Part shown: positions 1-64,000 of the stretch, piece by piece | How positions within the stretch are numbered: the first letter of the stretch is position 1 | Layout: each line of letters starts with the position of its first letter | DNA from: Maribacter sp. MJ134 | GTDB taxonomy: Bacteria; Bacteroidota; Bacteroidia; Flavobacteriales; Flavobacteriaceae | Direction of reading: 5' to 3' | DNA: 64,000 bases | NCBI RefSeq assembly: GCF_003970695.1 | Contig: NZ_CP034570.1 | Span: 310,001 to 374,000, forward strand | Position numbers and translations under genes: made by a program | The notes under the pieces: generated by a model | What the model was told of the DNA's origin: nothing | Databases searched by the model: none | Seen by the model: the letters and a program-made list of their open reading frames with translations, nothing else

Positions 1-875
1 ATTTCCTCTGTTTTAAAATCATCCCGTATTTTATCGGCCGTCTTTGCTTCCAGTTTCAACTTTTCAATATTGAATATGGAATCTTTTATTTCAAGCAGAT
101 TTCTATTGTTCGCTAAGGACTTATTGTACAGTCCTAATTTCTCATATACTTTTGTCAAGAGTTCATTAGCTTCTCTGATTTCCATAAAAAAGCCATTCTT
201 ATTGGCCAATTCCAATGCATTTTCACCATTTTTTGCACTTTCTTCGAAATCTTCGGTACTTAGACCAAGTTCTGCAAGTCCAAGATAAGCTTGCGTGGAT
301 AGGTAGTCTTTCTCGTAGATGTCTGTATTTACGACAAGTGAGTTTAAATTTTTTGAAGCACTCTCATACTTTTCCAAATTCATGTAAACTCGAGCTTCCG
401 TCAAGAGAATGTTATTGAAAAAATTACGGTCATTATTTAATTGTTTGGCCTCATTGAGCATAAAAAGGGCCTGAAAATTCTGATTGCTACGGTAAAGCAA
501 AATAGCCTCTATGTACTTGTGTATGGCATCTCCATATGGGTAGGCAATATCTTTTAGGAGTACACTAGCTCTATCCCAATAAAACTGGGTGTCGGCTTCC
601 TTTTCTAATTTTAGGTATAAGAGCGCTAGCTCATGGTAACTGTCTATAAGCGACTTGATATCTTCGTTTTTCTCTGCCTCCTCCGAAGCCTTATCCAAAG
701 TTTCTAAAGCTTGATCTATCTTATTCTGGTTCCTTAATTTTCGAGCTTCGTTGAAGTAGGGGGAAATATCCTTGTACGGAATGGAATCTTGTGCGTAAAA
801 CGGGACTGCCATTACCGTGAGTAACAGTAGTAAAATAAAATTTCTAAGGCTTTTATGTAATGAAGAGAATTTCAA
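1..875 (-). CDS. TPR-repeat exported signalling protein (partial, C-terminus outside window)
   Basis: The minus frame is open from 875 to the window edge (about 291 codons). The start I choose is TTG at 875-873, giving a clean signal peptide: MKFSSLHKSLRN, then a Leu-rich core, then cleavage after FYAQ. No upstream ATG exists in this frame before a stop. The mature part is helical with several tetratricopeptide-like units (A/L/Y spacing, e.g. SYHELALLYLKLEKEAD and STQAYLGLAELGLSTEDFE). It ends in a charged, probably coiled-coil stretch (KLKLEAKTADKIRDDFKTEE). In this phylum the arrangement usually precedes a TM segment and a histidine kinase or a LuxR-type output domain, but that part is not visible. 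The TTG overlaps the gap stop codon (TTGA), suggesting translational coupling. The frame is certain; the exact output is unknown. Confidence 0.75.
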   Translation of the reverse strand, partial: MKFSSLHKSLRNFILLLLLTVMAVPFYAQDSIPYKDISPYFNEARKLRNQNKIDQALETLDKASEEAEKNEDIKSLIDSYHELALLYLKLEKEADTQFYWDRASVLLKDIAYPYGDAIHKYIEAILLYRSNQNFQALFMLNEAKQLNNDRNFFNNILLTEARVYMNLEKYESASKNLNSLVVNTDIYEKDYLSTQAYLGLAELGLSTEDFEESAKNGENALELANKNGFFMEIREANELLTKVYEKLGLYNKSLANNRNLLEIKDSIFNIEKLKLEAKTADKIRDDFKTEE

Positions 876-1882
876 ATGTATTCTTTGTTGTTCATAAAAT
901 GTATCAGGTCAATAATTCTACTGCTGTAGCCAGTTTCATTATCGTACCAGCCTATAATCTTAACCATTTTTCCTATTACGGACGTCATCTGAGAATCAAA
1001 CGTACAAGAATGGGAACTATTGTTTATATCAATAGATACTATAGGGTCTTCCGTATAATATAATATATTTTTCAATTCGTTTTCTGCCGACTTTTCAAAA
1101 GTATCATTTATTTCCTTAATAGTAATATTCCTTTTTACATTGAAAGTAATATCTGTCAAAGAACCATTAGGGACAGGAACCCGGATACCACAGCCACCGA
1201 TTACATCTGCTAAATCTGGAAAAATGCGGGTTAAGGCCTTAGCTGCTCCCGTGGTAGTAGGAACTATGGATTGAGATGCCGCTCTGGCCCTCCTTAAATC
1301 CCGATGCGGTTGATCGTGCAAACTTTGATCGCTCGTGTAAGAGTGAATTGTTGTAATATAAGCCTGTTCTATACCACATAGATCATTGATGACTTTTATC
1401 ATTGGCGCCGCATTGTTCGTGGTACACGAGGCGTTTGATAGTATTGCATCTTCCTTTGTTATGGTATTCTCATTAATGCCATAAACAATCATTTTAATGG
1501 CCTCGTCCACAGGTGGAACTGATAATATAACTTTCTTAGCACCATTTTTTAAATGAAAGTCCAAACTTTCCCTTGTTTTGAATTTACCCGAACATTCTAC
1601 AACTATATCAACCTTTTGATGGCTCCAATTTATCTCTTTGGGGTGGTTATGATTGGTAAGTTTTATCGCTTTTTTTTCTAGAATGATGTGTTCTTCATCA
1701 AAAGAGATGGACGAATTCATGATACCATGGATGCTATCGTATTTCAATAAATGTGATAGTGTTTTGGAATCCGCCAAATCATTAATGGCCACCACGTTGA
1801 GATTAGGGTGATGCTGAATGAGTCTAAACAATGTACGGCCTATACGACCAAAGCCATTAATACCTATGTTAACTGTTCCCAT
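872..1882 (-). CDS. gap: Glyceraldehyde-3-phosphate dehydrogenase, type I
   Basis: 336 residues, the normal length. It oxidises glyceraldehyde 3-phosphate to 1,3-bisphosphoglycerate in cytoplasmic glycolysis. The Rossmann motif INGFGRIGR is at 7-16. Asp35 (IND) at the adenosine-ribose position favours NAD over NADP. The catalytic Cys is 153 in SNASCTTN, followed by the HSYTSDQ and RRARAAS segments and the C-terminal WYDNETGYS. The usual SAPA-type segment before the catalytic loop reads SVPP, and several loops differ from the common housekeeping enzyme. It may therefore be a second, lineage-specific GAPDH; other copies would lie outside the window. It follows lipA by 67 bases and overlaps the downstream TPR gene by 4 bases. 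Confidence 0.93.
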   Translation of the reverse strand: MGTVNIGINGFGRIGRTLFRLIQHHPNLNVVAINDLADSKTLSHLLKYDSIHGIMNSSISFDEEHIILEKKAIKLTNHNHPKEINWSHQKVDIVVECSGKFKTRESLDFHLKNGAKKVILSVPPVDEAIKMIVYGINENTITKEDAILSNASCTTNNAAPMIKVINDLCGIEQAYITTIHSYTSDQSLHDQPHRDLRRARAASQSIVPTTTGAAKALTRIFPDLADVIGGCGIRVPVPNGSLTDITFNVKRNITIKEINDTFEKSAENELKNILYYTEDPIVSIDINNSSHSCTFDSQMTSVIGKMVKIIGWYDNETGYSSRIIDLIHFMNNKEYI

Positions 1883-1949
1883 GGCATAAAATTAAGGCTT
1901 TAAAAGCAGCTAAAGGCTTTAAATATTAAACTTGACGGGTATTCGAATC

Positions 1950-2825
1950 TTAATGAATATGTTTATGTGCCTTGTAGGAAGAACGCACTAAGGCACCGCT
2001 TTCTACATGTCTAAAACCCATTTCTAAGCCTATTGTCTCGTATTTCTTAAATTGTTCAGGAGTAATAAATTCTTTTACGGGCAAGTGTTTTTTTGAGGGT
2101 TGTAAATATTGCCCAATGGTGACGATGTCCACATTAGCCTTTCGTAAATCTTGCATGGTAGCAATTACTTCTTCCTCTAATTCACCAAGGCCCAACATAA
2201 TACCAGATTTTGTCCTATTGATACCACTAGCTTTTAAATAGCGCAAGACTTCAAGACTACGTTCGTATTTGGCCTGTATACGCACTTCTCTCGTAAGCCT
2301 CTTTACGGTCTCCATGTTGTGGGAAACCACTTCTGGTGCTACGGCCACAATACGGTCTATATGTCTTTCTATACCTTGAAAATCTGGGATGAGTGTCTCT
2401 AGCGTCGTGTCCGGATTCATTCTTCTAATGGCCTTTACGGTTTCAGCCCAAATAATGGATCCCATATCCTTAAGGTCGTCCCGGTCAACAGAGGTGATTA
2501 CGGCATGTTTTATGCCCATTATTTTAATGGAGCGTCCTACCTTTTCAGGTTCTGCCCAATCCACATCTTCCGGTCTTCCGGTCTTAACACCACAAAAGCC
2601 ACAAGAACGGGTACATATGTTACCCAGTATCATAAACGTAGCTGTGCCCTCTCCCCAACACTCGCCCATATTGGGGCAACTTCCAGAAGTACAGATGGTG
2701 TGCAAATCATACTTTTCCACCAACCCTCTTAGTTGGGTATATTTTTTACCTGTAGGAAGTTTTACCCTTAGCCATTTTGGTTTTCCTTTGGGGGGAGCTA
2801 CATTTTCTTTTACTGCTACGGACAT
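1950..2825 (-). CDS. lipA: Lipoyl synthase (radical SAM)
   Basis: Inserts two sulfur atoms into protein-bound octanoyl groups to make lipoyl cofactor. From the ATG at 2825 the protein has 291 residues, typical of LipA. The auxiliary 4Fe-4S cluster ligands are Cys45, Cys50 and Cys56 (CTSGSCPNMGEC). The radical-SAM cluster is C71-x3-C75-x2-C78 (CTRSCGFC). The C-terminal RSSYKA motif carries the conserved Ser ligand. The frame stays open upstream to a TTG at 2927, but a TATATTTG promoter element sits at 2847-2840, inside that extension. The inner ATG (MSVAVKENVAPPKGKP) is therefore the likely start. Gap and the TPR gene follow in the same direction. Confidence 0.95.
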   Translation of the reverse strand: MSVAVKENVAPPKGKPKWLRVKLPTGKKYTQLRGLVEKYDLHTICTSGSCPNMGECWGEGTATFMILGNICTRSCGFCGVKTGRPEDVDWAEPEKVGRSIKIMGIKHAVITSVDRDDLKDMGSIIWAETVKAIRRMNPDTTLETLIPDFQGIERHIDRIVAVAPEVVSHNMETVKRLTREVRIQAKYERSLEVLRYLKASGINRTKSGIMLGLGELEEEVIATMQDLRKANVDIVTIGQYLQPSKKHLPVKEFITPEQFKKYETIGLEMGFRHVESGALVRSSYKAHKHIH

Positions 2826-2839
2826 ACCTAATTTTTGTA

Positions 2840-2847
2840 CAAATATA
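2840..2847 (-). promoter_or_regulatory. Bacteroidota -7 box before lipA
   Basis: The minus strand reads TATATTTG, an exact TAnnTTTG match, ending 14 bases before the lipA ATG. I do not see a matching TTG at 18-20 bases upstream, so only the -7 box is supported. Confidence 0.4.
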
Positions 2848-2929
2848 CGAACTAAATTGTACCTATGCGGGTTGAAGGGGGGTGACTGATTCGAACAAAA
2901 ATGAAGTTTTTTGTTGGTCGGTATCAAGA

Positions 2930-3487
2930 TTATTTTCTGCTTCTAATAATTTCAGCAAGCAATTTTTTGGCTCTTAACAATTTTACTTTAACATTGTTCA
3001 TGGGTTCATTGAGTTTGTCCGCTATATCGGCATAACTCAGTTCATTGAAGAACCTTAGGTTTATCACTTCTTGGTAATGCGGTTTAAGCTTTTTTATGTC
3101 CCGTAGCAGATTCGCTAAATTCTGTTCTTGAATAAGTCGGTCTTCCATGGATGGCGCGTTATCCAGTACTTTTCGAATGGCTTCGCCGCTGCCGCTAGTA
3201 TTTAGGACGCTCCTTTTTCTTTTACGTACAAGATCTATATGAATGTTTTTGGAAATGGCTATGAGCCAAGTCTTGAATACGTAAGCGTCGTCGTATGTAT
3301 TAATCTTGTCAAAAGCTTTGGAGAATGTCTGTATGGTGATGTCTTCGGCGTCATTTTCGTTCTCTGTGCGCTTTAATTGAAAACCGTAGACATCGTTCCA
3401 AAAAGCATCTAAAAGTTTACTAAAGGCTATTTGGTTGCCTTTTTTTGCTTTCGCGATAATGTCGTCCAGAACTTCCTTATTGTCCAA
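2930..3487 (-). CDS. RNA polymerase sigma-70 factor, ECF type
   Basis: 185 residues with the two ECF domains. Sigma region 2 is around residues 25-90 (DAEDITIQTFSKAFDKI, then FKTWLIAISKNIHIDLVRK). Region 4 is around 125-180 (HYQEVINLRFFNELSYADIA, then the helix-turn-helix with VKVKLLRAKKLL). The start is TTG at 3487-3485: an in-frame stop sits immediately upstream, and no ATG lies before the conserved N-terminal helix. No anti-sigma gene is adjacent; the next minus genes are a small Cys-rich membrane protein upstream and lipA downstream. The regulon cannot be inferred from the sequence. Distinct from the second ECF factor at 4575-5138, which has an anti-sigma partner. Confidence 0.88.
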   Translation of the reverse strand: MDNKEVLDDIIAKAKKGNQIAFSKLLDAFWNDVYGFQLKRTENENDAEDITIQTFSKAFDKINTYDDAYVFKTWLIAISKNIHIDLVRKRKRSVLNTSGSGEAIRKVLDNAPSMEDRLIQEQNLANLLRDIKKLKPHYQEVINLRFFNELSYADIADKLNEPMNNVKVKLLRAKKLLAEIIRSRK

Positions 3488-3543
3488 TCAGAAAATGTTA
3501 ATATGCCATTATGAGTTTAGTAGGCTTAAGCCATAGCCAGGTT

Positions 3544-3744
3544 TTAGGCTACAATATCTTTTTTACAGTCCTGCTCACTGGGAAGTTTTCCGCACATGCC
3601 GCAGGCTTCACCATCCTTATTTAGGAAAGGGCTTTGGCTTGCGCAAGTGCCTGCGAATTTCCCGTCTTTCTTTGCCCATAATTTTATGGCTATACCAGAA
3701 AATGCAAGTGCCAAAAGACCAATGGTGAGAAGAATAAGTTTCAT
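3544..3744 (-). CDS. Small single-pass membrane protein with four Cys (NqrM-like?)
   Basis: 66 residues. It has an N-terminal TM segment at about 3-22 and a short exported or periplasmic tail with cysteines at 34, 48, 51 and 60 (GTCASQ, ACGMCG, QDC). Length, one TM and the spaced G-[ST]-C / C-x2-C / D-C pattern recall NqrM, the small factor that helps load iron into Na+-NQR. The spacing is not identical, and no nqr genes are in the window. Similar small proteins are usually labelled only membrane or secreted protein in flavobacteria. It is transcribed in the same direction as the sigma gene, 56 bases upstream of it. Function unproven. Confidence 0.7.
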   Translation of the reverse strand: MKLILLTIGLLALAFSGIAIKLWAKKDGKFAGTCASQSPFLNKDGEACGMCGKLPSEQDCKKDIVA

Positions 3745-3763
3745 AAACTGAAATTTTTAACAA

Positions 3764-3800
3764 AGATAAAAAAATAAAGCCCCGAACAGGGGCTTTATGA
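3764..3800 (-). terminator. Rho-independent terminator after the anti-sigma gene
   Basis: Perfect 8-bp arms AAAGCCCC (3776-3783) and GGGGCTTT (3789-3796) with a 5-base loop. On the minus strand they are followed by a T-rich run (ATTTTTTTATC). It lies 20 bases past the stop of the 3820-4578 gene. Confidence 0.75.
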
Positions 3801-3819
3801 TTACTTTAATATGTGGGTT

Positions 3820-4578
3820 CTAGTAAGAGATGTTCGCAACTATATTGTCTACGGTAGGATTTAGATTTCCACCTTCGGGTTCAATGGTGATGTAGCTAAC
3901 CGCATTTTCAGCATATGGAAGCGCCATTAGATTTTGACCGTTCGCAGCTTCTTGAATTATGCCTAGGTTCAACATTTCCCCGTTGACTTCCGCCCACATC
4001 TGAAAACACTGGTTCTCTGGTAGATTAGGAAGTTTGCTTACGTTGATATAAGAAAGCTTCTTTACAGGGTTAATGTAGGCAACAGCTTTTAGTTCCTTGG
4101 CTTTTCTGTTACCATTTACATTATATTTTTTTGTCTGGGGATTGTTAAGCACAATAAATTGGTTCCTAACATCCTCTAACTGCTGTTTCATGTCCGCTTC
4201 TAAAAGTTTTATTTTATTGCTAACAACAGTATTTTCTTCTTGCAGATTCTGATTCTGGTTGTAGAAGAAATAAGAGGCACTTGCAAACATTACTGCCGCC
4301 ACACTTGCCGCAATAGCATATCTGAAGAATTTTTTTCTTCCGTTTCTCTCGGTCCTAATCCTTGCTACAATCTTTTCCTTAAGTCCCTCTGGAGACTTTA
4401 TAGCATGCAATTTCGCAAAGGTCTCCAAATTATCCTGAAGCTCGTTATATGTATTCCTAACTTCGGGATACATGGCTATATATTGCTCTACACGCAAGGT
4501 TTCCATCTCCGTGGTATTCCCTAAAAGGTATTTTTCCAGTAAGTCGGACTCTAGGAATGCTTTTATTTTTTCTTTCAT
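3820..4578 (-). CDS. RskA-type anti-sigma factor
   Basis: 252 residues. The cytoplasmic N-terminal region (about 1-82) should bind the sigma factor. It contains a zinc-finger-less anti-sigma helix bundle (DLLEKYLLGNTTEMETLRVE). A TM segment is at about 86-106, then a coiled-coil linker at 108-145 (QNLQEENTVVSNKIKLLE). A C-terminal anti-sigma-K (RskA) domain follows, with LPENQCFQMWAEVNGEM and a terminal beta-rich segment YITIEPEGGNLNPT. The ATG overlaps the sigma stop by 4 bases (ATGA), the usual layout for a sigma/anti-sigma pair. It probably holds the 4575-5138 sigma factor at the inner membrane until an envelope signal arrives; the signal is not evident. Confidence 0.87.
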   Translation of the reverse strand: MKEKIKAFLESDLLEKYLLGNTTEMETLRVEQYIAMYPEVRNTYNELQDNLETFAKLHAIKSPEGLKEKIVARIRTERNGRKKFFRYAIAASVAAVMFASASYFFYNQNQNLQEENTVVSNKIKLLEADMKQQLEDVRNQFIVLNNPQTKKYNVNGNRKAKELKAVAYINPVKKLSYINVSKLPNLPENQCFQMWAEVNGEMLNLGIIQEAANGQNLMALPYAENAVSYITIEPEGGNLNPTVDNIVANISY

Positions 4579-5138
4579 TGTACTAAATTTAATAAGAGTG
4601 CTAGCATAGCCGGACCATAAATCTTGCCTAATTCTCTTAGTCCTATCTTTAATCTGGACTTTATGGTTCCTAATGGAATGTCCAATTCGTCACTAGCTTC
4701 TTGTTGCGTCATACCTTGAAAAAATAATGCTTCTAACACTATTTGGTACTTTTCTTCAATCTTTTCTAAATTCTCCTGAATGTCCATTAATTCTGGTCGT
4801 GTACTTTCTACACCTAAGGTATATACGTCAGAAACATCAATTTGGATTTCCTTATCGGATTTTGTGTTTACACTCCTAAGTTTATCTATAGCGGTGTTTC
4901 TAGTAATTCTGAACAACCATGTAAATAGTTTGGCTTTAGAAGGGTCATAGGAGTCTGCCTTCTTCCATATTTTCACGAAACTCTCTTGGAGCACATCTTG
5001 GGCCAGTTCTTGATCCCGAACTACTTTATTGGCTACACCTAGTAACGTATCACCATAATTATCATATAGTAACGCAATGGCTTTGTCATTGCGCTCTTGC
5101 AATAATTCAACGATATGTTTTTCAAGTAGTGTACTCAT
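4575..5138 (-). CDS. ECF sigma factor paired with RskA-type anti-sigma
   Basis: 187 residues. Region 2 is at about 20-90 (QDVLQESFVKIWKKADSYDP, KAKLFTWLFRITRNTAIDKLRS). Region 4 is at about 125-180 (YQIVLEALFFQGMTQQEASDELDIPLGTIKSRLKIGLRELG split over the helix-turn-helix). Sequence style and the partner gene place it in the SigK-like ECF group, which in this phylum often responds to envelope or oxidative conditions. ATG start at 5138. It leads a two-gene operon with the anti-sigma gene. The 205-base region upstream, to the murB stop, should hold its promoter, but I see no TAnnTTTG match. Autoregulation through an ECF promoter is possible but not shown. Confidence 0.9.
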   Translation of the reverse strand: MSTLLEKHIVELLQERNDKAIALLYDNYGDTLLGVANKVVRDQELAQDVLQESFVKIWKKADSYDPSKAKLFTWLFRITRNTAIDKLRSVNTKSDKEIQIDVSDVYTLGVESTRPELMDIQENLEKIEEKYQIVLEALFFQGMTQQEASDELDIPLGTIKSRLKIGLRELGKIYGPAMLALLLNLVQ

Positions 5139-5316
5139 AATGTAAAGATGTGCCTAAAGTTTTTTAGGACAAACATCCAAACGGCTTTGTCTCTTCGTAT
5201 ATGGATAAACGCTAATTTATAAAATTGATTGTTAAAGAAGCGTTTACTAAAAATATATATCTCATAAGTGATCAGCTGGTAACTGCTCACTTAGTTTTTG
5301 GTTAGTTTGGTTTGGT

Positions 5317-5347
5317 ATAACCCTCGTAATTCTGTTGCGAGGGTTAT
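5317..5347. terminator. Stem-loop beyond murB
   Basis: Arms AACCCTCG (5319-5326) and CGAGGGTT (5338-5345), extended to 10 bp by flanking AT/TA, with an 11-base loop. It overlaps the murB stop codon. Neither strand has a long T-run, so it may be a weak or Rho-assisted terminator. Confidence 0.45.
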
Positions 5348-6360
5348 TTTATGATATTAACTTCAGGTTGAATACTAATTCCAAATCTAGCATATACTTC
5401 CTTGATAATGGTATGGGCCAGGTCTAGAATTTCTTTTCCGGAGGCACTGTCATAGTTTACCAGTACAAGGGCCTGTTTAGTGTGTACACCGGCGTCGCCA
5501 AGGCGTTTGCCCTTAAGACCGCACTGTTCAATAAGCCAACCTGCCGGTATTTTAAAGGCTGATTCGGAAACTTTGTAAAAAGGTGCTGCGGAGTGTTTTT
5601 CAATAAAACGTTCAAATTCACTTTTGGTAATGATCGGGTTCTTGAAGAAACTGCCGCTATTCCCCAGTTTCTTAGGGTCTGGTAGTTTACTATTTCTTAT
5701 GGTAATTACGGCGTTGGAAATATCTTTTATAGTAGGGTTGAGGATATTTCTTTTTTGCAACTCGTCCTCAATAGCGCCATAACCCGTGTTCAGTTTATGA
5801 TTTTTTTTGCTCAGTTCAAAAGTTACTGCGGTAATTACGAAGGCATCTCTACCTTCTGATTTGAAAAAGGATTCTCGGTAACCGAATTTACAGTCCTCTT
5901 TGGAAAATTCTTTTATTTCCTGATTGTTTCGGTCCATTGCTTCGCAAGAGACAAAAGTATCCTTAAGTTCAACGCCATACGCTCCAATATTTTGAACAGG
6001 TGCGGTACCTGTATTGCCCGGTATGAGCGACATATTTTCTAGTCCGCCAAAATCTTGCTCCAGCGTCCAAAGTACCACTTGGTGCCAGTTTTCACCGGCC
6101 ATAACTTTGATTTTTACGTGATTGGCATTCTCAGAAATAATTTCTTTTCCTTTAATGTTCACATGGATCACCAAAGCCTTAATGTCATTGACTAGAAGCA
6201 TATTACTACCTCCACCCAGAATAAATTTTTCTGGATAATCTGCTAATTGTAATGCAATACGTAACTCTTCCACACTTGTAACCTCAACAAAAAACTGTGC
6301 CCTGGCGTCAATTCCAAAAGTGTTGAAGTTTTTTAAGGAAAAATCTTTTTTGATTTGCAT
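5344..6360 (-). CDS. murB: UDP-N-acetylenolpyruvoylglucosamine reductase
   Basis: Second committed step of peptidoglycan synthesis: NADPH-dependent reduction of enolpyruvyl-UDP-GlcNAc to UDP-MurNAc. 338 residues, close to the E. coli-type (type I) enzyme. Visible signatures are the N-terminal NTFGIDARAQ, the FAD-binding FILGGGSNMLL (about 46-56) and IPGNTGTAPVQNIGAYGVE. The substrate-loop GYRESFF, the catalytic Ser in LGNSGSFFKNPI and the C-terminal Glu in IQPEVNII are also present. Its ATG overlaps the stop of the upstream aminotransferase gene by one base, so the two are probably co-transcribed. A stem-loop lies at its 3' end. Confidence 0.95.
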   Translation of the reverse strand: MQIKKDFSLKNFNTFGIDARAQFFVEVTSVEELRIALQLADYPEKFILGGGSNMLLVNDIKALVIHVNIKGKEIISENANHVKIKVMAGENWHQVVLWTLEQDFGGLENMSLIPGNTGTAPVQNIGAYGVELKDTFVSCEAMDRNNQEIKEFSKEDCKFGYRESFFKSEGRDAFVITAVTFELSKKNHKLNTGYGAIEDELQKRNILNPTIKDISNAVITIRNSKLPDPKKLGNSGSFFKNPIITKSEFERFIEKHSAAPFYKVSESAFKIPAGWLIEQCGLKGKRLGDAGVHTKQALVLVNYDSASGKEILDLAHTIIKEVYARFGISIQPEVNIIK

Positions 6361-7550
6361 TATCCAATGTAACTTTTTAAAGCCTCTCCTAAAATATGAA
6401 CGGCTCTTTTAAGACTTTCTTGGTCTAGAACGTAAGCAATTCTAATTTGATTTTTTCCCAGTCCCGGTGTAGCGTAAAAGCCAGCTGCTGGGGCCACCAT
6501 GACCGTTTCATTATTTACCCTAAAATCTTCTAGAAGCCATTGTGCAAAATCATCGGCATCTTCTATAGGCAGTTCCGCAATACAATAAAATGCACCATTT
6601 GGTTTTGCTACTTTAACCCCATTCAATTTCTTTAGTTCAGCAATCAACAAATCCCTTCTGGAGACATATTCCTCAATAACATCGTCAAAATAGCTTTGCG
6701 GAGTTTCCAAGGCCGCCTCGCTTGCAATTTGGGCGTAGGTGGGAGGCGAAAGACGTGCCTGACCAAATTTTAAGGCCGTTTTTATGACCTCTTTATTTTT
6801 TGATACTAAAAATCCTATTCTTGCCCCACACATACTATATCTCTTTGAAACGGAATCTACTATGATGGCATGATCGTCCAATCCCTCCTCTTGCAAGATG
6901 GAATAGTGCGACGCGTTGTCATAGGTAAACTCCCTATATACTTCATCTGCAATAAGAAATAAATCATGTTTTTTTACGATTTCCGCTAGTTTTTGAATCT
7001 CCTCTTTGCTGTACAGGTAACCCGTTGGGTTACCGGGATTGCAGATTAGTATCGCTTTGGTCTTAGGGGTTATCAATTTTTCGAAATCCGCAATAGGAGG
7101 AAGTGCAAAATTATCTTCAAGTTTTGATTCAACGGGGACAACCTTTACCCCAGCAGCGGTTGCAAACCCATTATAATTGGCGTAAAAAGGCTCCGGTATA
7201 ATTATTTCATCCTCGGCATCTGCAATCGAGGCCATAGCGAAGGAAAGAGCTTCGGAACCACCTGTGGTTACAATAATATCACTGGCATTAACCATAATCT
7301 CGTTTCGCTGGTAGTAAGCTGCTATCTTGGTTCGGTATGCTTCCGAGCCTTCCGTTCTGCTGTATTCCAAAACGCTAAGCGTATTGTTCTTTACAGCGTC
7401 CAGTGCAATCTGCGGTGTTTTAATATCAGGTTGACCGATATTCAGGTGAATGACCTTAGCTCCTTTTTTCTTTGCATTTTCGGCATAGGGAACTAGCTTT
7501 CTGATGGGCGACTCTGGCATGGAACGCCCTTTCTGGGAAACGGATGGCAT
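6360..7550 (-). CDS. Class I/II pyridoxal-phosphate aminotransferase (aspartate aminotransferase-like)
   Basis: 396 residues, fold-type I PLP enzyme. Motifs in order: the substrate-loop NIGQPDIKTP (37-46), TTGGSEAL (95-102), NPGNPTGYLY (171-180), ADEVYREFTY (201-210). The PLP lysine is K236 in DSVSKRYSMCGARIGF, with the phosphate-binding GARIGF next to it. The family contains aspartate, aromatic and other aminotransferases; the exact substrate cannot be read from the sequence. The ATG at 7550 is chosen; a second in-frame ATG 10 codons later (MPESPIRKLVP) is the main alternative. It immediately precedes murB, with a one-base overlap. Confidence 0.9.
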   Translation of the reverse strand: MPSVSQKGRSMPESPIRKLVPYAENAKKKGAKVIHLNIGQPDIKTPQIALDAVKNNTLSVLEYSRTEGSEAYRTKIAAYYQRNEIMVNASDIIVTTGGSEALSFAMASIADAEDEIIIPEPFYANYNGFATAAGVKVVPVESKLEDNFALPPIADFEKLITPKTKAILICNPGNPTGYLYSKEEIQKLAEIVKKHDLFLIADEVYREFTYDNASHYSILQEEGLDDHAIIVDSVSKRYSMCGARIGFLVSKNKEVIKTALKFGQARLSPPTYAQIASEAALETPQSYFDDVIEEYVSRRDLLIAELKKLNGVKVAKPNGAFYCIAELPIEDADDFAQWLLEDFRVNNETVMVAPAAGFYATPGLGKNQIRIAYVLDQESLKRAVHILGEALKSYIG

Positions 7551-7700
7551 AAACTTTAATTTTTAACAAAAGTGGTAAATCATAGTGGATCTTACAATAG
7601 TAGTGAGGTTTATTTGTCCGGTAACCACAGAACTGTTAAAACGCCGTGATGTAAGGAAAAATATTGTAACTTGAAGAGAGTTAATCAATTGGATAATAAG

Positions 7701-9032
7701 ATGTCAACACATTCTTCGCGGCTACAGCTATTGTTTGTTCTGTGCTTTCCACTACTTTTCTTTTCCCAAAACTACGAGATGGTGAAGGGACAGCAGGTAG
7801 AAAAAATTAAATTTGAGTTGATCAATAATTTAATGGTCGTGCCAATTGAGGTCAACGGAACAAAATTGTCCTTTATTATGGATTCCGGTGTAGGGACGCC
7901 AATTTTATTTAATCTAGCCGACCAAGATTCCATTCAACTTAAAAATGTTTCAGAAATCACCATAAATGGTCTCGGTGAGGGAGACCCCATAAGTGCACTT
8001 AGTTCTAGCGGTAATTTTTTTAACCTCGGAAACATTAGAAATTTTGCTCAAAAATTGTATGTTGTAATGGATGGTGGAATTAATTTTTCTCCTAGTTTAG
8101 GCGTACCTATTCATGGTATTATTGGTTATGATCTTTTTAAGGATTTTGTGGTAGATATCAATTATGTCCATAAAAGTATCCGATTTTACGATCCTGAGGA
8201 TTATACGTATAAATCAACAAAAAAATCCAACACCTTACCCATTGATATTATTAATAAGAAGGCATATTTGGCGGCAGAGGTAGCTTTAAGGAATGAAGAG
8301 CGTTTTGATGTTAAACTTTTGTTGGACACCGGAAGTAGCGATGCCGTTTGGTTATTCGAGGATGAAGATTTAAGTGTTCCTAAAGAATATTATGAAGATT
8401 TTTTGGGAAAAGGACTTGCGGGCGATATTTATGGTAAAAGAACCAGGATCAACCACTTAAGGATAGGGAACTATCAATTGGATGATGCGAAAGCAGCTTT
8501 TCCAGATATGGTCACCTTCAGTTCTATTAAAAATCTTGGGGATCGGAATGGTAGTCTAGGAGGAGAAGTTTTAAGACGCTTTAATATCATTTTCGATTAT
8601 CGGAATAGGAAAATTACACTGAAAAAGAATAGTAATTTTAAGAAGCCTTTTCGGTATAACATAAGTGGTATAGACTTGCAGCATGCCGGTGTAAGGTATG
8701 TGTCCGAACGTATTGCCAATACCAATGGTGTTATGTTCAGTAACGAAAGGAAGTACGGTGATGTTAAGATTTTATTGGAACATGCTACCAAACTCAGTGT
8801 TGTGCCAGAAATTGTAGTTTCTGCAATACGGGCGGGTAGCCCAGCACATAGCGCGGGTTTAAAGGAAGGAGATGTTATTTTAGCCGTGAATGGAAAAAGA
8901 ATCCACCGTTATAAACTTCAAGAAGTTTTACAGATGTTAAACGACAAGCAAGGTAAGCGGGTTAAAGTGCTTATCGAAAGGTCGGACAATGACCTGCTCT
9001 TCAGCTTTGTTTTAAAAGACCTTTTTAAATAA
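7701..9032 (+). CDS. Exported retropepsin-like aspartic protease with PDZ domain
   Basis: 443 residues from the ATG at 7701. The frame extends 10 codons further to a TTG, but the ATG places the signal peptide (RLQLLFVLCFPLLFFSQ) at the very N-terminus. Two aspartyl-protease lobes follow: FIMDSGVGTPILFN (DSG in place of DTG) near residue 65 and LLLDTGSSDAVWLF (canonical DTG) near 210. A C-terminal PDZ domain covers about 350-440 (AIRAGSPAHSAGLKEGDVI, LAVNGKRIHRYKLQEVL). This two-lobe plus PDZ layout is common in Bacteroidota; substrates are unknown. Transcribed alone, convergent with the DUF1573 gene, with a bidirectional terminator between them. Confidence 0.88.
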   Translation: MSTHSSRLQLLFVLCFPLLFFSQNYEMVKGQQVEKIKFELINNLMVVPIEVNGTKLSFIMDSGVGTPILFNLADQDSIQLKNVSEITINGLGEGDPISALSSSGNFFNLGNIRNFAQKLYVVMDGGINFSPSLGVPIHGIIGYDLFKDFVVDINYVHKSIRFYDPEDYTYKSTKKSNTLPIDIINKKAYLAAEVALRNEERFDVKLLLDTGSSDAVWLFEDEDLSVPKEYYEDFLGKGLAGDIYGKRTRINHLRIGNYQLDDAKAAFPDMVTFSSIKNLGDRNGSLGGEVLRRFNIIFDYRNRKITLKKNSNFKKPFRYNISGIDLQHAGVRYVSERIANTNGVMFSNERKYGDVKILLEHATKLSVVPEIVVSAIRAGSPAHSAGLKEGDVILAVNGKRIHRYKLQEVLQMLNDKQGKRVKVLIERSDNDLLFSFVLKDLFK

Positions 9033-9064
9033 AATAGCCCGGCAGAACCGGGCTATTATTTTTT
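9031..9064. terminator. Bidirectional terminator between convergent genes
   Basis: Perfect 10-bp arms AATAGCCCGG (9033-9042) and CCGGGCTATT (9048-9057) with loop CAGAA. A T-run (ATTTTTT) follows on the plus strand and a T-rich stretch (TTTTATTTAAAAA) on the minus strand. It serves both the protease and the DUF1573 gene. Confidence 0.85.
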
Positions 9065-9080
9065 ATGTGAAAGATGTAAA

Positions 9081-9473
9081 TTATTTACCGCTAACGGTAG
9101 CTTTAATTTCTCCTTTTATCTTTAAAACTTTTGTAGGTGTATCAGCGTTCGATATTACGGTGATGGCCTTTCTAATAGGACCTACACGGTTGGTATCGTA
9201 CTTCACCTGTATTTCACCAGTTTTACCAGGTAAAATAGGAGCTTCGGGCTTTTTAGGTATGGTACAACCACAACTAGAACTTACCTTGCTAATGATTAGA
9301 GGAGCTGTTCCCGTGTTCGTAAATTCAAATACACGCACACCATCAGAACCTTTTGCTATTTCCCCATAGTCAACGGTCTCTGTCTTAAACTCGATTTTGG
9401 CGGCCGTATCCTGTGCTGTCGCAGTAAATCCGACTAGACCAACAAATAATAAAAGTACTATTTTTTTCATCAT
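9081..9473 (-). CDS. Exported DUF1573 domain protein
   Basis: 130 residues. Signal peptide MMKKIVLLLFVGLVGFTATAQ (two adjacent possible Met starts). A single DUF1573 domain, an Ig-like ASPM/SPD-2/Hydin-related fold, follows: VDYGEIAKGSDGVRVFEFTN, the conserved Cys pair in SSSCGCTIP, and the closing strands TVISNADTPTKVLKIKGE. The family is abundant and secreted in Bacteroidota, with no established biochemical role. It has its own strong promoter at 9494-9524, divergent from the valS promoter, and shares a terminator with the protease gene. Confidence 0.88.
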   Translation of the reverse strand: MMKKIVLLLFVGLVGFTATAQDTAAKIEFKTETVDYGEIAKGSDGVRVFEFTNTGTAPLIISKVSSSCGCTIPKKPEAPILPGKTGEIQVKYDTNRVGPIRKAITVISNADTPTKVLKIKGEIKATVSGK

Positions 9474-9493
9474 TTTAATTTTTGAGCGAATTT

Positions 9494-9524
9494 CAAAATT
9501 AAATCTTTTCAGTTCAACCTCAAA
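9494..9524 (-). promoter_or_regulatory. Bacteroidota promoter for the DUF1573 gene
   Basis: On the minus strand: TTTG (9524-9521), a 19-base spacer, then TAATTTTG (9501-9494). This is an exact match to the TTTG-N19-TAnnTTTG consensus. It lies 21 bases before the gene start and sits back to back with the valS promoter. Confidence 0.65.
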
Positions 9525-9528
9525 ATCC

Positions 9529-9559
9529 TTTTGTTATACTCTAACGTTACTTATTTTTG
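9529..9559 (+). promoter_or_regulatory. Bacteroidota promoter for valS
   Basis: TTTTG (9529-9533), an 18-base spacer, then TATTTTTG (9552-9559). This matches the Bacteroidota consensus and predicts a transcript starting near 9565 with a leader of about 100 bases before valS. Confidence 0.55.
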
Positions 9560-9586
9560 TTTCGTATTTAATTTTAGGTAAAAAAG

Positions 9587-9630
9587 AAGCTGAAAGCGAT
9601 ATTTAACAAATCTTTTCGGCTTTGTTTTTT
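9587..9630 (+). promoter_or_regulatory. Hairpin plus T-run in the valS leader (possible attenuator)
   Basis: AAGCTGAAAG (9587-9596) can pair with CTTTTCGGCTT (9612-9622), with one bulge and one G-U pair. It is followed by GTTTTTT (9624-9630). It lies inside the predicted valS leader, between promoter and start codon, where a terminator-like structure would be regulatory. No leader peptide with Val codons and no T-box motif is visible. Confidence 0.3.
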
Positions 9631-9667
9631 AGTCCTTACCCCTTTAATTCAAAAACTATTCCAAAAA

Positions 9668-12292
9668 ATGGAAATCCCTTCAAAATATGAGCCTCACGAG
9701 GTAGAGAACAGATGGTACAACTATTGGATGAAAAATAACTTCTTTCATTCTACGCCAGATAATAGGACGCCTTACACCATCGTTATTCCACCACCAAATG
9801 TTACAGGGGTGTTGCATATGGGGCATATGTTAAACAATACCATCCAAGACGTATTGATCCGTAGAGCCCGTTTAATGGGTAAGAATGCCTGCTGGGTGCC
9901 CGGCATGGACCATGCATCAATAGCCACTGAGGCTAAGGTCGTTGCCAAATTGAAAGCGGAAGGAATAGCTAAATCGGACTTATCTCGAGAAGAATTTTTA
10001 AAGCATGCTTGGGATTGGACGGATGAATATGGAGGCGTAATTCTAGACCAATTAAAAAAGTTAGGCTGTTCCTGTGATTGGAACAGGACAAAATTCACTA
10101 TGGATGACGATATGTCAGCTTCCGTAATAAAGGTTTTTGTCGATTTATACAAAAAAGGGCAGATATACAGGGGCCACAGGATGGTTAATTGGGATCCGGA
10201 AGCACAAACTACACTATCTGACGAAGAAGTAATTTATGAGGAAAAGCAGGGATTACTCTATTATCTGGAATACCAATTAGAGGGCTCGGAAGAAAAGGTG
10301 ACCATTGCCACCACAAGACCCGAAACTATTTTGGGTGATACCGCGATCTGTATTAACCCAAACGACGAAAGGTTTCAGCATTTGAAAGGTAAAAAAGCTG
10401 TTGTACCCATTTGCGGTAGGGTCATTCCTATAATCGAGGACGAGTATGTTGATATTGAATTTGGAACGGGATGCCTTAAAGTAACACCCGCACATGATAT
10501 TAACGATAAGTCTTTAGGAGAAAAGCACAATCTTGAAACTATAGATATTTTCAATGATGATGCCACACTGAACAGTTTTGGACTGCACTACCAAGGAAAG
10601 GATAGATTTGTAGTACGTAAAGAAATCGCTAAAGAACTCAAAGAAAAAGGCTTCTTGGTTAAAACGGAGACGCATATTAATAAAGTAGGTACTTCTGAGC
10701 GAACCAAAGCGGTAATAGAACCTAAACTTTCGGATCAGTGGTTTCTTAGAATGGAAGACTTGGCAAAACCAGCTTTGGATGCGGTAATGACCAGCAAGGA
10801 AGTAAAACTTTTCCCAAAGAAATTTGAGAATACCTACCGCCATTGGATGGAAAATATACGGGATTGGAATATTTCTCGTCAACTATGGTGGGGACAGCAA
10901 ATTCCTGCATATTATTTTGGTGACGGTCAAGAAGATTTTGTAGTTGCCGAAAATGAGGATGAGGCGTTGAAGTTGGCACAAGCTAAAAATCCAAATATTA
11001 AAAAAACGGATTTACGCCAGGATGAAGATGTACTAGATACTTGGTTTTCTTCATGGTTATGGCCCATTAGTGTCTTTGGCGGAATTTTAGAGCCCGAGAA
11101 TGAAGAGATTCAATATTATTACCCAACAAACGATTTGGTGACCGGTCCGGATATTCTGTTTTTCTGGGTAGCACGGATGATTGTTGCAGGGTATGAATAT
11201 CGAGAAGAACGACCTTTTGAGAACGTTTATTTTACCGGATTGGTAAGGGATAAGCAGCGAAGAAAAATGTCCAAATCCCTTGGCAACTCTCCAGATGCCT
11301 TAAAGCTAATAAGCGATTACGGTGCCGATGGCGTTCGGGTCGGATTACTTCTAAGTTCGGCCGCTGGTAACGATTTAATGTTCGATGAAGACCTCTGCCA
11401 GCAAGGAAAGAATTTTGCCAATAAGATTTGGAACGGGTTTCGCCTGCTAAAGGGATGGGAAATCTCGGATTTGCCACAGCCTGAGGCCTCTAAATTAGCA
11501 TTGGACTGGTACACTTCAAAGTTCAATGAAACTTTGGTTGAAATTGAAGATCATTTTAGCAAATACCGTATTTCCGATGCATTAATGAGTATCTACAAAT
11601 TGGTATGGGACGATTATAGTTCTTGGTTGCTAGAACTCATAAAACCGGCCTACCAACAACCCATTGACAAAACAACTTTTGACGCGGTAATCCGGCTTTT
11701 TGAACAGAACTTAAAGCTGTTACATCCCTTTATGCCTTTCCTTACCGAGGAAGTCTGGCAGCATATTGCTGTAAGAACTCCTGAGGAGGCATTAGTAGTA
11801 GCGGAATGGCCCAAGGTATCGCAGTCCGATAAAAGCTTAATTTCAGAATTTGATTTTGCCGCAGAGGTCATTTCCGGAATCAGAACTATCAGAAAGGAAA
11901 AGAATATTCCTATGAAGGAAGCTTTGGAGCTTTCTGTATTGAACCAAGAAAAAGTAGCTTCCAAATGGGATGCCGTCATCTGTAAACTGACCAACGTCTC
12001 TAAGGTTTCTTATATAGATAGTCCGCTAGAAGGTGCACTTACCTTTCGTGTAAAATCTAACGAGTACTTTATACCTATTGCCGGAAACATTGATATTGAT
12101 GCGGAAATAGCCAAGATAAAAGAAGAGCTGAAGTATACGGAGGGTTTTCTAAAATCGGTTCAGAAAAAATTATCCAATGAGCGTTTTGTGAATAATGCCC
12201 CGGAGCAGGTCGTTGGTATCGAAAAGAAGAAGGCAGCCGATGCCGAGGCAAAAATTGAAACGTTAAAGAAGAGTCTGGCAAATTTAAGTTAA
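9668..12292 (+). CDS. valS: Valyl-tRNA synthetase
   Basis: 874 residues, the usual size for bacterial ValRS. It charges tRNA-Val and edits mischarged threonine. Class I signatures are [12 protein letters not shown] (HIGH-type, about 45-56) and KMSKSLGN (about 533). The CP1 editing domain lies between, with [14 protein letters not shown] near 218 and [29 protein letters not shown] and [12 protein letters not shown] mark the catalytic core. An anticodon-binding domain follows and the C-terminus is a charged coiled coil (about 805-870), the ValRS tRNA arm. Preceded by its own promoter and a structured leader. Monocistronic or co-transcribed with the HEPN gene 6 bases downstream. Confidence 0.97.
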
Positions 12293-12298
12293 TCATGG

Positions 12299-13312
12299 AT
12301 GTATGTTTTCTTACCAATAAGAAGTTCTGATTATGAGCCCTTATACAAAAAGTATCAAAGTTTAATTTCGGAAATTAATAGTCTAAAGGATTTTCAGAAA
12401 TTAAGTCAGTTATCAATATCTGATAACAAAGAATTGAGAAGATTTCATAGCGTCGAAATTCGGGTGAACCAAGCTTCAGAAAAGAAAGTACTTGAAAAGT
12501 GGTTACAATTTACTCCTAATAATTTTGGTTGGGAACAAAAATATGCATTTGAAATACCTCCGGATTGTGATATGCTGGGCATTAAATTGAAAACTCCTCA
12601 AGAAGATTATTTTTATTCTGTCGTACGTGATTTTAATAAAGATTTCAATTGGCTAATAATTAGCGATATTCAAGATGTATTAAATCGATTAATGCTAATT
12701 CTCAATATAGCAAGTAATTCTATGGTTGATTTCTTAGAAGGATCAGCATACTTTGATAACGGATTTCATATCGGAAAAACTACTACTTACATAAGCAATA
12801 TGGAATTTGTTTATGGTCATTCTTATGGTCTCAACTGGCCAATTATTCCAGATATAACTCTAAGTCAAGTTGTAGAATGGTTTTCTGAAAATATGCATCC
12901 GTATGAGCTTAGCACCAATTCTGTTCAGAGAGGTATTAACTCCTTTTCTTATAGTTTTTACAAACCTGGACAGTTAGAATCTTCAAATTTATTTTGGATG
13001 ATGTTAGGTATAGAAGCTATTTTATGCGAGGGGAAGAGTGAAATCCAAAAACAAATTTCAATGAAACTTTCTTTAATTTTTGATACTCCTCCCAATTTTA
13101 AGAAAAAAATAAATCAATTATATAATTATAGGTCTAGGTTAATTCATGGAGATTTAAATCTCACTGGTAAATTTAGTTACGATAGAAATGAACTTACGGA
13201 AGAATACAATAATTATTTATATTTTGCCACTTCAATTCTAATCTCATTGATTAAGGATTTAATTCAGAAGAATAAGACTAAATACGAATTTGAAATTATC
13301 CTTAAAGACTAG
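12299..13312 (+). CDS. Apea-like HEPN domain protein
   Basis: 337 residues of largely unfamiliar sequence and visibly more AT-rich than its neighbours. The C-terminal third matches the Apea-like HEPN pattern. A helix LFWMMLGIEAILCEGKSEIQ is followed by a long helical linker and YRSRLIHGDLNL. The R278-x4-H283 motif is the HEPN ribonuclease signature (Rx4-6H). The N-terminal 200 residues contain no motif I recognise. The ATG at 12299 lies 6 bases after the valS stop. HEPN proteins of this kind occur in anti-phage, abortive-infection and toxin contexts, but no antitoxin or defence partner is adjacent. RNase activity is an inference from the motif. Confidence 0.75.
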   Translation: MYVFLPIRSSDYEPLYKKYQSLISEINSLKDFQKLSQLSISDNKELRRFHSVEIRVNQASEKKVLEKWLQFTPNNFGWEQKYAFEIPPDCDMLGIKLKTPQEDYFYSVVRDFNKDFNWLIISDIQDVLNRLMLILNIASNSMVDFLEGSAYFDNGFHIGKTTTYISNMEFVYGHSYGLNWPIIPDITLSQVVEWFSENMHPYELSTNSVQRGINSFSYSFYKPGQLESSNLFWMMLGIEAILCEGKSEIQKQISMKLSLIFDTPPNFKKKINQLYNYRSRLIHGDLNLTGKFSYDRNELTEEYNNYLYFATSILISLIKDLIQKNKTKYEFEIILKD

Positions 13313-13381
13313 TCTTGCTAAGAAAAACGCATTGTTTTTTAAGAATAGAATGTTTGTTATCTTTAGACAAACAGCACTGTC

Positions 13382-13975
13382 ATGAAAACAAAAATATGCA
13401 TATTACTCACTTTTTTAGGAGCTTACCTAACTGCTCAAGAGAATACTACTAAAATTCTGCCTGCAGAGATACAGATTAAGACTGCGGTTCTTCCCGCACC
13501 AGAGGCCGATAAAGAGGCGGCAATGGTGTACGGCTATGATACCACGGGTAATATGGTTGTACTTCGCCAGGGAAGCAATAATCTCATTTGCCTTGCCGAT
13601 GACCCTAGTAAGGAGGGTATAAGTGTCTCCTGCTACTCCAAAAAGTTAGAACCTTTTATGAAAAGGGGTAGAGAGCTTACGGCAGAAGGAAAAAATTTTA
13701 AGGAAAAGAGAGAAATCCGAGGTATGGAAGTAGCCCAAGGTAAAATTAAAATGCCCAATGAGCCTAGTATGACGTATATCTATTATGGAAGTGAAGCGGG
13801 TTATAATCCTGATACGGGTGAATTAGCGGATGGTCAATTCAGATATGTCATATATACGCCTTTCGCAACTACGGAGTCCACAGGATTGCCCGATAAACCG
13901 CATGCCAAAGGAATGCCATGGTTAATGGATCCTGGTACATTCCGAGCTCACATTATGGTCGGGCCTTTTAACTAA
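13382..13975 (+). CDS. Exported protein of unknown function
   Basis: 197 residues with a signal peptide MKTKICILLTFLGAYLTAQ ending in the AQ cleavage typical of this phylum. The mature protein has a possible beta-rich N-terminal part (AAMVYGYDTTGNMVVLRQGS) with two Cys (LICLAD, SVSCYS). A helical region (LEPFMKRGRELTAEGKNFKEK) and a conserved-looking Pro/Gly-rich C-terminus (GMPWLMDPGTFRAHIMVGP) follow. I do not recognise the family. It is transcribed with the membrane hydroxylase gene 18 bases downstream, so both could act on envelope material. Function unassigned. Confidence 0.8.
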   Translation: MKTKICILLTFLGAYLTAQENTTKILPAEIQIKTAVLPAPEADKEAAMVYGYDTTGNMVVLRQGSNNLICLADDPSKEGISVSCYSKKLEPFMKRGRELTAEGKNFKEKREIRGMEVAQGKIKMPNEPSMTYIYYGSEAGYNPDTGELADGQFRYVIYTPFATTESTGLPDKPHAKGMPWLMDPGTFRAHIMVGPFN

Positions 13976-13993
13976 TAGCCCAAAATTAGTATA

Positions 13994-15262
13994 ATGGAAG
14001 CATACGCTACGGCCTTACTTTATGCCATTCCTTTTTTCATGGTACTCTTGGCAGTTGAGATTCTGTACGGTTATCTCATCAAAAATCAAAAGCATAATGT
14101 TCTAGACTCCGTTTCTAGTATAAGTTCTGGGCTTACCAATATCATAAAGGATTCTCTAGGAATAGGGGTTATCCTAGTTACCTATCCTTACTTATTAAAT
14201 ACCCTTGCAGTTACTGAAATTGAAAATACTTGGCTGGTTTGGATAATTGCATTCATCGCAATAGACTTTGCCGGGTATTGGAACCATAGACTAAGTCACA
14301 AAATAAATTTTTTCTGGAACCAACATGTTATACATCACAGCAGCGAGGAGTTTAATCTGGCCTGCGCATTGCGGCAATCCATTTCTAATTTATTGGGATA
14401 TTTTCCTTTTCTCTTAATCCCTGCCGCTTTGTTGGGCATACCAAATGAGGTAATCGCCATCTTAGCTCCTGTGCATTTATTCGCTCAGTTCTGGTACCAC
14501 ACACAACACATCGGAAAATTAGGTTTCTTGGAATATATTATTGTGACACCGTCCCAACATCGGGTGCATCATGCGATAAACCCGGAATACATCGATAAGA
14601 ATTTAGGACAACTATTATGTGTGTGGGACAGGCTTTTCGGTACGTTTCAGGAAGAATTAGATGAGGTGCCTCCCCAATATGGTATATTGAAACCCGCAAG
14701 AACATGGAATCCGTTATATATTAATTTTCAACATCTTTGGAGATTACTTCTAGATGCTTGGAGAACCGATAATTTGTGGGACAAAATAAGAATATGGTTT
14801 ATGCCCACTGGTTGGAGACCAAAAGACGTACTAGAGGCGTATCCTATTCAGGTAATAAAGGATGTCTATACCTTTGAGCGTTATAAGACGGCGACCTCTA
14901 CATTATTTAACGCTTATCTGATATTTCAGTTGTTGACTACAACCGCTTTATTATTATTTATGTTCTTTAACTACGGGAATTTGAACTATAAAGAACTCCT
15001 TATGTACGGAGGTTTGATATTTTTAGGAATTTATGGGTATACGAGCTTAATGGACAGAGCTTCCTATGCCGTTTGGGTCGAGGTGTTCAGAGGGGTTCTG
15101 GGAGTCCTTGTCGTTCTCATTACCCAAGATTGGTTTGGACTGAATGTCTATGTAGTTTGGGGAAGTTTGATGGTGTCCGTTTATTTTGTTATCACTATTA
15201 CAGGTGGTATTTACTTTACCTTTAGTAAAACTTTAGAGCCTAAAAATCAATTGACCATTTAA
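13994..15262 (+). CDS. Fatty acid hydroxylase / sterol desaturase superfamily membrane protein
   Basis: 422 residues. Several TM segments: about 5-27, 50-75, 85-105 and 130-170, then four more after 310. The eight-His di-iron motif is complete: NHRLSH (Hx3H), NQHVIHHS (HxxHH), WYHTQH and PSQHRVHHAINPEY (HxxHH). The superfamily uses non-haem di-iron and O2 to hydroxylate or desaturate lipids; the extra C-terminal TM domain resembles alkylglycerol-monooxygenase-like members. The actual lipid substrate is unknown. It lies between the exported unknown protein and the creatininase-family gene, spaced 18 and 9 bases, consistent with one operon. Confidence 0.88.
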   Translation: MEAYATALLYAIPFFMVLLAVEILYGYLIKNQKHNVLDSVSSISSGLTNIIKDSLGIGVILVTYPYLLNTLAVTEIENTWLVWIIAFIAIDFAGYWNHRLSHKINFFWNQHVIHHSSEEFNLACALRQSISNLLGYFPFLLIPAALLGIPNEVIAILAPVHLFAQFWYHTQHIGKLGFLEYIIVTPSQHRVHHAINPEYIDKNLGQLLCVWDRLFGTFQEELDEVPPQYGILKPARTWNPLYINFQHLWRLLLDAWRTDNLWDKIRIWFMPTGWRPKDVLEAYPIQVIKDVYTFERYKTATSTLFNAYLIFQLLTTTALLLFMFFNYGNLNYKELLMYGGLIFLGIYGYTSLMDRASYAVWVEVFRGVLGVLVVLITQDWFGLNVYVVWGSLMVSVYFVITITGGIYFTFSKTLEPKNQLTI

Positions 15263-15271
15263 ATCAAAAGC

Positions 15272-16036
15272 ATGATAAGACCCTATATTTTAGCGGAAAC
15301 CAATTGGAAGCATGTCAAGGACGAGAGCTTTGAACTTGCTATTTTACCCTGGGGAGCAACGGAGGCCCATAATTATCATTTACCTTATGCTACCGATAAT
15401 TTTCAGGCTGAAGCAATGGTTCAAGAATCAGCAAAAATGGCATGGGAAGAAGGCCATAAAGTCGTTGTATTACCAACCATTCCATTTGGAGTAAATACGG
15501 GGCAAAAGGATATTTATTTGGACATGAATTTGAACCCAAGTACACAATTGGCCATTCTTAGGGATATTATCACGGTATTAAATAATCAAGGAATTTATAA
15601 ATTATTGATATTCAACGGACATGGTGGTAATAATTTTAAACCTTTGGTTAGGGAGTTGGGCTTAGAATTTCCTAATATGTTCATTAGTTTCTGTTTTTTT
15701 CCACAAATGTTTAATAAGTCCATGTATTTCAAGGAAGCAGGTGATCATGCCGACGAAATGGAAACTAGTCTTATGCTCTATTTAAGACCAGATTTAATTC
15801 TTCCAAGGGCCGAGTGGGGTAGAGGAGAAGCTAAGAAGTTTAAAGTAAACGCTTTTAATGAAGGATGGGCATGGGCAGAACGTCAATGGTCTAAGGTCAG
15901 CGCGGACACGGGTATTGGAAATCCTGAATACGCTACCAAGGATAAGGGAGAACGTTTCTTTAAGGATGTTTGCGAAAAACTTTCAAAGCTTCTAAAAGAG
16001 CTTTGTGATGCCGATTTGGAGCATCTATTCGAATAG
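15272..16036 (+). CDS. Creatininase-family metal-dependent amidohydrolase
   Basis: 254 residues, close to the family's 240-260. Metal-binding motifs are visible. LPWGATEAHNYHLPYATD (about 26-43) carries the Glu/His/Asp ligands of the GSTEQHGPHLP family motif. FNGHGGNNF near 117 and GDHADEMETSLML near 156 complete the set. Members hydrolyse creatinine or cyclic imides, or act in cofactor pathways (MftE/ArfB), so the substrate cannot be assigned. The ATG at 15272 is 9 bases after the hydroxylase stop. Convergent with the ACBP gene, 14 bases away, without an obvious terminator. Confidence 0.88.
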   Translation: MIRPYILAETNWKHVKDESFELAILPWGATEAHNYHLPYATDNFQAEAMVQESAKMAWEEGHKVVVLPTIPFGVNTGQKDIYLDMNLNPSTQLAILRDIITVLNNQGIYKLLIFNGHGGNNFKPLVRELGLEFPNMFISFCFFPQMFNKSMYFKEAGDHADEMETSLMLYLRPDLILPRAEWGRGEAKKFKVNAFNEGWAWAERQWSKVSADTGIGNPEYATKDKGERFFKDVCEKLSKLLKELCDADLEHLFE

Positions 16037-16050
16037 CTAGAGGGCCAATT

Positions 16051-16308
16051 TTAGCGTAATTCCTGATTCACTAGTTTAATGTAGGATTTCATTGCGGCCT
16101 TTTGGTCTATGTTTTTAGCTTGTATTAAGGCATTGGCCTTGAAAGCATTAATTAAGGGCGTTTTACTACCAGGGTTTTCAAAATTTTCGTGGGCAATTTT
16201 GTAGTAAGCATATAGTTTTAGCAGAACATCCGCTGGAATGGGGGCTTGGTAACTATTCACAAAATCAATTGCCTCTTTAAAATCAGTATGTAATTTCTTC
16301 TTTTTCAT
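16051..16308 (-). CDS. Acyl-CoA-binding protein (ACBP)
   Basis: 85 residues, the standard ACBP size. The core reads FKEAIDFVNSYQ, then PADVLLKLYAYYKIAHENF, matching the eukaryotic-type L-x-LY-x-YKQA acyl-CoA-binding helix with its Tyr-Lys pair. A last helix, AAMKSYIKLVNQEL, matches A-x-x-x-YI. It should bind long-chain acyl-CoA in the cytoplasm. It is the last gene of rsfS-ftsH-LUD-cdsA-psd-ACBP and its start lies 26 bases inside the psd 3' end, so translation is probably coupled to phospholipid synthesis genes. Confidence 0.88.
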   Translation of the reverse strand: MKKKKLHTDFKEAIDFVNSYQAPIPADVLLKLYAYYKIAHENFENPGSKTPLINAFKANALIQAKNIDQKAAMKSYIKLVNQELR

Positions 16309-16966
16309 TCGGATCTACAAATGTAGCTATACAGGTATTGGCTCCTTTTACTTTCTGATTTAGCTGCACATTTATTTGACAGTCTAAGGGTAAGAAAACA
16401 TCTACTCTTGAACCAAATTTAATAAAGCCAGAATCGTCACCCTGTTGAACACTTTCTCCTTTTTCTGCGTAATTCACAATTCGCCTGGCCATAGCACCTG
16501 CAATTTGCCTAAAGAGGATATCACCAAATTTAGGAGTTCTAATAACCACAGTTGTCCGTTCATTTTCCTCACTTGATTTTGGATGCCAAGCAACTAGATA
16601 CTTGCCAGGATGATATTTGGAATATTGAATACTACCGCTTGCCGGATAGCGTGTGACATGCACATTAACAGGAGACATGAAGATGGAAACTTGCTTACGT
16701 TTATCTTTAAAGTACTCATTTTCTTCCACTTCTTCTATAACTACGACTTTGCCATCCACAGGAGAGAGAATCTCATCAAAATTCTTGGTAACTATTCTTT
16801 TGGGATTTCTAAAGAATTGTAGAATTAGAACAAGTATAACCAAGGCCGTTATTTGTATCGTAAGTTTTAGCCATGGAATTTGCACAAAGAAATGGGATAG
16901 AATGATGGCAATGCCAATTACGAAAAAGGTAGTCAATATAATTTTTTGACCCTCTCTATGAAACAT
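16283..16966 (-). CDS. psd: Phosphatidylserine decarboxylase (short, type A)
   Basis: 227 residues. It converts phosphatidylserine to phosphatidylethanolamine. Hydrophobic N-terminal segments are at about 10-26 and 31-48. FDEILSPVDGKVVVIEEVE, MSPVNVHVTRYPASG and the pyruvoyl-forming site FGSRVDVFLP are visible. There the conserved (L)GS bond is cut to give the pyruvoyl cofactor. Its length fits the short bacterial and archaeal-type enzyme. It overlaps cdsA by 11 bases and ACBP by 26 bases; together with CdsA it marks this as a phospholipid operon. The pssA gene is not in the window. Confidence 0.93.
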   Translation of the reverse strand: MFHREGQKIILTTFFVIGIAIILSHFFVQIPWLKLTIQITALVILVLILQFFRNPKRIVTKNFDEILSPVDGKVVVIEEVEENEYFKDKRKQVSIFMSPVNVHVTRYPASGSIQYSKYHPGKYLVAWHPKSSEENERTTVVIRTPKFGDILFRQIAGAMARRIVNYAEKGESVQQGDDSGFIKFGSRVDVFLPLDCQINVQLNQKVKGANTCIATFVDPNEKEEITY

Positions 16967-17759
16967 ATGTAAAAATATTTAATGTTAAGTACGCAAAAGG
17001 AGCGGCGAAAACGAGACTGTCTAACCTATCTAACATACCGCCATGACCAGGTAAAATAGCACCGCTATCCTTTACCCCAGCGGTTCTTTTTAATTTGGAT
17101 TCTATTAAATCTCCCAAGCTTCCGCATATTACGATTACCGTTCCCAATATCATCCATTGCCACGGCCCGATAATCTGTTCCTGTGTTCCCATAATATATG
17201 CCGCACCAAGAGCAAAGATAAAACCTCCAAGCGTACCTTCAACGGTTTTTTTCGGTGAAACGGCAGGGAATAATTTGGTTCTGCCTATACTTTTTCCGAC
17301 CAAATAGGCAAAGGAGTCGTTCACCCAAATGAGTATAAAGATTCCCATGATAAGCAACTTGGCAAACGCATCGTTCTTATACGGAATCATGGTTAGAAAA
17401 ATGCAGCCACCTCCAATATAAAAAAGCCCGATTAAGAACTTCTGAAGGGTATTGAACATTCTTTTTTTATTCGAGAAAAGGTAAAAGAGTAGCACAACGT
17501 CAACAATGATGGTAATCACCATCAAAATATTGATTAAAAATTGATCATGAACAAGGTAGATATAGGCCCACCATAGCAGTAAATAAGCCGCAAAGAGGTA
17601 GTACCCTTTTAGCTGTACCAACCGTTTGTATTCATAGAGACATGCTAAACCAAAAGTCATAAAAAGGAAATCAAAGGCGTCTGAACTAAGGAATACGGCA
17701 GAGAGTAATAAAATGATGTACACGCCCCCAGTTAGTGACCTTCGTAAAATTTCCTTCAT
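16956..17759 (-). CDS. cdsA: Phosphatidate cytidylyltransferase (CDP-diacylglycerol synthase)
   Basis: 267 residues from the ATG at 17759 (MKEILRRSLTGGVYII). The open frame reaches 22 codons further, into the LUD gene, but that stretch is not CdsA-like. About seven TM segments. The family signature is intact near the C-terminus: SPKKTVEGTLGG, then GDLIESKLKRTAGVKDSG and LPGHGGMLDRLDSLVFAAP. It makes CDP-DAG from phosphatidate and CTP at the inner membrane. Start and LUD stop are two bases apart; the 3' end overlaps psd. Downstream of ftsH, as in many flavobacteria. Confidence 0.95.
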   Translation of the reverse strand: MKEILRRSLTGGVYIILLLSAVFLSSDAFDFLFMTFGLACLYEYKRLVQLKGYYLFAAYLLLWWAYIYLVHDQFLINILMVITIIVDVVLLFYLFSNKKRMFNTLQKFLIGLFYIGGGCIFLTMIPYKNDAFAKLLIMGIFILIWVNDSFAYLVGKSIGRTKLFPAVSPKKTVEGTLGGFIFALGAAYIMGTQEQIIGPWQWMILGTVIVICGSLGDLIESKLKRTAGVKDSGAILPGHGGMLDRLDSLVFAAPFAYLTLNIFTYVS

Positions 17760-17760
17760 A

Positions 17761-18372
17761 CTACAAATCTTCCAATAATAAGAGATAAAGATTCTTTGTG
17801 CTGCTTCCGTAGGTAAGAAAATCATCGGAGTTCTCCTCGGTAGCCTTAAAATGTTTCAGTGTGGTAATATTTGCCGGTATTTTAGCTCCGTATTTTCTTT
17901 TTATGGTTTTTAACCCTTCTCCAATAGATTCTACCAATTGGCTCGTGGTGGCAAAGACAACAACATTACTCGGCAGCTCGTTCACTTTTCTTTCGTTCAG
18001 TTGATTGGAACATACGAGAATACTTCCGTTCTGAGCTATTAAGTGCTCACATGTCGTGAAAAAGACCTGGCTCTCTTTTGGTTTATTCGTGAATAAAATA
18101 CCTTCTTTGCCGAATTTTTCTGAAAGTCTGGAATCCATTACAAAGAATGGCTCTTTCTCCCAACTATTTTCCTCTACGATAGATTGTAGGGCACTAGAAA
18201 TTTCTTGTTGTGAAACACAGTAGATGAACTTACCACCATTCTTTTTAAAATGAATAGTGAATTTTTCATCTACTGGAAGATTTAAATCAGGCATATGTTG
18301 GCCACGGGTTTCTGCAGTTTCTTTTGAAACCTTCTTTTTACCGCCACCAAATAATATGTCTAATAATCCCAT
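17761..18372 (-). CDS. LUD (LutC/YkgG-like) domain protein
   Basis: 203 residues. Residues 1-50 are a variable basic region (GGGKKKVSKETAE). The rest is a LUD-type alpha/beta fold, with FFVMDSRLSEKFG, LFTNKPKESQVFFTTCEHLIAQNGSILVCSN and PSNVVVFATTSQLVESIGEGL. The family includes LutC of lactate utilisation, but no lutA or lutB partners are here. A stable position between ftsH and cdsA suggests another role in membrane protein or lipid homeostasis. That role is unknown. ATG at 18372, 52 bases after ftsH; the stop is two bases from the cdsA start. Confidence 0.8.
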   Translation of the reverse strand: MGLLDILFGGGKKKVSKETAETRGQHMPDLNLPVDEKFTIHFKKNGGKFIYCVSQQEISSALQSIVEENSWEKEPFFVMDSRLSEKFGKEGILFTNKPKESQVFFTTCEHLIAQNGSILVCSNQLNERKVNELPSNVVVFATTSQLVESIGEGLKTIKRKYGAKIPANITTLKHFKATEENSDDFLTYGSSTKNLYLLLLEDL

Positions 18373-18423
18373 CTAAAAATGCAAAGTACTCTTTTGATTG
18401 ATTACAACGTAAAAGACCAGATT

Positions 18424-20415
18424 TTAACCTTCTTTTACTACTTCTTCATCTTCCTTGGATGCTTCTTTCGATTTTTTCTCTTCGGCCTCTTGGCGAATAT
18501 CCTTTTCAAAAGCTCGCTTACCAAAGATTTTCTCTAAATCTTCCTTAAAGATAACTTCTTTCTCCAACAATCTTTCCGCTAAGGTCGTAAGTTTATCCTT
18601 ATTATCAGTAAGAACTTTAATAGCACGCTGATATTGTTCTTCAATTATCTTGGAAATTTCTTCGTCGATTGTTTTAGCGGTCTGCTCACTGTAAGGCTTT
18701 GAAAATCCATAAGAGTCCTGACCGGAAGAATCATAATATGTTAAGTTTCCTATTTTATCGTTTAGGCCATAAATAGTAACCATAGCTCTGGCTTGTTTCG
18801 TAACCTTTTCCAAATCACTTAACGCACCGGTTGAAATTTTATTGAAAATAACTTTTTCGGCAGCTCTACCGCCCATGGTGGCGCACATTTCATCTAACAT
18901 CTGCTCTGGTCTAACAATAAGACGTTCCTCTGGCAGATACCAAGCTGCACCCAAGGACTGCCCTCTGGGAACTATGGTAACTTTTACCAGTGGGGCAGCA
19001 TGCTCCAACATCCAACTAGTGGTGGCATGTCCCGCCTCATGATAGGCAATCGTTTCTTTTTCTCCAGGAGTAATAATTTTGTTTTTCTTTTCTAGACCGC
19101 CGACAATTCTGTCTACAGCATCCAAAAAGTCTTGCTTATTCACCGCTTTTTGTTCTTTACGCGCGGCGATTAAGGCCGCTTCATTACAAACGTTGGCGAT
19201 ATCTGCACCTGAAAAACCTGGCGTTTGTCTTGCCAAGAAGTCCAAATCTAGGGTTTCTGAAGTTTTTATGGGTCTTAAGTGTACTTCAAAAATCTCTTTA
19301 CGCTCTCTAATGTCCGGTAAATCAACATAAATCTGCCTGTCAAATCTACCTGCTCTCATAAGCGCTTTATCCAATACATCGGCCCTGTTTGTCGCAGCAA
19401 GGACAATTACGTTGGTATTGGTACCAAAACCGTCCATTTCAGTTAACAACTGGTTCAGGGTATTCTCACGTTCATCGTTAGAGCCTGTGAAGTTATTCTT
19501 TCCTCTAGCGCGTCCTATCGCATCGATTTCATCAATGAAGATTATTGCAGGAGATTTATCTTTGGCCTGTTTAAAAAGGTCTCGTACCCTTGAAGCCCCT
19601 ACACCTACGAACATCTCTACGAAATCAGAACCTGATAGAGAGAAGAAAGGCACTTTTGCTTCACCTGCAACAGCTTTTGCCAGTAAAGTTTTCCCCGTAC
19701 CCGGAGGACCGACTAAGAGGGCTCCTTTGGGAATTTTACCACCCAGAGATGTGTATTTGTCCGGATTCCTTAGGAATTCTACAATCTCTTCAACCTCCTC
19801 TTTAGCACCTTCTAAACCTGCGACATCCTTAAACGAGGTTCTTGTATCCGTTTTCTCGTCAAAGAGCTTGGCTTTTGATTTTCCGATATTGAAAATCTGC
19901 CCTCCGGCACCACCACCTCCTCCGCCAGACATTCTGCGCATTAGATATATCCAAATCCCTATGATCAGTACAAAGGGTAAAAGTGATAGTAGAAAATCTA
20001 GAATAGCTGTAGATTCCTTGCCAAATTCAACAATGGTGTCTAAGTTATTTTCCTTTTTGATTTCCGTAATTTCATTTTGAAAAATTTGGAGATCACCATA
20101 ATCCAAAGTGTATTGTGGTACTTTGGTAGTGGAAGGTATAAAGGGTTTCTCCGTTACACCCTTGTGCACATCCTTGGCCAGTGCCTCATCGGTAAGAAAG
20201 ACTTTTGCCTGATTGGTATTCGTGATAATCAGAATCTTTTCAATATCCCCGTTTCGTAGGTATTCCTGAAGCTCTGAAGTTGTTGTTTTTTCAGCACTTG
20301 CTAGATTATCACTATTAAAAAATTGAAAACCTATGAGCAGTACTGCCACCAATCCGTAAATCCACCATGAGCTAAACTTAGGTTTCTTAGGATTTGTATT
20401 ATTTTCTTTAGCCAT
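18424..20415 (-). CDS. ftsH: ATP-dependent zinc metalloprotease FtsH
   Basis: 663 residues, membrane-anchored AAA+ protease degrading misfolded and regulatory membrane proteins. TM1 is at about 16-33 (WWIYGLVAVLLIGFQFF). The periplasmic domain spans 34-140 and TM2 is at about 141-160. A Gly-rich linker, Walker A GPPGTGKT, Walker B IIFIDEIDAIGR, the second region of homology and the zinc motif HEAGH (about 465) follow. The C-terminal tail is very charged (EEKKSKEASKEDEEVV). Ten bases downstream of rsfS and upstream of the LUD-cdsA-psd group. In other bacteria FtsH controls lipid balance by proteolysis, so linkage to lipid genes is notable. Confidence 0.97.
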   Translation of the reverse strand: MAKENNTNPKKPKFSSWWIYGLVAVLLIGFQFFNSDNLASAEKTTTSELQEYLRNGDIEKILIITNTNQAKVFLTDEALAKDVHKGVTEKPFIPSTTKVPQYTLDYGDLQIFQNEITEIKKENNLDTIVEFGKESTAILDFLLSLLPFVLIIGIWIYLMRRMSGGGGGGAGGQIFNIGKSKAKLFDEKTDTRTSFKDVAGLEGAKEEVEEIVEFLRNPDKYTSLGGKIPKGALLVGPPGTGKTLLAKAVAGEAKVPFFSLSGSDFVEMFVGVGASRVRDLFKQAKDKSPAIIFIDEIDAIGRARGKNNFTGSNDERENTLNQLLTEMDGFGTNTNVIVLAATNRADVLDKALMRAGRFDRQIYVDLPDIRERKEIFEVHLRPIKTSETLDLDFLARQTPGFSGADIANVCNEAALIAARKEQKAVNKQDFLDAVDRIVGGLEKKNKIITPGEKETIAYHEAGHATTSWMLEHAAPLVKVTIVPRGQSLGAAWYLPEERLIVRPEQMLDEMCATMGGRAAEKVIFNKISTGALSDLEKVTKQARAMVTIYGLNDKIGNLTYYDSSGQDSYGFSKPYSEQTAKTIDEEISKIIEEQYQRAIKVLTDNKDKLTTLAERLLEKEVIFKEDLEKIFGKRAFEKDIRQEAEEKKSKEASKEDEEVVKEG

Positions 20416-20424
20416 TTTAATTTT

Positions 20425-20802
20425 TTATTGATTAATGCTACTTTCTATCGTTGTAAATTTGGCGTCTCCCCATAGACCTTCTATGTCATAGAATTCGCGA
20501 ACTTGTTTTTGGAACACATGCACAACTACGTTTACATAATCCATGAGTATCCATTCGGCATTGTCCTCACCTTCTATATGCCAGGGTTTGTCCTGAATAG
20601 CTTTACTAACTGTTTTTTGGATAGAGCCCACTATGGCGTTTACATGCGTATTAGAAGTACCATTACAAATGATAAAGTAGTCACAAACGGTATTCTCAAT
20701 TTCCCTTAGGTCAAGTAAATTTATATGGTGTCCTTTTACTTCCTCAATGCCTTGTAAAATTAAAGTAATCAACTCATCTGCGCTAGCTTTCTTTTTCTGC
20801 AT
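20425..20802 (-). CDS. rsfS: Ribosome silencing factor RsfS
   Basis: 125 residues, family-typical. Core motifs are LDLREIENTVCDYFIICNGTSNTHVNAI, split here by conserved turns, then PWHIEGEDNAEWILMDYVNVVVHVF and FYDIEGLWGDA. It binds uL14 on the 50S subunit and blocks subunit joining in stationary phase. First gene of the minus operon leading to ftsH. A TAACTTTG -7 box lies 20 bases upstream of the ATG. Confidence 0.94.
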   Translation of the reverse strand: MQKKKASADELITLILQGIEEVKGHHINLLDLREIENTVCDYFIICNGTSNTHVNAIVGSIQKTVSKAIQDKPWHIEGEDNAEWILMDYVNVVVHVFQKQVREFYDIEGLWGDAKFTTIESSINQ

Positions 20803-20821
20803 TCAAAAAATTTAGTTTCTA

Positions 20822-20829
20822 CAAAGTTA
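20822..20829 (-). promoter_or_regulatory. -7 promoter box before rsfS
   Basis: The minus strand reads TAACTTTG, an exact TAnnTTTG match, 20 bases before the rsfS ATG. No -33 TTG at normal spacing was found. Confidence 0.35.
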
Positions 20830-20895
20830 TTGTTTTTTTGTTCTTTTGAGGTTAGTTTTTAACAATAGATTAAAGATTGCTAAAACCAAATCTTA

Positions 20896-21627
20896 ATGCA
20901 AATAATCAAACTTAGTGCCACGGAGTCTACAAATACCTATTTGAAGGAACTGGCATTAGTGAAAAATCTAGAGGATTTCACCGTTGTCGTTACCGAAAAA
21001 CAGACGAAAGGTAGGGGTCAAATGAACGGTATGTGGGAGTCTGAAGATGGTAAAAACCTCACTTTCAGCATTTTGAAAAAATTTACTTCTCTTACAATTC
21101 AAGATCAGTTCTTAATAAGTATTTGTGCCTCTTTGGCGGTTTACAGGTCACTCATGGCTTTCAAAATTCCTGATGTAAGGATTAAATGGCCTAACGACAT
21201 TCTGTCAGGTAATTCTAAGATTTGTGGCATTCTTATTGAAAATAGTATTTCTGGTCTTAAAATTTCGTCTTCGGTCATAGGAATAGGCCTCAATGTGAAT
21301 CAAATTACTTTTGAAAATCAGCCTAAAGCAACATCTTTGTATGCCCTAACAGGCAGAACAATAGATTTAGAAGATTCGTTGCATACGGTTTTGCAAAATC
21401 TGAACACCTATTTATCGAAAATTAACCCTTTGAATTGGGAAATGCTTTTGGACGAATATCATAGTCTATTGTTCCGAAAAGATGTCTTGTCCCATTTTGT
21501 CCTGGAGAACGATGAAGTATTTCAAGGCACCCTACTAGGTATTGGCAAAGAGGGTAAATTAAAAGTGAGATTAGAAGACGGAGCAGTCCGTGAATTTGCA
21601 CTTAAAGAAGTTAGTTTACAATATTAA
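20896..21627 (+). CDS. birA: Biotin--[acetyl-CoA-carboxylase] ligase
   Basis: 243 residues, so catalytic and C-terminal domains only; the DNA-binding domain of E. coli BirA is absent and it cannot be a biotin repressor. Motifs: SATESTNTYLKELA, the biotinyl-AMP loop TKGRGQMNGMWES (GRGRxGR variant), IKWPNDILSGNSKICGILIEN with the catalytic Lys, and IGIGLNVNQ. A C-terminal SH3-like domain ends at GAVREFALKEVSL. Divergent from rsfS; its stop overlaps the stop of the convergent SRPBCC gene by 3 bases, with no terminator between. Confidence 0.95.
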   Translation: MQIIKLSATESTNTYLKELALVKNLEDFTVVVTEKQTKGRGQMNGMWESEDGKNLTFSILKKFTSLTIQDQFLISICASLAVYRSLMAFKIPDVRIKWPNDILSGNSKICGILIENSISGLKISSSVIGIGLNVNQITFENQPKATSLYALTGRTIDLEDSLHTVLQNLNTYLSKINPLNWEMLLDEYHSLLFRKDVLSHFVLENDEVFQGTLLGIGKEGKLKVRLEDGAVREFALKEVSLQY

Positions 21628-22016
21628 ATTTTAGCCAAATTCGTAGCGAGCGTATTAATGAAATTGGTAATAGGGTTTTTTATCATCATCGCCATCATTG
21701 CATTGAACTCACCGGCAAAACTTAGCGTTACTTCGCTTTTATGATCTTGTAAGTCAGCAATGTCCGCCGTTAGGGTAAAGGGGAGTTTCTCACTTGCGGC
21801 ACCCAATACTATTTGACTATGTGGGGTTTCTGTTTTTCGCTCCAGTACAATTTCTGGCATACCTTTAAGTGCGAAAAGAAACCTATTTTCATTCAGAACT
21901 TCAAATTTATCTATGTTCTCTGGCATTAATTGTTCAAAATTTGCCAAATCACTTAAAAATTCAAAAGTTTCCGTTTGACTTTTACTTACTGCTGCTTTAG
22001 GTGTTTCTATAAACAT
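21624..22016 (-). CDS. SRPBCC (START-like) family protein
   Basis: 130 residues. The pattern is a START/SRPBCC fold: SQTETFEFLSDLANFEQLMPENI at the start, a beta-sheet core (FLFALKGMPEIVLERKTE), and a closing long helix (MMIKNPITNFINTLATNLAK). Such proteins bind hydrophobic ligands; no ligand can be named. Five bases downstream of pyrE, so probably co-transcribed with it. The 3' end overlaps birA on the opposite strand. Confidence 0.8.
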   Translation of the reverse strand: MFIETPKAAVSKSQTETFEFLSDLANFEQLMPENIDKFEVLNENRFLFALKGMPEIVLERKTETPHSQIVLGAASEKLPFTLTADIADLQDHKSEVTLSFAGEFNAMMAMMIKNPITNFINTLATNLAKI

Positions 22017-22020
22017 ATTT

Positions 22021-22662
22021 TTATTGTAACCATTCTGATGGCGTCACACGCCAATCCATTAATGTATGTAGTTGTTCTTCTTTTATGTAACCTGTTTCCG
22101 AGGCCTGCTTTACAAGGTATTCATAGCTGCTCAAAGTGTGAAGTTCAATATCCTTTTCACTAAAATTCTTTACAGCAAGGTCAAAGCCATAGGTGAAAAT
22201 AGCGAGCATACCCTTTACCTTGGCATTTTGCTCTTCTAAGGCGGCTACCGCATTTAAACTACTCTTTCCTGTGCTAATCAAATCTTCGATGACTACAACG
22301 GTTTGGTTTGCCTCTAACTGGCCTTCTATCTGATTCTTTCTCCCATGGGATTTAGGTTCTGGTCTTACATATATAAAGGGTAGACCCAAGGCGTCCGCTA
22401 CCAAAACCCCCATACCAATGGCGCCTGTGGCAACACCCGCAATAACATCTGGCTTACCATAAAGTGTTTCTACTTGTTTTGCAATTTCCTCACTGATATA
22501 CTTTCTGATAGTAGGATACGAGAGTAAAATTCTATTATCGCAATATATAGGAGATTTCCAGCCTGATGCCCAAGTAAAAGGATTTTCAGGATTCAATTTT
22601 ATTGCATTAATTTGCAGCAGAAGTTCCGCTGTTTTTTTAGCCGTGTTCTTGTCTAAAACCAT
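22021..22662 (-). CDS. pyrE: Orotate phosphoribosyltransferase
   Basis: 213 residues. Converts orotate and PRPP to OMP in pyrimidine synthesis. The PRPP-binding motif VVVIEDLISTGKSSLNAV (about 119-136) and the flexible-loop region PEPKSHGRKNQIEG are clear. FTWASGWKSPIYCDNR is the substrate segment. ATG at 22662. A TACATTTG box lies only 4 bases upstream, which would give a nearly leaderless mRNA. Divergent from the NUDIX gene; SRPBCC follows. Confidence 0.95.
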   Translation of the reverse strand: MVLDKNTAKKTAELLLQINAIKLNPENPFTWASGWKSPIYCDNRILLSYPTIRKYISEEIAKQVETLYGKPDVIAGVATGAIGMGVLVADALGLPFIYVRPEPKSHGRKNQIEGQLEANQTVVVIEDLISTGKSSLNAVAALEEQNAKVKGMLAIFTYGFDLAVKNFSEKDIELHTLSSYEYLVKQASETGYIKEEQLHTLMDWRVTPSEWLQ

Positions 22663-22666
22663 GACG

Positions 22667-22674
22667 CAAATGTA
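22667..22674 (-). promoter_or_regulatory. -7 promoter box abutting pyrE
   Basis: The minus strand reads TACATTTG, an exact TAnnTTTG match, ending 4 bases before the pyrE ATG and overlapping the first codons of the divergent NUDIX gene. No -33 TTG at normal distance. Confidence 0.35.
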
Positions 22675-23260
22675 TAAAGTTTTTGTTAATGAATTACCCT
22701 TGATATTGACAAATAAACTCTCTGAAACATCCGACGGCGAGTATTTTCTACTAAATCAAGAATCTATACTGGAGGCAATTAAGGCGTTGAAAAAGAAAAA
22801 ACTCTCCATTGCCTATATCTATCACCCTAACCATGAGGAAATTCTAAAGAAATTTACTCAAGAAATACCTATGATTGTGGCAGCTGGGGGTGTAGTAACC
22901 AACCAAAAGGGAAAGGTACTTTTTATTTACAGGAACGATAAGTGGGATTTACCTAAGGGTAAATTGGACAAGGGAGAGTCTATTGAAGCTTGCGCTGTAA
23001 GGGAGGTAATGGAAGAAACGGGTGTTGAAGGGCTTCGAATAGAGAATTTTTTGCGTACCACCTATCACGTCTTTAATAATTCTGGAAAACCCACTTTGAA
23101 ACAAGTGCATTGGTACGCCATGAAGACAGACTATGACGGTAAACTTAAACCGGAAAAAAAGGAGGGAATAGTAAAAGTAAAATGGAAGGGTCCCAATAAA
23201 ATTCAGAAGGCATTACAGAATTCCTACAACAATATCAAAATCTTATTTGAAGGGGATTAA
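22670..23260 (+). CDS. NUDIX hydrolase
   Basis: 196 residues from the ATG at 22670 (MYKVFVNELPLILTNKL). Another ATG at 22661 would add three codons. The N-terminal 65 residues are a small alpha/beta segment seen in flavobacterial members. The NUDIX domain then spans about 65-180, with the full box from GKLDKGESIEAC to AVREVMEETGV (Gx5Ex7REUxEExGU). Substrate (nucleoside diphosphate derivatives, capped or damaged nucleotides) cannot be deduced. The start overlaps the divergent pyrE promoter. Confidence 0.9.
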   Translation: MYKVFVNELPLILTNKLSETSDGEYFLLNQESILEAIKALKKKKLSIAYIYHPNHEEILKKFTQEIPMIVAAGGVVTNQKGKVLFIYRNDKWDLPKGKLDKGESIEACAVREVMEETGVEGLRIENFLRTTYHVFNNSGKPTLKQVHWYAMKTDYDGKLKPEKKEGIVKVKWKGPNKIQKALQNSYNNIKILFEGD

Positions 23261-23275
23261 AGCTGGCAAAGGGCG

Positions 23276-25024
23276 TTAATTCTTCATAAATCGATATACA
23301 GGGTATTGCATATGTGCTTTTTCATAGTACTTGGATTTTTCAAAGAGCCATTCTAATTGTGCATACCAATTTTCTGAAAATGATAATTCCTGTTCCTTTT
23401 TCAGTTGAAATTCGCGGTTTAAAATACTGTCGTTTTGTAGCATTTTCAATGCGCTATCTTCAAATACGTAAGGGGAGAAACCTTCTTTTTGTTGAAGTAT
23501 AGTATCAAAAAAGTTCCAGTTAAAAAATGAATCTGGCGCGGTAGGTTCTAAAGTTTCTAGTATATATCTAAAGCCTGTCTGATTCGTAGGAACCCAGATA
23601 TCATCTTTTTTTAATTGAACTTCACGCATTGTTGAACTGACTTTTGTATTAAAGTGCAGGTAGTGGCCCTCATACGGATTTTCTACGGTCTCATAATCTT
23701 GTATACGGTAGGAACCTACATTTAATAGCGTATCGTTTTCAACAGCGGTATATTCAATATGGTTCAGATCTAGTAATTCTATGACCTTGTTCCATTGCTT
23801 CGGGATAATGTAGGCTTCGGGTATTTTTACGGAATCCGACGGCATAAAATAATTCTGATAAGTAACATTTTTTGTAAAGGGAGCATCCCTGTTGAATTTT
23901 AATCTAGGAAATCCCGTTACCTCGCTGGGAATCGTATCCGCCTTAAAACCTTTAAAATTCAAGACCGAGTATTGAGTCGTGTCTACTTGCCATTGTACAG
24001 GATAATATTCCCACTCTAAATGTCTTCTGCCAGCTTCATCCCTTAATCGCTTAATTCTTTCCCCATCGATTTCGGCGATGGCTATCATTTTTTTCATAAG
24101 CATATATGTACCGTCTACCCTTTGTTTATAAGGTTTTAGCATATGGGTTTCCACCATCATTCCTAGGGTATTCCATAATGTCGTATACCCTGTGGAATAT
24201 CTTGGGTGGTCCATAAACTGTTGAAATCCGATTTCTGGTGGTTTATTGAATACATTAACGTACGGGGTAATGTCCCAACCTGAAAGGGCCAAGGAATCCT
24301 GCAGTGCTGGCATTAAAGAATCGTTTAAATAAGCACCGAGTTCATCACCTAATTTGTTGTGCTGCGTAAAAAGATGGGTAAGTATATATTGGTAATCCGC
24401 ACCATTACTTACGTGGTTATCTATAAACACATCTGGCTTTACCATATGAAAAATCTGTGCAAAGGTTCTTGCATTCTTTGTATCGCCCTTAATAAAGTCC
24501 CTGTTTAGATCAAAATTTCTGGCATTACCTCTGAACCCGTAGGATTTAGGACCATTTTGATTTGCCCTACTGTGCGAATTTCTGTTAAGCGCACCGCCTA
24601 CATTATAAACTAGGATGCTTGCGACTACCGTTCTTTCCAGGGGACTAATTTTGCCACTTGCTAAATCCCTGAACAGCATCATTGTGGCATCTATACCATC
24701 GCTTTCTCCGGGATGAATTCCGTTATTGATTAGGATGACGGTATTTTCTTCTCCGATTTTATTAAAATTAAAAGTACCACCTTCGTTATAGGTCACCACA
24801 TGCAAAGGTTCACCACTATCGGTTTCGCCAATGGTCTGAATATTAATTTCTGGAAATTCTTTGGCTAAAGCCATGTAAAATTCCAAGACTTCCGCGTAGG
24901 TTGCTGTTTTAGTACCGTTAGAAATTTCGAAGGTCGTAGGAAAATCGCGTGCTATCTCTTCTGGTTTTTTTTCGCAGGAATAGAAAATCGATATTATAGC
25001 TAAAATAAGTGTTGCCTGCTTCAT
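23276..25024 (-). CDS. M14-family zinc carboxypeptidase, lipoprotein
   Basis: 582 residues. Lipobox FYSC with Cys17 makes it a predicted outer-membrane or periplasmic lipoprotein. Zinc ligands are H104 and E107 in GIHPGESDG and probably H204 in IDNHVSNGAD. Substrate-binding Arg/Asn residues lie in FRGNARNFDLNRDF (164-177). An M14 catalytic domain of about 330 residues is followed by a C-terminal beta-rich region of unknown role (DTTQYSVLNFKGFK, HYLHFNTKVSS). It probably trims peptides or amidated groups outside the cytoplasm. Convergent with the NUDIX gene, 15 bases apart. Confidence 0.88.
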   Translation of the reverse strand: MKQATLILAIISIFYSCEKKPEEIARDFPTTFEISNGTKTATYAEVLEFYMALAKEFPEINIQTIGETDSGEPLHVVTYNEGGTFNFNKIGEENTVILINNGIHPGESDGIDATMMLFRDLASGKISPLERTVVASILVYNVGGALNRNSHSRANQNGPKSYGFRGNARNFDLNRDFIKGDTKNARTFAQIFHMVKPDVFIDNHVSNGADYQYILTHLFTQHNKLGDELGAYLNDSLMPALQDSLALSGWDITPYVNVFNKPPEIGFQQFMDHPRYSTGYTTLWNTLGMMVETHMLKPYKQRVDGTYMLMKKMIAIAEIDGERIKRLRDEAGRRHLEWEYYPVQWQVDTTQYSVLNFKGFKADTIPSEVTGFPRLKFNRDAPFTKNVTYQNYFMPSDSVKIPEAYIIPKQWNKVIELLDLNHIEYTAVENDTLLNVGSYRIQDYETVENPYEGHYLHFNTKVSSTMREVQLKKDDIWVPTNQTGFRYILETLEPTAPDSFFNWNFFDTILQQKEGFSPYVFEDSALKMLQNDSILNREFQLKKEQELSFSENWYAQLEWLFEKSKYYEKAHMQYPVYRFMKN

Positions 25025-25098
25025 TATTTACGACTTAGTTTTGAGTGAATCTCAAAATTGTGAAGCGTAAAAATAATTAAAATTACAGACAGATGTGG

Positions 25099-25503
25099 TT
25101 AGGCCACCTTAGTTATTTGGGCAATTTCTTGAGGTCGTATAGGTTTGTTATTGAAGGTAATAAGATGATGGGTTCTATTCTTGTAAGATTTCCACTTCTC
25201 AACATCATAGGGATCTATAGAAGAGGTAACAATATTGATACGCACTTTATGTTCAATAGGCAAATTTAGAAACGCTTCTAGAAACTGCCATCCGTCCATT
25301 ATGGGCATATTAATGTCTAAAAAAATTATTTCGGGTAAGGTTTGGTTGTGTTTTAATTTTTCACAAATATCATCAAAAGCAATTTTACCGTTCTTATAAG
25401 TATCTATTTGTTCGCATTCCACAGTGGAATTCAACATTTTCCTTATTCCAAAGACCGTTATGGGGTCATCGTCCACTATGCCTATGTACTTAATTTTTGT
25501 CAT
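25099..25503 (-). CDS. Single-domain response regulator (receiver)
   Basis: 134 residues from the ATG at 25503 (MTKIKYIGIVDDD); a TTG one codon upstream is an alternative. Acidic pocket D11/D12 and phospho-acceptor D63 in IIFLDINMPIMDGWQFLE are present. The Lys switch region reads FNNKPIRPQ. There is no output domain, so it would act by protein-protein contact or phosphorelay. Its 5' end overlaps the 3' end of the upstream histidine kinase by 14 bases, which indicates a co-translated pair. Confidence 0.92.
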   Translation of the reverse strand: MTKIKYIGIVDDDPITVFGIRKMLNSTVECEQIDTYKNGKIAFDDICEKLKHNQTLPEIIFLDINMPIMDGWQFLEAFLNLPIEHKVRINIVTSSIDPYDVEKWKSYKNRTHHLITFNNKPIRPQEIAQITKVA

Positions 25504-27364
25504 CAAAAAATATATTAAATTTAGTACCCTGACCGACTTTACTTTCTACCGTAATTCTACCGCCCATCGCCTCAATCTGGTTCTTTGTAATATACAGGCC
25601 TATACCTCTAGCATCCTCATGAGTATGAAAGGTTTTGTACATGCCAAATAGTTTGTTTCCGTATTTTTTTAAATCTATGCCTAGTCCGTTATCCTCAATG
25701 CTTAATAAAGTTTGTTTATCACGTTTGCTTACGCTCAATGTTAGTTTAGGATCACGTTCTGGATGCTTGTACTTTATACCGTTAGTTATAAAGTTAAGGA
25801 TGATACTTTCTAAATAAGATGGCACCACATTTACCTTAAGATTTTTTGGAATGTTGGTAATGATCTGTGCTTTATTGTTCAATAGGAATCCAGATAATGT
25901 TTGTTTTACCTTAGTGACCGTCTGTAATACCTTCGTAGGTTCTTTTTTGATATTAACGTTAGAACTTATGGCTACCACTTCGTTGAGATTATCCAAGGTT
26001 TCCAATAGATTTCCAGAAGCACTCATGAGCATTTTAAGGATGCCCTCTTTTTCTTTTTCGTTGGTTTCTTCGACTAAAAAGTTTAAAAGCATTGAAAAAT
26101 TGGCCGAATGAGATCTTAAGTTGTGGGATACAATGTGAGCAAAGTTTATTAATTTTTTATTCTGTTGTGATGTTACGTTAATCAGGTTTCTGAGTTCTTT
26201 TTCTTTCTGTTTTATATCTGTGATATCCAAACTAATGCCTACGAGTCCGTAGGAGTTTCCTAAATGGTCTATTAGCGGTATTTTTGAGCTTAAGAATGCA
26301 GTTTCTGAACCGTCTTTTCTAATATTTACCGTCTCCTTACTAATTATTGGTTTTAAGGTCTGCAAAACCCTTAAATCTTCTTCCCTTGATAAAATTGCAC
26401 TCTTGTCAGGATACAGGTCAAAATCGCTTTTACCTAAAATTTCTTTTGGATCCTCTATTCCGAGATAGTCACATTCCGCCTTATTTACGAGAATCTTTCT
26501 GGATTCCGTGTCTTTTATATATACATTTAGCGGAAGATTGTCTATTAAGGTCTTTAGAAGCTTTTCATTGTTTTTGGTTTCTAAATTGGAAAGTACTTGT
26601 TCGTCAATGTCCTGAAAGGTCCCCATTAAACTAATCAGCTTCCTTTTTCTGTAGATAGCTTTTCCTGCAGCCCTTACCCATTTCTCAGAGCCATTTGCAG
26701 TTATAATCTGCAGCTTTAGGTTCCAAGGAGTTCCTTTTTCCATCGCCTCAAAAACGGCCATGGAAATAGCATTTCTACTATGACCCTCTTTGTAAAAATT
26801 TATACTTGTCTCAATGTTAGGCTCATAACTTGGTTCTACTTCGTGAATAGCTTTTGTCATACTACACCATTGAACGGTATTTTCAATGACATTATATTCC
26901 CAACTACCAATTTGAGATATTTCTGATTGATGTTTTAGGAGTGATTCCGCTCTATCACGTTTAAGTTCGCTAACGATCATTTCTGTGATATCATTGGACT
27001 GGATGATGGCGCCAACTATATTCTCCTTATCATCGTACCAAGATGAGGTAGACCATTCATACCATTTTTCGCATCCATCTTCAAGGACTTTTTCCACCCC
27101 CATGGGGCCTGATTTACCTTGGAAACAATTTTCCAGAACGTTTTTCCATTTGGTGCTGAGTTCTGGTAGCAGTTCAAAAAGGTTTTTCCCATGAATATCT
27201 ACCTCTTCTTTACCAAAGGTATTGACCCACCTATCAGAAGCGTGCGCAATACTAAAGGTCTTATCTATAAAGACCGTTGCACTTGGCAACTGCTTAACTA
27301 GATAGGAAGTGGATAAAGTTGGGGAACCCCTTTTCATTGATTGTATTTTCTTACAATTATACAT
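25490..27364 (-). CDS. PAS-domain sensor histidine kinase (paralogue 1)
   Basis: 624 residues, soluble, with no TM segment. Three PAS domains are at about 18-130, 145-260 (PAC-like WNLKLQIITANGSEKWVRA) and 268-385 (LIDNLPLNVYIKDTESRKI). A dimerisation helix has phospho-acceptor His near 412 in FAHIVSHNLRSHSANFS. The HATPase_c domain contains N (FITNGIKYK), G1 (IEDNGLGID) and G2 (ARGIGLYITKNQIEAMGG). It resembles the neighbouring kinase in layout and in the SHNL[RK] H-box. It overlaps the receiver gene and is the likeliest donor for it. A second ATG nine codons in is an alternative start. Confidence 0.92.
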   Translation of the reverse strand: MYNCKKIQSMKRGSPTLSTSYLVKQLPSATVFIDKTFSIAHASDRWVNTFGKEEVDIHGKNLFELLPELSTKWKNVLENCFQGKSGPMGVEKVLEDGCEKWYEWSTSSWYDDKENIVGAIIQSNDITEMIVSELKRDRAESLLKHQSEISQIGSWEYNVIENTVQWCSMTKAIHEVEPSYEPNIETSINFYKEGHSRNAISMAVFEAMEKGTPWNLKLQIITANGSEKWVRAAGKAIYRKRKLISLMGTFQDIDEQVLSNLETKNNEKLLKTLIDNLPLNVYIKDTESRKILVNKAECDYLGIEDPKEILGKSDFDLYPDKSAILSREEDLRVLQTLKPIISKETVNIRKDGSETAFLSSKIPLIDHLGNSYGLVGISLDITDIKQKEKELRNLINVTSQQNKKLINFAHIVSHNLRSHSANFSMLLNFLVEETNEKEKEGILKMLMSASGNLLETLDNLNEVVAISSNVNIKKEPTKVLQTVTKVKQTLSGFLLNNKAQIITNIPKNLKVNVVPSYLESIILNFITNGIKYKHPERDPKLTLSVSKRDKQTLLSIEDNGLGIDLKKYGNKLFGMYKTFHTHEDARGIGLYITKNQIEAMGGRITVESKVGQGTKFNIFFDDKN

Positions 27365-27425
27365 TAATAGTACTACTTTCTATAGAATTTGTTGCGAAAC
27401 GTATCATTGTTGTTGTAAAGGGTGG

Positions 27426-29264
27426 TTATGAATTGCTGAAAGATATTTTAAAAATTGTCCCTTGTCCCAAAGTACTTGTAGCGCTGATTTTGCCATTCAT
27501 GGATTCAATCTGTTGTTTGGTTATGTATAGTCCAATTCCATTGCCCTTGTTTTCTTTATGGAATGTCTGGTATAGTCCAAAGAGTTTATCTCCAAATTTT
27601 TCCATATCCAGTCCTACGCCATTATCCTCTATGCTTAAGGTGGTATATGCCTTTGTTTTTTGAACACTTAAGATAATGATCGGTGCTTTATCTTTCTTTT
27701 TGTACTTAATGGCATTGGTCAAACAATTCGTAAGAATACTATCTAAGTATGCAGGTAAAGCTTTTACCTTAATACTATCGGGAATCTCATTTATAATCTT
27801 ACCGTTATTTTGTTTTAAAAGTCCCATAAGATTCTGCTCTACATGGAAGATGTGTTCGTTCAAAGAAATATTTTTTTTCTCTTGGTTGGCATTAGTTTTT
27901 ATGGCAAAAACTTCTCTTAACCTTTTTATAGTTTCAGACAAGTTATCCGAGGCGTTGAAAAGCATTTCCGTTAATTTCTTGCGCTCGCTTTCACCGACTT
28001 CTTTATCTAAAAAGTTTAGGAGAAGAGAAAAATTAGTGGCATGTGCCTTCAAATTATGGGATACCATATGAGCAAAATTCAGCAGGTGCTCATTCTTTTC
28101 GGTAGCATCGTCAAGAAGCCCTTTAATTCTTTTTTCTTTTTCTATTTCTGGCGTAATATTTTCAATTGTAGTAAGCACATTAAAACCTCCGGAAAAAGTT
28201 TCGATTCTTTTACCTGATAGTCGTAAGGTTAATTTTTTTCCATCTTTATTGTAAAACACTGTTTCTATAGCCTTGAACGCTCCCTTATTCTTAAGCTGTT
28301 TTGCTAAGTTGATACTGCGTTTTTTTAAGGAATCACTTATAAAAGCTTTGAACGTCTTTCCCTTAAAATAGCTAGTCTCGTATCCGGCTAATTTTGCAAA
28401 GGCATCATTTGCCGCAATAATACTACCTGTCTTAAAATCACTAAGGATCAATCCAAAAGTAACTTGGTCAAAAAAGGTGTTTTGATGCCGTTCTAATTTG
28501 TTCAACGATTGCTCATACGTAGCGGTAATATCTTGTACGGTACCAATAACACGTATGCAAACGCCATCTTTATACTTTGGTCTTCCAATAGAATTTACCC
28601 AAATGGTTTTCCCGTCTCCTCGTTTTAATTGTAAATTTTCGTTCCAGGGCTTACCCTTAGTTATGGCGTGCTGTACCCTTTCCTTAATTGTATCTCTTGA
28701 GGTCCCTTGTACGTAGTAGGCTAATGCACTATTTAAGGTGGGTTCAAAATCTTTACTTACGCCATAGATGGTATGTACTATTGGAGACCATTGCAATTGC
28801 TCTTCGTTAATTAAATATTCCCAACTACCTATTTTAGCTATATTACCTTTCTGGTTTAATATAAGTTTTGTCCGGTTTAATTCTAGCTCTAACTTTCTGC
28901 TTTTGGATATGTTATCTACCTTAAGAATAACGCCGATGATATTACCGTAACCGTCTTTCCACGGGTTCAGGTCCCAAACAAGATTATTTTCTGGATTCTT
29001 TGCGTTAGTCTGATTATCAATAATTTTGATATCCTTTAAACCATCAACGCAATATTTTAATTTCGTATCCCAATCTTTTGAAAATCTAGGGAACAGGTCA
29101 TACAGATTGAGCCCGATGGCATCACTCTGAGAAAAGTCGAATTTTTTTAACCAATTTGGTGATGCACTTACCAAATTATAATTGGTATCGACAAGGGCAA
29201 TGGCAGTAGGGATTTGTTGAATCCAGTCAGAGGAAAAAGAAAGGTTGGTTTTGGCACTAATCAT
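27426..29264 (-). CDS. PAS-domain sensor histidine kinase (paralogue 2)
   Basis: 612 residues, soluble. PAS domains are at about 15-125, 140-250 (WNENLQLKRGDGKTIWVNSIG) and 255-375 (FFDQVTFGLILSDFKTGSI). The H-box is FAHMVSHNLKAHATNFSLLL with His near 403. HATPase_c has NCLTNAIKYKKKD, SIEDNGVGLDMEKF and GNGIGLYITKQQIESMNG. Domain order and many segments match the 25490-27364 kinase, so the two look like a tandem duplication. It lies 61 bases upstream in the same direction. The signal is unknown; cytoplasmic PAS input (redox, ligand or light) is possible. Confidence 0.92.
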   Translation of the reverse strand: MISAKTNLSFSSDWIQQIPTAIALVDTNYNLVSASPNWLKKFDFSQSDAIGLNLYDLFPRFSKDWDTKLKYCVDGLKDIKIIDNQTNAKNPENNLVWDLNPWKDGYGNIIGVILKVDNISKSRKLELELNRTKLILNQKGNIAKIGSWEYLINEEQLQWSPIVHTIYGVSKDFEPTLNSALAYYVQGTSRDTIKERVQHAITKGKPWNENLQLKRGDGKTIWVNSIGRPKYKDGVCIRVIGTVQDITATYEQSLNKLERHQNTFFDQVTFGLILSDFKTGSIIAANDAFAKLAGYETSYFKGKTFKAFISDSLKKRSINLAKQLKNKGAFKAIETVFYNKDGKKLTLRLSGKRIETFSGGFNVLTTIENITPEIEKEKRIKGLLDDATEKNEHLLNFAHMVSHNLKAHATNFSLLLNFLDKEVGESERKKLTEMLFNASDNLSETIKRLREVFAIKTNANQEKKNISLNEHIFHVEQNLMGLLKQNNGKIINEIPDSIKVKALPAYLDSILTNCLTNAIKYKKKDKAPIIILSVQKTKAYTTLSIEDNGVGLDMEKFGDKLFGLYQTFHKENKGNGIGLYITKQQIESMNGKISATSTLGQGTIFKISFSNS

Positions 29265-29382
29265 AATAACGAAGAATTTTCTTACGAATTTATATGGTTA
29301 TTCCTTTTATGGTATCAGAATTGTTGTAAATTATCAATAAAGTGTTGTTGATAAGTGATTATGTGTGGTGAAGTGATTAAAA

Positions 29383-29841
29383 CTATTGCTCTGTCCTTAC
29401 GGAATTAGGGACTAAACCAGTGTAATCTCCATTATTCCTTATAACATCCCTTACAATAGAAGAGCTGATATAAGATTTTCCGGAAGAAGTTAATAGGAAT
29501 ACGGTTTCTATCTCGGACAATTTTCTGTTGGTATGGGCAATAGCTTTTTCAAATTCAAAATCTCCTGGATTACGTAATCCTCTAAGAATATAATTTGCAT
29601 TAACTTTTTGACAGAAATCTACCGTAAGCCCTTCATAAGTTAGCACTTTTACATTGGGTTGGTCTTTGAATGCTTCCACTATAAAATTCATGCGCTCTTC
29701 TAGAGAGAACATATACTTTTTGTCCGCGTTTTTCCCGATAGCGATAATGAGTTCGTCAAATAAAGGTATACCTCTCATAATAATATCATGATGTCCCAAG
29801 GTTAATGGGTCAAAGGAACCTGGAAAAATTGCACGTCTCAT
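29383..29841 (-). CDS. coaD: Phosphopantetheine adenylyltransferase
   Basis: 152 residues. Penultimate CoA step: 4'-phosphopantetheine plus ATP gives dephospho-CoA. The nucleotidyltransferase T-x-GH motif sits in PGSFDPLTLGHHDII; RGLRNPGDFEFEKAIAH and the ISSS-x2-R segment YISSSIVRDV complete the signature. 18 bases after ddl in the same direction, so probably an operon. ATG at 29841. Confidence 0.95.
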   Translation of the reverse strand: MRRAIFPGSFDPLTLGHHDIIMRGIPLFDELIIAIGKNADKKYMFSLEERMNFIVEAFKDQPNVKVLTYEGLTVDFCQKVNANYILRGLRNPGDFEFEKAIAHTNRKLSEIETVFLLTSSGKSYISSSIVRDVIRNNGDYTGLVPNSVRTEQ

Positions 29842-29859
29842 GATTTAAAGGTAGTTATT

Positions 29860-30834
29860 TTAGGACAAAACTTCGTTTATAGCATTTTCAAAAAGTTCGG
29901 CAAGATGTATTCCCGCTTCTTTTGCCTGTTGCGGTAATATGCTTTCCGTGGTCAGCCCCGGAGTAGTGTTCATTTCTAGCAGAAAAGGTTCGTTGCCAAT
30001 GAAGATAAATTCACTTCGCGAAAAACCTGTCATTTTTAAGACATCGTAAATGGTCTGTGCGCTCTGTCTTACATTTTCTTCCTGCTCCTTTGAAATTCTT
30101 GCTGGAGTAATTTCCGTAGACTTTCCTTCGTACTTCGCTTCGTAGTCAAAAAAATCATTTTCAGTAACAATCTCGGTAATTGGTAAGACTTTAGTTTTCC
30201 CTTCATATTTTATGACTCCGACAGACACTTCCGTTCCCGATAAAAAGCCTTCTATAATAATTTCGTCATCTTCCTTATATGCAATGCTTATTGCCTTTGC
30301 CAGTTCTTCCTTCTTGTATACCTTAGAAATACCATAACTGCTCCCGGATTTATTTGCCTTAACAAAACATGGTAGTTTCACCTTTTCAATAATGGCATCT
30401 TCGTTGATTTCATCTCCCTTGTTAAGGTAATAAGATGGTGCGCACTTAATGCCATATGGTTTTAGTACACTTAGTAAATCTCTTTTGTTAAAGGTTAGTG
30501 CAGCTTGGTAAAAACCACAAGAAGTTTGAGGTATGCCCAGAAGTTCAAAATAGGCCTGCATAAGACCATCTTCTCCAGGAGTGCCATGGACGGCGTTGAA
30601 GATACAATCAAAAGTAACCCTTGTGTCGTTAATCGTTAAGGAGAAATCATGTTTGTTCACAGGGTGTTCGTTGTCATCGTCATCTACATGAACCCATTTT
30701 TCCTTTAAGATATGTATGCGGTAAGGACTAAATTTTGTTTTATCCAAATAATCATAAACAACGCTTCCGCTTTTTAATGAAATTTTAAACTCGCTAGAGT
30801 AGCCGCCCATGATGATACCTATAGTCTTTTTCAT
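29860..30834 (-). CDS. ddl: D-alanine--D-alanine ligase
   Basis: 324 residues. Joins two D-Ala for the peptidoglycan stem. ATP-grasp motifs: GGYSSEFKISLKSG at the N-terminus, HGTPGEDGLMQAYFE, and LPCFVKANKSGSSYGISKV, followed by EFIFIGNEPFLLEMNTTPGLTTESILP. The last segment holds the Mg-binding Glu/Asn. First gene of ddl-coaD (minus), divergent from the PASTA gene. Confidence 0.96.
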   Translation of the reverse strand: MKKTIGIIMGGYSSEFKISLKSGSVVYDYLDKTKFSPYRIHILKEKWVHVDDDDNEHPVNKHDFSLTINDTRVTFDCIFNAVHGTPGEDGLMQAYFELLGIPQTSCGFYQAALTFNKRDLLSVLKPYGIKCAPSYYLNKGDEINEDAIIEKVKLPCFVKANKSGSSYGISKVYKKEELAKAISIAYKEDDEIIIEGFLSGTEVSVGVIKYEGKTKVLPITEIVTENDFFDYEAKYEGKSTEITPARISKEQEENVRQSAQTIYDVLKMTGFSRSEFIFIGNEPFLLEMNTTPGLTTESILPQQAKEAGIHLAELFENAINEVLS

Positions 30835-30973
30835 GATAAAGATGTAAGCTATTAATTTAACAAAGATGTGCTTTTCCGATTAAAGAAAAAAGTACTGCCA
30901 GAGCACCTATACCAATAAACGTGTTTGTGTAGTAACTATTAAAATAGAATTCTAATGATAAAAGGGCATTTGT

Positions 30974-30981
30974 TATATTTG
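30974..30981 (+). promoter_or_regulatory. -7 promoter box before the PASTA-rluD genes
   Basis: TATATTTG, an exact consensus match, 18 bases before the ATG at 31000. A TTC rather than TTG lies 20 bases upstream. Confidence 0.45.
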
Positions 30982-30999
30982 TGGCAATAAAAGGATTTC

Positions 31000-31587
31000 A
31001 TGAAGAATTTTCTAAATTTTTTAAAGAGCAAGACTTTTTTGATTCAGTTAGGGCTTTCTATAGTAATGCTTGTAATTTTGATTTTTCTGGTGCTGCGTTG
31101 GTTAGGCAGTACCACTAATCATGGAGAATTTGTGGAAGTTCCCGATTTTGCTAAACTCTCCGTCATGGAGATGCGCAAATCGGTTGAGGATGCTGGATTG
31201 CGCTATGAAGTTTTAGATTCCGCAAACTATAATCCGGATTATCCCCGGTTTTCAATTATAGAGCAGAATCCCGCAGCGGGGACAAAGGTAAAAACGAACC
31301 GAAAAATTTATTTTACTGTTAATCCGTCGGGTTATAAGAAAGTTACGGTTCCTAAAATTATACAGGTTACCAAAAGAAATGCATCTTCAATGCTCAAAGC
31401 TGTTGGTTTAGACGTGCAACGTGTTACTTATATAGACCAATTGGGTAAGGATATGGTGTACTATATAAAATTTAAGGGCAAGGATATTAAACCTGGAGAT
31501 AAACTTCCTAAAACCTCCAAAATAGAATTGGTATGCGGTAACGGTACCATTCCTAACAGCGCCATTATAAAGGCAGACTCAGAATAG
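31000..31587 (+). CDS. PASTA-domain membrane protein
   Basis: 195 residues. One TM segment is at about 13-34 (LIQLGLSIVMLVILIFLVLR), then an exported part with two PASTA domains. The first is at about 42-108 (VPDFAKLSVMEMRKSVEDAG, IIEQNPAAGTKVK); the second at about 113-180 (VPKIIQVTKRNASSMLKAVG, KPGDKLPKTSKIEL). PASTA domains bind muropeptide or beta-lactam-like ligands in PBPs and Ser/Thr kinases; here there is no catalytic domain. Two bases before rluD. Next to ddl on the opposite strand, which suits a wall-related role. Confidence 0.9.
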   Translation: MKNFLNFLKSKTFLIQLGLSIVMLVILIFLVLRWLGSTTNHGEFVEVPDFAKLSVMEMRKSVEDAGLRYEVLDSANYNPDYPRFSIIEQNPAAGTKVKTNRKIYFTVNPSGYKKVTVPKIIQVTKRNASSMLKAVGLDVQRVTYIDQLGKDMVYYIKFKGKDIKPGDKLPKTSKIELVCGNGTIPNSAIIKADSE

Positions 31588-31589
31588 CT

Positions 31590-32615
31590 ATGGCATCCAC
31601 TTCAACCCATGAATTAGATGATGATGAGCTATACGAGCATCATAGTGTATTAGCTTCTAAAGGTCAGGAGCCTTTGCGTGTAGACAAGTTCCTTATGAAC
31701 TTCATTGAAAATGCCACCAGAAATAAAATCCAGAAGGCGGCTAAAGATGGCCATGTTTGGGTCAACGGTGCCATGGTAAAGTCTAATTACAAGGTAAAGG
31801 CAGGTGATGAGGTAAAAGTGCTTTTTGAACATCCTCCACATGAATTTTTGTTGGTGGCCGAGGATATTCCTTTAGACATCATTTATGAGGATGATGTGCT
31901 TTTGGTGGTGAACAAACCGGCAGGCATGGTGGTGCATCCTGGTCACGGAAACTACTCCGGCACTTTAATCAATGCATTGATTCATCACGTAGATAATTTA
32001 CCCGCCAATAGCAGTGAACGTCCTGGTTTAGTTCATAGAATTGATAAGGATACCTCCGGGCTACTGGTCATTGCAAAAACAGAGGCAGCAATGACCCACT
32101 TGTCCAAACAATTTTTTAATAAGACCTCAGAACGCGAGTATGTTGCTTTGGTTTGGGGTAATGTTAACGAAGAAGAAGGGGTTATTGAGGGGCATGTAGG
32201 CCGCAGTCCTAAAAATAGACTGCAAATGCATGTTTTTCCCGAAGGAGAAGAAGGTAAGGAAGCGGTTACCCATTTTAAGGTGATAGAGCGGTTAGGTTAC
32301 GTAACACTTGTATCCTGTAGGCTAGAAACTGGTAGAACCCATCAAATAAGGGTTCATATGAAATATATTGGGCATACCTTGTTCAACGATGAGCGTTACG
32401 GAGGGGATAAGATTTTAAAGGGGACTACATTTACCAAGTATAAACAGTTTGTGGAGAACGCTTTTAAAATATTACCAAGACAGGCACTTCACGCAAAAAC
32501 ACTAGGTTTCGTGCATCCTCTTACCGGAAAACACATGCAATTTGATTCTGAATTACCGCAAGATATGGCCCAATGTATTGAAAAATGGCGGAGCTACGCT
32601 CAAAATAGTATGTAA
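31590..32615 (+). CDS. rluD: Ribosomal large-subunit pseudouridine synthase, RluD type
   Basis: 341 residues. An N-terminal S4 domain is at about 28-85 (LRVDKFLMNFIENATRNKIQ, VKAGDEVKV). The catalytic RluA-family domain has the active-site Asp in LVHRIDKDTSGLLVIAKT, plus VVNKPAGMVVHPGHGN and ETGRTHQIRVHMKYIGH. Expected to modify helix 69 of 23S rRNA. The ATG lies two bases after the PASTA stop, so translation is probably coupled. Confidence 0.92.
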   Translation: MASTSTHELDDDELYEHHSVLASKGQEPLRVDKFLMNFIENATRNKIQKAAKDGHVWVNGAMVKSNYKVKAGDEVKVLFEHPPHEFLLVAEDIPLDIIYEDDVLLVVNKPAGMVVHPGHGNYSGTLINALIHHVDNLPANSSERPGLVHRIDKDTSGLLVIAKTEAAMTHLSKQFFNKTSEREYVALVWGNVNEEEGVIEGHVGRSPKNRLQMHVFPEGEEGKEAVTHFKVIERLGYVTLVSCRLETGRTHQIRVHMKYIGHTLFNDERYGGDKILKGTTFTKYKQFVENAFKILPRQALHAKTLGFVHPLTGKHMQFDSELPQDMAQCIEKWRSYAQNSM

Positions 32616-32712
32616 CATAGTTTTCTCCAATAGGGTCATTGAAACTCTTTTTAGATACCAATAGGTAGTATCCTAAATCTATTTTATTTTTATACTTAAA
32701 TTTAAGTGTCTT

Positions 32713-33474
32713 ATGAAGATTGTAATATCCCCGGCAAAATCGTTGGATTTTGAAAGCGAGTTGCCCACAACTAAATTTACGCAGCCCAATTTTCTTGTGG
32801 AGTCAGAGAAATTGAACAAGGTTTTGATAAAGAAGAAACCGAAGGCATTATCCGAACTAATGTCCATATCTGACAATTTAGCACAATTGAACTGGGAGCG
32901 CAATCAGAAATTTACGGTGCCATTTACACCTAAAAATGCCAGGCCTGCGGTCTTTGCATTTAATGGAGATGTTTATAATGGACTGGACGCTTATTCCATT
33001 CCAGAAGAAAAACTAGATAAATTACAGGACACATTACGTATCTTATCCGGGTTATATGGGGTTCTAAGACCGCTGGATTTAATGCAACCATATAGATTGG
33101 AAATGGGAACCTCTTTGAAGGTTGGAAGAAATAAAAATCTATACGAATTCTGGAAAAAAACCATAACGGAACACTTAAACGAGGAATTGGTAGCGGACGA
33201 ATTGTTTGTAAATCTTGCTAGTAACGAATATTTTGGAGCTGTTGATGCAAAAGCATTAAAAGTACCGGTAATTACCCCTATTTTTAAAGATTGGAAGAAC
33301 GATAAGTTAAAAGTGATTAGCTTTTATGCCAAAAAAGCAAGAGGTTCTATGGTCCGGTACATTTTGGATACCGATGCAAAAACCTTAGAGGATATACAAG
33401 GTTTTGATAGGGACGAATACCAGTTTAGCAAAGCGCACACCTTAAAAGAAAACGAACCTGTTTTTGTACGATAA
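32713..33474 (+). CDS. yaaA: Peroxide stress protein YaaA (DUF328/UPF0246)
   Basis: 253 residues, standard YaaA length. Family motifs are [13 protein letters not shown] at the N-terminus, [31 protein letters not shown] and [12 protein letters not shown]. The C-terminal [11 protein letters not shown] is also conserved. In E. coli the protein lowers free iron during H2O2 stress and binds DNA. Alone on the plus strand with 97 bases upstream; no promoter match seen. Confidence 0.94.
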
Positions 33475-33527
33475 AATAAACTTTTGCGAATACCGTTCTC
33501 CTAGTATACCATAAGAGTAGTTGTGCT

Positions 33528-33893
33528 ATGAGAAAATTGATATTGTCGTTATTAGTTGTTGTTGGTTTGTTTTTTGCTTGTACCGATAGGGATGACGACG
33601 TAAATGCGGTTAATATTCGCATTAAGAATAATACGGAATCCTTGTTCAATGAAGTGTTGATCGTGGAAAATGATACCGTATACGAAAACATTCCCGCTGG
33701 GGAATTTTCTGAGTACATAGAGTTCCAACGAGCGTTCGAGGCTACGGAATTAACTGTAAAAACAGACTCAACCACCTTAACTTATACTCCTTCAGAAGTT
33801 TTTACAGATTCACTACCTATAGGTTTCTATACCTATGAACTCAGTTTTGACGAGGCACAGCAAATAGAACTTACTTTTAGAATAGAATACTAA
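33528..33893 (+). CDS. Small lipoprotein of unknown function
   Basis: 121 residues. Signal II: MRKLILSLLVVVGLFFAC with Cys18, followed by an acidic spacer (TDRDDDVNAV) that resembles the surface-export signal of Bacteroidota lipoproteins. The remaining 90 residues look like one beta-sandwich domain (VNIRIKNNTESLFNEVLIV, IGFYTYELSFDEAQ). I recognise no catalytic motif. Convergent with the bTHX gene, two bases apart. Confidence 0.82.
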   Translation: MRKLILSLLVVVGLFFACTDRDDDVNAVNIRIKNNTESLFNEVLIVENDTVYENIPAGEFSEYIEFQRAFEATELTVKTDSTTLTYTPSEVFTDSLPIGFYTYELSFDEAQQIELTFRIEY

Positions 33894-33894
33894 A

Positions 33895-34023
33895 TCACTT
33901 CTTTTTAACGGTTTTTATCTTTTCCTCTACCGTAGGTCTTCTCTTAATTTTTCTTGGCCTTCTTGCACCATAAGAGTTATTGGCTATTTTTCCTTTCCTT
34001 GATTTTTTATCTCCCTTCCCCAT
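33895..34023 (-). CDS. Small ribosomal protein bTHX
   Basis: 42 residues, easily overlooked. From the ATG at 34023: MGKGDKKSRKGKI, then ANNSYGARRPRKIKRRP, ending in a Lys-rich tail, stop TGA at 33897-33895. This is the Thx/bTHX pattern: GKGDKK-[ST]-[RK]-[RK]-GKI, a SYG turn and RP-[RK]-K. In Thermus the protein sits in a cavity of the 30S head; it is common in Bacteroidota. Isoelectric character is extremely basic, as expected for an rRNA-binding peptide. It lies between the lipoprotein (convergent) and the UDG-fold gene (divergent). Confidence 0.9.
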   Translation of the reverse strand: MGKGDKKSRKGKIANNSYGARRPRKIKRRPTVEEKIKTVKKK

Positions 34024-34155
34024 TCCTTTTTATTTTAAGTTGCATAAAGCGGAAGGCAAAAAACCTTTCACGTTACTATTGTATTAAAGTTAGTAAATTC
34101 GGGTTTAATTTTGGTGAAAATTCCGTTCTCATCTTTCAATTAAATAATTTTAACC

Positions 34156-34815
34156 GTGTTTCAACATATACATCCTTATGAACCGTTTTTATTTCCTGAG
34201 GCTACCAAACTCATTGTAGGCACCTTACCTCCACCACGCTTTACTACTGGCGATTTAAAACCAGAAGATGTAGATTTTTGTTACGGGAGTAAAAACGGAC
34301 AGCTTTGGCCAATTTTGGATATAATTTTCGACTTGGGGTTGAAGTATGAAACTACGGAATTTGCAGCTCAGCAGCGAAAGGCATTTTTAGTGAAGTATAA
34401 AATAGGAGTTTGTGATATTGTGGCGAGTGCGGAGCGCGATAAAGTGGATGCTTCGGACCTGGGTATGCAAAACACTACTTTGAGAAATATTCTCGGGTAT
34501 TTGGAACGGTATCCCGCAGTAGATACACTGCTCTTTACTGGAGGAAATAGTAAAAATGGTCCAGAATATTTCTTTAGAAGACATCTCAAAGAAAATGGTC
34601 TTGCGCTGCAGGTAGTCTCGAACGTAGTGCCAAGGATTCATACATTTACGCATCCAAAGACAAAGAAACACCTGAAAACGGTTTCGTTAACGGCACCTTC
34701 TGGAGCGGCCAACAGAGCAGTGGGCAGTTTAGATTTATATAAAAAATTAAAGATCAAAAATCCTGATTTCAATACCTTGGATTTTAGGGTGATGCAATAC
34801 AGGGAATTTTTTTAA
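34156..34815 (+). CDS. Uracil-DNA glycosylase-superfamily protein
   Basis: 219 residues, GTG start at 34156 (no in-frame ATG before the conserved start). The core reads KLIVGTLPPPRFTTG near 18 and FCYGSKNGQLWPILD near 45, matching the UDG-fold pattern (active-site loop after the first strand, then YG-x-x-x-N-x-FW). VDTLLFTGGNSKNGPE and a C-terminal segment with SLTAPSGAANRAVG replace the usual HPS loop. The family includes base-excision glycosylases acting on U, hypoxanthine or mismatches, but the substrate is not assignable. Followed 51 bases later by a methyltransferase gene. Confidence 0.75.
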   Translation: MFQHIHPYEPFLFPEATKLIVGTLPPPRFTTGDLKPEDVDFCYGSKNGQLWPILDIIFDLGLKYETTEFAAQQRKAFLVKYKIGVCDIVASAERDKVDASDLGMQNTTLRNILGYLERYPAVDTLLFTGGNSKNGPEYFFRRHLKENGLALQVVSNVVPRIHTFTHPKTKKHLKTVSLTAPSGAANRAVGSLDLYKKLKIKNPDFNTLDFRVMQYREFF

Positions 34816-34866
34816 AATCATGATGAATTATCTCCTTATGGTATGATTCATAGACCATCATTTTAA

Positions 34867-35544
34867 ATGGAAGCTAACGGACATATATCTAAATTGGCAA
34901 AGAAACCATGGCCTACGAAAAGGGCCATGATACAGGTATACGAAAAGAAACTATGGGGAGGGAATCAAACAGATTTCTATTCAGGAGTTGGTTCACATCA
35001 TCCTCAAATCATAGCACCCTATCATAAAGACTTGATTGCTTTCTTAAGCGATTTTGAACATCCCCTTACGGTCTGTGATTTAGGCTGTGGAGATTTTAAT
35101 ATTGGAAGCAAATTAGTGGAGTACACCCAGTTTTACCATGCCGTAGATATTGTGCCAGAACTGGTAAAGCGTAATAAGAAAAAATTTGACCTGAAAAACC
35201 TAGAATTTTATTGTCTGGATATTTCAAATGATGTTTTACCTGCTGCGGACTGTGTACTATTAAGGCAGGTTTTACAACACCTTTCGAATAAAGAAATACT
35301 CCGTATAATTAAAAAACTAAGTGCTTTTAAGTATGTAATAATTACAGAGCATGTTCCCGCAGGTGAATACGAGCCCAACAGAGATATTATTTCAGGTCAG
35401 GGAATTCGGCTTAAAAAACAAAGTGGTGTCAAGGTATTGTCTGCACCGTTTAATCTAAAAGTTATAGAGGAAAAGCTTTTATCTGCTATTGATTTAGGTA
35501 AAGGTAAAGGTGTAATTGAAACTACTTTATATCAGCTTTGGTAA
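34867..35544 (+). CDS. Class I SAM-dependent methyltransferase
   Basis: 225 residues. The SAM-binding motif I is VCDLGCGDFNIGSKL (about 70-84), motif II acidic residue in HAVDIVPELV, motif III EFYCLDISND and post-motif VLLRQVLQHLSNKEI. The N-terminus has a WGG-type region (KKLWGGNQTDFYSG) and the tail lacks extra domains. Small-molecule or lipid substrate unknown. It shares direction with the UDG-fold gene. A hairpin with T-run lies 112 bases downstream. Confidence 0.85.
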   Translation: MEANGHISKLAKKPWPTKRAMIQVYEKKLWGGNQTDFYSGVGSHHPQIIAPYHKDLIAFLSDFEHPLTVCDLGCGDFNIGSKLVEYTQFYHAVDIVPELVKRNKKKFDLKNLEFYCLDISNDVLPAADCVLLRQVLQHLSNKEILRIIKKLSAFKYVIITEHVPAGEYEPNRDIISGQGIRLKKQSGVKVLSAPFNLKVIEEKLLSAIDLGKGKGVIETTLYQLW

Positions 35545-35931
35545 ATTGATAATTTAGACTACGGGTAACGTAATGACCTAAGTTTTGAACACCTCAGAAA
35601 TTAATCTTAGATTCTATTAATTTCACTGTCTCAAAATATAGAATGGCCACCAACTAAAAAGAGTCCAATCTTTTAAGATCAGACTCTTTTACGAGAACAC
35701 TATATGAAAATGAAAAAATTATTTACTTAAATACATTGTAAATATATAAGCTACATCTCGTAATCTAGACTTATTGTTGTCAAAGCTGTTGTTTTTGTGG
35801 TGTCGCCTATGAATTTTGTTATTTACTAAAATTTAAATTCAAGATTCTCTTAGAATAGCGATATTTATATCGGAAAATTCGGTATGTTATACCAGCAATT
35901 TTCAAATAAGAATTGATAACGAAATTGAGGT
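35545..35931. other. 387-base intergenic region before ppc
   Basis: No convincing gene. It holds the hairpin at 35657-35690 and the ppc upstream region. Small inverted motifs near 35862-35875 (CGATATTTATATCG) are visible. I found no TAnnTTTG box at a plausible distance from the ppc start, and no RNA gene. Confidence 0.5.
35656..35692 (+). terminator. Terminator-like hairpin
   Basis: AAAAGAGTC (35657-35665) pairs with GACTCTTTT (35682-35690), and an inner GATC/AAGATC stretch can extend the stem. It ends in a T-run. It lies 112 bases after the methyltransferase stop, the only upstream gene it could terminate. Confidence 0.6.
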
Positions 35932-38478
35932 ATGCAGCAGCAAGAAAGATTAGAAGAATTTAAAAAATCGGTACAGAACAAGTTCAATGTTTATAACAGC
36001 CTGTTCTTAAATTTACCGTATCGGAATATAGAAAACGTGGGAATGCTTATTCCCCTGTTAATGGACCAATCCCAGAAAGGTCTACAATCGGGCTTGAATC
36101 CTAAGGAAATCATAGAGGATTTCTTTGAAAGATTTGCCAATCTCGATACGGAGGAAGAGCGTATAGACTTCATGTTCCGAATTATTCAGTACGTAGAGCG
36201 TCAGGTGGTGTTATATGATAGTGTGGAGGATGCCGCATTTCCAAAAATACATAAGCACAGTAGTTCATTGTCTTTAAAAGACTATTTTCAGTTGGTCGAG
36301 AAGAACAACGCTTGGGATTCCATTGCCGATAAACTAGACAATTTTAGCGCAAGAATAGTACTCACGGCACACCCTACGCAGTTCTATACACCCGCGGTAT
36401 TAGATATTATCACCAATTTAAGGACGCTTATTTTAGAGGATAAGATAGATGAAATAGATGTAGCCCTACAGCAGTTAGGATTAACCTCCTTGGTAAATGC
36501 CAAAAAACCTACACCCTTGGACGAGGCCAAGAATATCATATATACCCTTAGAAATGTTTATTATGATGCTATTGGAGATATGTATGCATATATAAAGAGA
36601 AGCGCGGGTAGTAGAGGTTTTGAAAATCATGATATTGTAAAATTAGGTTTTTGGCCGGGAGGTGATAGAGATGGTAATCCCTTTGTAACCGCAGATATTA
36701 CCAAAGATGTAATGGATGAGCTACGTATTACCCTAATGAAATGTTATTATAACGATTTAAAGCGCTTACAGCACAAACTAACTTTTAGGGAAGTGCAGGA
36801 TCCTCTGAACAAATTGCGGGCTAATTTATACAAGGCCATGTTCGACCCTACCAAGGATGTTGGCTACGAGGACATTATAGGACCCTTACAGCAGATACGA
36901 GCCGCATTGATAGATAAGTATCATGACTTATATTTGAAGGATTTGGACTTGTTCATAGACAAAGTTAAAATTTTCAAAACGCATTTTGCCACTATAGATA
37001 TTAGGCAGGATCACAGTATGCACACCAAAGTGATGAATGCGGTATTGATAAAGAATGGGTTTATAAAAGAGGATTTGAACGAGCTATCCGAATCAAAATT
37101 GATTGATATCCTTTTAAATGAGAAGTTGTCCTTAGTACCGGATGATTATAAGGAGGATATAGTAAAGGACACGATTAAGAACGTGTCACAACTAGTAACC
37201 ATTCAAGCAAAGAATGGCGAAGAAGGATGTAACAGGTACATTATAAGTAATTCAGAAGATGTATTCAGTATTCTCTTTGTTTATGCTTTGTTCCGATGGT
37301 GTGGTTGGGCAGATAAAAAGATAACCTTTGATATTGTTCCACTTTTTGAGACCATGAAGGGTATGGATAATGCGGAAGCTACCATGCAACAACTGTTTAA
37401 TTTAAAAGCGTATAGAACTCATCTGGCCAATAGGGGAGATAAACAGACCATAATGCTCGGTTTTTCCGATGGTACCAAGGATGGGGGTTACTTAAAGGCC
37501 AATTGGTCCATTCTTAAGACAAAGGAAGAACTATCGGCAGTATGTGATGCTAACGAAATTGCAGCAGTTTTCTTTGATGGAAGAGGAGGTCCACCGGCAA
37601 GAGGTGGAGGTAAAACACACCGTTTCTATGCGGCACAGACCAATAAAGTGGCCAATAACGAGATTCAATTGACAATTCAAGGACAAACCATTACAAGTAC
37701 CTACGGTACAAAGGAGCAGTTTATTTATAACAGCGAACAACTATTAACAGCAGGATTGTCTAATACGATATTGGGGAAGGAAATTACCATTTCAGAAGAT
37801 TCACGTGCCTTGATTGAAGAACTTTCAGAACTAAGTTTTGAGAAATATGACGCCTTGAAACATCATGAGAATTTCATGTCTTATTTGGAAAACATGAGTA
37901 CCCTAAAGTACTATACGAAAGCTAATATTGGCAGTAGGCCCGGTAAACGGGGGAATAAGGCAAAACTGGAGTTATCCGATCTAAGAGCGATTTCTTTCGT
38001 AGGTTCCTGGAGTCAGTTAAAGCAAAACGTTCCTGGTTATTTTGGAATAGGTACGGCTTTGAAGTATTTGGCGGACGACGGTAGGTTCGATGAGGCAAAG
38101 ACACTGTACAATGAAGTTCCTTTTTTCCAAGCTTTGATGATGAATAGTATGATGAGCTTATCTAAATGCTATTTTGAATTGACAAGTTACATGAGGGAGA
38201 ATGAAGAGTATGGCGACTTTTGGCAAATATTGCACGATGAGTACGAGCTTTCTAAAAAAATGCTTTTAGAGCTTTCCGGTATGGAAATCTTAATGGAGAA
38301 AGAAACCATCTCAAGAGAATCTATTAAGATTAGGGAAAATATAGTACTACCGTTATTGGTAATACAGCAGTATGCTTTACAAAAAATAGGAGAGGGTAAT
38401 GCCCATAAAGCACTCTACGAGAAAATTGTAACCCGTTCCCTTTACGGTAATATTAATGCTAGTAGAAACTCAGCTTAG
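35932..38478 (+). CDS. ppc: Phosphoenolpyruvate carboxylase
   Basis: 848 residues. Adds bicarbonate to PEP to give oxaloacetate, the anaplerotic step. Catalytic motifs in order: VLTAHPTQ (catalytic His, about 148), FWPGGDRDGNPF, LGFSDGTKDGGYL, FFDGRGGPPARGGG and GSRPGKR. The chain ends GNINASRNSA; where most enzymes end in (Q/R)NTG this one ends in RNSA, so the C-terminal active-site tail is altered. N-terminal allosteric Asp-site residues cannot be judged by eye. Monocistronic: long upstream gap and a strong terminator downstream. Confidence 0.95.
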   Translation: MQQQERLEEFKKSVQNKFNVYNSLFLNLPYRNIENVGMLIPLLMDQSQKGLQSGLNPKEIIEDFFERFANLDTEEERIDFMFRIIQYVERQVVLYDSVEDAAFPKIHKHSSSLSLKDYFQLVEKNNAWDSIADKLDNFSARIVLTAHPTQFYTPAVLDIITNLRTLILEDKIDEIDVALQQLGLTSLVNAKKPTPLDEAKNIIYTLRNVYYDAIGDMYAYIKRSAGSRGFENHDIVKLGFWPGGDRDGNPFVTADITKDVMDELRITLMKCYYNDLKRLQHKLTFREVQDPLNKLRANLYKAMFDPTKDVGYEDIIGPLQQIRAALIDKYHDLYLKDLDLFIDKVKIFKTHFATIDIRQDHSMHTKVMNAVLIKNGFIKEDLNELSESKLIDILLNEKLSLVPDDYKEDIVKDTIKNVSQLVTIQAKNGEEGCNRYIISNSEDVFSILFVYALFRWCGWADKKITFDIVPLFETMKGMDNAEATMQQLFNLKAYRTHLANRGDKQTIMLGFSDGTKDGGYLKANWSILKTKEELSAVCDANEIAAVFFDGRGGPPARGGGKTHRFYAAQTNKVANNEIQLTIQGQTITSTYGTKEQFIYNSEQLLTAGLSNTILGKEITISEDSRALIEELSELSFEKYDALKHHENFMSYLENMSTLKYYTKANIGSRPGKRGNKAKLELSDLRAISFVGSWSQLKQNVPGYFGIGTALKYLADDGRFDEAKTLYNEVPFFQALMMNSMMSLSKCYFELTSYMRENEEYGDFWQILHDEYELSKKMLLELSGMEILMEKETISRESIKIRENIVLPLLVIQQYALQKIGEGNAHKALYEKIVTRSLYGNINASRNSA

Positions 38479-38501
38479 ACTACTAAAAAAAAATGTGTAT
38501 T

Positions 38502-38542
38502 ACTAAAAAATGGCAAGGATAATTATCCTTGCCATTTTTATT
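38502..38542. terminator. Bidirectional terminator between ppc and the repeat lipoprotein gene
   Basis: A perfect 34-base palindrome from 38506 to 38539 with arms AAAAATGGCAAGGATAA and its exact complement. A-rich on one side and T-rich on the other, so it can stop transcription in both directions. Confidence 0.85.
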
Positions 38543-38563
38543 AACAATCAACTAAATACACTA

Positions 38564-40648
38564 CTAATGAACTTTTCTTAGTACTTCTATGGAGTTAGAA
38601 ATATCAAAGCAGCCTTCAAATTCGTCAAAAGTCCATCCCGCTTTTAGACCTTTTAAACCATCCTCATATCTAATGTAGTAGATGAAGCAAGTACCTTCCC
38701 CTGCGGCGTCGAAATCAACTCCTTCTACAGCTTCTAGCGTTGGGGGAAGACCTAGGATTCTACCGCTGGCGTCGGTAATTATCCATGAACTATTGGCTCC
38801 CGCAGCTTCAGTATTATCTAACGTGATGCCAGTAACATAATCAGGCGTGCCATCAATTATAAATTCAAACGCACCTCCAGAAATAGTTCCTGCATTTGGC
38901 TTGTTACGTACCACCTCTATTGGGTTGGAAAGGTCAAAGTTTCCTTCTAGATGGGCTGCGTTCATTTCTGGCGCAAGACCTTTAATTTCGCCCTCGTAGC
39001 GTAAGTACCAGATAAGGCAAGTTCCAGCGCCTGCTCCGTCAAAATCAACACCTTCTACTGCATCAAGCGTTGGTGGTAAACCAAGAATATTTCCTTTATC
39101 ATCCGTAATTACCCATGTGCTGTTACTACCAAAGGCATTACTGCTGTCCAAAGCTATTCCGCTAACATTATCGGCCACGCCGTCTACGCAAAAGCTATAT
39201 GGGCCGCCAGAGATGGTACCCGCTTCAGCACCTTTCAATCTATTTACCTCTATGGGGTTGGAAAGGTCAAAACATCCCTCAAGATCGTTTGCGTTCATTC
39301 CCATTTCAGCACCTTGTAGTCCTTCTTCATAACGTAGGTACCAGATAAGGCAGGTTCCAGGTCCTGCACCATCAAAATTAACACCTTCTACGGCATCCAA
39401 AGTTGGAGGTAATCCTAGGATATTTCCTAAATCATCTGTGATAACCCAAGTACTTAGAGAACCACTAGCTTCAGAATTATCCAAATGAATACCGCTAACA
39501 AAATCTTCTTCTCCATCCACATAGAACGTGTACGGTCCACCGGTCAAGCTTCCGGCATTTGGTTTGCTTCTAACTACTTCCAAGGCATTTGATAATCCAA
39601 AATTACCTTTAAGGTCATTAGCGTTCATGCCTGGTTCAAGCCCTGTTAGACCTTCTTCGTATCGTAAATACCAAATAAGACAGGTTCCAGCTCCTGCTTC
39701 GTCAAAGTCAACCCCTTTTACGGCGTCTAAAGTTGGCGGTAGCCCTAGGATATTTCCTAAGTCATCCGTAATGATCCAGCTGCTTAAGCTTCCAGAAGCT
39801 TCACTGGCATCTAAGCTAATATCGGTCACGAAATCGGCCGTGCCATCAACACAAAAACTATAAGGTCCTCCGGAAATTACACCAGCTTGTGCGGCTTGTA
39901 ATCTGTTTACCTCAATAGGGTTGGAAAGGCTAAAACAACCAGAAAGGTCAGCCGCGTTTAAACCGGCTTCCGCGCCAACCAGACCATCTTCAAAACGGAG
40001 GTACCAGATCAAACAAACACCAGCACCGGCTTGGTCAAAATCTACTTCTTTTACCGCGTCTAAGGTTGGCGGTAGGCCTAGGATGTTCAATTTATCATCC
40101 GTAATTACCCAAGTGCTGTTCGTTCCTTTTGCATTTTCCGCGTTAAGCGTAAGTTCCGTTACAAAATCGGGAGTACCGTCTACTGTAAACTCGTAAGGTC
40201 CACCAGAAATTTCACCTGCGGCTGTTTCGTTTCGTACTACCTCGATAGTATTGGAAAGGTCAAATGTACCGGTTAAATCATCCGTGTTCATGCCTACTTC
40301 CAGTCCTGCAAGTCCGTCTTCGTACCTCAGGTACCAAATAAGACAAACACCCGCGCCGGCCTCATCAAAATTAACGCCCTCTAAGGCTTCCATATTGGGA
40401 GGTAGTCCAAGGATAACATTTTTATCATCGGTAACGATGAAAGTACTGTTGGTGCCCATGCTAGCATCACTGTTAAGGGTAATGCCAGATACCATATCGG
40501 CTTCACCATCTACACAGAAGGTAAATGGTCCGCCAGCTAACGCACCCGAAACGGGGGTAATTGGTTGTTGATCTTGTTCGTTCTCTTCAGAACAGCTTGC
40601 TAATAGTAGCAAGAAGATAAAAATGGTTAAAAGATTAGTTTTTTTCAT
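38564..40648 (-). CDS. Lipoprotein made of six 110-residue tandem repeats
   Basis: 694 residues from the ATG at 40648. The frame continues 29 codons upstream, but only the inner Met gives a lipoprotein signal (FLLLLASC, Cys19). After an acidic/Gln linker come six repeats of about 110 residues. Each has GGP[YF]-x-F-x-VDG, a [ST]W-[VI]-ITDD strand, ILGLPPTL-[DE]-AV, V[DN]FD-x-AG-x-G, CLIWYLRYE and LSN-x-[IL]EV. Repeats alternate in two types: odd ones carry Cys in FCVDG and end EVVR; even ones carry Cys in GCF and end EV[NL]R. This suggests a two-repeat unit was amplified. No enzyme motif; probably a surface structural or binding protein. Confidence 0.85.
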   Translation of the reverse strand: MKKTNLLTIFIFLLLLASCSEENEQDQQPITPVSGALAGGPFTFCVDGEADMVSGITLNSDASMGTNSTFIVTDDKNVILGLPPNMEALEGVNFDEAGAGVCLIWYLRYEDGLAGLEVGMNTDDLTGTFDLSNTIEVVRNETAAGEISGGPYEFTVDGTPDFVTELTLNAENAKGTNSTWVITDDKLNILGLPPTLDAVKEVDFDQAGAGVCLIWYLRFEDGLVGAEAGLNAADLSGCFSLSNPIEVNRLQAAQAGVISGGPYSFCVDGTADFVTDISLDASEASGSLSSWIITDDLGNILGLPPTLDAVKGVDFDEAGAGTCLIWYLRYEEGLTGLEPGMNANDLKGNFGLSNALEVVRSKPNAGSLTGGPYTFYVDGEEDFVSGIHLDNSEASGSLSTWVITDDLGNILGLPPTLDAVEGVNFDGAGPGTCLIWYLRYEEGLQGAEMGMNANDLEGCFDLSNPIEVNRLKGAEAGTISGGPYSFCVDGVADNVSGIALDSSNAFGSNSTWVITDDKGNILGLPPTLDAVEGVDFDGAGAGTCLIWYLRYEGEIKGLAPEMNAAHLEGNFDLSNPIEVVRNKPNAGTISGGAFEFIIDGTPDYVTGITLDNTEAAGANSSWIITDASGRILGLPPTLEAVEGVDFDAAGEGTCFIYYIRYEDGLKGLKAGWTFDEFEGCFDISNSIEVLRKVH

Positions 40649-40781
40649 TGTTCTATTTTTTAAGTTTACAACAAATGAAAAGATAGGATGTAACAAAGCG
40701 GTCACAGAAAGATGTTCTTTCTGTGATACTTTCATGATAATTTAGAATAGACTACTGGGTTAGTTGTAATTAGACCAATAT

Positions 40782-42278
40782 TTACGGTAAAGGAGTACTC
40801 AAAATGGCGTAGAACGTTTGAATGCCATAGGCTATTTGGCCAATCTTTAGATTCTCATTAGGGCTATGTTGATTGTTATCGGGATTTACCATAGGCACGA
40901 TAAACGCAGGGATTTTCAATTCATTGATAAAAGGAGAAATAGGAACGGTTCCACCCATAATCCGAATTTGCACCACATCGTCCTGAAACGTGTCTTTTAA
41001 AACCTTAACGATAAAATCACCGTTGCTATGGTTAAGGTCGGTTCTAAAGGCATCGGTAACAGAACCTTCCTTAATCATGGCTATTTTATCATGATCCATA
41101 CGTTCCTGTTCGGTTGGCATGGTATCTGTAATATAGAAACCTTCATTGGCAATATATTTCTTGACCAGATTTTTAAGACGTGTTCCGTCGGATTCTGGAA
41201 CCAGTCTTAAATCTAGTTCGGCGGTTGCTGTGGCAGGAACTATGGTTCTTGCTTTTTCTCCAATCCAACCAGAGCCCAGGCCTCTGATGTTTAGGCTAGG
41301 ATACTGTAATGCTTCTTGATAGAACGCACCTACTTTCTCCGCTGTTTTAAATTGAAGTTTCTCGGAAATCAAATCGTCGCTGTCCGGGACACTTTTTAAA
41401 ACGGTCTTTGTAGCTTCATCTAGAGTAATTCCGTCATAATACCCAGGAATGAGTACACGCCCTTCTTTATCTTTCATGTTGGCCAATAACTGTGCAAGTT
41501 GAAAGCCAGGGTTAGGGGCGTAATTTCCATAGTGACCACTATGTTGAGGTTGTATGGGACCAAATGTCGTCAATGATAATGTTGTTATTCCTCGACAGCC
41601 ATAGATTACAGTAGGTTTGCCGGAAGCATGTACAGGACCATCGTTAATGACCAGAAAATCGGCCTTTAAAAGTTCCCTGTACTGTTTTACGGCTTCGGGT
41701 AAGGGCTTACTACTTTTTTCTTCCTCACTGTCCAGAATTACTTTAACATTAAAGGGTATTGCTACATTGTTTTTCTTTAAGAGATCAATAGCGTTCAGTA
41801 ACATGACGATGGGTCCTTTGTCATCTGAAGTTGACCTACCGAAAAGGCGCCAGTCATAATTAATATCATCGTTTAAGTCCTCAAAGGCTTCCGTCTTCCA
41901 TACGTCACCGTCTTTAGATTTTAAAACGGTCTCGTAAGGGTTTGGTTGGTCCCATTTGGTGGCATCAACAGACTGTCCGTCCAAATGCATGTAGAATAGT
42001 ATCGTAGGTTTACTATCGTCCATGGGTAAGGCAGCAAAGAACAAGGGTAGGTTTTCCGTTTCTAGGATACTGGTATTGAAGCCTCTATTATTAAACTTGT
42101 TACGCAACCAGATAAGGTTGGAGTCTATGTCATCTGCATTAAGGGCGTCGTTAGGGATTTTTACAAAATTTACTAGTTCATCAATACTATGCTTTACTTG
42201 GGATTTAATTGCGGTTGAATCTTGAGAAAAAACGTTATTGAATATCAATAAAAAAAGGAAACAACCGTTTAATTTCAT
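40782..42278 (-). CDS. Exported M20-family metallopeptidase
   Basis: 498 residues. Signal peptide MKLNGCFLFLLIFNNVFSQ. The dizinc M20 core shows FYMHLDGQSVD (first His and nearby Asp), GRSTSDDKGPIVML (bridging Asp), VILDSEEEKSS (catalytic Glu plus Glu ligand) and a C-terminal His in NQHSPNENL. The lid/dimerisation domain lies at about 225-375. Candidates are carnosinase-like dipeptidase or acetyl-amino-acid hydrolase. The ATG at 42278 is three bases from the divergent GTG frame of the SusD gene. Confidence 0.9.
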   Translation of the reverse strand: MKLNGCFLFLLIFNNVFSQDSTAIKSQVKHSIDELVNFVKIPNDALNADDIDSNLIWLRNKFNNRGFNTSILETENLPLFFAALPMDDSKPTILFYMHLDGQSVDATKWDQPNPYETVLKSKDGDVWKTEAFEDLNDDINYDWRLFGRSTSDDKGPIVMLLNAIDLLKKNNVAIPFNVKVILDSEEEKSSKPLPEAVKQYRELLKADFLVINDGPVHASGKPTVIYGCRGITTLSLTTFGPIQPQHSGHYGNYAPNPGFQLAQLLANMKDKEGRVLIPGYYDGITLDEATKTVLKSVPDSDDLISEKLQFKTAEKVGAFYQEALQYPSLNIRGLGSGWIGEKARTIVPATATAELDLRLVPESDGTRLKNLVKKYIANEGFYITDTMPTEQERMDHDKIAMIKEGSVTDAFRTDLNHSNGDFIVKVLKDTFQDDVVQIRIMGGTVPISPFINELKIPAFIVPMVNPDNNQHSPNENLKIGQIAYGIQTFYAILSTPLP

Positions 42279-42325
42279 ATGTGCTTATATTTATAGTAAC
42301 TAATATCGAAATCTTTTTCATTTAT

Positions 42326-44134
42326 ATGCCTAATAAAAGTAGATTATTTTTAAAACCATTCTCATCTCCGTTAAAATATTATTCATTCCTTGGCTTTTTG
42401 GTGTTTTTATTTTGTGTTGGCTGCAACAAAGATATTCCATCATTTGAATCTTTAGGGAATTTAGAGGTAAAAATCATTTCATCGGATGGCATACCAGAGC
42501 AAAATGCAGTCGTGAAGACTGAACCTAGTACGGTAAATCTGACCACGGATATTACAGGAAAAGTTCTATTTAATAACATTCCGGTAGGAAAATATAAAGT
42601 TATTGTCAATTTATCACCTTCTTCTGAATCTTTTGACCCAAACGTTATCTATGAAGTTGAAGGTGTAGAGATAATTAAAGATGGAATGGAGTCCATTTTA
42701 TTTACGCTAATAGAATCAAGTAAACCTTTAGAGGAGGCATCTTTAGATATTGATTTTTTATTGAGTAGGACCTATAATGTATTAAAGGAAGATGCCTTTT
42801 ATAATAGCGAAGGGTATTCTTTGTATTGGGGAGATATAGGTGCTGATTTATCATTTATAAATCCTAAATCTACAATGCAAGACTTTTTAAAATTGGATAG
42901 CTATGACATATCTCCTTCGAATCAAATCATAGACAAAGTTTGGTCAGCACATTATCAGGCTATATGGTCTATTAACTTAGCCCTAGACGCCATTAAACAA
43001 TCTGATTATAGTTCTCCGTCCAATAGAGATGAGAATGAATTGCAAGCAGAATTTAGATTCTTAAGGGCATTGTTATATTTTAATCTTGTCAAATTGTACG
43101 GTAATCCTGTCTTGGTGACTTCTTCTGTTTTTGAACTAGACGCTAAGTTTTTACAGGATAAACAAGGCGTATTAAATCTTATAGAGGACGATTTAAAATT
43201 TTCAGAAAACTATTTAACAAAATCAAAAATTTCTGAAACTGCATCTGTTTATGCTGCACAAGCCTTATTAGGCAAATTCTATCTGTATTTAGGAGGTTTT
43301 CCAAATTTTCAAAATGATAAATATCTATTGGCAATAAACCAATTTGAAAAGATAACTGGTCAATTTTTCTTGGAGGAGAACTATAGTGATGTATTCAGCA
43401 CCGAGAATGAAAGTATGAACTCTGAAATTATTTTTACGATTCCATTTGAATCTGGAGATAATGAAACAGGTGGGAATAGTGGAGTGAGATGGGGCCCTCT
43501 AGGATATGCTTTGAGTGATATGCTACTTTTAGATGACTCTTTTGTTGAAGGGTTCTTTAGTAATCTGGAAGAGTTAGAAGAGCCAATTGAGTTTCCTTTA
43601 GATATTACCGATTCTCGGTTTCAGAATAATATTGCCTCTTTCAAAGTTATTGCAGAGAATACAGAGAATGATACTAACAGGAATAATTGGAGACCGACCA
43701 AATTTATAACAGATTACTCGATTTCTCCCAAAATCAATAATTCTTCTGAGAATTTTCCACTTTTAAGATATGCAGATGTATTACTTATGTTGGCTGAAGC
43801 AGAAAACGCTTTAAATGGTCCTACTCAAAAAGCATATGAAGCCTTGAATGAGGTAATGAGTAGGTCTATTTCAAATGGCAGGCAGTTACCAGATAATTTA
43901 GGTCAAAGGGATTTCCTTTTGGAAGTTTTGCAGCAAAGAAGACTGGAATTATGCTTTGAGGGACAGTATAAGGATGATTTAATACGAAATGAATTATTAG
44001 AAACTACCATCTTAGATTTTAATAATCGCAATCAAAGTGCACAAAAACAATTTGATTCGCACGAATATATTTGGCCAATTCCATCCTCTGAAGTGAACTC
44101 TAACCCAGATATAATTCAAAACCCTGGTTATTAA
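42326..44134 (+). CDS. SusD/RagB-like lipoprotein with N-terminal carboxypeptidase-regulatory-like domain
   Basis: 602 residues from the ATG at 42326; a GTG 15 codons upstream is an alternative. Lipobox FLFCVGC. Residues about 35-120 form a CarboxypepD_reg-like beta domain (LEVKIISSDGIPEQNAVVKT, GKVLFNNIPVGKYKVIV), which normally belongs to TonB receptors (SusC). Then a SusD fold: LSRTYNVLKEDAFYNSE, ELQAEFRFLRALLYFNLVKLYG and YAAQALLGKFYLYLGG, ending with LLRYADVLLMLAEAENAL and QQRRLELCFEGQYKDDLIR. SusD proteins bind glycan or peptide ligands at the surface with a SusC channel, but no susC is adjacent. More AT-rich than its neighbours. Confidence 0.88.
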   Translation: MPNKSRLFLKPFSSPLKYYSFLGFLVFLFCVGCNKDIPSFESLGNLEVKIISSDGIPEQNAVVKTEPSTVNLTTDITGKVLFNNIPVGKYKVIVNLSPSSESFDPNVIYEVEGVEIIKDGMESILFTLIESSKPLEEASLDIDFLLSRTYNVLKEDAFYNSEGYSLYWGDIGADLSFINPKSTMQDFLKLDSYDISPSNQIIDKVWSAHYQAIWSINLALDAIKQSDYSSPSNRDENELQAEFRFLRALLYFNLVKLYGNPVLVTSSVFELDAKFLQDKQGVLNLIEDDLKFSENYLTKSKISETASVYAAQALLGKFYLYLGGFPNFQNDKYLLAINQFEKITGQFFLEENYSDVFSTENESMNSEIIFTIPFESGDNETGGNSGVRWGPLGYALSDMLLLDDSFVEGFFSNLEELEEPIEFPLDITDSRFQNNIASFKVIAENTENDTNRNNWRPTKFITDYSISPKINNSSENFPLLRYADVLLMLAEAENALNGPTQKAYEALNEVMSRSISNGRQLPDNLGQRDFLLEVLQQRRLELCFEGQYKDDLIRNELLETTILDFNNRNQSAQKQFDSHEYIWPIPSSEVNSNPDIIQNPGY

Positions 44135-44386
44135 GAAAAGGCGCTATTAAATGGAATAAATATAGAAAATAGCTTCTATATTACTAGTCATAATATGTTT
44201 AATAAAAGCCAAACTAATAATGGCAACTTTTGCACGAGTTGAGTATTAGATGAAAACAAGTTTAAAGATGGAAAAGACTTAAGACTATTATTCTAATGGA
44301 ATTAAGTTTGGTTCAAAAAGAACAGAGTATTTTATGCTAATAGAATAAGTGTTTTTTTGGTATGATTAAGGAACGTTTCTTTATTG

Positions 44387-45049
44387 TTATTCCAGTTCAT
44401 TTAACTTGTCTACATACTTTAACACTAACTGACTTTTAGGAATGTCATTCCTATTTTTTTCTTCTCTATATCGTTTTAGAAGAGCTAAGCTATTCTTAGC
44501 AAGTAATTCTTCTAAACCAAAATCATTTAAATAGGTTAGTTCATTGGATTCTAAGTCTACTAAATAAGGAAAACGTAATTGTGCAACTTTGGCACCATAA
44601 ATAGCTCCGCCGATACCTCCACCCACTTTGCTCCAGAAAGTAGAAGTTTCGCTTTCTTGAATTTGATAATTGTACATGTTTTCATCTTGGGAAATGCCAG
44701 CCACAAAAAATAAATACCGACCATGTTTTAAAACTGGCGTATAGTGAAGCTGGATATTATATTTGAAACAGTTTAAAAATAGTGTATCTCCATTTGAATA
44801 AGCTGCTATATTTTTCTTGATATCCTTTTTTGAGATAAGTTTTGTAGTAGAGGATATTCGATAGTCATTTCCGCCAGACATCTTTATTTCGCCTATAGTT
44901 CTTCTTTCTGATAATAGAGTGTAAGCCAGAGAAGGTTCTTTATTTTGGACTTCATCTATACTCATATAAATCCCTTTGGGAAAATCTTGAGCATTCAAAG
45001 CTAAGATGTTTACTAAAAAAAGAATTAGTGCAAGTAGTTTAATCTTCAT
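44387..45049 (-). CDS. Exported protein of unknown function at the end of the trp operon
   Basis: 220 residues with signal peptide MKIKLLALILFLVNILALNAQ. The mature part begins FPKGIYMSIDEVQNKEPS, which recalls short exported proteins of Bacteroidota with a beta-rich fold. A Gly-rich hydrophobic patch WSKVGGGIGGAIYGAKV may insert into or contact membrane. A helical tail (LEELLAKNSLALLKRYREEKN) follows. No family recognised. Its ATG overlaps the trpA stop by 4 bases, so it is translated with the trp operon, but nothing in the sequence links it to tryptophan. Confidence 0.78.
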   Translation of the reverse strand: MKIKLLALILFLVNILALNAQDFPKGIYMSIDEVQNKEPSLAYTLLSERRTIGEIKMSGGNDYRISSTTKLISKKDIKKNIAAYSNGDTLFLNCFKYNIQLHYTPVLKHGRYLFFVAGISQDENMYNYQIQESETSTFWSKVGGGIGGAIYGAKVAQLRFPYLVDLESNELTYLNDFGLEELLAKNSLALLKRYREEKNRNDIPKSQLVLKYVDKLNELE

Positions 45050-45807
45050 CGAATTAATTTTATAAATGAATTTACTTCATTTACGCCATTGGCAGTCAAA
45101 TATTTAATAAAAGCAGAACCAATGATGGCACCTTTTGAAGTTTTTGTGGCCTGATCAAATGTTTCCGCATCCTTGATACCAAAACCAACTATCTGTGGAT
45201 TTTTTAAGTTCATGTTGGCAATACGCTCAAAATATGTTTCTTGTTCATTTCCAAAGCCGGATTTTGAACCTGTGACGCTAGCGGAACTTACCATATATAT
45301 AAATCCGTCAGAGGCTTCATCGATTTGGCGAATACGTTCATCGCTTGTTTGCGGCGTAATTAAAAATATATTGATAAGACCATATTTTTCAAAAATCACT
45401 TTATAGTCAGCCTCGTAAACATCCAAGGGCAAATCTGGCATGATCAGCCCATCGATACCAATTTCCTGACATTTTTCACAAAAAGCTTCCACGCCATATT
45501 GTAGCATAGGGTTGAAATAGCCCATGACTATTAAGGGGATGGAGACGGTCTTTCGGATGTTCTTTAATTGTTCAAATAGTATTGCCGTTGTCATTCCATT
45601 TTTTAAGGCTGTCGTAGAACTCTCCTGTATGGTTGGGCCGTCTGCCAAGGGGTCACTAAAAGGAAGGCCAATTTCAATCATATCTACGCCATTTTTTTCC
45701 AGGTCCTCAATAATCTGTACGGTATCTTCCAAGGCAGGATATCCTGCTGTAAAATATATGGATAGGAGCTTTTTATTCTCCTGCATCTTGTGATTTATTC
45801 TGTTCAT
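45046..45807 (-). CDS. trpA: Tryptophan synthase alpha chain
   Basis: 253 residues, slightly shorter than the E. coli subunit. Cleaves indole-3-glycerol phosphate to indole and G3P. Catalytic Glu in MIEIGLPFSDPLADGPTIQ and Asp in LIMPDLPLDVYE; the phosphate-binding GFGIKDAETF and IIGSAFIKYL follow. Normally adjacent to trpB, but here separated from it by 423 bases holding a GIY-YIG gene and inverted palindromes. A 4-base overlap with the distal unknown gene. A second ATG seven codons in is possible. Confidence 0.95.
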   Translation of the reverse strand: MNRINHKMQENKKLLSIYFTAGYPALEDTVQIIEDLEKNGVDMIEIGLPFSDPLADGPTIQESSTTALKNGMTTAILFEQLKNIRKTVSIPLIVMGYFNPMLQYGVEAFCEKCQEIGIDGLIMPDLPLDVYEADYKVIFEKYGLINIFLITPQTSDERIRQIDEASDGFIYMVSSASVTGSKSGFGNEQETYFERIANMNLKNPQIVGFGIKDAETFDQATKTSKGAIIGSAFIKYLTANGVNEVNSFIKLIR

Positions 45808-45814
45808 GTTAAGC

Positions 45815-45845
45815 GGTCATTTTTATTCCCGCAAGGGCGGGAATC
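45815..45845 (+). repeat. Palindromic repeat copy 1 (left of GIY-YIG gene)
   Basis: Starts GGTCATTTTT (45815-45824), then hairpin arms ATTCCCGC (45825-45832) and GCGGGAAT (45837-45844) around AAGG. Same family as the copies at 46187-46223 and 63570-63593: GTCATT plus a GC-rich palindrome with a GAAG-like loop and AATC end. Confidence 0.75.
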
Positions 45846-45881
45846 AGTTTAATATGTCAACGTGTTTTTATCATTTATGGT

Positions 45882-46172
45882 CTAATCTGCGAGCATCCAA
45901 GTAAGGTCTTTCCAGTCTGGATTCATATCGTTTACAAGATTTTCTTTCCATTTTCGATTCCATTTTTTTAGCTGTTTCTCCCTCTTAATCGAGTTGATTA
46001 CGTAGGACGAAGTTTCAAACCAAATCAGTTTATGAACATTGTATCTGCCTGTAAAGCCACTATTACTTTTTGATCGATGTTCCTTTAACCTCCTTTTTAA
46101 ATTATTGGTAAACCCTACATAAAGAACGGAGTGATTCTTGTTGGTAAGTATGTAGACATAATAGCGGTGCAT
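45882..46172 (-). CDS. GIY-YIG nuclease family protein
   Basis: 96 residues, one GIY-YIG domain of the UvrC/Slx1/YhbQ small type. The name motif is YYVYILTNKNH followed by VLYVGFTNNLKRRLKEHRSK (here YVY/YVG). The catalytic Arg is in RRLKEH, and the Glu candidate in SIKREKQLKKWNRKWKENL. Small stand-alone members are frequent in flavobacteria and often surrounded by short palindromes. It lies in the same direction as the trp genes and between trpB and trpA; no role in tryptophan synthesis is likely. Nuclease activity unproven. Confidence 0.88.
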   Translation of the reverse strand: MHRYYVYILTNKNHSVLYVGFTNNLKRRLKEHRSKSNSGFTGRYNVHKLIWFETSSYVINSIKREKQLKKWNRKWKENLVNDMNPDWKDLTWMLAD

Positions 46173-46186
46173 TTAATTGATTTAAA

Positions 46187-46223
46187 TCATTTTGGGCGGA
46201 TTTCCGCCTTCGCGAAAATGACC
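46187..46223 (-). repeat. Palindromic repeat copy 2 (right of GIY-YIG gene)
   Basis: On the minus strand it begins GGTCATTTTCGC, then GAAG, then GCGGAAAT, so the arms pair with one G-U. A second small stem (GGCGGA 46195-46200 with TCCGCC 46203-46208) overlaps it. Opposite orientation to copy 1. Confidence 0.7.
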
Positions 46224-46230
46224 AACAAGT

Positions 46231-47412
46231 TTATAGTTTAAAATAGTCAATATACGTCTGTAAATCCTTATCGCCTCGACCGGATAAGCTTATCACCACC
46301 AGATCGTCTGGTTGAAACTTTTTATGTTCAAAAATGGCGAAAGCATGACCGGTTTCTATAGCGGGGATTATACCTTCCAGTTGCGATAACTCTAATCCTG
46401 CGGTCATCGCCTCATCATCCGTGGCTGAATAAAATTCTGCTCTACCTGATTTATGTAAATGGGAGTGCATCGGCCCAACTCCGGGATAATCCAACCCTGC
46501 CGAGATGGAGTAGGGTTCGGTAATTTGTCCGTCTCCAGTCTGCATTAGCATGGTTTTACAGCCGTGGATAATACCAACTTTACCTAATGCGGAGGTAGCA
46601 GCACTTTCTCCGGTATTTACACCTTTACCAGCAGCTTCAACGGCAATAATACCCACTTCAGGTTCATCTAAAAAGTGATGGTACGTACCTGCGGCGTTAC
46701 TGCCACCACCAATACAGGCAACAACATAATCCGGATTTTCACGTCCTTCTTTTTCCTTTAATTGCCATTTGATTTCTTCTGATATAACCGATTGAAATCT
46801 AGTGACCATGTCCGGGTAGGGATGTGGCCCAATGGCCGAACCTATAATATAATGGGTGTCAACGGGATTATTGATCCAATCCCGAATAGCTTCGTTGGTT
46901 GCGTCCTTAAGTGTACGGCTTCCAGAAAGTGCCGATCTTACCTCCGCACCCAGCATTTTCATACGGGCTACATTGGGTGCTTGCCGTGCTATATCAATTT
47001 CACCCATGTAAACGATACATTCTATGCCCATAAGCGCGCAGACAGTAGCGGTTGCCACACCGTGTTGGCCGGCACCCGTTTCGGCAATAATTCGTATTTT
47101 TCCTAGTCGCTTGGCCATTAATATTTGGCCTATGGTATTATTAACCTTGTGTGCGCCCGTATGGTTTAAATCTTCTCGTTTAAGGTATATTTTGGCCCCG
47201 TGTTTTTCAGACAGGCGTTTTGCAAAATAGAGTGGTGACGGTCTTCCTACATAGTCTTTCAATAATTGATGAAATTCTTTTTGAAAAGAATCCTCGTACA
47301 TGATATTTAGATAATTACGGCGCAACTCCTCTACATTTGGGTACAGCATTTCAGGAATAAAAGCTCCTCCAAATTCTCCGTAATATCCTTTTTCGTCTGC
47401 GTGATATTTCAT
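46231..47412 (-). CDS. trpB: Tryptophan synthase beta chain
   Basis: 393 residues. PLP enzyme joining indole and serine. The PLP Lys lies in HTGAHKVNNTIGQ near 86. GAGQHG, the phosphate cup GGGSNAAG near 230 and the C-terminal LSGRGDKD (Ser/Gly-rich) are intact, as in catalytic TrpB1. The N-terminal YGEFGGAFIPEML is typical. Seventy-eight bases separate it from trpF upstream. The stop at 46231 lies just 8 bases from the inserted palindrome copy 2. Confidence 0.96.
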   Translation of the reverse strand: MKYHADEKGYYGEFGGAFIPEMLYPNVEELRRNYLNIMYEDSFQKEFHQLLKDYVGRPSPLYFAKRLSEKHGAKIYLKREDLNHTGAHKVNNTIGQILMAKRLGKIRIIAETGAGQHGVATATVCALMGIECIVYMGEIDIARQAPNVARMKMLGAEVRSALSGSRTLKDATNEAIRDWINNPVDTHYIIGSAIGPHPYPDMVTRFQSVISEEIKWQLKEKEGRENPDYVVACIGGGSNAAGTYHHFLDEPEVGIIAVEAAGKGVNTGESAATSALGKVGIIHGCKTMLMQTGDGQITEPYSISAGLDYPGVGPMHSHLHKSGRAEFYSATDDEAMTAGLELSQLEGIIPAIETGHAFAIFEHKKFQPDDLVVISLSGRGDKDLQTYIDYFKL

Positions 47413-47490
47413 TGTTGTCAGTTTTAAGTTGACGGTTCTGAGTTAATTTTTAATATATTTTCCAATAGCAAATACTGTTTTATTCTGTAT

Positions 47491-48168
47491 CTAATTACTG
47501 ATTCCATTCTTAAACTTTTCAAGCTTCCCTATATGCTTTAGCCCAGGTTCTATTTCAAATTTACTGTTCACATCAATGGCATGACAATATTTAGATTCGG
47601 GCCTTTTTGCAAATTCCTTGATTGATGCTATTTCATTTAACCCTATTCCACCACTTAAAAAGTATGGTTTTGTAGAAGGGTAATTCTCTAGTAGATTCCA
47701 ATTGAAAGTATAACCATTGCCGCCAGGAAGTTTTCCTTTAGTATCGAATAAATAGAAATCGCAAACGGATTCAAACGGTAGTAATTCATTGAAATCGAAA
47801 TTGTCCTTTATAGAAAAAACCTTTATGATTTTAAGTTGGGGAACTTCTTTCTTTAACGCTTTACAGAAAGCAGGGTTCTCTTTGCCGTGTAATTGGACCA
47901 ATAGAAGTCCGTACAGCTCTACTGCGCTTTTAATCTCATCCAACTCGGCATTTACAAATACACCTACTTTTTTAACGCTATGGGGTAGATGTGGCATAGC
48001 TGTATTAAAATGGCGTTTGGAAGGCTTCCAAAAAATAAAGCCTAGATAATCTGGTTTCAAAGCGGCAACCTCGGTAGTATTTTTATTCATGCCGCAAACC
48101 TTCAGCCTAAATGGATGGTTACCGTCTTGACCTTTGTCCTTATCGCTATTGGAGTAATAATAGTCCAC
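47491..48168 (-). CDS. trpF: Phosphoribosylanthranilate isomerase
   Basis: 225 residues. Amadori rearrangement of PRA to CdRP. Catalytic Cys in LKVCGMNKNTTE and Asp in YLFDTKGKLPGGNGYTFNW; product-loop YFLSGGIGLNEI and HAIDVNSKFEIEPG. The usual protein begins at about the KVCGM strand; here the only suitable start is GTG at 48168, giving a 20-residue polar extension (DYYYSNSDKDKGQDGNHP). Just three bases separate it from trpC, supporting coupled translation. Confidence 0.92.
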   Translation of the reverse strand: MDYYYSNSDKDKGQDGNHPFRLKVCGMNKNTTEVAALKPDYLGFIFWKPSKRHFNTAMPHLPHSVKKVGVFVNAELDEIKSAVELYGLLLVQLHGKENPAFCKALKKEVPQLKIIKVFSIKDNFDFNELLPFESVCDFYLFDTKGKLPGGNGYTFNWNLLENYPSTKPYFLSGGIGLNEIASIKEFAKRPESKYCHAIDVNSKFEIEPGLKHIGKLEKFKNGISN

Positions 48169-48171
48169 TTG

Positions 48172-48954
48172 TTAATTTAACTTTTTAATGAATTCTAAGG
48201 CACTTTTTCCAGGATTATCGGTTTTCATGAAATTCTCACCAATCAAAAAACCTTGGTATCCGTACTGCTTTAAATCTCTAATCGCTTCAATTGAACTGAT
48301 TCCGCTTTCAGAAACCTTTACAAAATCATCGGGAATTTGGATCGATAGTGATTTGCTGGTTTCAAGACTTACCTCGAAGGTTTTTAAATTTCTATTGTTT
48401 ACCCCTAACATGTCTAAACTGGGCATAACGGATTTTCGTAATTCTTCTTGGTTATGCACCTCGAGCAAGACCTCTAAGCCTAAACTTTTTGCGAACTCGG
48501 AAAAGGTTTTTATTTCAGCTTTGGTAAGTACCGCGGCAATCAGGAGAATGGCATCAGCGCCAAAAGCCTTCGCTTCCAAAATTTGATATTCGTTGATAAT
48601 GAATTCCTTTCGTAATAATGGCATCATCACGGAGGCTCTTGCAAGAAGTAAATCCTCTAGGGAACCTCCAAAGTACTTGATATCCGTTAGGACACTCATT
48701 CCGCTTACACCTGCGTTTTGGTAATCTCTGGCCACAAGACCTACATTGGTGTTTTGGTTTATGGTGTCTTTTGAGGGGGAACGTCTCTTGTGCTCCGCAA
48801 TGATTCCCGTAGTACTATTCCGTAATGCTTTTGCCAAAGAATTACCGGTCCGGTCAAAAAGAACGGATTGTTCTAATTGGGATTTGGGAATAATGGATTT
48901 CTTTAAATCTACCTCCTTGCGTTTATCCGCTATTATTTTGTCTAGAATATTCAT
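48172..48954 (-). CDS. trpC: Indole-3-glycerol phosphate synthase
   Basis: 260 residues. TIM-barrel closing the indole ring of CdRP. Signature EHKRRSPSKDTI (catalytic Lys, about 54-65), SVLTDIKYFGGS, LLRKEFIINEYQI, AEIKTFSEFAKSLGLEVLLEV, GVNNRNLKTFEV and SESGIS are present. The enzyme is not fused to TrpF, unlike E. coli. Its ATG overlaps trpD by 4 bases. Confidence 0.96.
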   Translation of the reverse strand: MNILDKIIADKRKEVDLKKSIIPKSQLEQSVLFDRTGNSLAKALRNSTTGIIAEHKRRSPSKDTINQNTNVGLVARDYQNAGVSGMSVLTDIKYFGGSLEDLLLARASVMMPLLRKEFIINEYQILEAKAFGADAILLIAAVLTKAEIKTFSEFAKSLGLEVLLEVHNQEELRKSVMPSLDMLGVNNRNLKTFEVSLETSKSLSIQIPDDFVKVSESGISSIEAIRDLKQYGYQGFLIGENFMKTDNPGKSALEFIKKLN

Positions 48955-49946
48955 GCTGCACTGATTTCCTGTAATTTTTTTAATGCTGCCAATCCCTTAC
49001 CACTCAACAATGATTCCTTGGCCTTTTCAAAACCTTCTTTTGGTGAAATATGCTCCACCGTAGCAATGGCCACACCGGCATTGGCACAGACAACGTTATT
49101 TTGCGCTTCGGTTCCTTTACCATTGAGGACATTCATAAATATTTGCGCGGAAGTAGGAATGTCATCGCCCCCAACAATAGCGTCTGCATCAATTTCCGTT
49201 ACGCCAAAGTCCGAGGGTTTCAAAATAGTTTCGGAGCCATTGGATATGGTTTTTGTGTCTCCTGTTAAACTAATTTCATCATACCCGTCCAAAGCATGCA
49301 ATACCGTAAAATTCTTATCTGTATTTTGATAGAGATAACCATACATTCTTGCTAGCTCCAGATTAAAAACACCTACCATTTGGTTTTTTGGAAATGCCGG
49401 ATTCACCATGGGTCCTAACATATTAAAAAATGTTTTAACGCCGAGTTCTTTCCGAATGGGAGCTACGTTTTTCATAGCAGGATGAAACAAAGGTGCATGT
49501 AAAACACATATCCCTGCTTTATCTATGGATTTCTTTAGGAAATCTGCCTCATTACTAAATTTAATGCCTAAAAATTCCATCACGTTGCTACTACCACATT
49601 TAGATGAAACACCATAATTACCATGTTTGGTGACCTTGATGCCTGCACCGGCCGTTACAAAGGAAGATAAAGTAGAAATATTGAAGGTATCCTTTCCGTC
49701 CCCACCAGTACCACATAAGTCAATTGGGTTATAGTGGGATAAATCTACCGCTAAGCAGAGTTCTAATAAGGCATCTCGAAAACCTTCTAATTCCTCAATA
49801 GTGACGCTTCTCATCATATAAACAGTAAGGAAAGCGGCAATTTGACTCATATTATAGTCTCCCTTGGCCATGTTCACCAATATTTGCTTGGCTTCTTCTT
49901 TGTGAAGGATCTCGTGATTTATAAGTCTATTTAAAGTTTCTTTCAT
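48951..49946 (-). CDS. trpD: Anthranilate phosphoribosyltransferase
   Basis: 331 residues. Transfers phosphoribose from PRPP to anthranilate. Motifs CGTGGDGKDTFNIST (about 77-91), KHGNYGVSSKCGSSNVMEFLG, FHPAMKNVAPIRKELGVKTFFN and GYDEISLTG are intact. Stand-alone (no TrpG fusion). 51 bases downstream of trpG; 4-base overlap with trpC. Confidence 0.96.
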   Translation of the reverse strand: MKETLNRLINHEILHKEEAKQILVNMAKGDYNMSQIAAFLTVYMMRSVTIEELEGFRDALLELCLAVDLSHYNPIDLCGTGGDGKDTFNISTLSSFVTAGAGIKVTKHGNYGVSSKCGSSNVMEFLGIKFSNEADFLKKSIDKAGICVLHAPLFHPAMKNVAPIRKELGVKTFFNMLGPMVNPAFPKNQMVGVFNLELARMYGYLYQNTDKNFTVLHALDGYDEISLTGDTKTISNGSETILKPSDFGVTEIDADAIVGGDDIPTSAQIFMNVLNGKGTEAQNNVVCANAGVAIATVEHISPKEGFEKAKESLLSGKGLAALKKLQEISAA

Positions 49947-49997
49947 TATTGATGTTATTTGGATGTTAGTATTGAGCTTATAAATGATTATTGGGGC

Positions 49998-50642
49998 TCA
50001 ATACTGCGCTCGGCTATCAGGGCTTTTACCTTCTACCCAATTTTTTAATATTTGTTTTCCATTTGGAGTCAATACAGACTCTGGATGAAATTGTACGGCT
50101 CGTATATCAAAATCTCTGTGTTTTAGGGACATTATCTGTCCGTTGGTGTCAAAGGAGGTAGCCACTAAAGAATCTGGAATATTGTTGTTAACCACCCAAG
50201 AATGGTATCTGCCTACCGCTATTCGTTTTGGTAATCCTTCAAAAATATAATCGTCCTGTACAATTTCTATTTCAGATGCAACCCCGTGATACACTTGATC
50301 CAGGTTTACTAAACTTCCTCCGAAAACTTCCGCAATCGCTTGTTGCCCAAGGCATACCCCAAAAATACGTTTGGTCTTGGCATACCTTTTAATAATGGAT
50401 TTGAGTAAACCTGCTTCATCGGGAATTCCCGGACCTGGAGAAAGTACAATAAGTTCAAAATTGTCTACATCTTCCAAGTTTAGTTGGTCATTACGTTTTA
50501 CAACAACTTCACAGTCTAAATCCTCAAGATAGTGTACCAAATTATAGGTAAAACTATCGTAATTGTCAATCATTAAAATAGAAGCCCCCTCTGACTCCCC
50601 CATAAGGGGAGCACCTTTTCTCTTGTTATTATTAGTGCCCAT
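49998..50642 (-). CDS. trpG: Anthranilate synthase component II (glutamine amidotransferase)
   Basis: 214 residues as called from the ATG at 50642. Class I amidotransferase triad: Cys in FGVCLGQQAIAEVFGG, then His and Glu in VQFHPESVLTPNG; oxyanion motif LSPGPGIPDEAG. Normal TrpG begins at the strand ILMIDNYDSFTYNLV. Here residues about 10-21 (KGAPLMGESEGAS) are encoded by a GC-rich palindromic repeat, so the N-terminus has been rebuilt by repeat insertion. The repeat loop even supplies an ATG (Met14) that may be the real start. Supplies ammonia to TrpE. Confidence 0.93.
   Translation of the reverse strand: MGTNNNKRKGAPLMGESEGASILMIDNYDSFTYNLVHYLEDLDCEVVVKRNDQLNLEDVDNFELIVLSPGPGIPDEAGLLKSIIKRYAKTKRIFGVCLGQQAIAEVFGGSLVNLDQVYHGVASEIEIVQDDYIFEGLPKRIAVGRYHSWVVNNNIPDSLVATSFDTNGQIMSLKHRDFDIRAVQFHPESVLTPNGKQILKNWVEGKSPDSRAQY
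50582..50613 (-). repeat. GC-rich palindromic repeat inside the trpG 5' end
   Basis: CTCCCC (50595-50600) and GGGGAG (50606-50611) around CATAA, followed on the minus strand by GTCAGAGGGGGCTTC. Related in plan to the copy at 50761-50790 (C-rich arm, short loop, G-rich arm, T-A-G, GGGG, GGCTT), in the opposite orientation. Confidence 0.65.
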
Positions 50643-50745
50643 TTTGAATTTTTTTTAGAATTTTTCCAAGGGAGAAGATTATATGTACAATTGTTTTTTG
50701 TGTTTCATAATAGGACTTAATTTTCCTCGTGATAATATCGCTCAT
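50632..50745 (-). CDS. 37-codon ORF between trpE and trpG
   Basis: ATG at 50745, stop TAA at 50634-50632. It overlaps the start of trpG by 11 bases. The peptide begins MSDIITRKIKSYYETQKTI and is basic and probably helical. It fills the 145-base interval between two inverted GC-rich repeats. I recognise no family; it could be cargo of the repeat pair, a translational coupler for trpG, or a chance ORF. Confidence 0.25.
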   Translation of the reverse strand: MSDIITRKIKSYYETQKTIVHIIFSLGKILKKIQNGH

Positions 50746-50760
50746 TTTTTAGTTTTTATT

Positions 50761-50790
50761 CCCCTCCTTGGGAGGGGTTAGGGGAGGCTT
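50761..50790 (+). repeat. GC-rich palindromic repeat at the trpE 3' end
   Basis: CCCCTCC (50761-50767) and GGAGGGG (50771-50777) around TTG, then TTAGGGGAGGCTT up to the trpE stop codon. Inverted relative of the repeat at 50582-50613. Confidence 0.7.
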
Positions 50791-52188
50791 TTAGATAGTT
50801 TCAGCAATTTCTAGCGCCTTGTTCAACGCTCCAAGTTTGTTATAGGTCTCTTGCAATTCGTCTTCCGCATCTGAGGCAGCCACTAATCCTGCACCTGCTT
50901 GGAAGTGTAATTCATGGTTTTTGCTTAAAAAAGTCCTAATCATAATTGCGTGGTTAAAGTTTCCATTGAAATCCATAAAGCCAATTGCTCCGCCATAATA
51001 TCCCCTGTTTGTTTTTTCATATTTTTCAATAAGCTGCATGGCCATATGTTTTGGGGCCCCACTCAATGTTCCGGCAGGAAAAGTGTCCGCTACAATTTTT
51101 AAGGTAGATATGTCGGCTTTTTTCATCCCTGTAACCTTGGATACGAGATGTATTACATGGGAGAAATATTGCACCTCACGATAGGTTTCTACGTTCACGA
51201 GATTTCCATTACGACTTAAGTCGTTCCGAGCTAAATCCACTAACATTACATGTTCACTATTTTCCTTATCGTCCTTTGCAAGTTGCTTTGCAAGTTCAGC
51301 GTCTTTTTCGTCATTTCCCGTTCTTTTATAGGTGCCTGCAATTGGGTGAATTTCCGCCTTACCATCCTTTACAATGATTTGTGCCTCTGGCGAACTACCG
51401 AAAATTTTAAAATCGCCATAATCAAAAAAGAAAAGATAAGGGGAGGGATTAATGGAGCGCAACGCCCTATAAACATTAAATTCATCGCCTCTAAAACCCT
51501 GGGAGAATCTTCTGGATAATACCAATTGAAAAACATCTCCTCGTTGGCAATGTTTTTTTGCGAGCGCAACGTGTTCTTTAAAAGCATTGTCTTCTAAGTT
51601 TGTTCTAACAGCTCCTTCCTTGGAGAAATTATAGGAGGCAAAATTCCTCACCTTTAAAACCTGTTCTAATTGCGGAATGTTATTTTCAGATTCAAAACAA
51701 TGCGCAAATAGATAGGCTTCGTTTTTGAAGTGATTAATTGCAATTACGTTTTGATACACGGCATAATAGATGTCGGGTATTGCAACCGAATTATCCTTCT
51801 TAGTAATTTCAATAGATTCAAAATAACGAACGGCGTCATAGGCCATAAATCCGAAAAGACCGTTTGTGATAAACTTAAAGTCTTGCTTCTCTATTTTAAA
51901 TTGTATGCCAAAACTGTCTATTTCCTTAGTGACCTCTGTTTCCTTAGTGATGTGAATTTCTTCTTTGGTACCATCAGGAAATTCTTTGGTGATGACTTCG
52001 TTCTGTACTTTTATGGAAGCTATCGGATTACAGCAGATATAGGAAAAACTATTGTCATTGGCATGGTAGTCACTACTTTCCAGTAAAATACTATTCGGGA
52101 ACTTATCCCTGATTTTAAGATAAACACTTACGGGAGTAATGGTATCTGCCAGGATTTTTTTAGAATGCGTTTGAAGTTGAAATGACAT
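50791..52188 (-). CDS. trpE: Anthranilate synthase component I
   Basis: 465 residues. Makes anthranilate from chorismate with ammonia from TrpG. Feedback-type N-terminal segment LLESSDYHANDNSFSYI (LLES plus S, the Trp-binding pattern). Chorismate-binding core: FQLVLSRRFSQGF, GSSPEAQIIV, PIAGTYKRTGNDEKDAELA, MLVDLARNDLSRNG, then FPAGTLSGAPKHMAM and YYGGAIGFMDFNG. First structural gene of the operon, 13 bases past the attenuator-like hairpin. Confidence 0.96.
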   Translation of the reverse strand: MSFQLQTHSKKILADTITPVSVYLKIRDKFPNSILLESSDYHANDNSFSYICCNPIASIKVQNEVITKEFPDGTKEEIHITKETEVTKEIDSFGIQFKIEKQDFKFITNGLFGFMAYDAVRYFESIEITKKDNSVAIPDIYYAVYQNVIAINHFKNEAYLFAHCFESENNIPQLEQVLKVRNFASYNFSKEGAVRTNLEDNAFKEHVALAKKHCQRGDVFQLVLSRRFSQGFRGDEFNVYRALRSINPSPYLFFFDYGDFKIFGSSPEAQIIVKDGKAEIHPIAGTYKRTGNDEKDAELAKQLAKDDKENSEHVMLVDLARNDLSRNGNLVNVETYREVQYFSHVIHLVSKVTGMKKADISTLKIVADTFPAGTLSGAPKHMAMQLIEKYEKTNRGYYGGAIGFMDFNGNFNHAIMIRTFLSKNHELHFQAGAGLVAASDAEDELQETYNKLGALNKALEIAETI

Positions 52189-52200
52189 AGTAAAAGTTAT

Positions 52201-52235
52201 AAATTAAAAAAGGCTTGTCGTGATGACAAGCCTTT
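52201..52235 (-). terminator. Attenuator terminator of the trp operon
   Basis: On the minus strand, perfect 11-bp arms AAAGGCTTGTC (52235-52225) and GACAAGCCTTT (52219-52209) around a 5-base loop, followed by T-rich sequence ending near 52201. It lies between the Trp leader peptide and the trpE start, the position of a classical attenuator. Confidence 0.8.
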
Positions 52236-52258
52236 ATATATTTTCAATAGGGACTAGT

Positions 52259-52312
52259 TCACGAATGTTGTCGCAAATTATTCCACCACCAAGTGTTATT
52301 CATTGATTTCAT
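52259..52312 (-). CDS. trp leader peptide with three consecutive Trp codons
   Basis: 17 codons: MKSMNNTWWWNNLRQHS, stop TGA at 52261-52259. Three adjacent TGG codons sit in the middle (52291-52283). It is followed after 23 bases by a strong terminator hairpin and then trpE. A short peptide rich in the product amino acid, a terminator and the biosynthetic operon in that order is the classical ribosome-mediated attenuation arrangement. The start may be Met1 or Met4: the -7 promoter box ends only 5 bases before Met1, so transcription probably begins at or next to it. The pausing RNA hairpin and antiterminator were not modelled. Confidence 0.8.
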   Translation of the reverse strand: MKSMNNTWWWNNLRQHS

Positions 52313-52317
52313 TGGTT

Positions 52318-52348
52318 CAAATATAAAAAGGAATTTTAAAGTCACCAA
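52318..52348 (-). promoter_or_regulatory. Bacteroidota promoter of the trp operon
   Basis: Minus strand: TTG (52348-52346), a 20-base spacer, then TATATTTG (52325-52318). This is a close consensus match, just upstream of the leader peptide. Confidence 0.65.
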
Positions 52349-52362
52349 TTTTCTTTACTTAA

Positions 52363-52404
52363 AAATAAAAATCCCATTGAAATTTCTTTCAACGGGATTT
52401 TTGT
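52363..52404 (-). terminator. Terminator after the yceI-like gene
   Basis: AAAAATCCC (52367-52375) pairs with GGGATTTTT (52394-52402); an inner TTGAAA/TTTCAA stretch continues the stem. On the minus strand it ends in a T-rich run, 33 bases past the stop at 52437. Confidence 0.8.
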
Positions 52405-52436
52405 AGGATTCTCTAAATTTCAAATACTCTTAGTAT

Positions 52437-53024
52437 TTATAGCGCGAGGTCTACCACTAAATCGAACTCGTCATAAATAGCTTTATCTCCTAAATCATCA
52501 AAAAAGCTACCAGAACCATATCTCACGTCAAATTTAGAACGGTCTACCTTAATTGTTGCCGTAGCTTTGTTTTCGAACATGGATACCACTAAGGTCACGG
52601 GCTTTGTAATTCCTTTTATGGTCAGGTCTCCAGAGACGCTATAGGACTTTGAATTTTTATCAAAAGGCTTTACGGAAGTAAAAACCAATTTAGCGGTCGG
52701 GTGATTTGCTACCCCGAAGAAATCATCAGACTTCAAATGGCCTTCTAGCTTCTCTTTTCCGTTACCTGCTGTCATATCCGTGTTGGTAATGCTTGTCATG
52801 TCCACAACAAATTCGCCTCCGGTAAGCTTTTCACCTTCCATCAACAAAAAGCCTGACTTAAGATTGATTTTACCTTCGTGTGAACCTGTAACTTTATACC
52901 CTTTCCAAGTCACCGTACTTTGTGAGACGTTTACTTCTTTTTTTTCGCCATCCACTGGTGTTGTCGCAGTGGCGGAAAATCCGAAAACTAGCGCTAATGC
53001 TATGCTAAATACTGTTTTTTTCAT
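52437..53024 (-). CDS. Exported YceI-family protein
   Basis: 195 residues from the ATG at 53024. The frame runs 27 codons further upstream, but only the inner Met gives a signal peptide (MKKTVFSIALALVFGFSATA). A YceI lipocalin-like barrel follows: STVTWKGYKVTGSHEG, GGEFVVDMTSITNTDM, LKSDDFFGVANHPTAKLVF, VSGDLTIKGITKPVTLVV and FDVRYGSGSFFDDLGDKAIYDEFDL. The family binds polyisoprenoid or other hydrophobic ligands in the periplasm. It lies downstream of the MarR-nitroreductase pair, 35 bases from the latter, and may belong to that operon. Confidence 0.92.
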   Translation of the reverse strand: MKKTVFSIALALVFGFSATATTPVDGEKKEVNVSQSTVTWKGYKVTGSHEGKINLKSGFLLMEGEKLTGGEFVVDMTSITNTDMTAGNGKEKLEGHLKSDDFFGVANHPTAKLVFTSVKPFDKNSKSYSVSGDLTIKGITKPVTLVVSMFENKATATIKVDRSKFDVRYGSGSFFDDLGDKAIYDEFDLVVDLAL

Positions 53025-53058
53025 CTTTTTAGTTTTAATGTTATTGTGTCTGTTTAAA

Positions 53059-53691
53059 TTATATATGTGTAAATAAAGTTTGTTTTGATTTGCGGACCTT
53101 TGCATAATGCTGGGTTTCGTCTTCTGCTGATCGGTATCCTATAGGGAGCACAACAGCCGTGTTCAGGTTTTTACCGTTAAGATTTAGAATTTTATTGTAA
53201 GCCTCGGCATCGAACCCTTCCATAGGGCAGGTATCGATTTTTAATTCTGCCGCCGCTTGCATTACATTTCCCAAAGCAATGTAAGCCTGTTTTGCGGTCC
53301 AAGTTTCTTTAGAAGATGAAGGCAGATCCAATAATTTGGATTTTGCGAATTCACCGTAGGCTTTCAGCTCTTCACTCGGGATATTGCGGGTTTCCGATAC
53401 ATTTTTTAAATAATCATCGACCAATTCTCCACCAAAATCGGATTGATTTGCAAATACAAGTAGGTGAGAGGCATCCGTAATTTGAGATTGTCCCCAGGAA
53501 ACAGGTTTTAATTGTTCTCTTATAGCTGCATCTGTAATAACGAAAACATGATAGGGTTGCAGGCCATAGGAAGAAGCGCTAAGCTGTGTGGCTTCTAGTA
53601 GTATTTCTAGATTTTCATCTGAAATCTTTTTTGAGCTATCAAATTTTTTGGTGGCATAACGCCATTTTCTATTTTCTAAGGTGTTGTTCAT
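53059..53691 (-). CDS. NAD(P)H-dependent nitroreductase-family oxidoreductase
   Basis: 210 residues, the usual FMN-dependent nitroreductase size. Motifs: NRKWRYATKKFDSSKKIS (N-terminal R-x-x-x-K FMN contacts), SASSYGLQPYHVFVI, IALGNVMQAAAELKIDTCPMEGFD and a C-terminal LPIGYRSAEDETQHYAKVRK. Related to NfsB/YfkO-type enzymes that reduce quinones and nitro compounds. Starts one base after the MarR gene ends, so it is probably regulated by it. Confidence 0.92.
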   Translation of the reverse strand: MNNTLENRKWRYATKKFDSSKKISDENLEILLEATQLSASSYGLQPYHVFVITDAAIREQLKPVSWGQSQITDASHLLVFANQSDFGGELVDDYLKNVSETRNIPSEELKAYGEFAKSKLLDLPSSSKETWTAKQAYIALGNVMQAAAELKIDTCPMEGFDAEAYNKILNLNGKNLNTAVVLPIGYRSAEDETQHYAKVRKSKQTLFTHI

Positions 53692-53692
53692 T

Positions 53693-54139
53693 TTAAAATT
53701 TATCTAATAATCTATTTAATTGTTCTAGTTCTGATTCAGAAAAGTTATTTAGAATTTGTTCTTCCTTTTCAAATAACATGCCATCAATTTCATTTAGGAA
53801 ATTTAGACCTTCAGTAGTTATCTTTATTTCAACTTTTCTACGATTGTGTTGGCAAACGCTTCTAATTACATATCCCTTTAAAATAAGTTTATCTACTAAG
53901 CGTGTGGTATTACTCATTTTGGTTACCATACGCTCGTTTATGGTGGATAGGTTAGCTGGTTTCCCTTTCTGACCTCTTAATATTCTTAGTACGTTGAACT
54001 GTTGTAAAGAGATTTCAAAAGGTTTAAGAAAGCAGGAAATTTGGTCGTTCACTTTGTTCTGAACCAGGGAAAGGTGAATAAGCGTCCGCTTTTTTAACGG
54101 AATCTCTGTTTTCGTTTTTATGACCTCCTCTACATTCAT
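53693..54139 (-). CDS. MarR-family transcriptional regulator
   Basis: 148 residues. Winged helix at about 45-115: ISLQQFNVLRILRGQKGKPANL, then STINERMVTKMSNTTRLVDKLILKGYV (recognition helix) and RSVCQHNRRKVEIKIT (wing). Dimerisation helices flank it. The reactive Cys in the wing (VCQHNRR) could be a redox sensor as in MexR/OhrR-type proteins, but only one Cys of that type is present. First gene of MarR-nitroreductase-(yceI). Probably represses its own operon in response to quinone-like compounds. Confidence 0.92.
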   Translation of the reverse strand: MNVEEVIKTKTEIPLKKRTLIHLSLVQNKVNDQISCFLKPFEISLQQFNVLRILRGQKGKPANLSTINERMVTKMSNTTRLVDKLILKGYVIRSVCQHNRRKVEIKITTEGLNFLNEIDGMLFEKEEQILNNFSESELEQLNRLLDKF

Positions 54140-54250
54140 GTACTTACAATAGTTGTATATACAAATGTATATGTAATATTCCGTGTTTAAACGTTGGATT
54201 AATTAAATTTTTGTTAAAAAATTAAGGAAGGGATTTTCATCAAAATCATT

Positions 54251-54258
54251 TATTTTTG
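54251..54258 (+). promoter_or_regulatory. -7 promoter box before the rhodanese gene
   Basis: TATTTTTG, exact TAnnTTTG match, 12 bases before the ATG at 54271. The TTG inside it would be an alternative start codon for the frame, but the promoter reading favours the ATG. No -33 match at normal spacing. Confidence 0.4.
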
Positions 54259-54270
54259 AAAAAAACAATT

Positions 54271-54582
54271 ATGGCAGATTTATCACAAGAAGAATGGGCA
54301 TCCAAATTGGAGAAGGATTCTAATGCCTTTATCTTGGACGTTAGGACCGAAGAGGAGTTAGAGGATGGAATAATTCCTAAAGCTGAAAATATTGATATCT
54401 ATTTGGGGCAAGAGTTTATGAACCAATTGGAAAAACTGGACAAGTCAAAAAATTATTATGTGTATTGCAGATCAGGAAACCGGAGCGGACAGGCCTGCGC
54501 TATCATGAACAGTATTGGTTTTGAAAACACGTATAATCTTGAAGGTGGTTTTATGAACTGGGAAGGTGATATTCAGGAATAG
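54271..54582 (+). CDS. Rhodanese-like sulfurtransferase
   Basis: 103 residues, single rhodanese domain. FILDVRTEEELEDGIIPKAENI (N-terminal half), catalytic Cys in YVYCRSGNRSGQACAIM, with the six-residue loop CRSGNR, and LEGGFMNWEGD at the end. Transfers or carries persulfide sulfur in the cytoplasm; the physiological partner is unknown. Divergent from the MarR gene, followed by a strong terminator. Confidence 0.93.
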   Translation: MADLSQEEWASKLEKDSNAFILDVRTEEELEDGIIPKAENIDIYLGQEFMNQLEKLDKSKNYYVYCRSGNRSGQACAIMNSIGFENTYNLEGGFMNWEGDIQE

Positions 54583-54602
54583 CTAAAAATTAATCAAATT
54601 AT

Positions 54603-54630
54603 AGAACCTGCCGTAAAGCAGGTTTTTTAA
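54603..54630 (+). terminator. Terminator after the rhodanese gene
   Basis: AACCTGC (54605-54611) pairs with GCAGGTT (54618-54624), loop CGTAAA, then a T-run to 54628. Confidence 0.8.
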
Positions 54631-54639
54631 TTTTAACCA

Positions 54640-55920
54640 ATGAAAGAAGACCTTCTTCACTTTATATGGAAGTATAAAAAATATCCAAATGCCGGGTTAA
54701 GGACAACATCCGGGAACACCGTTTTAATTAAATCCGCTGGCGTACATAATAAGTTAAGCGGTCCGGACTTCTTCAATGCCAGTGTGGAAATTGATGGGCA
54801 ACTTTGGGCCGGTAATGTAGAAATTCATATAAAATCTTCAGATTGGTACGCCCATAACCATGAAAAAGACGCTAATTATAATAATGTTATTCTCCATGTG
54901 GTCTGGGAAGATGATATTGCGGTCTTTAGGGCAGATGGATCTGAAATACCCACCCTTGAGCTCCGTAATTATATTCCGAACGAGTTATTGGTCAACTATA
55001 AGAGGTTATTTGAAGGAACCAAGAATAGAACAATTAACTGCCAATATGGTATAAATGCGGTTTCTGATTTTACTATTCATAATTGGTTGGAAAGATTATA
55101 TTTTGAAAGGTTGGAAAAAAAGTCCCTCGTAATCTCTAAACTTTTAGAGGATTCAAAGAACGATTGGGAAAAAGTACTTTTTGTACTTCTATTTAAGAAT
55201 TTCGGGTCTAAAATAAATGGGACTCATTTCTTTGAAATAGCCGAGAACTTAGATTTTTCAATAGTTCGCAAACTTTACAACAAGCCCCATGAGCTAGAAA
55301 GTTTACTTTTTGGACTAGCGGGATTGCTTATCAATGAAAACGAAATGGAGCCCTATCAAAAGGAACTTAAGCAGTCCTTTGACTTTTTAGTCCATAAATA
55401 CGAACTATCAGCAGAAATATCAAAAAAAGCAGAATTCTTCAAATTAAGACCGCTCAATTTCCCTACGATAAGAATCTCCCAGTTTGCAGCTTTGTATGCT
55501 TCGAACAATCAACTATTTCAGGATTTGATGCAATTGGAGGGAAGGGATCTCTATGAGCTGTTCAATGTTAAGGCAAGTATTTATTGGGATACACATTATA
55601 CGTTTGGAAAAACTTCGAATAATCGGGTAAAGAAAATTTCAAAAAAGTTTATTGATCTTTTAATAATCAATACGGTAATGCCTTTAAAATTCTGCTATCA
55701 AAAGCATAATGGAATTCCCTTGTCGGATTCCTTTACAAAGAGCATAGAACGCATAGACAAAGAAGGTAACTCAATCGTGCAAATTTTTTTAGATTTAGGA
55801 GTTACTGTAAAAAGTGCAAAAGATACACAGGCGCTGCTTGAGCTCTACAATAATTATTGCGAAAAAAACAATTGTCTACAATGTGCCGTTGGCACGGAGT
55901 TATTAACTTTAAAGCATTAA
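54640..55920 (+). CDS. DUF2851 family protein
   Basis: 426 residues, matching the family's usual 420-430. Characteristic segments are LLHFIWKYKKYPNAGLRT, GPDFFNASVEIDGQLWAGNVEIHIKSSDWYAHNH and YNNVILHVVWEDD near the N-terminus, with NCQYGINAVSDFTIHNWLERL and RPLNFPTIRISQFAALY later. A C-terminal Cys cluster (YCEKNNCLQCAVG) may bind metal. The family is widespread in Bacteroidota and has no assigned function. First of a plus-strand group with PspC and the channel gene. Confidence 0.88.
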   Translation: MKEDLLHFIWKYKKYPNAGLRTTSGNTVLIKSAGVHNKLSGPDFFNASVEIDGQLWAGNVEIHIKSSDWYAHNHEKDANYNNVILHVVWEDDIAVFRADGSEIPTLELRNYIPNELLVNYKRLFEGTKNRTINCQYGINAVSDFTIHNWLERLYFERLEKKSLVISKLLEDSKNDWEKVLFVLLFKNFGSKINGTHFFEIAENLDFSIVRKLYNKPHELESLLFGLAGLLINENEMEPYQKELKQSFDFLVHKYELSAEISKKAEFFKLRPLNFPTIRISQFAALYASNNQLFQDLMQLEGRDLYELFNVKASIYWDTHYTFGKTSNNRVKKISKKFIDLLIINTVMPLKFCYQKHNGIPLSDSFTKSIERIDKEGNSIVQIFLDLGVTVKSAKDTQALLELYNNYCEKNNCLQCAVGTELLTLKH

Positions 55921-55929
55921 ATTTAACTA

Positions 55930-56157
55930 ATGAATGCCTTATATAATTTGTTGCATTACCTTCAAAAGAGAGGTTTTGAGGTTTGTAGGAGAATTGCAGA
56001 ACGTTTAGGTATTCGCGCCCGTGTTGTTCGTACTTCATTTATTTACCTTACGTTCGTAACCCTAGGATTTGGTTTTGCGCTTTATCTTTTTTTGGCCTTT
56101 TGGCTTAAGATAAAAGATTTGGTGTATACAAAGAGGACCTCTGTTTTTGATTTGTAA
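55930..56157 (+). CDS. Small PspC-domain membrane protein
   Basis: 75 residues. The PspC pattern is a basic helix VCRRIAERLGIRARVVRTSF followed by a TM pair-like hydrophobic stretch IYLTFVTLGFGFALYLFLAFW and a charged tail. PspC proteins sense phage shock or envelope stress at the inner membrane, usually with PspA, which is not in the window. Nine bases after DUF2851 and two bases before the channel gene, consistent with an operon. Confidence 0.85.
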   Translation: MNALYNLLHYLQKRGFEVCRRIAERLGIRARVVRTSFIYLTFVTLGFGFALYLFLAFWLKIKDLVYTKRTSVFDL

Positions 56158-56159
56158 TT

Positions 56160-57167
56160 ATGATTAAATTATTCCGTTCAAAAATATATATAGCGTTGGT
56201 TCTAATGCTACTGGTACTCTTTTTTGGGGTACTGGGATACCGCTTTATTTCTGATTATTCTTGGATAGACGCTTTCTACATGACCATAATTACGGTAACC
56301 ACAGTAGGTTTTTCTGAGGTACGCCCAATGGGGCCAGAGGGCAAGATATTTACCGTTTTACTTATTATCACCAGTGTATTTATAGTAGGTTTTGCAATAT
56401 CGGTTATCACGGAGTATATTTTAAGTAGAAATTCCTTAGAACTTTTAAAAAAGAAAAGAGTGAAAAATACCATTGAAAAACTATCTGACCATGTTGTGGT
56501 ATGTGGATTTGGCCGTAACGGAATGCAGTCCGCAGAACGTTTAAAAGCTTACAAAACACCATTTGTCGTTATAGAAAAAGACAGGGAACTCATAGATAAG
56601 CATGATGCCGAAATTCTTTTCATAGAGGGCGATGCAAATGATGATGAGGTTCTGCTGGAGGCAGGAATAACCAGGGCACGATTTTTAATCACCGCCTTAC
56701 CGGACGATGCCACCAACTTGTTTGTCGTATTATCTGCCAGACAACTCAATGAAAAGTTGTTCATTATAAGCCGGGCATCCTTAGTGAATTCTCAAAAAAA
56801 ATTGGTCTTGGCCGGAGCGAATAAAGTAATTATGCCAGATAAGATAGGTGGTGATCATATGGCCTCTTTGGTCGTAATGCCAGATTTAATAACCTTCATG
56901 GACAAACTTTCTATGGAAGGTGGGGACACCACTAATTTGGAGGAAGTGGCCATAGAGGATTTCGCAGATCAGGTAGATTGTAATTCGTTGAGGGATTTGG
57001 ATTTGCGTAAGAAGACGGGTTGTACCATTATAGGTTATATTGCTCCCGATGGTGAGTATATCATTAACCCTGAGGCAGATTTAAAATTGCAACCAAAAAG
57101 TAAAGTAATTGTTCTAGGTAGGCCCGAACAGATTAAAAGATTGAACGAGATGTTTCACATAGCCTAG
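56160..57167 (+). CDS. Two-TM potassium-channel-like protein with RCK domains
   Basis: 335 residues. TM1 is at about 8-28 and TM2 at about 62-86. Between them are a pore helix and filter TVTTVGFSEVRP, where K+ channels normally have TVGYG. TrkA_N (RCK-N) covers about 108-225 with VVVCGFGRNGMQSAERL (GxGxxG) and FIEGDANDDEVL. TrkA_C (RCK-C) is near 255-335. The layout is that of MthK-type and Kch-type ligand-gated channels. The GFS filter is a common flavobacterial variant of uncertain selectivity. Two bases after PspC. Confidence 0.88.
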   Translation: MIKLFRSKIYIALVLMLLVLFFGVLGYRFISDYSWIDAFYMTIITVTTVGFSEVRPMGPEGKIFTVLLIITSVFIVGFAISVITEYILSRNSLELLKKKRVKNTIEKLSDHVVVCGFGRNGMQSAERLKAYKTPFVVIEKDRELIDKHDAEILFIEGDANDDEVLLEAGITRARFLITALPDDATNLFVVLSARQLNEKLFIISRASLVNSQKKLVLAGANKVIMPDKIGGDHMASLVVMPDLITFMDKLSMEGGDTTNLEEVAIEDFADQVDCNSLRDLDLRKKTGCTIIGYIAPDGEYIINPEADLKLQPKSKVIVLGRPEQIKRLNEMFHIA

Positions 57168-57257
57168 TATCTTTTGAAGATATATTTGATTCCATACATT
57201 ATTTTTAAGATATTGCCAGACTTACAAACTAATTAATTACTAAAAAAACCAAAAATT

Positions 57258-58868
57258 ATGAAGTATAGACTTCTAACTTTTCTTACCCTATTAGTTCCAT
57301 TTATCACTTTTTCACAAGAGAAGGGGTTAGATGAAATAGTGAACGATGCCTTTATGCCTTTTGCGACATGGTGGGAAAACACGGTCTTAACATCTATCCC
57401 TATTGCAGGATATGATATTCCTATTGTATTGATACTTCTTATTTTGGGTGCTACCTTTTTTACCATCTATTTTAAATTTCCCGGGATTACCAAATTTCCT
57501 TTAGCCATTAATGTCGTTAGAGGTAAATATGAAGAGATTGAAAAATATGGTCTCGAGAAGGTAGAAATGCACATGACGGAGGATGGCGATATCCCCGATA
57601 CTATTAGGGATGAGAGTGAAGAGGGTGAAGTGAGTCATTTCCAAGCATTGGCCACAGCTGTTTCTGGAACAGTTGGTCTAGGTAATATTGCAGGTGTCGC
57701 GGTAGCCATCGCATTAGGCGGACCGGGAGCCACCTTTTGGATGATAGTTTGTGGTTTGATCGGTATGTCTACCAAGTTCGTAGAATGTACGCTTGGAGTT
57801 AAATACCGCGATGTTGGTCCGGACGGAACCGTATACGGAGGTCCTATGTATTACTTGTCCAAAGGTTTAAGTGAGAATAATTTCAAGATTTTAGGAAAAG
57901 TTCTTGCGGCCATTTTTGCAATCTTATGTGTTGGTGCTTCTTTTGGTGGTGGTAATGCATTTCAATCCAACCAAGCGGCAGTACAACTTACTACCATGTT
58001 AAACTTAGAAGGAGGTGCCACGGGAGTTATCATCGGTGTAATTCTTGCTATTCTAGTGGGTATCGTTATCATTGGTGGAATTAAGAAAATTGCCAGTGTA
58101 ACCGAGAAAATAGTGCCATTTATGGCCGGTATTTATGTATTGGCTTCCTTGGTTATCATCTTTGCGAATATCAAATATATAGGAGATGCTTTTGGTATGA
58201 TTTTCGCCGGCGCTTTTGCTCCAGACGCCGCGATTGGTGGTATTGTAGGTGTAATTATTGTCGGTTTTCAAAGAGCTGCCTTTTCCAATGAAGCGGGCGC
58301 GGGTTCTGCCGCTATTGCGCATTCTGCCGTTAAAACAAGATACCCTGCAAGTGAAGGAATCGTTGCTTTATTAGAGCCTTTTATAGATACCGTTGTTATT
58401 TGTACCATGACTGCCTTAGTGATCATATTCTTTAACATGGATGCCGGTGCTTTTGATTACGGCAACGGTGTAGGTAGTACGGTGTTGCTTAATGATACCG
58501 GAGCATACGTTGGTGGTGTAGATTTAACCTCAATGGCCTATGACTCCGTTATTCCCGGGTTTAGATATGTCTTGACGATTGCGATTATATTGTTTGCTTT
58601 TTCTACAATGATATCATGGTCTTATTACGGACTTCAATCCTGGAAATATCTTTTTGGTAGAGGTAAAACAGCTGATATCGTTTATAAAGTAATGTTCTTA
58701 TTATTTGTTGTGATTGGAGCTGCCGCAACGTTAGACGCGGTCATCAAGTTTTCTGATGCAATGATTCTTGCCTTGGTTTTTCCTAATATGATAGGCTTAC
58801 TTATCCTTTTCCCTAAGGTGAAGAAGAGTCTTAGCAGGTATATTGATGCCATAAAAAAGGTGTACTAA
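57258..58868 (+). CDS. Sodium:alanine symporter (AGCS family)
   Basis: 536 residues, about 11 TM segments. Diagnostic region: ALATAVSGTVGLGNIAGVAVA and GGPGATFWMIVCGLIGMSTKFVECTLGVKYR, then GGGNAFQSNQAAVQL and FSNEAGAGSAAIAHSAVKT. It carries a Bacteroidota-type N-terminal signal-like segment (LLTFLTLLVPFITFSQ) and a soluble insert rich in Glu/Asp at about 105-125. Probably imports Ala or Gly with Na+. Ninety bases after the channel gene. Confidence 0.93.
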   Translation: MKYRLLTFLTLLVPFITFSQEKGLDEIVNDAFMPFATWWENTVLTSIPIAGYDIPIVLILLILGATFFTIYFKFPGITKFPLAINVVRGKYEEIEKYGLEKVEMHMTEDGDIPDTIRDESEEGEVSHFQALATAVSGTVGLGNIAGVAVAIALGGPGATFWMIVCGLIGMSTKFVECTLGVKYRDVGPDGTVYGGPMYYLSKGLSENNFKILGKVLAAIFAILCVGASFGGGNAFQSNQAAVQLTTMLNLEGGATGVIIGVILAILVGIVIIGGIKKIASVTEKIVPFMAGIYVLASLVIIFANIKYIGDAFGMIFAGAFAPDAAIGGIVGVIIVGFQRAAFSNEAGAGSAAIAHSAVKTRYPASEGIVALLEPFIDTVVICTMTALVIIFFNMDAGAFDYGNGVGSTVLLNDTGAYVGGVDLTSMAYDSVIPGFRYVLTIAIILFAFSTMISWSYYGLQSWKYLFGRGKTADIVYKVMFLLFVVIGAAATLDAVIKFSDAMILALVFPNMIGLLILFPKVKKSLSRYIDAIKKVY

Positions 58869-58880
58869 TTAAGCGATAAA

Positions 58881-59777
58881 TTGAAAAATTTTAAATCCCA
58901 CTTTAAGTTCAGTAAACAGGAACGAAGTGGGATTTTATTTTTGCTGTTAATTTTAGTAGCTGTTCAGGTAATTCGTTTCTTTATTGATAAATCTAATGCT
59001 AACGGGGATTCTTTGTTAGTTCCTGATGCTAAAACCCAAGCGGAGATAGACGAACTTAAAAAGAATCAACTTGAAAAAGATTCGATAACCTTGTATCCCT
59101 TTAACCCAAATTTTATTACAGATTACAAGGGATACACTTTGGGGATGTCCTTGGAAGAAATTGACCGTTTACATCAATTTAGGGCAACCAAAAAATTTGT
59201 AAACACTAAAGAGGAGTTTCAAAAAGTAACATTGGTATCAGACTCGTTATTACACCAAATTTCTCCTTATTTCAAATTCCCTGATTGGGTAACTCAAGGG
59301 AAATCATATCAGAACAATAAGAAATCGTTTCAAAATAAATCAAGTAATCCGGTCGTGCCGATTCAAAAAATTATTAAAAAGGATTTGAACAGCGCAACGG
59401 CACTGGAGCTTAGAAAAATTAATGGTATTGGTGAAAAACTCTCCGCAAGGATTATTAAATTCAGAGATAGACTTGGAGGTTTTTTGGTAAGGGAACAATT
59501 ATATGATGTTTATGGTCTTGAAACGGATGTAGTGGACAGGGCATTTGAGATTTTTGAGGTTCAAAATCCACCGGATATCGATAAAATCCCCGTTAATTCG
59601 GCGTCCGTTGAAGAACTGGCCAAACTGGTCTATATATCGCGAAGTGTTGCGCAACGTATCGTCGACTATAGGGATATCAACGGAAGTATCAATTCCTTTG
59701 ACGAATTGTCAAGAATCGAGGATTTTCCGGCTAATAAAGTTCAGAGAATTGCCCTATATTTGTCCCTCAAAAAATAA
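58881..59777 (+). CDS. ComEA-like helix-hairpin-helix membrane protein
   Basis: 298 residues, TTG start at 58881 (MKNFKSHFKFSKQERSG). The only ATG alternative is far inside. TM segment about 19-35 (ILFLLLILVAVQVIRFF). Then a low-complexity linker and two helix-hairpin-helix units: LNSATALELRKINGIGEKLS (about 168-187) and VNSASVEELAKLVYISRSVA (about 238-257). HhH motifs of ComEA bind DNA at the surface during uptake. A full competence role is not shown here. Twelve bases after the AGCS gene; two bases of intergenic space precede the acyl-CoA dehydrogenase ribosome start region. Confidence 0.85.
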   Translation: MKNFKSHFKFSKQERSGILFLLLILVAVQVIRFFIDKSNANGDSLLVPDAKTQAEIDELKKNQLEKDSITLYPFNPNFITDYKGYTLGMSLEEIDRLHQFRATKKFVNTKEEFQKVTLVSDSLLHQISPYFKFPDWVTQGKSYQNNKKSFQNKSSNPVVPIQKIIKKDLNSATALELRKINGIGEKLSARIIKFRDRLGGFLVREQLYDVYGLETDVVDRAFEIFEVQNPPDIDKIPVNSASVEELAKLVYISRSVAQRIVDYRDINGSINSFDELSRIEDFPANKVQRIALYLSLKK

Positions 59778-59781
59778 TGCT

Positions 59782-60951
59782 ATGCAAAGTATGTACTTCA
59801 CTGAAGAACATCAATTATTTCGACAAAGTCTCAAAGATTTTTTGCAAAAAGAAGTAGTTCCCCACATAGATAAATGGGAAGAAACCGGTACTATAGATAA
59901 GTTCATTTGGGAGAAGTTTGGAGAGATGGGCTATTTTGGTCTGGCTACTCCGGAGAAAGATGGGGGTTTAGATGTAGACTTGTTCTATACCGTAATTTTA
60001 TTGGAAGAGCTTCAAAAAATAAACTCGGGTGGTTTTGCGGCAGCTATTTGGGCACATACCTATTTGGCGATGACCCATCTCAATAAAGAGGCAGATGAAG
60101 CTATTAAGAAAAAATATCTAGAACCAAGTGTAGCAGGTAAAATGGTGGGCTGTTTATGTGTTACAGAGCCATTTGGAGGCAGTGACGTGGCAGGTATGCG
60201 CAGTACGGCCGTTAAAAAGGGCGATTCTTATATCCTCAATGGCTCAAAGACTTTTATCACAAACGGTGTCTATGCAGATTACATGATCGTAGCGGCAAAA
60301 ACAGATCCGACTTTGGGGAATAAGGGTATCAGTATTTTTGTTGTGGATAGACAGAGTAAAGGTGTTACTGCCAATAAACTGAATAAATTAGGTTGGCGAG
60401 CATCGGATACCGCAGAGCTTGCTTTTGACAATGTTATAGTGCCCGCTTCAAATCTAATGGGAGAGGAGAACAAGGGTTTCTCCTACATTATGGAGCATTT
60501 TGCTCTGGAGCGTTTAATAATGGGGATTAATGCACACGCAAGATCAGAATTTGCGCTGGAATATGCATTGCAATACATGTCAGAAAGAGAAGCTTTTGGA
60601 AAACGGATAAATACTTTTCAAGCGTTGCGCCATCGTATCGCGGATCTTTATGCGGATATTGATATGTGTAAAGAGTACAACTACTCCGTGGCCTACAGGC
60701 TGGACAAAGGTGAATATGTAGTAAAGGAAGCGACTATTTCTAAATTGAAATCGACTAAAATTGCGGATGAGGTCGCCTATGAGTGCTTACAGTTCTTAGG
60801 GGGTTACGGCTACGTAGAGGATTATCCTATGGCTAGATTATTTAGAGATAGTAGACTTGGGCCTATTGGTGGTGGCACTTCTGAAATTTTAAGGGAAATT
60901 ATCGCCAAAATGGTAATTGACAAAAAAGACTACAAACCTGCTACGAACTGA
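59782..60951 (+). CDS. Acyl-CoA dehydrogenase
   Basis: 389 residues from the ATG at 59782 (MQSMYFTEEHQLFRQ); a second Met three codons on is equally possible. The frame is open far upstream but that part overlaps comEA and is not homologous. FAD-binding LCVTEPFGGSDVAGMRSTA, substrate-site Glu/Thr region SKTFITNGVYADYMIV and C-terminal QFLGGYGYVEDYPMARLFRD, then LGPIGGGTSEILREIIA (catalytic-base region). Oxidises acyl-CoA to enoyl-CoA in beta-oxidation or amino-acid catabolism. Its last 17 codons are the first unit of an 85-bp tandem array. Confidence 0.93.
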   Translation: MQSMYFTEEHQLFRQSLKDFLQKEVVPHIDKWEETGTIDKFIWEKFGEMGYFGLATPEKDGGLDVDLFYTVILLEELQKINSGGFAAAIWAHTYLAMTHLNKEADEAIKKKYLEPSVAGKMVGCLCVTEPFGGSDVAGMRSTAVKKGDSYILNGSKTFITNGVYADYMIVAAKTDPTLGNKGISIFVVDRQSKGVTANKLNKLGWRASDTAELAFDNVIVPASNLMGEENKGFSYIMEHFALERLIMGINAHARSEFALEYALQYMSEREAFGKRINTFQALRHRIADLYADIDMCKEYNYSVAYRLDKGEYVVKEATISKLKSTKIADEVAYECLQFLGGYGYVEDYPMARLFRDSRLGPIGGGTSEILREIIAKMVIDKKDYKPATN

Positions 60952-61327
60952 ATTCAATTACGGTTTGGCGAAAATCGAACCCCGATTCGCCAAAATGGTA
61001 ATTGACAAAAAAGACTACAAACCTGCTACGAACTGAATTCAATTACGGTTTGGCGAAAATCGAACCCCGATTCGCCAAAATAGTAATTGACAAGAAGGAC
61101 TACAAACCTGCTACGAACTGAATTCAATTACGGTTTGGCGAAAATCGAACCTCGATTCGCCAAAATAGTAATTGACAAGAAGGACTACAAACCTGCTACA
61201 AACTGAATTCAATTGCGGTTTGGCGAAAATGGAACCCCGATTCGCCAAAATGGTAATTGACAAAAAGGACTACAAACCTGCTACGAACTGAATTCAATTG
61301 CGGTTTGGCGAAAATCGAACCCCGATA
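60903..61327 (+). repeat. Five-copy 85-bp tandem repeat derived from the 3' end of the acyl-CoA dehydrogenase gene
   Basis: Copies start at 60903, 60988, 61073, 61158 and 61243, each exactly 85 bases. The first copy is the gene's own last codons (AKMVIDKKDYKPATN) plus 36 bases after the stop. Copies 1 and 2 are identical; copies 3-5 differ at a few sites, all G/A-type or C/T-type changes or single-base (e.g. aaaaaa to aagaag, acg to aca, tac to tgc). Each junction creates an inverted pair TTTGGCGA / TCGCCAAA. The array ends at 61327, where the sequence becomes CGATATTTGAAAAAC. Confidence 0.95.
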
Positions 61328-61467
61328 TTTGAAAAACTAGCCATATACGAAGTAGCTTGGCTTCTGCTGACTAATTGTAAGAGGGTCTTTGAGCAAGCCT
61401 TGAGCAATAGATTGATACTTGTAATCAGTAAGCTCTTAAATAAGTTATAGTTATTTCTGAAATTGGG

Positions 61468-61497
61468 TTGTTAATTCTAAATAAGTTTATATATTTG
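61468..61497 (+). promoter_or_regulatory. Bacteroidota promoter of rpsU
   Basis: TTG (61468-61470), a 19-base spacer, then TATATTTG (61490-61497), an exact consensus match. The predicted start of the transcript is around 61503, about 30 bases before the rpsU ATG. Confidence 0.7.
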
Positions 61498-61515
61498 CGC
61501 CCTTAATCACTAAAG

Positions 61516-61524
61516 AAAGGAGGT
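61516..61524 (+). promoter_or_regulatory. Strong Shine-Dalgarno site of rpsU
   Basis: AAAGGAGGT, near-perfect complement of the 16S 3' end, 8 bases before the ATG at 61533. It is the only strong Shine-Dalgarno sequence I noticed in a genome type that normally lacks them. Confidence 0.85.
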
Positions 61525-61532
61525 TGTAGCCC

Positions 61533-61727
61533 ATGTTAATAATACCGGTAAAAGAAGGAGAAAACATAGATAGAGCTTTAAAGCGCTTTAAGCGAAAGTT
61601 CGATAAGACAGGTACAATGAGACAGTTGCGTAAAAGGCAGCAGTTCACGAAACCTTCTGTAGAGCGCAGAGCGCAGATACAAAAAGCACAGTACATTCAA
61701 GGTCTCAGAGATCAAGAAGAAATTTAG
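61533..61727 (+). CDS. rpsU: 30S ribosomal protein bS21
   Basis: 64 residues: MLIIPVKEGENIDRALKRF, KRKFDKTGTMRQLRKRQQF, KPSVERRAQIQKAQY and a short acidic end. This is the standard bS21. In Bacteroidota bS21 together with bS6 and bS18 covers the anti-Shine-Dalgarno sequence of the 30S platform. The strong site upstream therefore suggests that ribosomes lacking bS21 preferentially translate this gene, an autoregulatory loop. Own promoter and terminator. Confidence 0.97.
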   Translation: MLIIPVKEGENIDRALKRFKRKFDKTGTMRQLRKRQQFTKPSVERRAQIQKAQYIQGLRDQEEI

Positions 61728-61749
61728 GCTTTTATCTATTTGAAATACT

Positions 61750-61780
61750 ATAATCCCGTTGTAAAACGGGATTTTTTGTT
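61750..61780 (+). terminator. Terminator after rpsU
   Basis: AATCCCGTT (61752-61760) pairs with AACGGGATT (61765-61773), loop GTAA, followed by a T-run. Confidence 0.85.
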
Positions 61781-61789
61781 TTTAGTAGG

Positions 61790-61818
61790 TTGGTCAATCA
61801 AAGACTTTGGTAACTTTG
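61790..61818 (+). promoter_or_regulatory. Promoter abutting xerC
   Basis: TTG (61790-61792), an 18-base spacer, TAACTTTG (61811-61818). The xerC ATG follows after only 3 bases, so the mRNA would be leaderless or nearly so. Confidence 0.45.
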
Positions 61819-61821
61819 GGT

Positions 61822-62712
61822 ATGGCTCTGGATAAATTTATTTCCTATATCACTTTAGAAAAGAACTACTCTTCACATACTGCGAATGCATATCGATCCG
61901 ATATTGAAACGTTCACTTCCTTTTGTGAATCTGAGTTTGAAATAGTGCAAATTGAAGAAATACCCTATTCAATAATCAGGAGTTGGGTAGTTGCGTTATC
62001 TGAAGCCGGTTTGTCTAACCGGTCCATTAATAGAAAATTGGCATCACTCAAAGCCTATTATAAGTTTCTACAGAAGATAGGGGAGATCGCTTCAAGTCCG
62101 TTGGCGAAACATAAAGCGCTTAAAACTTCGAAAAAAATCGAGATACCTTTTTCGGAAACGGAAATGGAATCGGTCTTGTCCAAGATTATATACCCTGAGA
62201 CTTTTGAAGGAAAAAGGGATAATCTTATAATTAATATACTCTATACAACGGGTATGAGAAGGGCGGAGCTTATCAATCTAAAATTGACGGACCTTGATCT
62301 GGAACGTAAGACGATTAAGGTTCTTGGGAAAAGAAACAAGGAACGAATCATTCCCATGCTTACCGAAACAAGAGACTATTTTTTGTCCTATGAGGCCGAG
62401 CGGTCTAAGTTGGCAGAAATCAATGACCCCCAATTTATTTTCTTGTCCAAATCTGGAAATAAAATATATGAGACCCTTGTTTATAGGATAATAAATAAGT
62501 ATTTTAGAGAGGTTTCCTCTAAGGTAAAGCAGAGTCCACATATTCTTAGGCATACCTTTGCGACCCATTTGTTGAACAAGGGGGCGGATTTAAACGCTGT
62601 CAAGGAATTATTGGGTCACTCAAGTTTGGCTTCAACACAGGTTTATACGCACAACAGTATAGCAGAGTTAAAAAAAGTACATGCTACGGCTCATCCTCGG
62701 GGAGGCAAATAA
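61822..62712 (+). CDS. xerC: Tyrosine recombinase XerC-like
   Basis: 296 residues from the ATG at 61822 (MALDKFISYITLEKNYSSHT); a TTG 5 codons upstream overlaps the promoter box. N-terminal SAM-like core-binding domain at about 1-90, catalytic domain with Arg in TTGMRRAELINLKL (about 143), Lys in KVLGKRNKERIIP, HxxR in HILRHTFATHLL (about 242), His in LGHSSLASTQVYTH and nucleophile Tyr in the last motif. Resolves chromosome dimers at dif. The companion xerD and the dif site are not seen. Confidence 0.93.
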   Translation: MALDKFISYITLEKNYSSHTANAYRSDIETFTSFCESEFEIVQIEEIPYSIIRSWVVALSEAGLSNRSINRKLASLKAYYKFLQKIGEIASSPLAKHKALKTSKKIEIPFSETEMESVLSKIIYPETFEGKRDNLIINILYTTGMRRAELINLKLTDLDLERKTIKVLGKRNKERIIPMLTETRDYFLSYEAERSKLAEINDPQFIFLSKSGNKIYETLVYRIINKYFREVSSKVKQSPHILRHTFATHLLNKGADLNAVKELLGHSSLASTQVYTHNSIAELKKVHATAHPRGGK

Positions 62713-62762
62713 TAGTATTCGTTTAACGTGCCCGGTATATTAAGGGTTTAAATTTTCAGCTT

Positions 62763-63065
62763 ATGAAAGTAAACACACAATCGGTAAATTTTAATGCAGA
62801 CGTAAAACTGATAAACTTCTTGCAAAATCGTCTTGATAAGCTAGAGACTTTTTATGACAAAGTAATTAGCTCGGACGTTTATCTAAAGGTAGAGAATACA
62901 AGTGCAAAGGAGAATAAGGTAGTTGAGATAAAACTTAACATACCCCGGGATAAATACATGGTAAAAAAACAATGCAAGTCCTTTGAAGAAGCTGTGGATT
63001 CTGCCTGTAACTCATTAGAAAGAAAGTTGATAAAACGAAAGCAAAAATTACGTTTACAAACATGA
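62763..63065 (+). CDS. hpf: Ribosome hibernation-promoting factor, short form
   Basis: 100 residues, the S30AE/HPF fold without the long C-terminal dimerisation domain. It begins MKVNTQSVNFNADVKLINFLQNRL; the VYLKVENTSAKENKVVEIKL strand pair and a basic helix FEEAVDSACNSLERKLIKRKQ follow. It binds 30S in stationary phase and blocks mRNA and tRNA sites. Directly before the tRNA-tuf cluster; a terminator-like hairpin lies 53 bases downstream. Confidence 0.93.
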   Translation: MKVNTQSVNFNADVKLINFLQNRLDKLETFYDKVISSDVYLKVENTSAKENKVVEIKLNIPRDKYMVKKQCKSFEEAVDSACNSLERKLIKRKQKLRLQT

Positions 63066-63086
63066 AGAAAATTTTTGATATTTTAT

Positions 63087-63116
63087 TTTGAATAATCAAA
63101 TAAATCAATACATTTG
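63087..63116 (+). promoter_or_regulatory. Promoter of the tRNA-tuf cluster
   Basis: TTTG (63087-63090), an 18-base spacer, TACATTTG (63109-63116). Consensus match. Transcription would start near 63122. Confidence 0.55.
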
Positions 63117-63117
63117 C

Positions 63118-63144
63118 AGTCCGTTAGAAATAGCGGACTTTTTT
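63118..63144 (+). terminator. Hairpin plus T-run overlapping the start of the tRNA transcript
   Basis: AGTCCG (63118-63123) pairs with CGGACT (63134-63139), then T-run to 63144. It can end hpf transcripts, yet it also lies immediately downstream of the tRNA promoter. Confidence 0.55.
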
Positions 63145-63166
63145 ATGCTTTAAAAGGTATAAAATT

Positions 63167-63240
63167 GCCGATGTAGCTCAGCTGGCTAGAGCAGCTGATT
63201 TGTAATCAGCAGGTCGTGGGTTCGAGTCCCTCCATCGGCT
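63167..63240 (+). tRNA. tRNA-Thr (TGT)
   Basis: 74 bases. Acceptor GCCGATG pairs with CATCGGC (63233-63239); D-arm GCTC/GAGC; anticodon loop TTTGTAA with anticodon TGT; T-arm with GTTCGAGTC. No encoded CCA. First tRNA of the cluster. Confidence 0.95.
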
Positions 63241-63266
63241 CATACGTTCTTAAAATACTGGTTAAA

Positions 63267-63336
<70 letters not shown>

Positions 63337-63348
<12 letters not shown>

Positions 63349-63444
63349 CTTTTTCTCAAAAGGAAAAAGGTGGTGATTGTTCCCGTTCGGAAATTGAATC
63401 TTTTGAAGGTTCTCCCGAAGCGTCGGGACTGCTCTCCCCACTTT
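63337..63444 (+). repeat. Direct repeat of the tRNA-Tyr 3' end with 76-base insert
   Basis: CTGCTCTCCCCACTTT occurs at 63337-63352 and again at 63429-63444, 92 bases apart. The intervening 76 bases include a palindrome TCCCGA/TCGGGA (63413-63428) and no gene. Such a layout is expected from integration at a tRNA 3' end followed by loss of the insert, or from a slippage duplication. Confidence 0.6.
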
Positions 63445-63479
63445 AACTTAAAAATAGTATTCATATATTGAAATTATAA

Positions 63480-63552
63480 GCGGGAGTAGCTCAGTTGGTA
63501 GAGCGTCAGCCTTCCAAGCTGAATGTCGCCGGTTCGAACCCGGTCTCCCGCT
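63480..63552 (+). tRNA. tRNA-Gly (TCC)
   Basis: 73 bases. Acceptor GCGGGAG pairs with CTCCCGC (63545-63551); D-arm GCTC/GAGC; anticodon loop CTTCCAA (TCC); T-loop GGTTCGAACCC. No encoded CCA. Confidence 0.95.
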
Positions 63553-63569
63553 CTATATTTTTGACGAAA

Positions 63570-63593
63570 GTCATTCCTGCGAAGGCAGGAATC
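63570..63593 (+). repeat. Palindromic repeat copy 3, between tRNA-Gly and tRNA-Thr
   Basis: Arms ATTCCTGC (63573-63580) and GCAGGAAT (63585-63592) around GAAG, preceded by GTC and followed by C. Same family as the pair flanking the GIY-YIG gene at 45.8-46.2 kb. Confidence 0.75.
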
Positions 63594-63622
63594 TACTATG
63601 AAAAGTAGGTTCAACACTTTAC

Positions 63623-63694
63623 GCCGGTGTAGCTCAGGGGTAGAGCGTTTCCTTGGTAAGGAAGAGGTCACGAGTTCAAATCTCGTCATTGGCT
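63623..63694 (+). tRNA. tRNA-Thr (GGT)
   Basis: 72 bases. Acceptor GCCGGTG pairs with CATTGGC (63687-63693, two G-T pairs); anticodon loop TTGGTAA (GGT); T-loop GTTCAAATC. Immediately upstream of tuf. The run Thr-Tyr-Gly-Thr-tuf is conserved in many bacteria. Confidence 0.94.
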
Positions 63695-63749
63695 CAATTA
63701 AGGTATAAATTTGTACACTAATATAAACTAAGATTAAAATTTAATAAAC

Positions 63750-64000
63750 ATGGCAAAGGAAACTTTCGATCGTTCCAAACCGCACTTAAATATTGGTACC
63801 ATTGGACACGTAGATCACGGTAAAACTACATTGACTGCAGCTATTACTACAGTATTGGCTAACGCAGGATTATCAGAACTTAGAAGTTTCGATTCTATCG
63901 ATAACGCACCTGAGGAAAAAGAAAGAGGTATAACAATAAATACTTCTCACGTTGAGTATTCTACGGCTAATCGTCATTATGCACACGTTGATTGTCCTGG
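63750..64000 (+). CDS. tuf: Elongation factor Tu (N-terminal part)
   Basis: 83 codons visible; the rest lies beyond the window. ATG at 63750, then [21 protein letters not shown]1 P-loop GHVDHGKT (residues 20-27), switch I with [13 protein letters not shown] and the start of G3 (VDCPG) are present. Delivers aminoacyl-tRNA to the ribosome as EF-Tu-GTP. It follows the tRNA cluster by 55 bases and is probably co-transcribed with it. Confidence 0.97.

Follow-up and report, generated by a model that had tools for sequence, protein, structure and literature searches.

The region upstream of trpE very probably holds a ribosome-mediated transcription attenuator of the trp operon, made up of a short leader ORF with three adjacent Trp codons, an intrinsic terminator, and a strand around the leader stop codon that would compete for the 5' arm and loop of that terminator. 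The window, i.e., the whole 64,000-nucleotide stretch of DNA that was analysed, carries the operon on its minus strand in the order trpE, trpG, trpD, trpC, trpF, trpB, trpA, down to position 45046. As proposed in the initial annotation, a promoter, a 17-codon ORF with three Trp codons, an 11-bp terminator with its T-run and trpE can all be located on this strand. The features are given below, with the basis of each in brackets.

52367 to 52402, minus strand: terminator-like hairpin closing the upstream YceI-family gene (terminator scan)
52346 to 52348, minus strand: TTG, a possible -33 element, exactly 20 nt from the -7 box (sequence)
52318 to 52325, minus strand: -7 box TATATTTG, followed by AACCA and then the leader ATG at 52312 (sequence)
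52312 to 52313, minus strand: predicted transcription start, at 52313 or at 52312, the A of the leader ATG (inferred from box spacing)
52259 to 52312, minus strand: leader ORF MKSMNNTWWWNNLRQHS-stop, 17 sense codons plus TGA, ending TCG TGA (sequence, conservation)
52283 to 52291, minus strand: three adjacent Trp codons, the putative sensor (sequence, conservation)
52244 to 52292, minus strand: hairpin 1:2, in which the Trp codons and TTGCGA pair with TCGTGA and the bases after the stop; the ribosome-free fold and roughly the structured part of Rfam family RF01692 (folding, RF01692 alignment)
52252 to 52264, minus strand: candidate antiterminator strand, region 2, UCGUGA (last Ser codon and stop) plus ACUAGUC (pairing, permutation, helix, folding and column tests)
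52218 to 52232, minus strand: candidate antiterminator target, region 3, GGCUUGUCAUCACGA, covering the terminator 5' arm, the loop and the top of the 3' arm (pairing, folding; TCACGA conserved)
52206 to 52235, minus strand: intrinsic terminator AAAGGCTTGTC-ATCAC-GACAAGCCTTT, 11 perfect pairs, 5-nt loop and T-run, with the stem-loop at 52235-52209 (sequence, folding, pairing in 41 loci)
50791 to 52188, minus strand: trpE, first gene of trpEGDCFBA (ORF and family matches)

Leader peptide, terminator and promoter

Conservation was followed in the 80 nearest trpE loci, retained from 590, of which one (L003) was cut at trpE, leaving 79 with upstream sequence. The initial annotation had suggested looking for the Trp codons and the hairpin in relatives and folding the leader RNA: the WWW ORF is found upstream of trpE in all 79 close relatives, the terminator stem is paired in 99.8% of cells across 41 alignable loci, and the leader RNA fold beats all 200 shuffles (z = -3.99). 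The ORF lies within 400 nt of trpE in 71 of the 79 and farther upstream in the other eight; its absence from these eight was considered and rejected, the ORF standing farther up with an extra ORF inserted before trpE. In the 79 relatives and the window, the three TGG codons are invariant and the Asn two codons ahead of them is spelled AAT or AAC. The ORF ends in NCG-TGA in 79 of the 80 close loci, window included, after a variable codon, and TCACGA is found downstream of the ORF in 79 of the 80. The invariance of the third-position G and of the stop codon suggests that the RNA, rather than the peptide, is under constraint. The string TGGTGGTGG is weak proof alone (0.22 expected per window, five observed); the case rests on position and conservation. 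One of its four other occurrences in the window was examined (9788-9796, within a second own-genome WWW match at 9782-9796) and rejected because a class I tRNA synthetase gene lies opposite it.

The terminator begins 23 nt after the end of the ORF and is separated from trpE by 17 nt. Terminator-like sites are found in the window at a frequency similar to that in shuffled sequence (12 vs 9.1, sd 3.7). Hairpin 1:2 is the minimum free energy fold, and the RF01692 alignment of the 5' hairpin shows many non-standard pairs.

The extra ORFs mentioned above occur in eight of the 79 relatives (L008, L009, L012, L015, L020, L021, L026 and L034), about 390 to 40 nt upstream of trpE. In both copies checked (L008, L026) the product is a GIY-YIG domain protein; the copy in L034 looks broken, and short palindromic repeats, seen by eye, adjoin the inserted ORFs. 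An ORF in this position should share the tryptophan co-regulation, since it sits between the attenuator and trpE.

Upstream of the leader, the TTG at 52346 to 52348 (minus strand) is a trinucleotide that may serve as the -33 element. For F. johnsoniae, motifs other than the -33 are described as more pronounced (PMC6847099). The TAnnTTTG box is reported to lie at -12 to -5 (PMC9723704), and the distance from the -7 box to the start site is given as 4-5 nt (PMC6847099). The five bases AACCA do separate the box (52318) from the leader ATG (52312), as the initial annotation had read them, and the predicted 5' UTR of the window leader is 1 or 0 nt. Among the window and its 79 close relatives, the nearest TAnnTTTG lies 4-8 nt from the ATG in 75 of 80 and exactly 5 nt away in 51; the exceptions are two loci with spacings of 28 and 30 nt and three in which the exact box is missing. 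If the box sits at -12 to -5, or at a distance of 4-5 nt from the start site, close loci would be expected to have 5' UTRs of about 0-4 nt. The suggestion that the leader is nearly leaderless can thus be kept as a prediction, based on this spacing and the published start-site rules, and extended to the mRNAs of the window's clade. In 89 other loci the box is found at 4-10 nt in 34, at 16-18 nt in 25 and is missing in 20, so the nearly leaderless start would be mainly a feature of the clade and no precondition of attenuation. Nearly leaderless mRNAs are a minority within the phylum: leaderless mRNAs are reported at 5.5% in F. psychrophilum (PMC9723704), leaders longer than 10 nt in 87% of predicted transcripts in F. 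johnsoniae (PMC6847099), and 5' UTRs shorter than 10 nt at about 3.7% in Bacteroides thetaiotaomicron (PMC7366714).

Two alternatives are compatible with attenuation. Translation could begin at the second in-frame ATG (codon 4, 52303), giving a 5' UTR of about 10 nt. An extra in-frame Met between the conserved start and WWW is present in ten of the 80 close loci, the window and nine relatives (read by eye; the script's count of 16 includes six loci with longer upstream starts), but the other 70 lack it, and counting from the first ATG places the first W at codon 8 or 9 in 72 of the 80, which makes this start unlikely. Slightly less likely again is an additional action in trans of the short RNA or the peptide, like that of Sinorhizobium meliloti rnTrpL/peTrpL: a terminated, conserved and nearly leaderless RNA does resemble rnTrpL as it has been reported (PMC7298713), but a role in cis suffices to explain the conservation.

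The candidate antiterminator pairing

The initial annotation had hinted at GACAA:UUGUC as the seed of an antiterminator. This pairing did not hold up, as only six of the 80 close loci, window included, have GACAA within the final 30 nt of the ORF, and UCGUGA is a better partner for the terminator. In the window, UCG UGA is perfectly complementary to UCACGA in the terminator loop and the top of the 3' arm, with a TCGTGA-TCACGA spacing of 35 nt; ACUAGUC continues the helix with one mismatch against GGCUUGU in the 5' arm, bringing the whole duplex to -11.9 kcal/mol. A window-wide search for other TCGTGA/TCACGA pairs 8-30 nt apart found none.

The pairing was evaluated in a set chosen without regard to it. 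A Trp leader ORF and terminator were found by script in 182 of 211 sequences; removal of 13 duplicates left 169, which were reduced to 48 representatives with less than 70% identity. Stop regions (24 nt on each side) pair with their own terminators at a mean of -13.99 kcal/mol, compared with -10.97 (sd 0.40) after permutation, the observed mean being reached in 0 of 20,000 permutations, and the same test gives z values of only 0.6 for start codon regions and 0.1 for Trp codon regions. Base composition can be excluded as the cause, since shuffled stop regions bind their own and foreign terminators equally (-9.22 in both cases). When 13-nt segments of the leader are scanned, the excess over foreign partners is highest for segments whose centre precedes the stop-codon end by 9 to 4 nt; it declines over about 12 nt in both directions, and a lesser peak appears 30 to 25 nt ahead of that end. 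Single loci are less telling: only five of the 48 have their own terminator as best partner and 16 have it within the top three, which is in part due to motifs shared by many loci. For the stop region of the window, whose antiterminator core is only 6 bp, 12 of the 47 other terminators pair at least as well, and z falls below -1.64 against shuffles of the locus's own stop region in only 29 of the 48. UCGUGA:UCACGA may be regarded as a candidate switching pair with good statistical support from these sequence comparisons.

Covariation across the phylum points the same way. The best single helix has 37 different sequences in the 48 representatives (permutation z = 8.2, 0 of 20,000), examples being GTCGTGAG:CTCACGAC, GTCGTAAGG:CTTTACGGC, GATGAACA:TGTTCATC, CGTCGGG:CCCGACG, GGGATGA:TCATCCC and GAACAGC:GCTGTTC. 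It overlaps the stop codon in 19 of 48 and starts directly after it in four more (read from the list; the script's 23 comprises both), and it lies within about 6 nt of the stop codon in 43, a count to be read with the search span in mind, as this runs from 21 nt before to 15 nt after the stop and favours positions near it. Between the last Trp codon and the helix there is a median gap of 18 nt; 37 of the 48 fall at 14-21 nt (counted from the list), leaving 11 whose best helix falls outside this range. In L074 and L108, an upstream shift of the stop codon leaves the 18-nt spacing between Trp codons and helix unchanged; the ruler thus seems to be anchored at the Trp codons. The leader stop is also upstream of the usual stop-region strand in L131 and L164, the script's best helix in L164 lying elsewhere.

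The 41 alignable loci allow a column-by-column view. Over the eight named pairs, 11 cells are changed on both sides, compared with 3.4 in shuffles, and none of 500 shuffles is as high; the number of pair types is equalled by 48 of 500. The named register pairs in 83% of cells, as against 18-58% when it is slid. Failures of the six core pairs are confined to 6 of 246 cells. The two flanking pairs account for seven of the 11 cells changed on both sides and are broken in 23 and 26 of the 41 loci. RNAalifold returns only the terminator from the 41-row alignment, a result that is neutral on the pairing of regions 2 and 3 (2:3) because 2:3 and the terminator (3:4) are mutually exclusive. At the level of sequence and covariation, the leader ORF, the terminator and the competing pairing, including where it lies, are shown.

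A reading just below trans action in probability would keep the attenuator and make UCGUGA:UCACGA a loop contact, i.e., a pseudoknot that coexists with the terminator instead of competing with it. In Flavobacteriaceae the terminator loop is indeed much of the target, and the core is only 6-7 bp. However, the best helix is confined to the loop in none of the 48 representatives; bases of the 5' arm are used in 28 and of the 3' arm in 23, and some helices lie wholly within the 5' arm (CGTCGGG:CCCGACG in L139, GGCAGCCT:GGGTTGCC in L127). Every helix thus reaches beyond the loop and can form only at the expense of terminator pairs.

Competition was also modelled as alternative folding. When transcription has reached 6 nt into the 3' arm and the modelled ribosome sits on the last Trp codon, 38 of the 48 representatives form 2:3 in place of the terminator, a count that ranges from 37 to 40 as the footprint is varied between 10 and 15 nt; moving the ribosome to the first Trp codon gives 35. 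A ribosome at the stop codon gives 2:3 in none and a started terminator in 45; with no ribosome, 2:3 forms in five. Ten of the 48 do not switch in the model, and with 8 nt of the 3' arm out 2:3 persists in only 18. Own leaders can be compared with swapped ones: 38 of 48 switch vs 22.0 expected at 6 nt, and 18 vs 6.0 at 8 nt. For the window, every modelled state fits the classical scheme; among the 12 loci printed, departures in a single state are seen in L005 (first Trp codon) and L109 (no ribosome). The full-length equilibrium fold favours the terminator in all 12 modelled loci, so antitermination would have to be kinetic, a matter of timing. Computationally, and with the exceptions given, the antiterminator would exclude the terminator and be free only upon a stall at the Trp codons.

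A later set of loci was obtained with a covariance model, R1, built from 46 loci after six poorly fitting ones had been excluded. R1 matches at E up to 0.1 occur in 229 of 395 genomes, a number that gives no prevalence because eight of 20 fetched places had no Trp leader and terminator by script. The other 12 of these 20 places, none given by RF01692, did have both, so that R1 yields Trp leaders which RF01692 had missed. In these 12, own duplexes average -14.45 vs -10.18 (0 of 50,000 permutations), and the helix score is reached in 2 of 50,000; with near-duplicates removed (10 loci), the corresponding counts are 1 and 0 of 50,000. In nine of the 12 the distance from the last Trp codon to the helix is 14-22 nt, and new perfect helices include AACAGTGGG:CCCACTGTT and GGATTCAG:CTGAATCC. 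Exceptions are L245, L248 and L259, and the helix of L243 is weak, at only 5 bp. This set is not fully independent: stop regions were part of what R1 was built on, and some of the other helices (L241, L247) carry motifs already known from the first set. The window's own genome has a second weak R1 match outside the window (G000:C1:3335045-3335151, plus strand, E 0.001), which may be a terminator or another leader.

An unregulated, partial terminator accompanied by an incidental WWW ORF, as the five copies of TGGTGGTGG and the ordinary number of terminator-like sites in the window might suggest, is highly improbable given an ORF present in 79 of 79 close relatives, an NCG-TGA end in 79 of 80 and a pairing that covaries phylum-wide.

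Proposed switching and its implications

The proposal of ribosome-mediated trp attenuation in the initial annotation is therefore one that conservation, covariation and alternative-fold modelling support well. From these we infer ribosome stalling, a response to Trp, kinetic antitermination and nearly leaderless initiation. RNA polymerase would start at the leader AUG or 1 nt upstream, and a ribosome would translate the leader. With ample charged tRNA-Trp, the ribosome at the stop codon would cover UCGUGA, the terminator would form and trpE would be off. With scarce Trp-tRNA, the ribosome would stall on the UGG codons and leave UCGUGAACUAGUC, 18 nt downstream, free to pair with the emerging terminator loop and 5' arm, which would delay the hairpin and allow readthrough into trpEGDCFBA. 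When no ribosome is present, the antiterminator strand would be locked in hairpin 1:2, making termination the default. The upstream hairpin at 52367 to 52402 should insulate the leader.

A broader reading can be put forward tentatively, at slightly less than even confidence: in the window's clade, the nearly leaderless nascent RNA would be loaded with ribosomes without a Shine-Dalgarno sequence, so that translation is coupled to the polymerase from codon 1 onward; the antiterminator strand, in much of Bacteroidota, would lie about 18 nt (roughly the half-footprint of a ribosome) behind the Trp codons, often holding the stop codon. To our knowledge, transcription-translation coupling has been little studied in Bacteroidota; if coupling from the first codon is true, leading ribosomes would keep pace with the polymerase in this phylum. 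Classical attenuation, which needs coupled transcription and translation, would then be widely retained across a phylum in which reliance on Shine-Dalgarno sequences is mostly absent; in the window's clade the start would apparently be nearly leaderless. A testable switching mechanism with named bases is thereby proposed for the Bacteroid-trp leader RNA, which has been catalogued since 2010.

Other observations concern the operon itself. G/C-rich palindromic repeats are found on the minus strand at 50760-50800, in the trpE-trpG gap, and at 50580-50620, within the 5' end predicted for trpG (KRKGAPLMGESEGAS). Most NCBIfam matches to trpG do not begin before residue 20, which makes a later start for the gene probable and gives the repeat the look of an insertion. 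At the other end, a 220-aa ORF (44387-45049, minus strand) overlaps the end of trpA by 4 bases and may belong to the operon; it has no NCBIfam match up to E 1e-5.

Comparison with known leader RNAs

The nearest catalogued relative is RF01692 (Bacteroid-trp, 'Bacteroidete tryptophan peptide leader RNA'), which matches the leader over model positions 1-131, not truncated, with 47.6 bits (E 7.3e-5 for 301 bases), missing the gathering threshold of 49 bits by 1.4 bits. The Rfam search covered 4227 families; at gathering scores the whole window gives four tRNAs only, so a default scan misses the leader, its RF01692 score lying under the cut-off. Other known riboregulators were considered and rejected: among 33 matches up to E 10 in 52150-52450, RF01692 is nearest its cut-off, the next, cyano_het_sRNA, falls 6.6 bits short, and Rfam Trp_leader is missing. 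RF01692 is over its cut-off in 37 of 395 phylum genomes, many of the window's own family, and reaches E <= 1 in 63; in 395 class genomes, a sample overlapping that of the phylum, it reaches E <= 1 in 77, with 17 over the cut-off. The Bacteroid-trp motif is listed for Bacteroidetes in Table 1 of Weinberg et al. 2010 (PMC2864571). Its trait, a short ORF with adjacent Trp codons before trp genes (as also read from the model consensus), is present here. Like RF01692, the window has a leader RNA before Bacteroidota trp genes, matched across the Trp codons and the 5' hairpin. In contrast, the RF01692 structure is only a hairpin resembling 1:2, and the model ends at the terminator 5' arm, with neither the terminator pairing nor the 2:3 antiterminator pairing. 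We file the window as a member of the wider kind of trp leader-peptide attenuators, and not as a certified member of RF01692, because its score is below the gathering threshold. The element itself is an already catalogued kind; the antiterminator pairing is the addition here. No description of this antiterminator was found in main-text passages of the open literature on Bacteroidetes trp leaders and attenuation. The work on bacterial attenuation by Lopatovskaya et al. 2010 is said to cover further phyla and may hold earlier predictions.

The trpL attenuator of E. coli works by a three-state logic with hairpin 1:2, antiterminator 2:3, terminator 3:4 and tandem Trp codons. The window would share this logic and has the tandem codons, but it has three of them, its stop codon lies within the candidate antiterminator strand, and its predicted 5' UTR of 0-1 nt leaves no room for a Shine-Dalgarno sequence. 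Within the phylum, Bacteroid-trp is reported before the trp operon of Flavobacterium psychrophilum, together with 'strong clues' for leader-peptide attenuation before amino-acid operons (PMC9723704, PMC6414381); the main-text passages concerned give no antiterminator. S. meliloti is more distant, being an Alphaproteobacterium, and the trans activity reported for it (PMC7298713) is only conceivable in the window. The two leaders are nonetheless alike in being Trp leader RNAs that begin at the leader-peptide ATG, a 5' end that is reported for S. meliloti trpL (PMC7298713) and predicted here.
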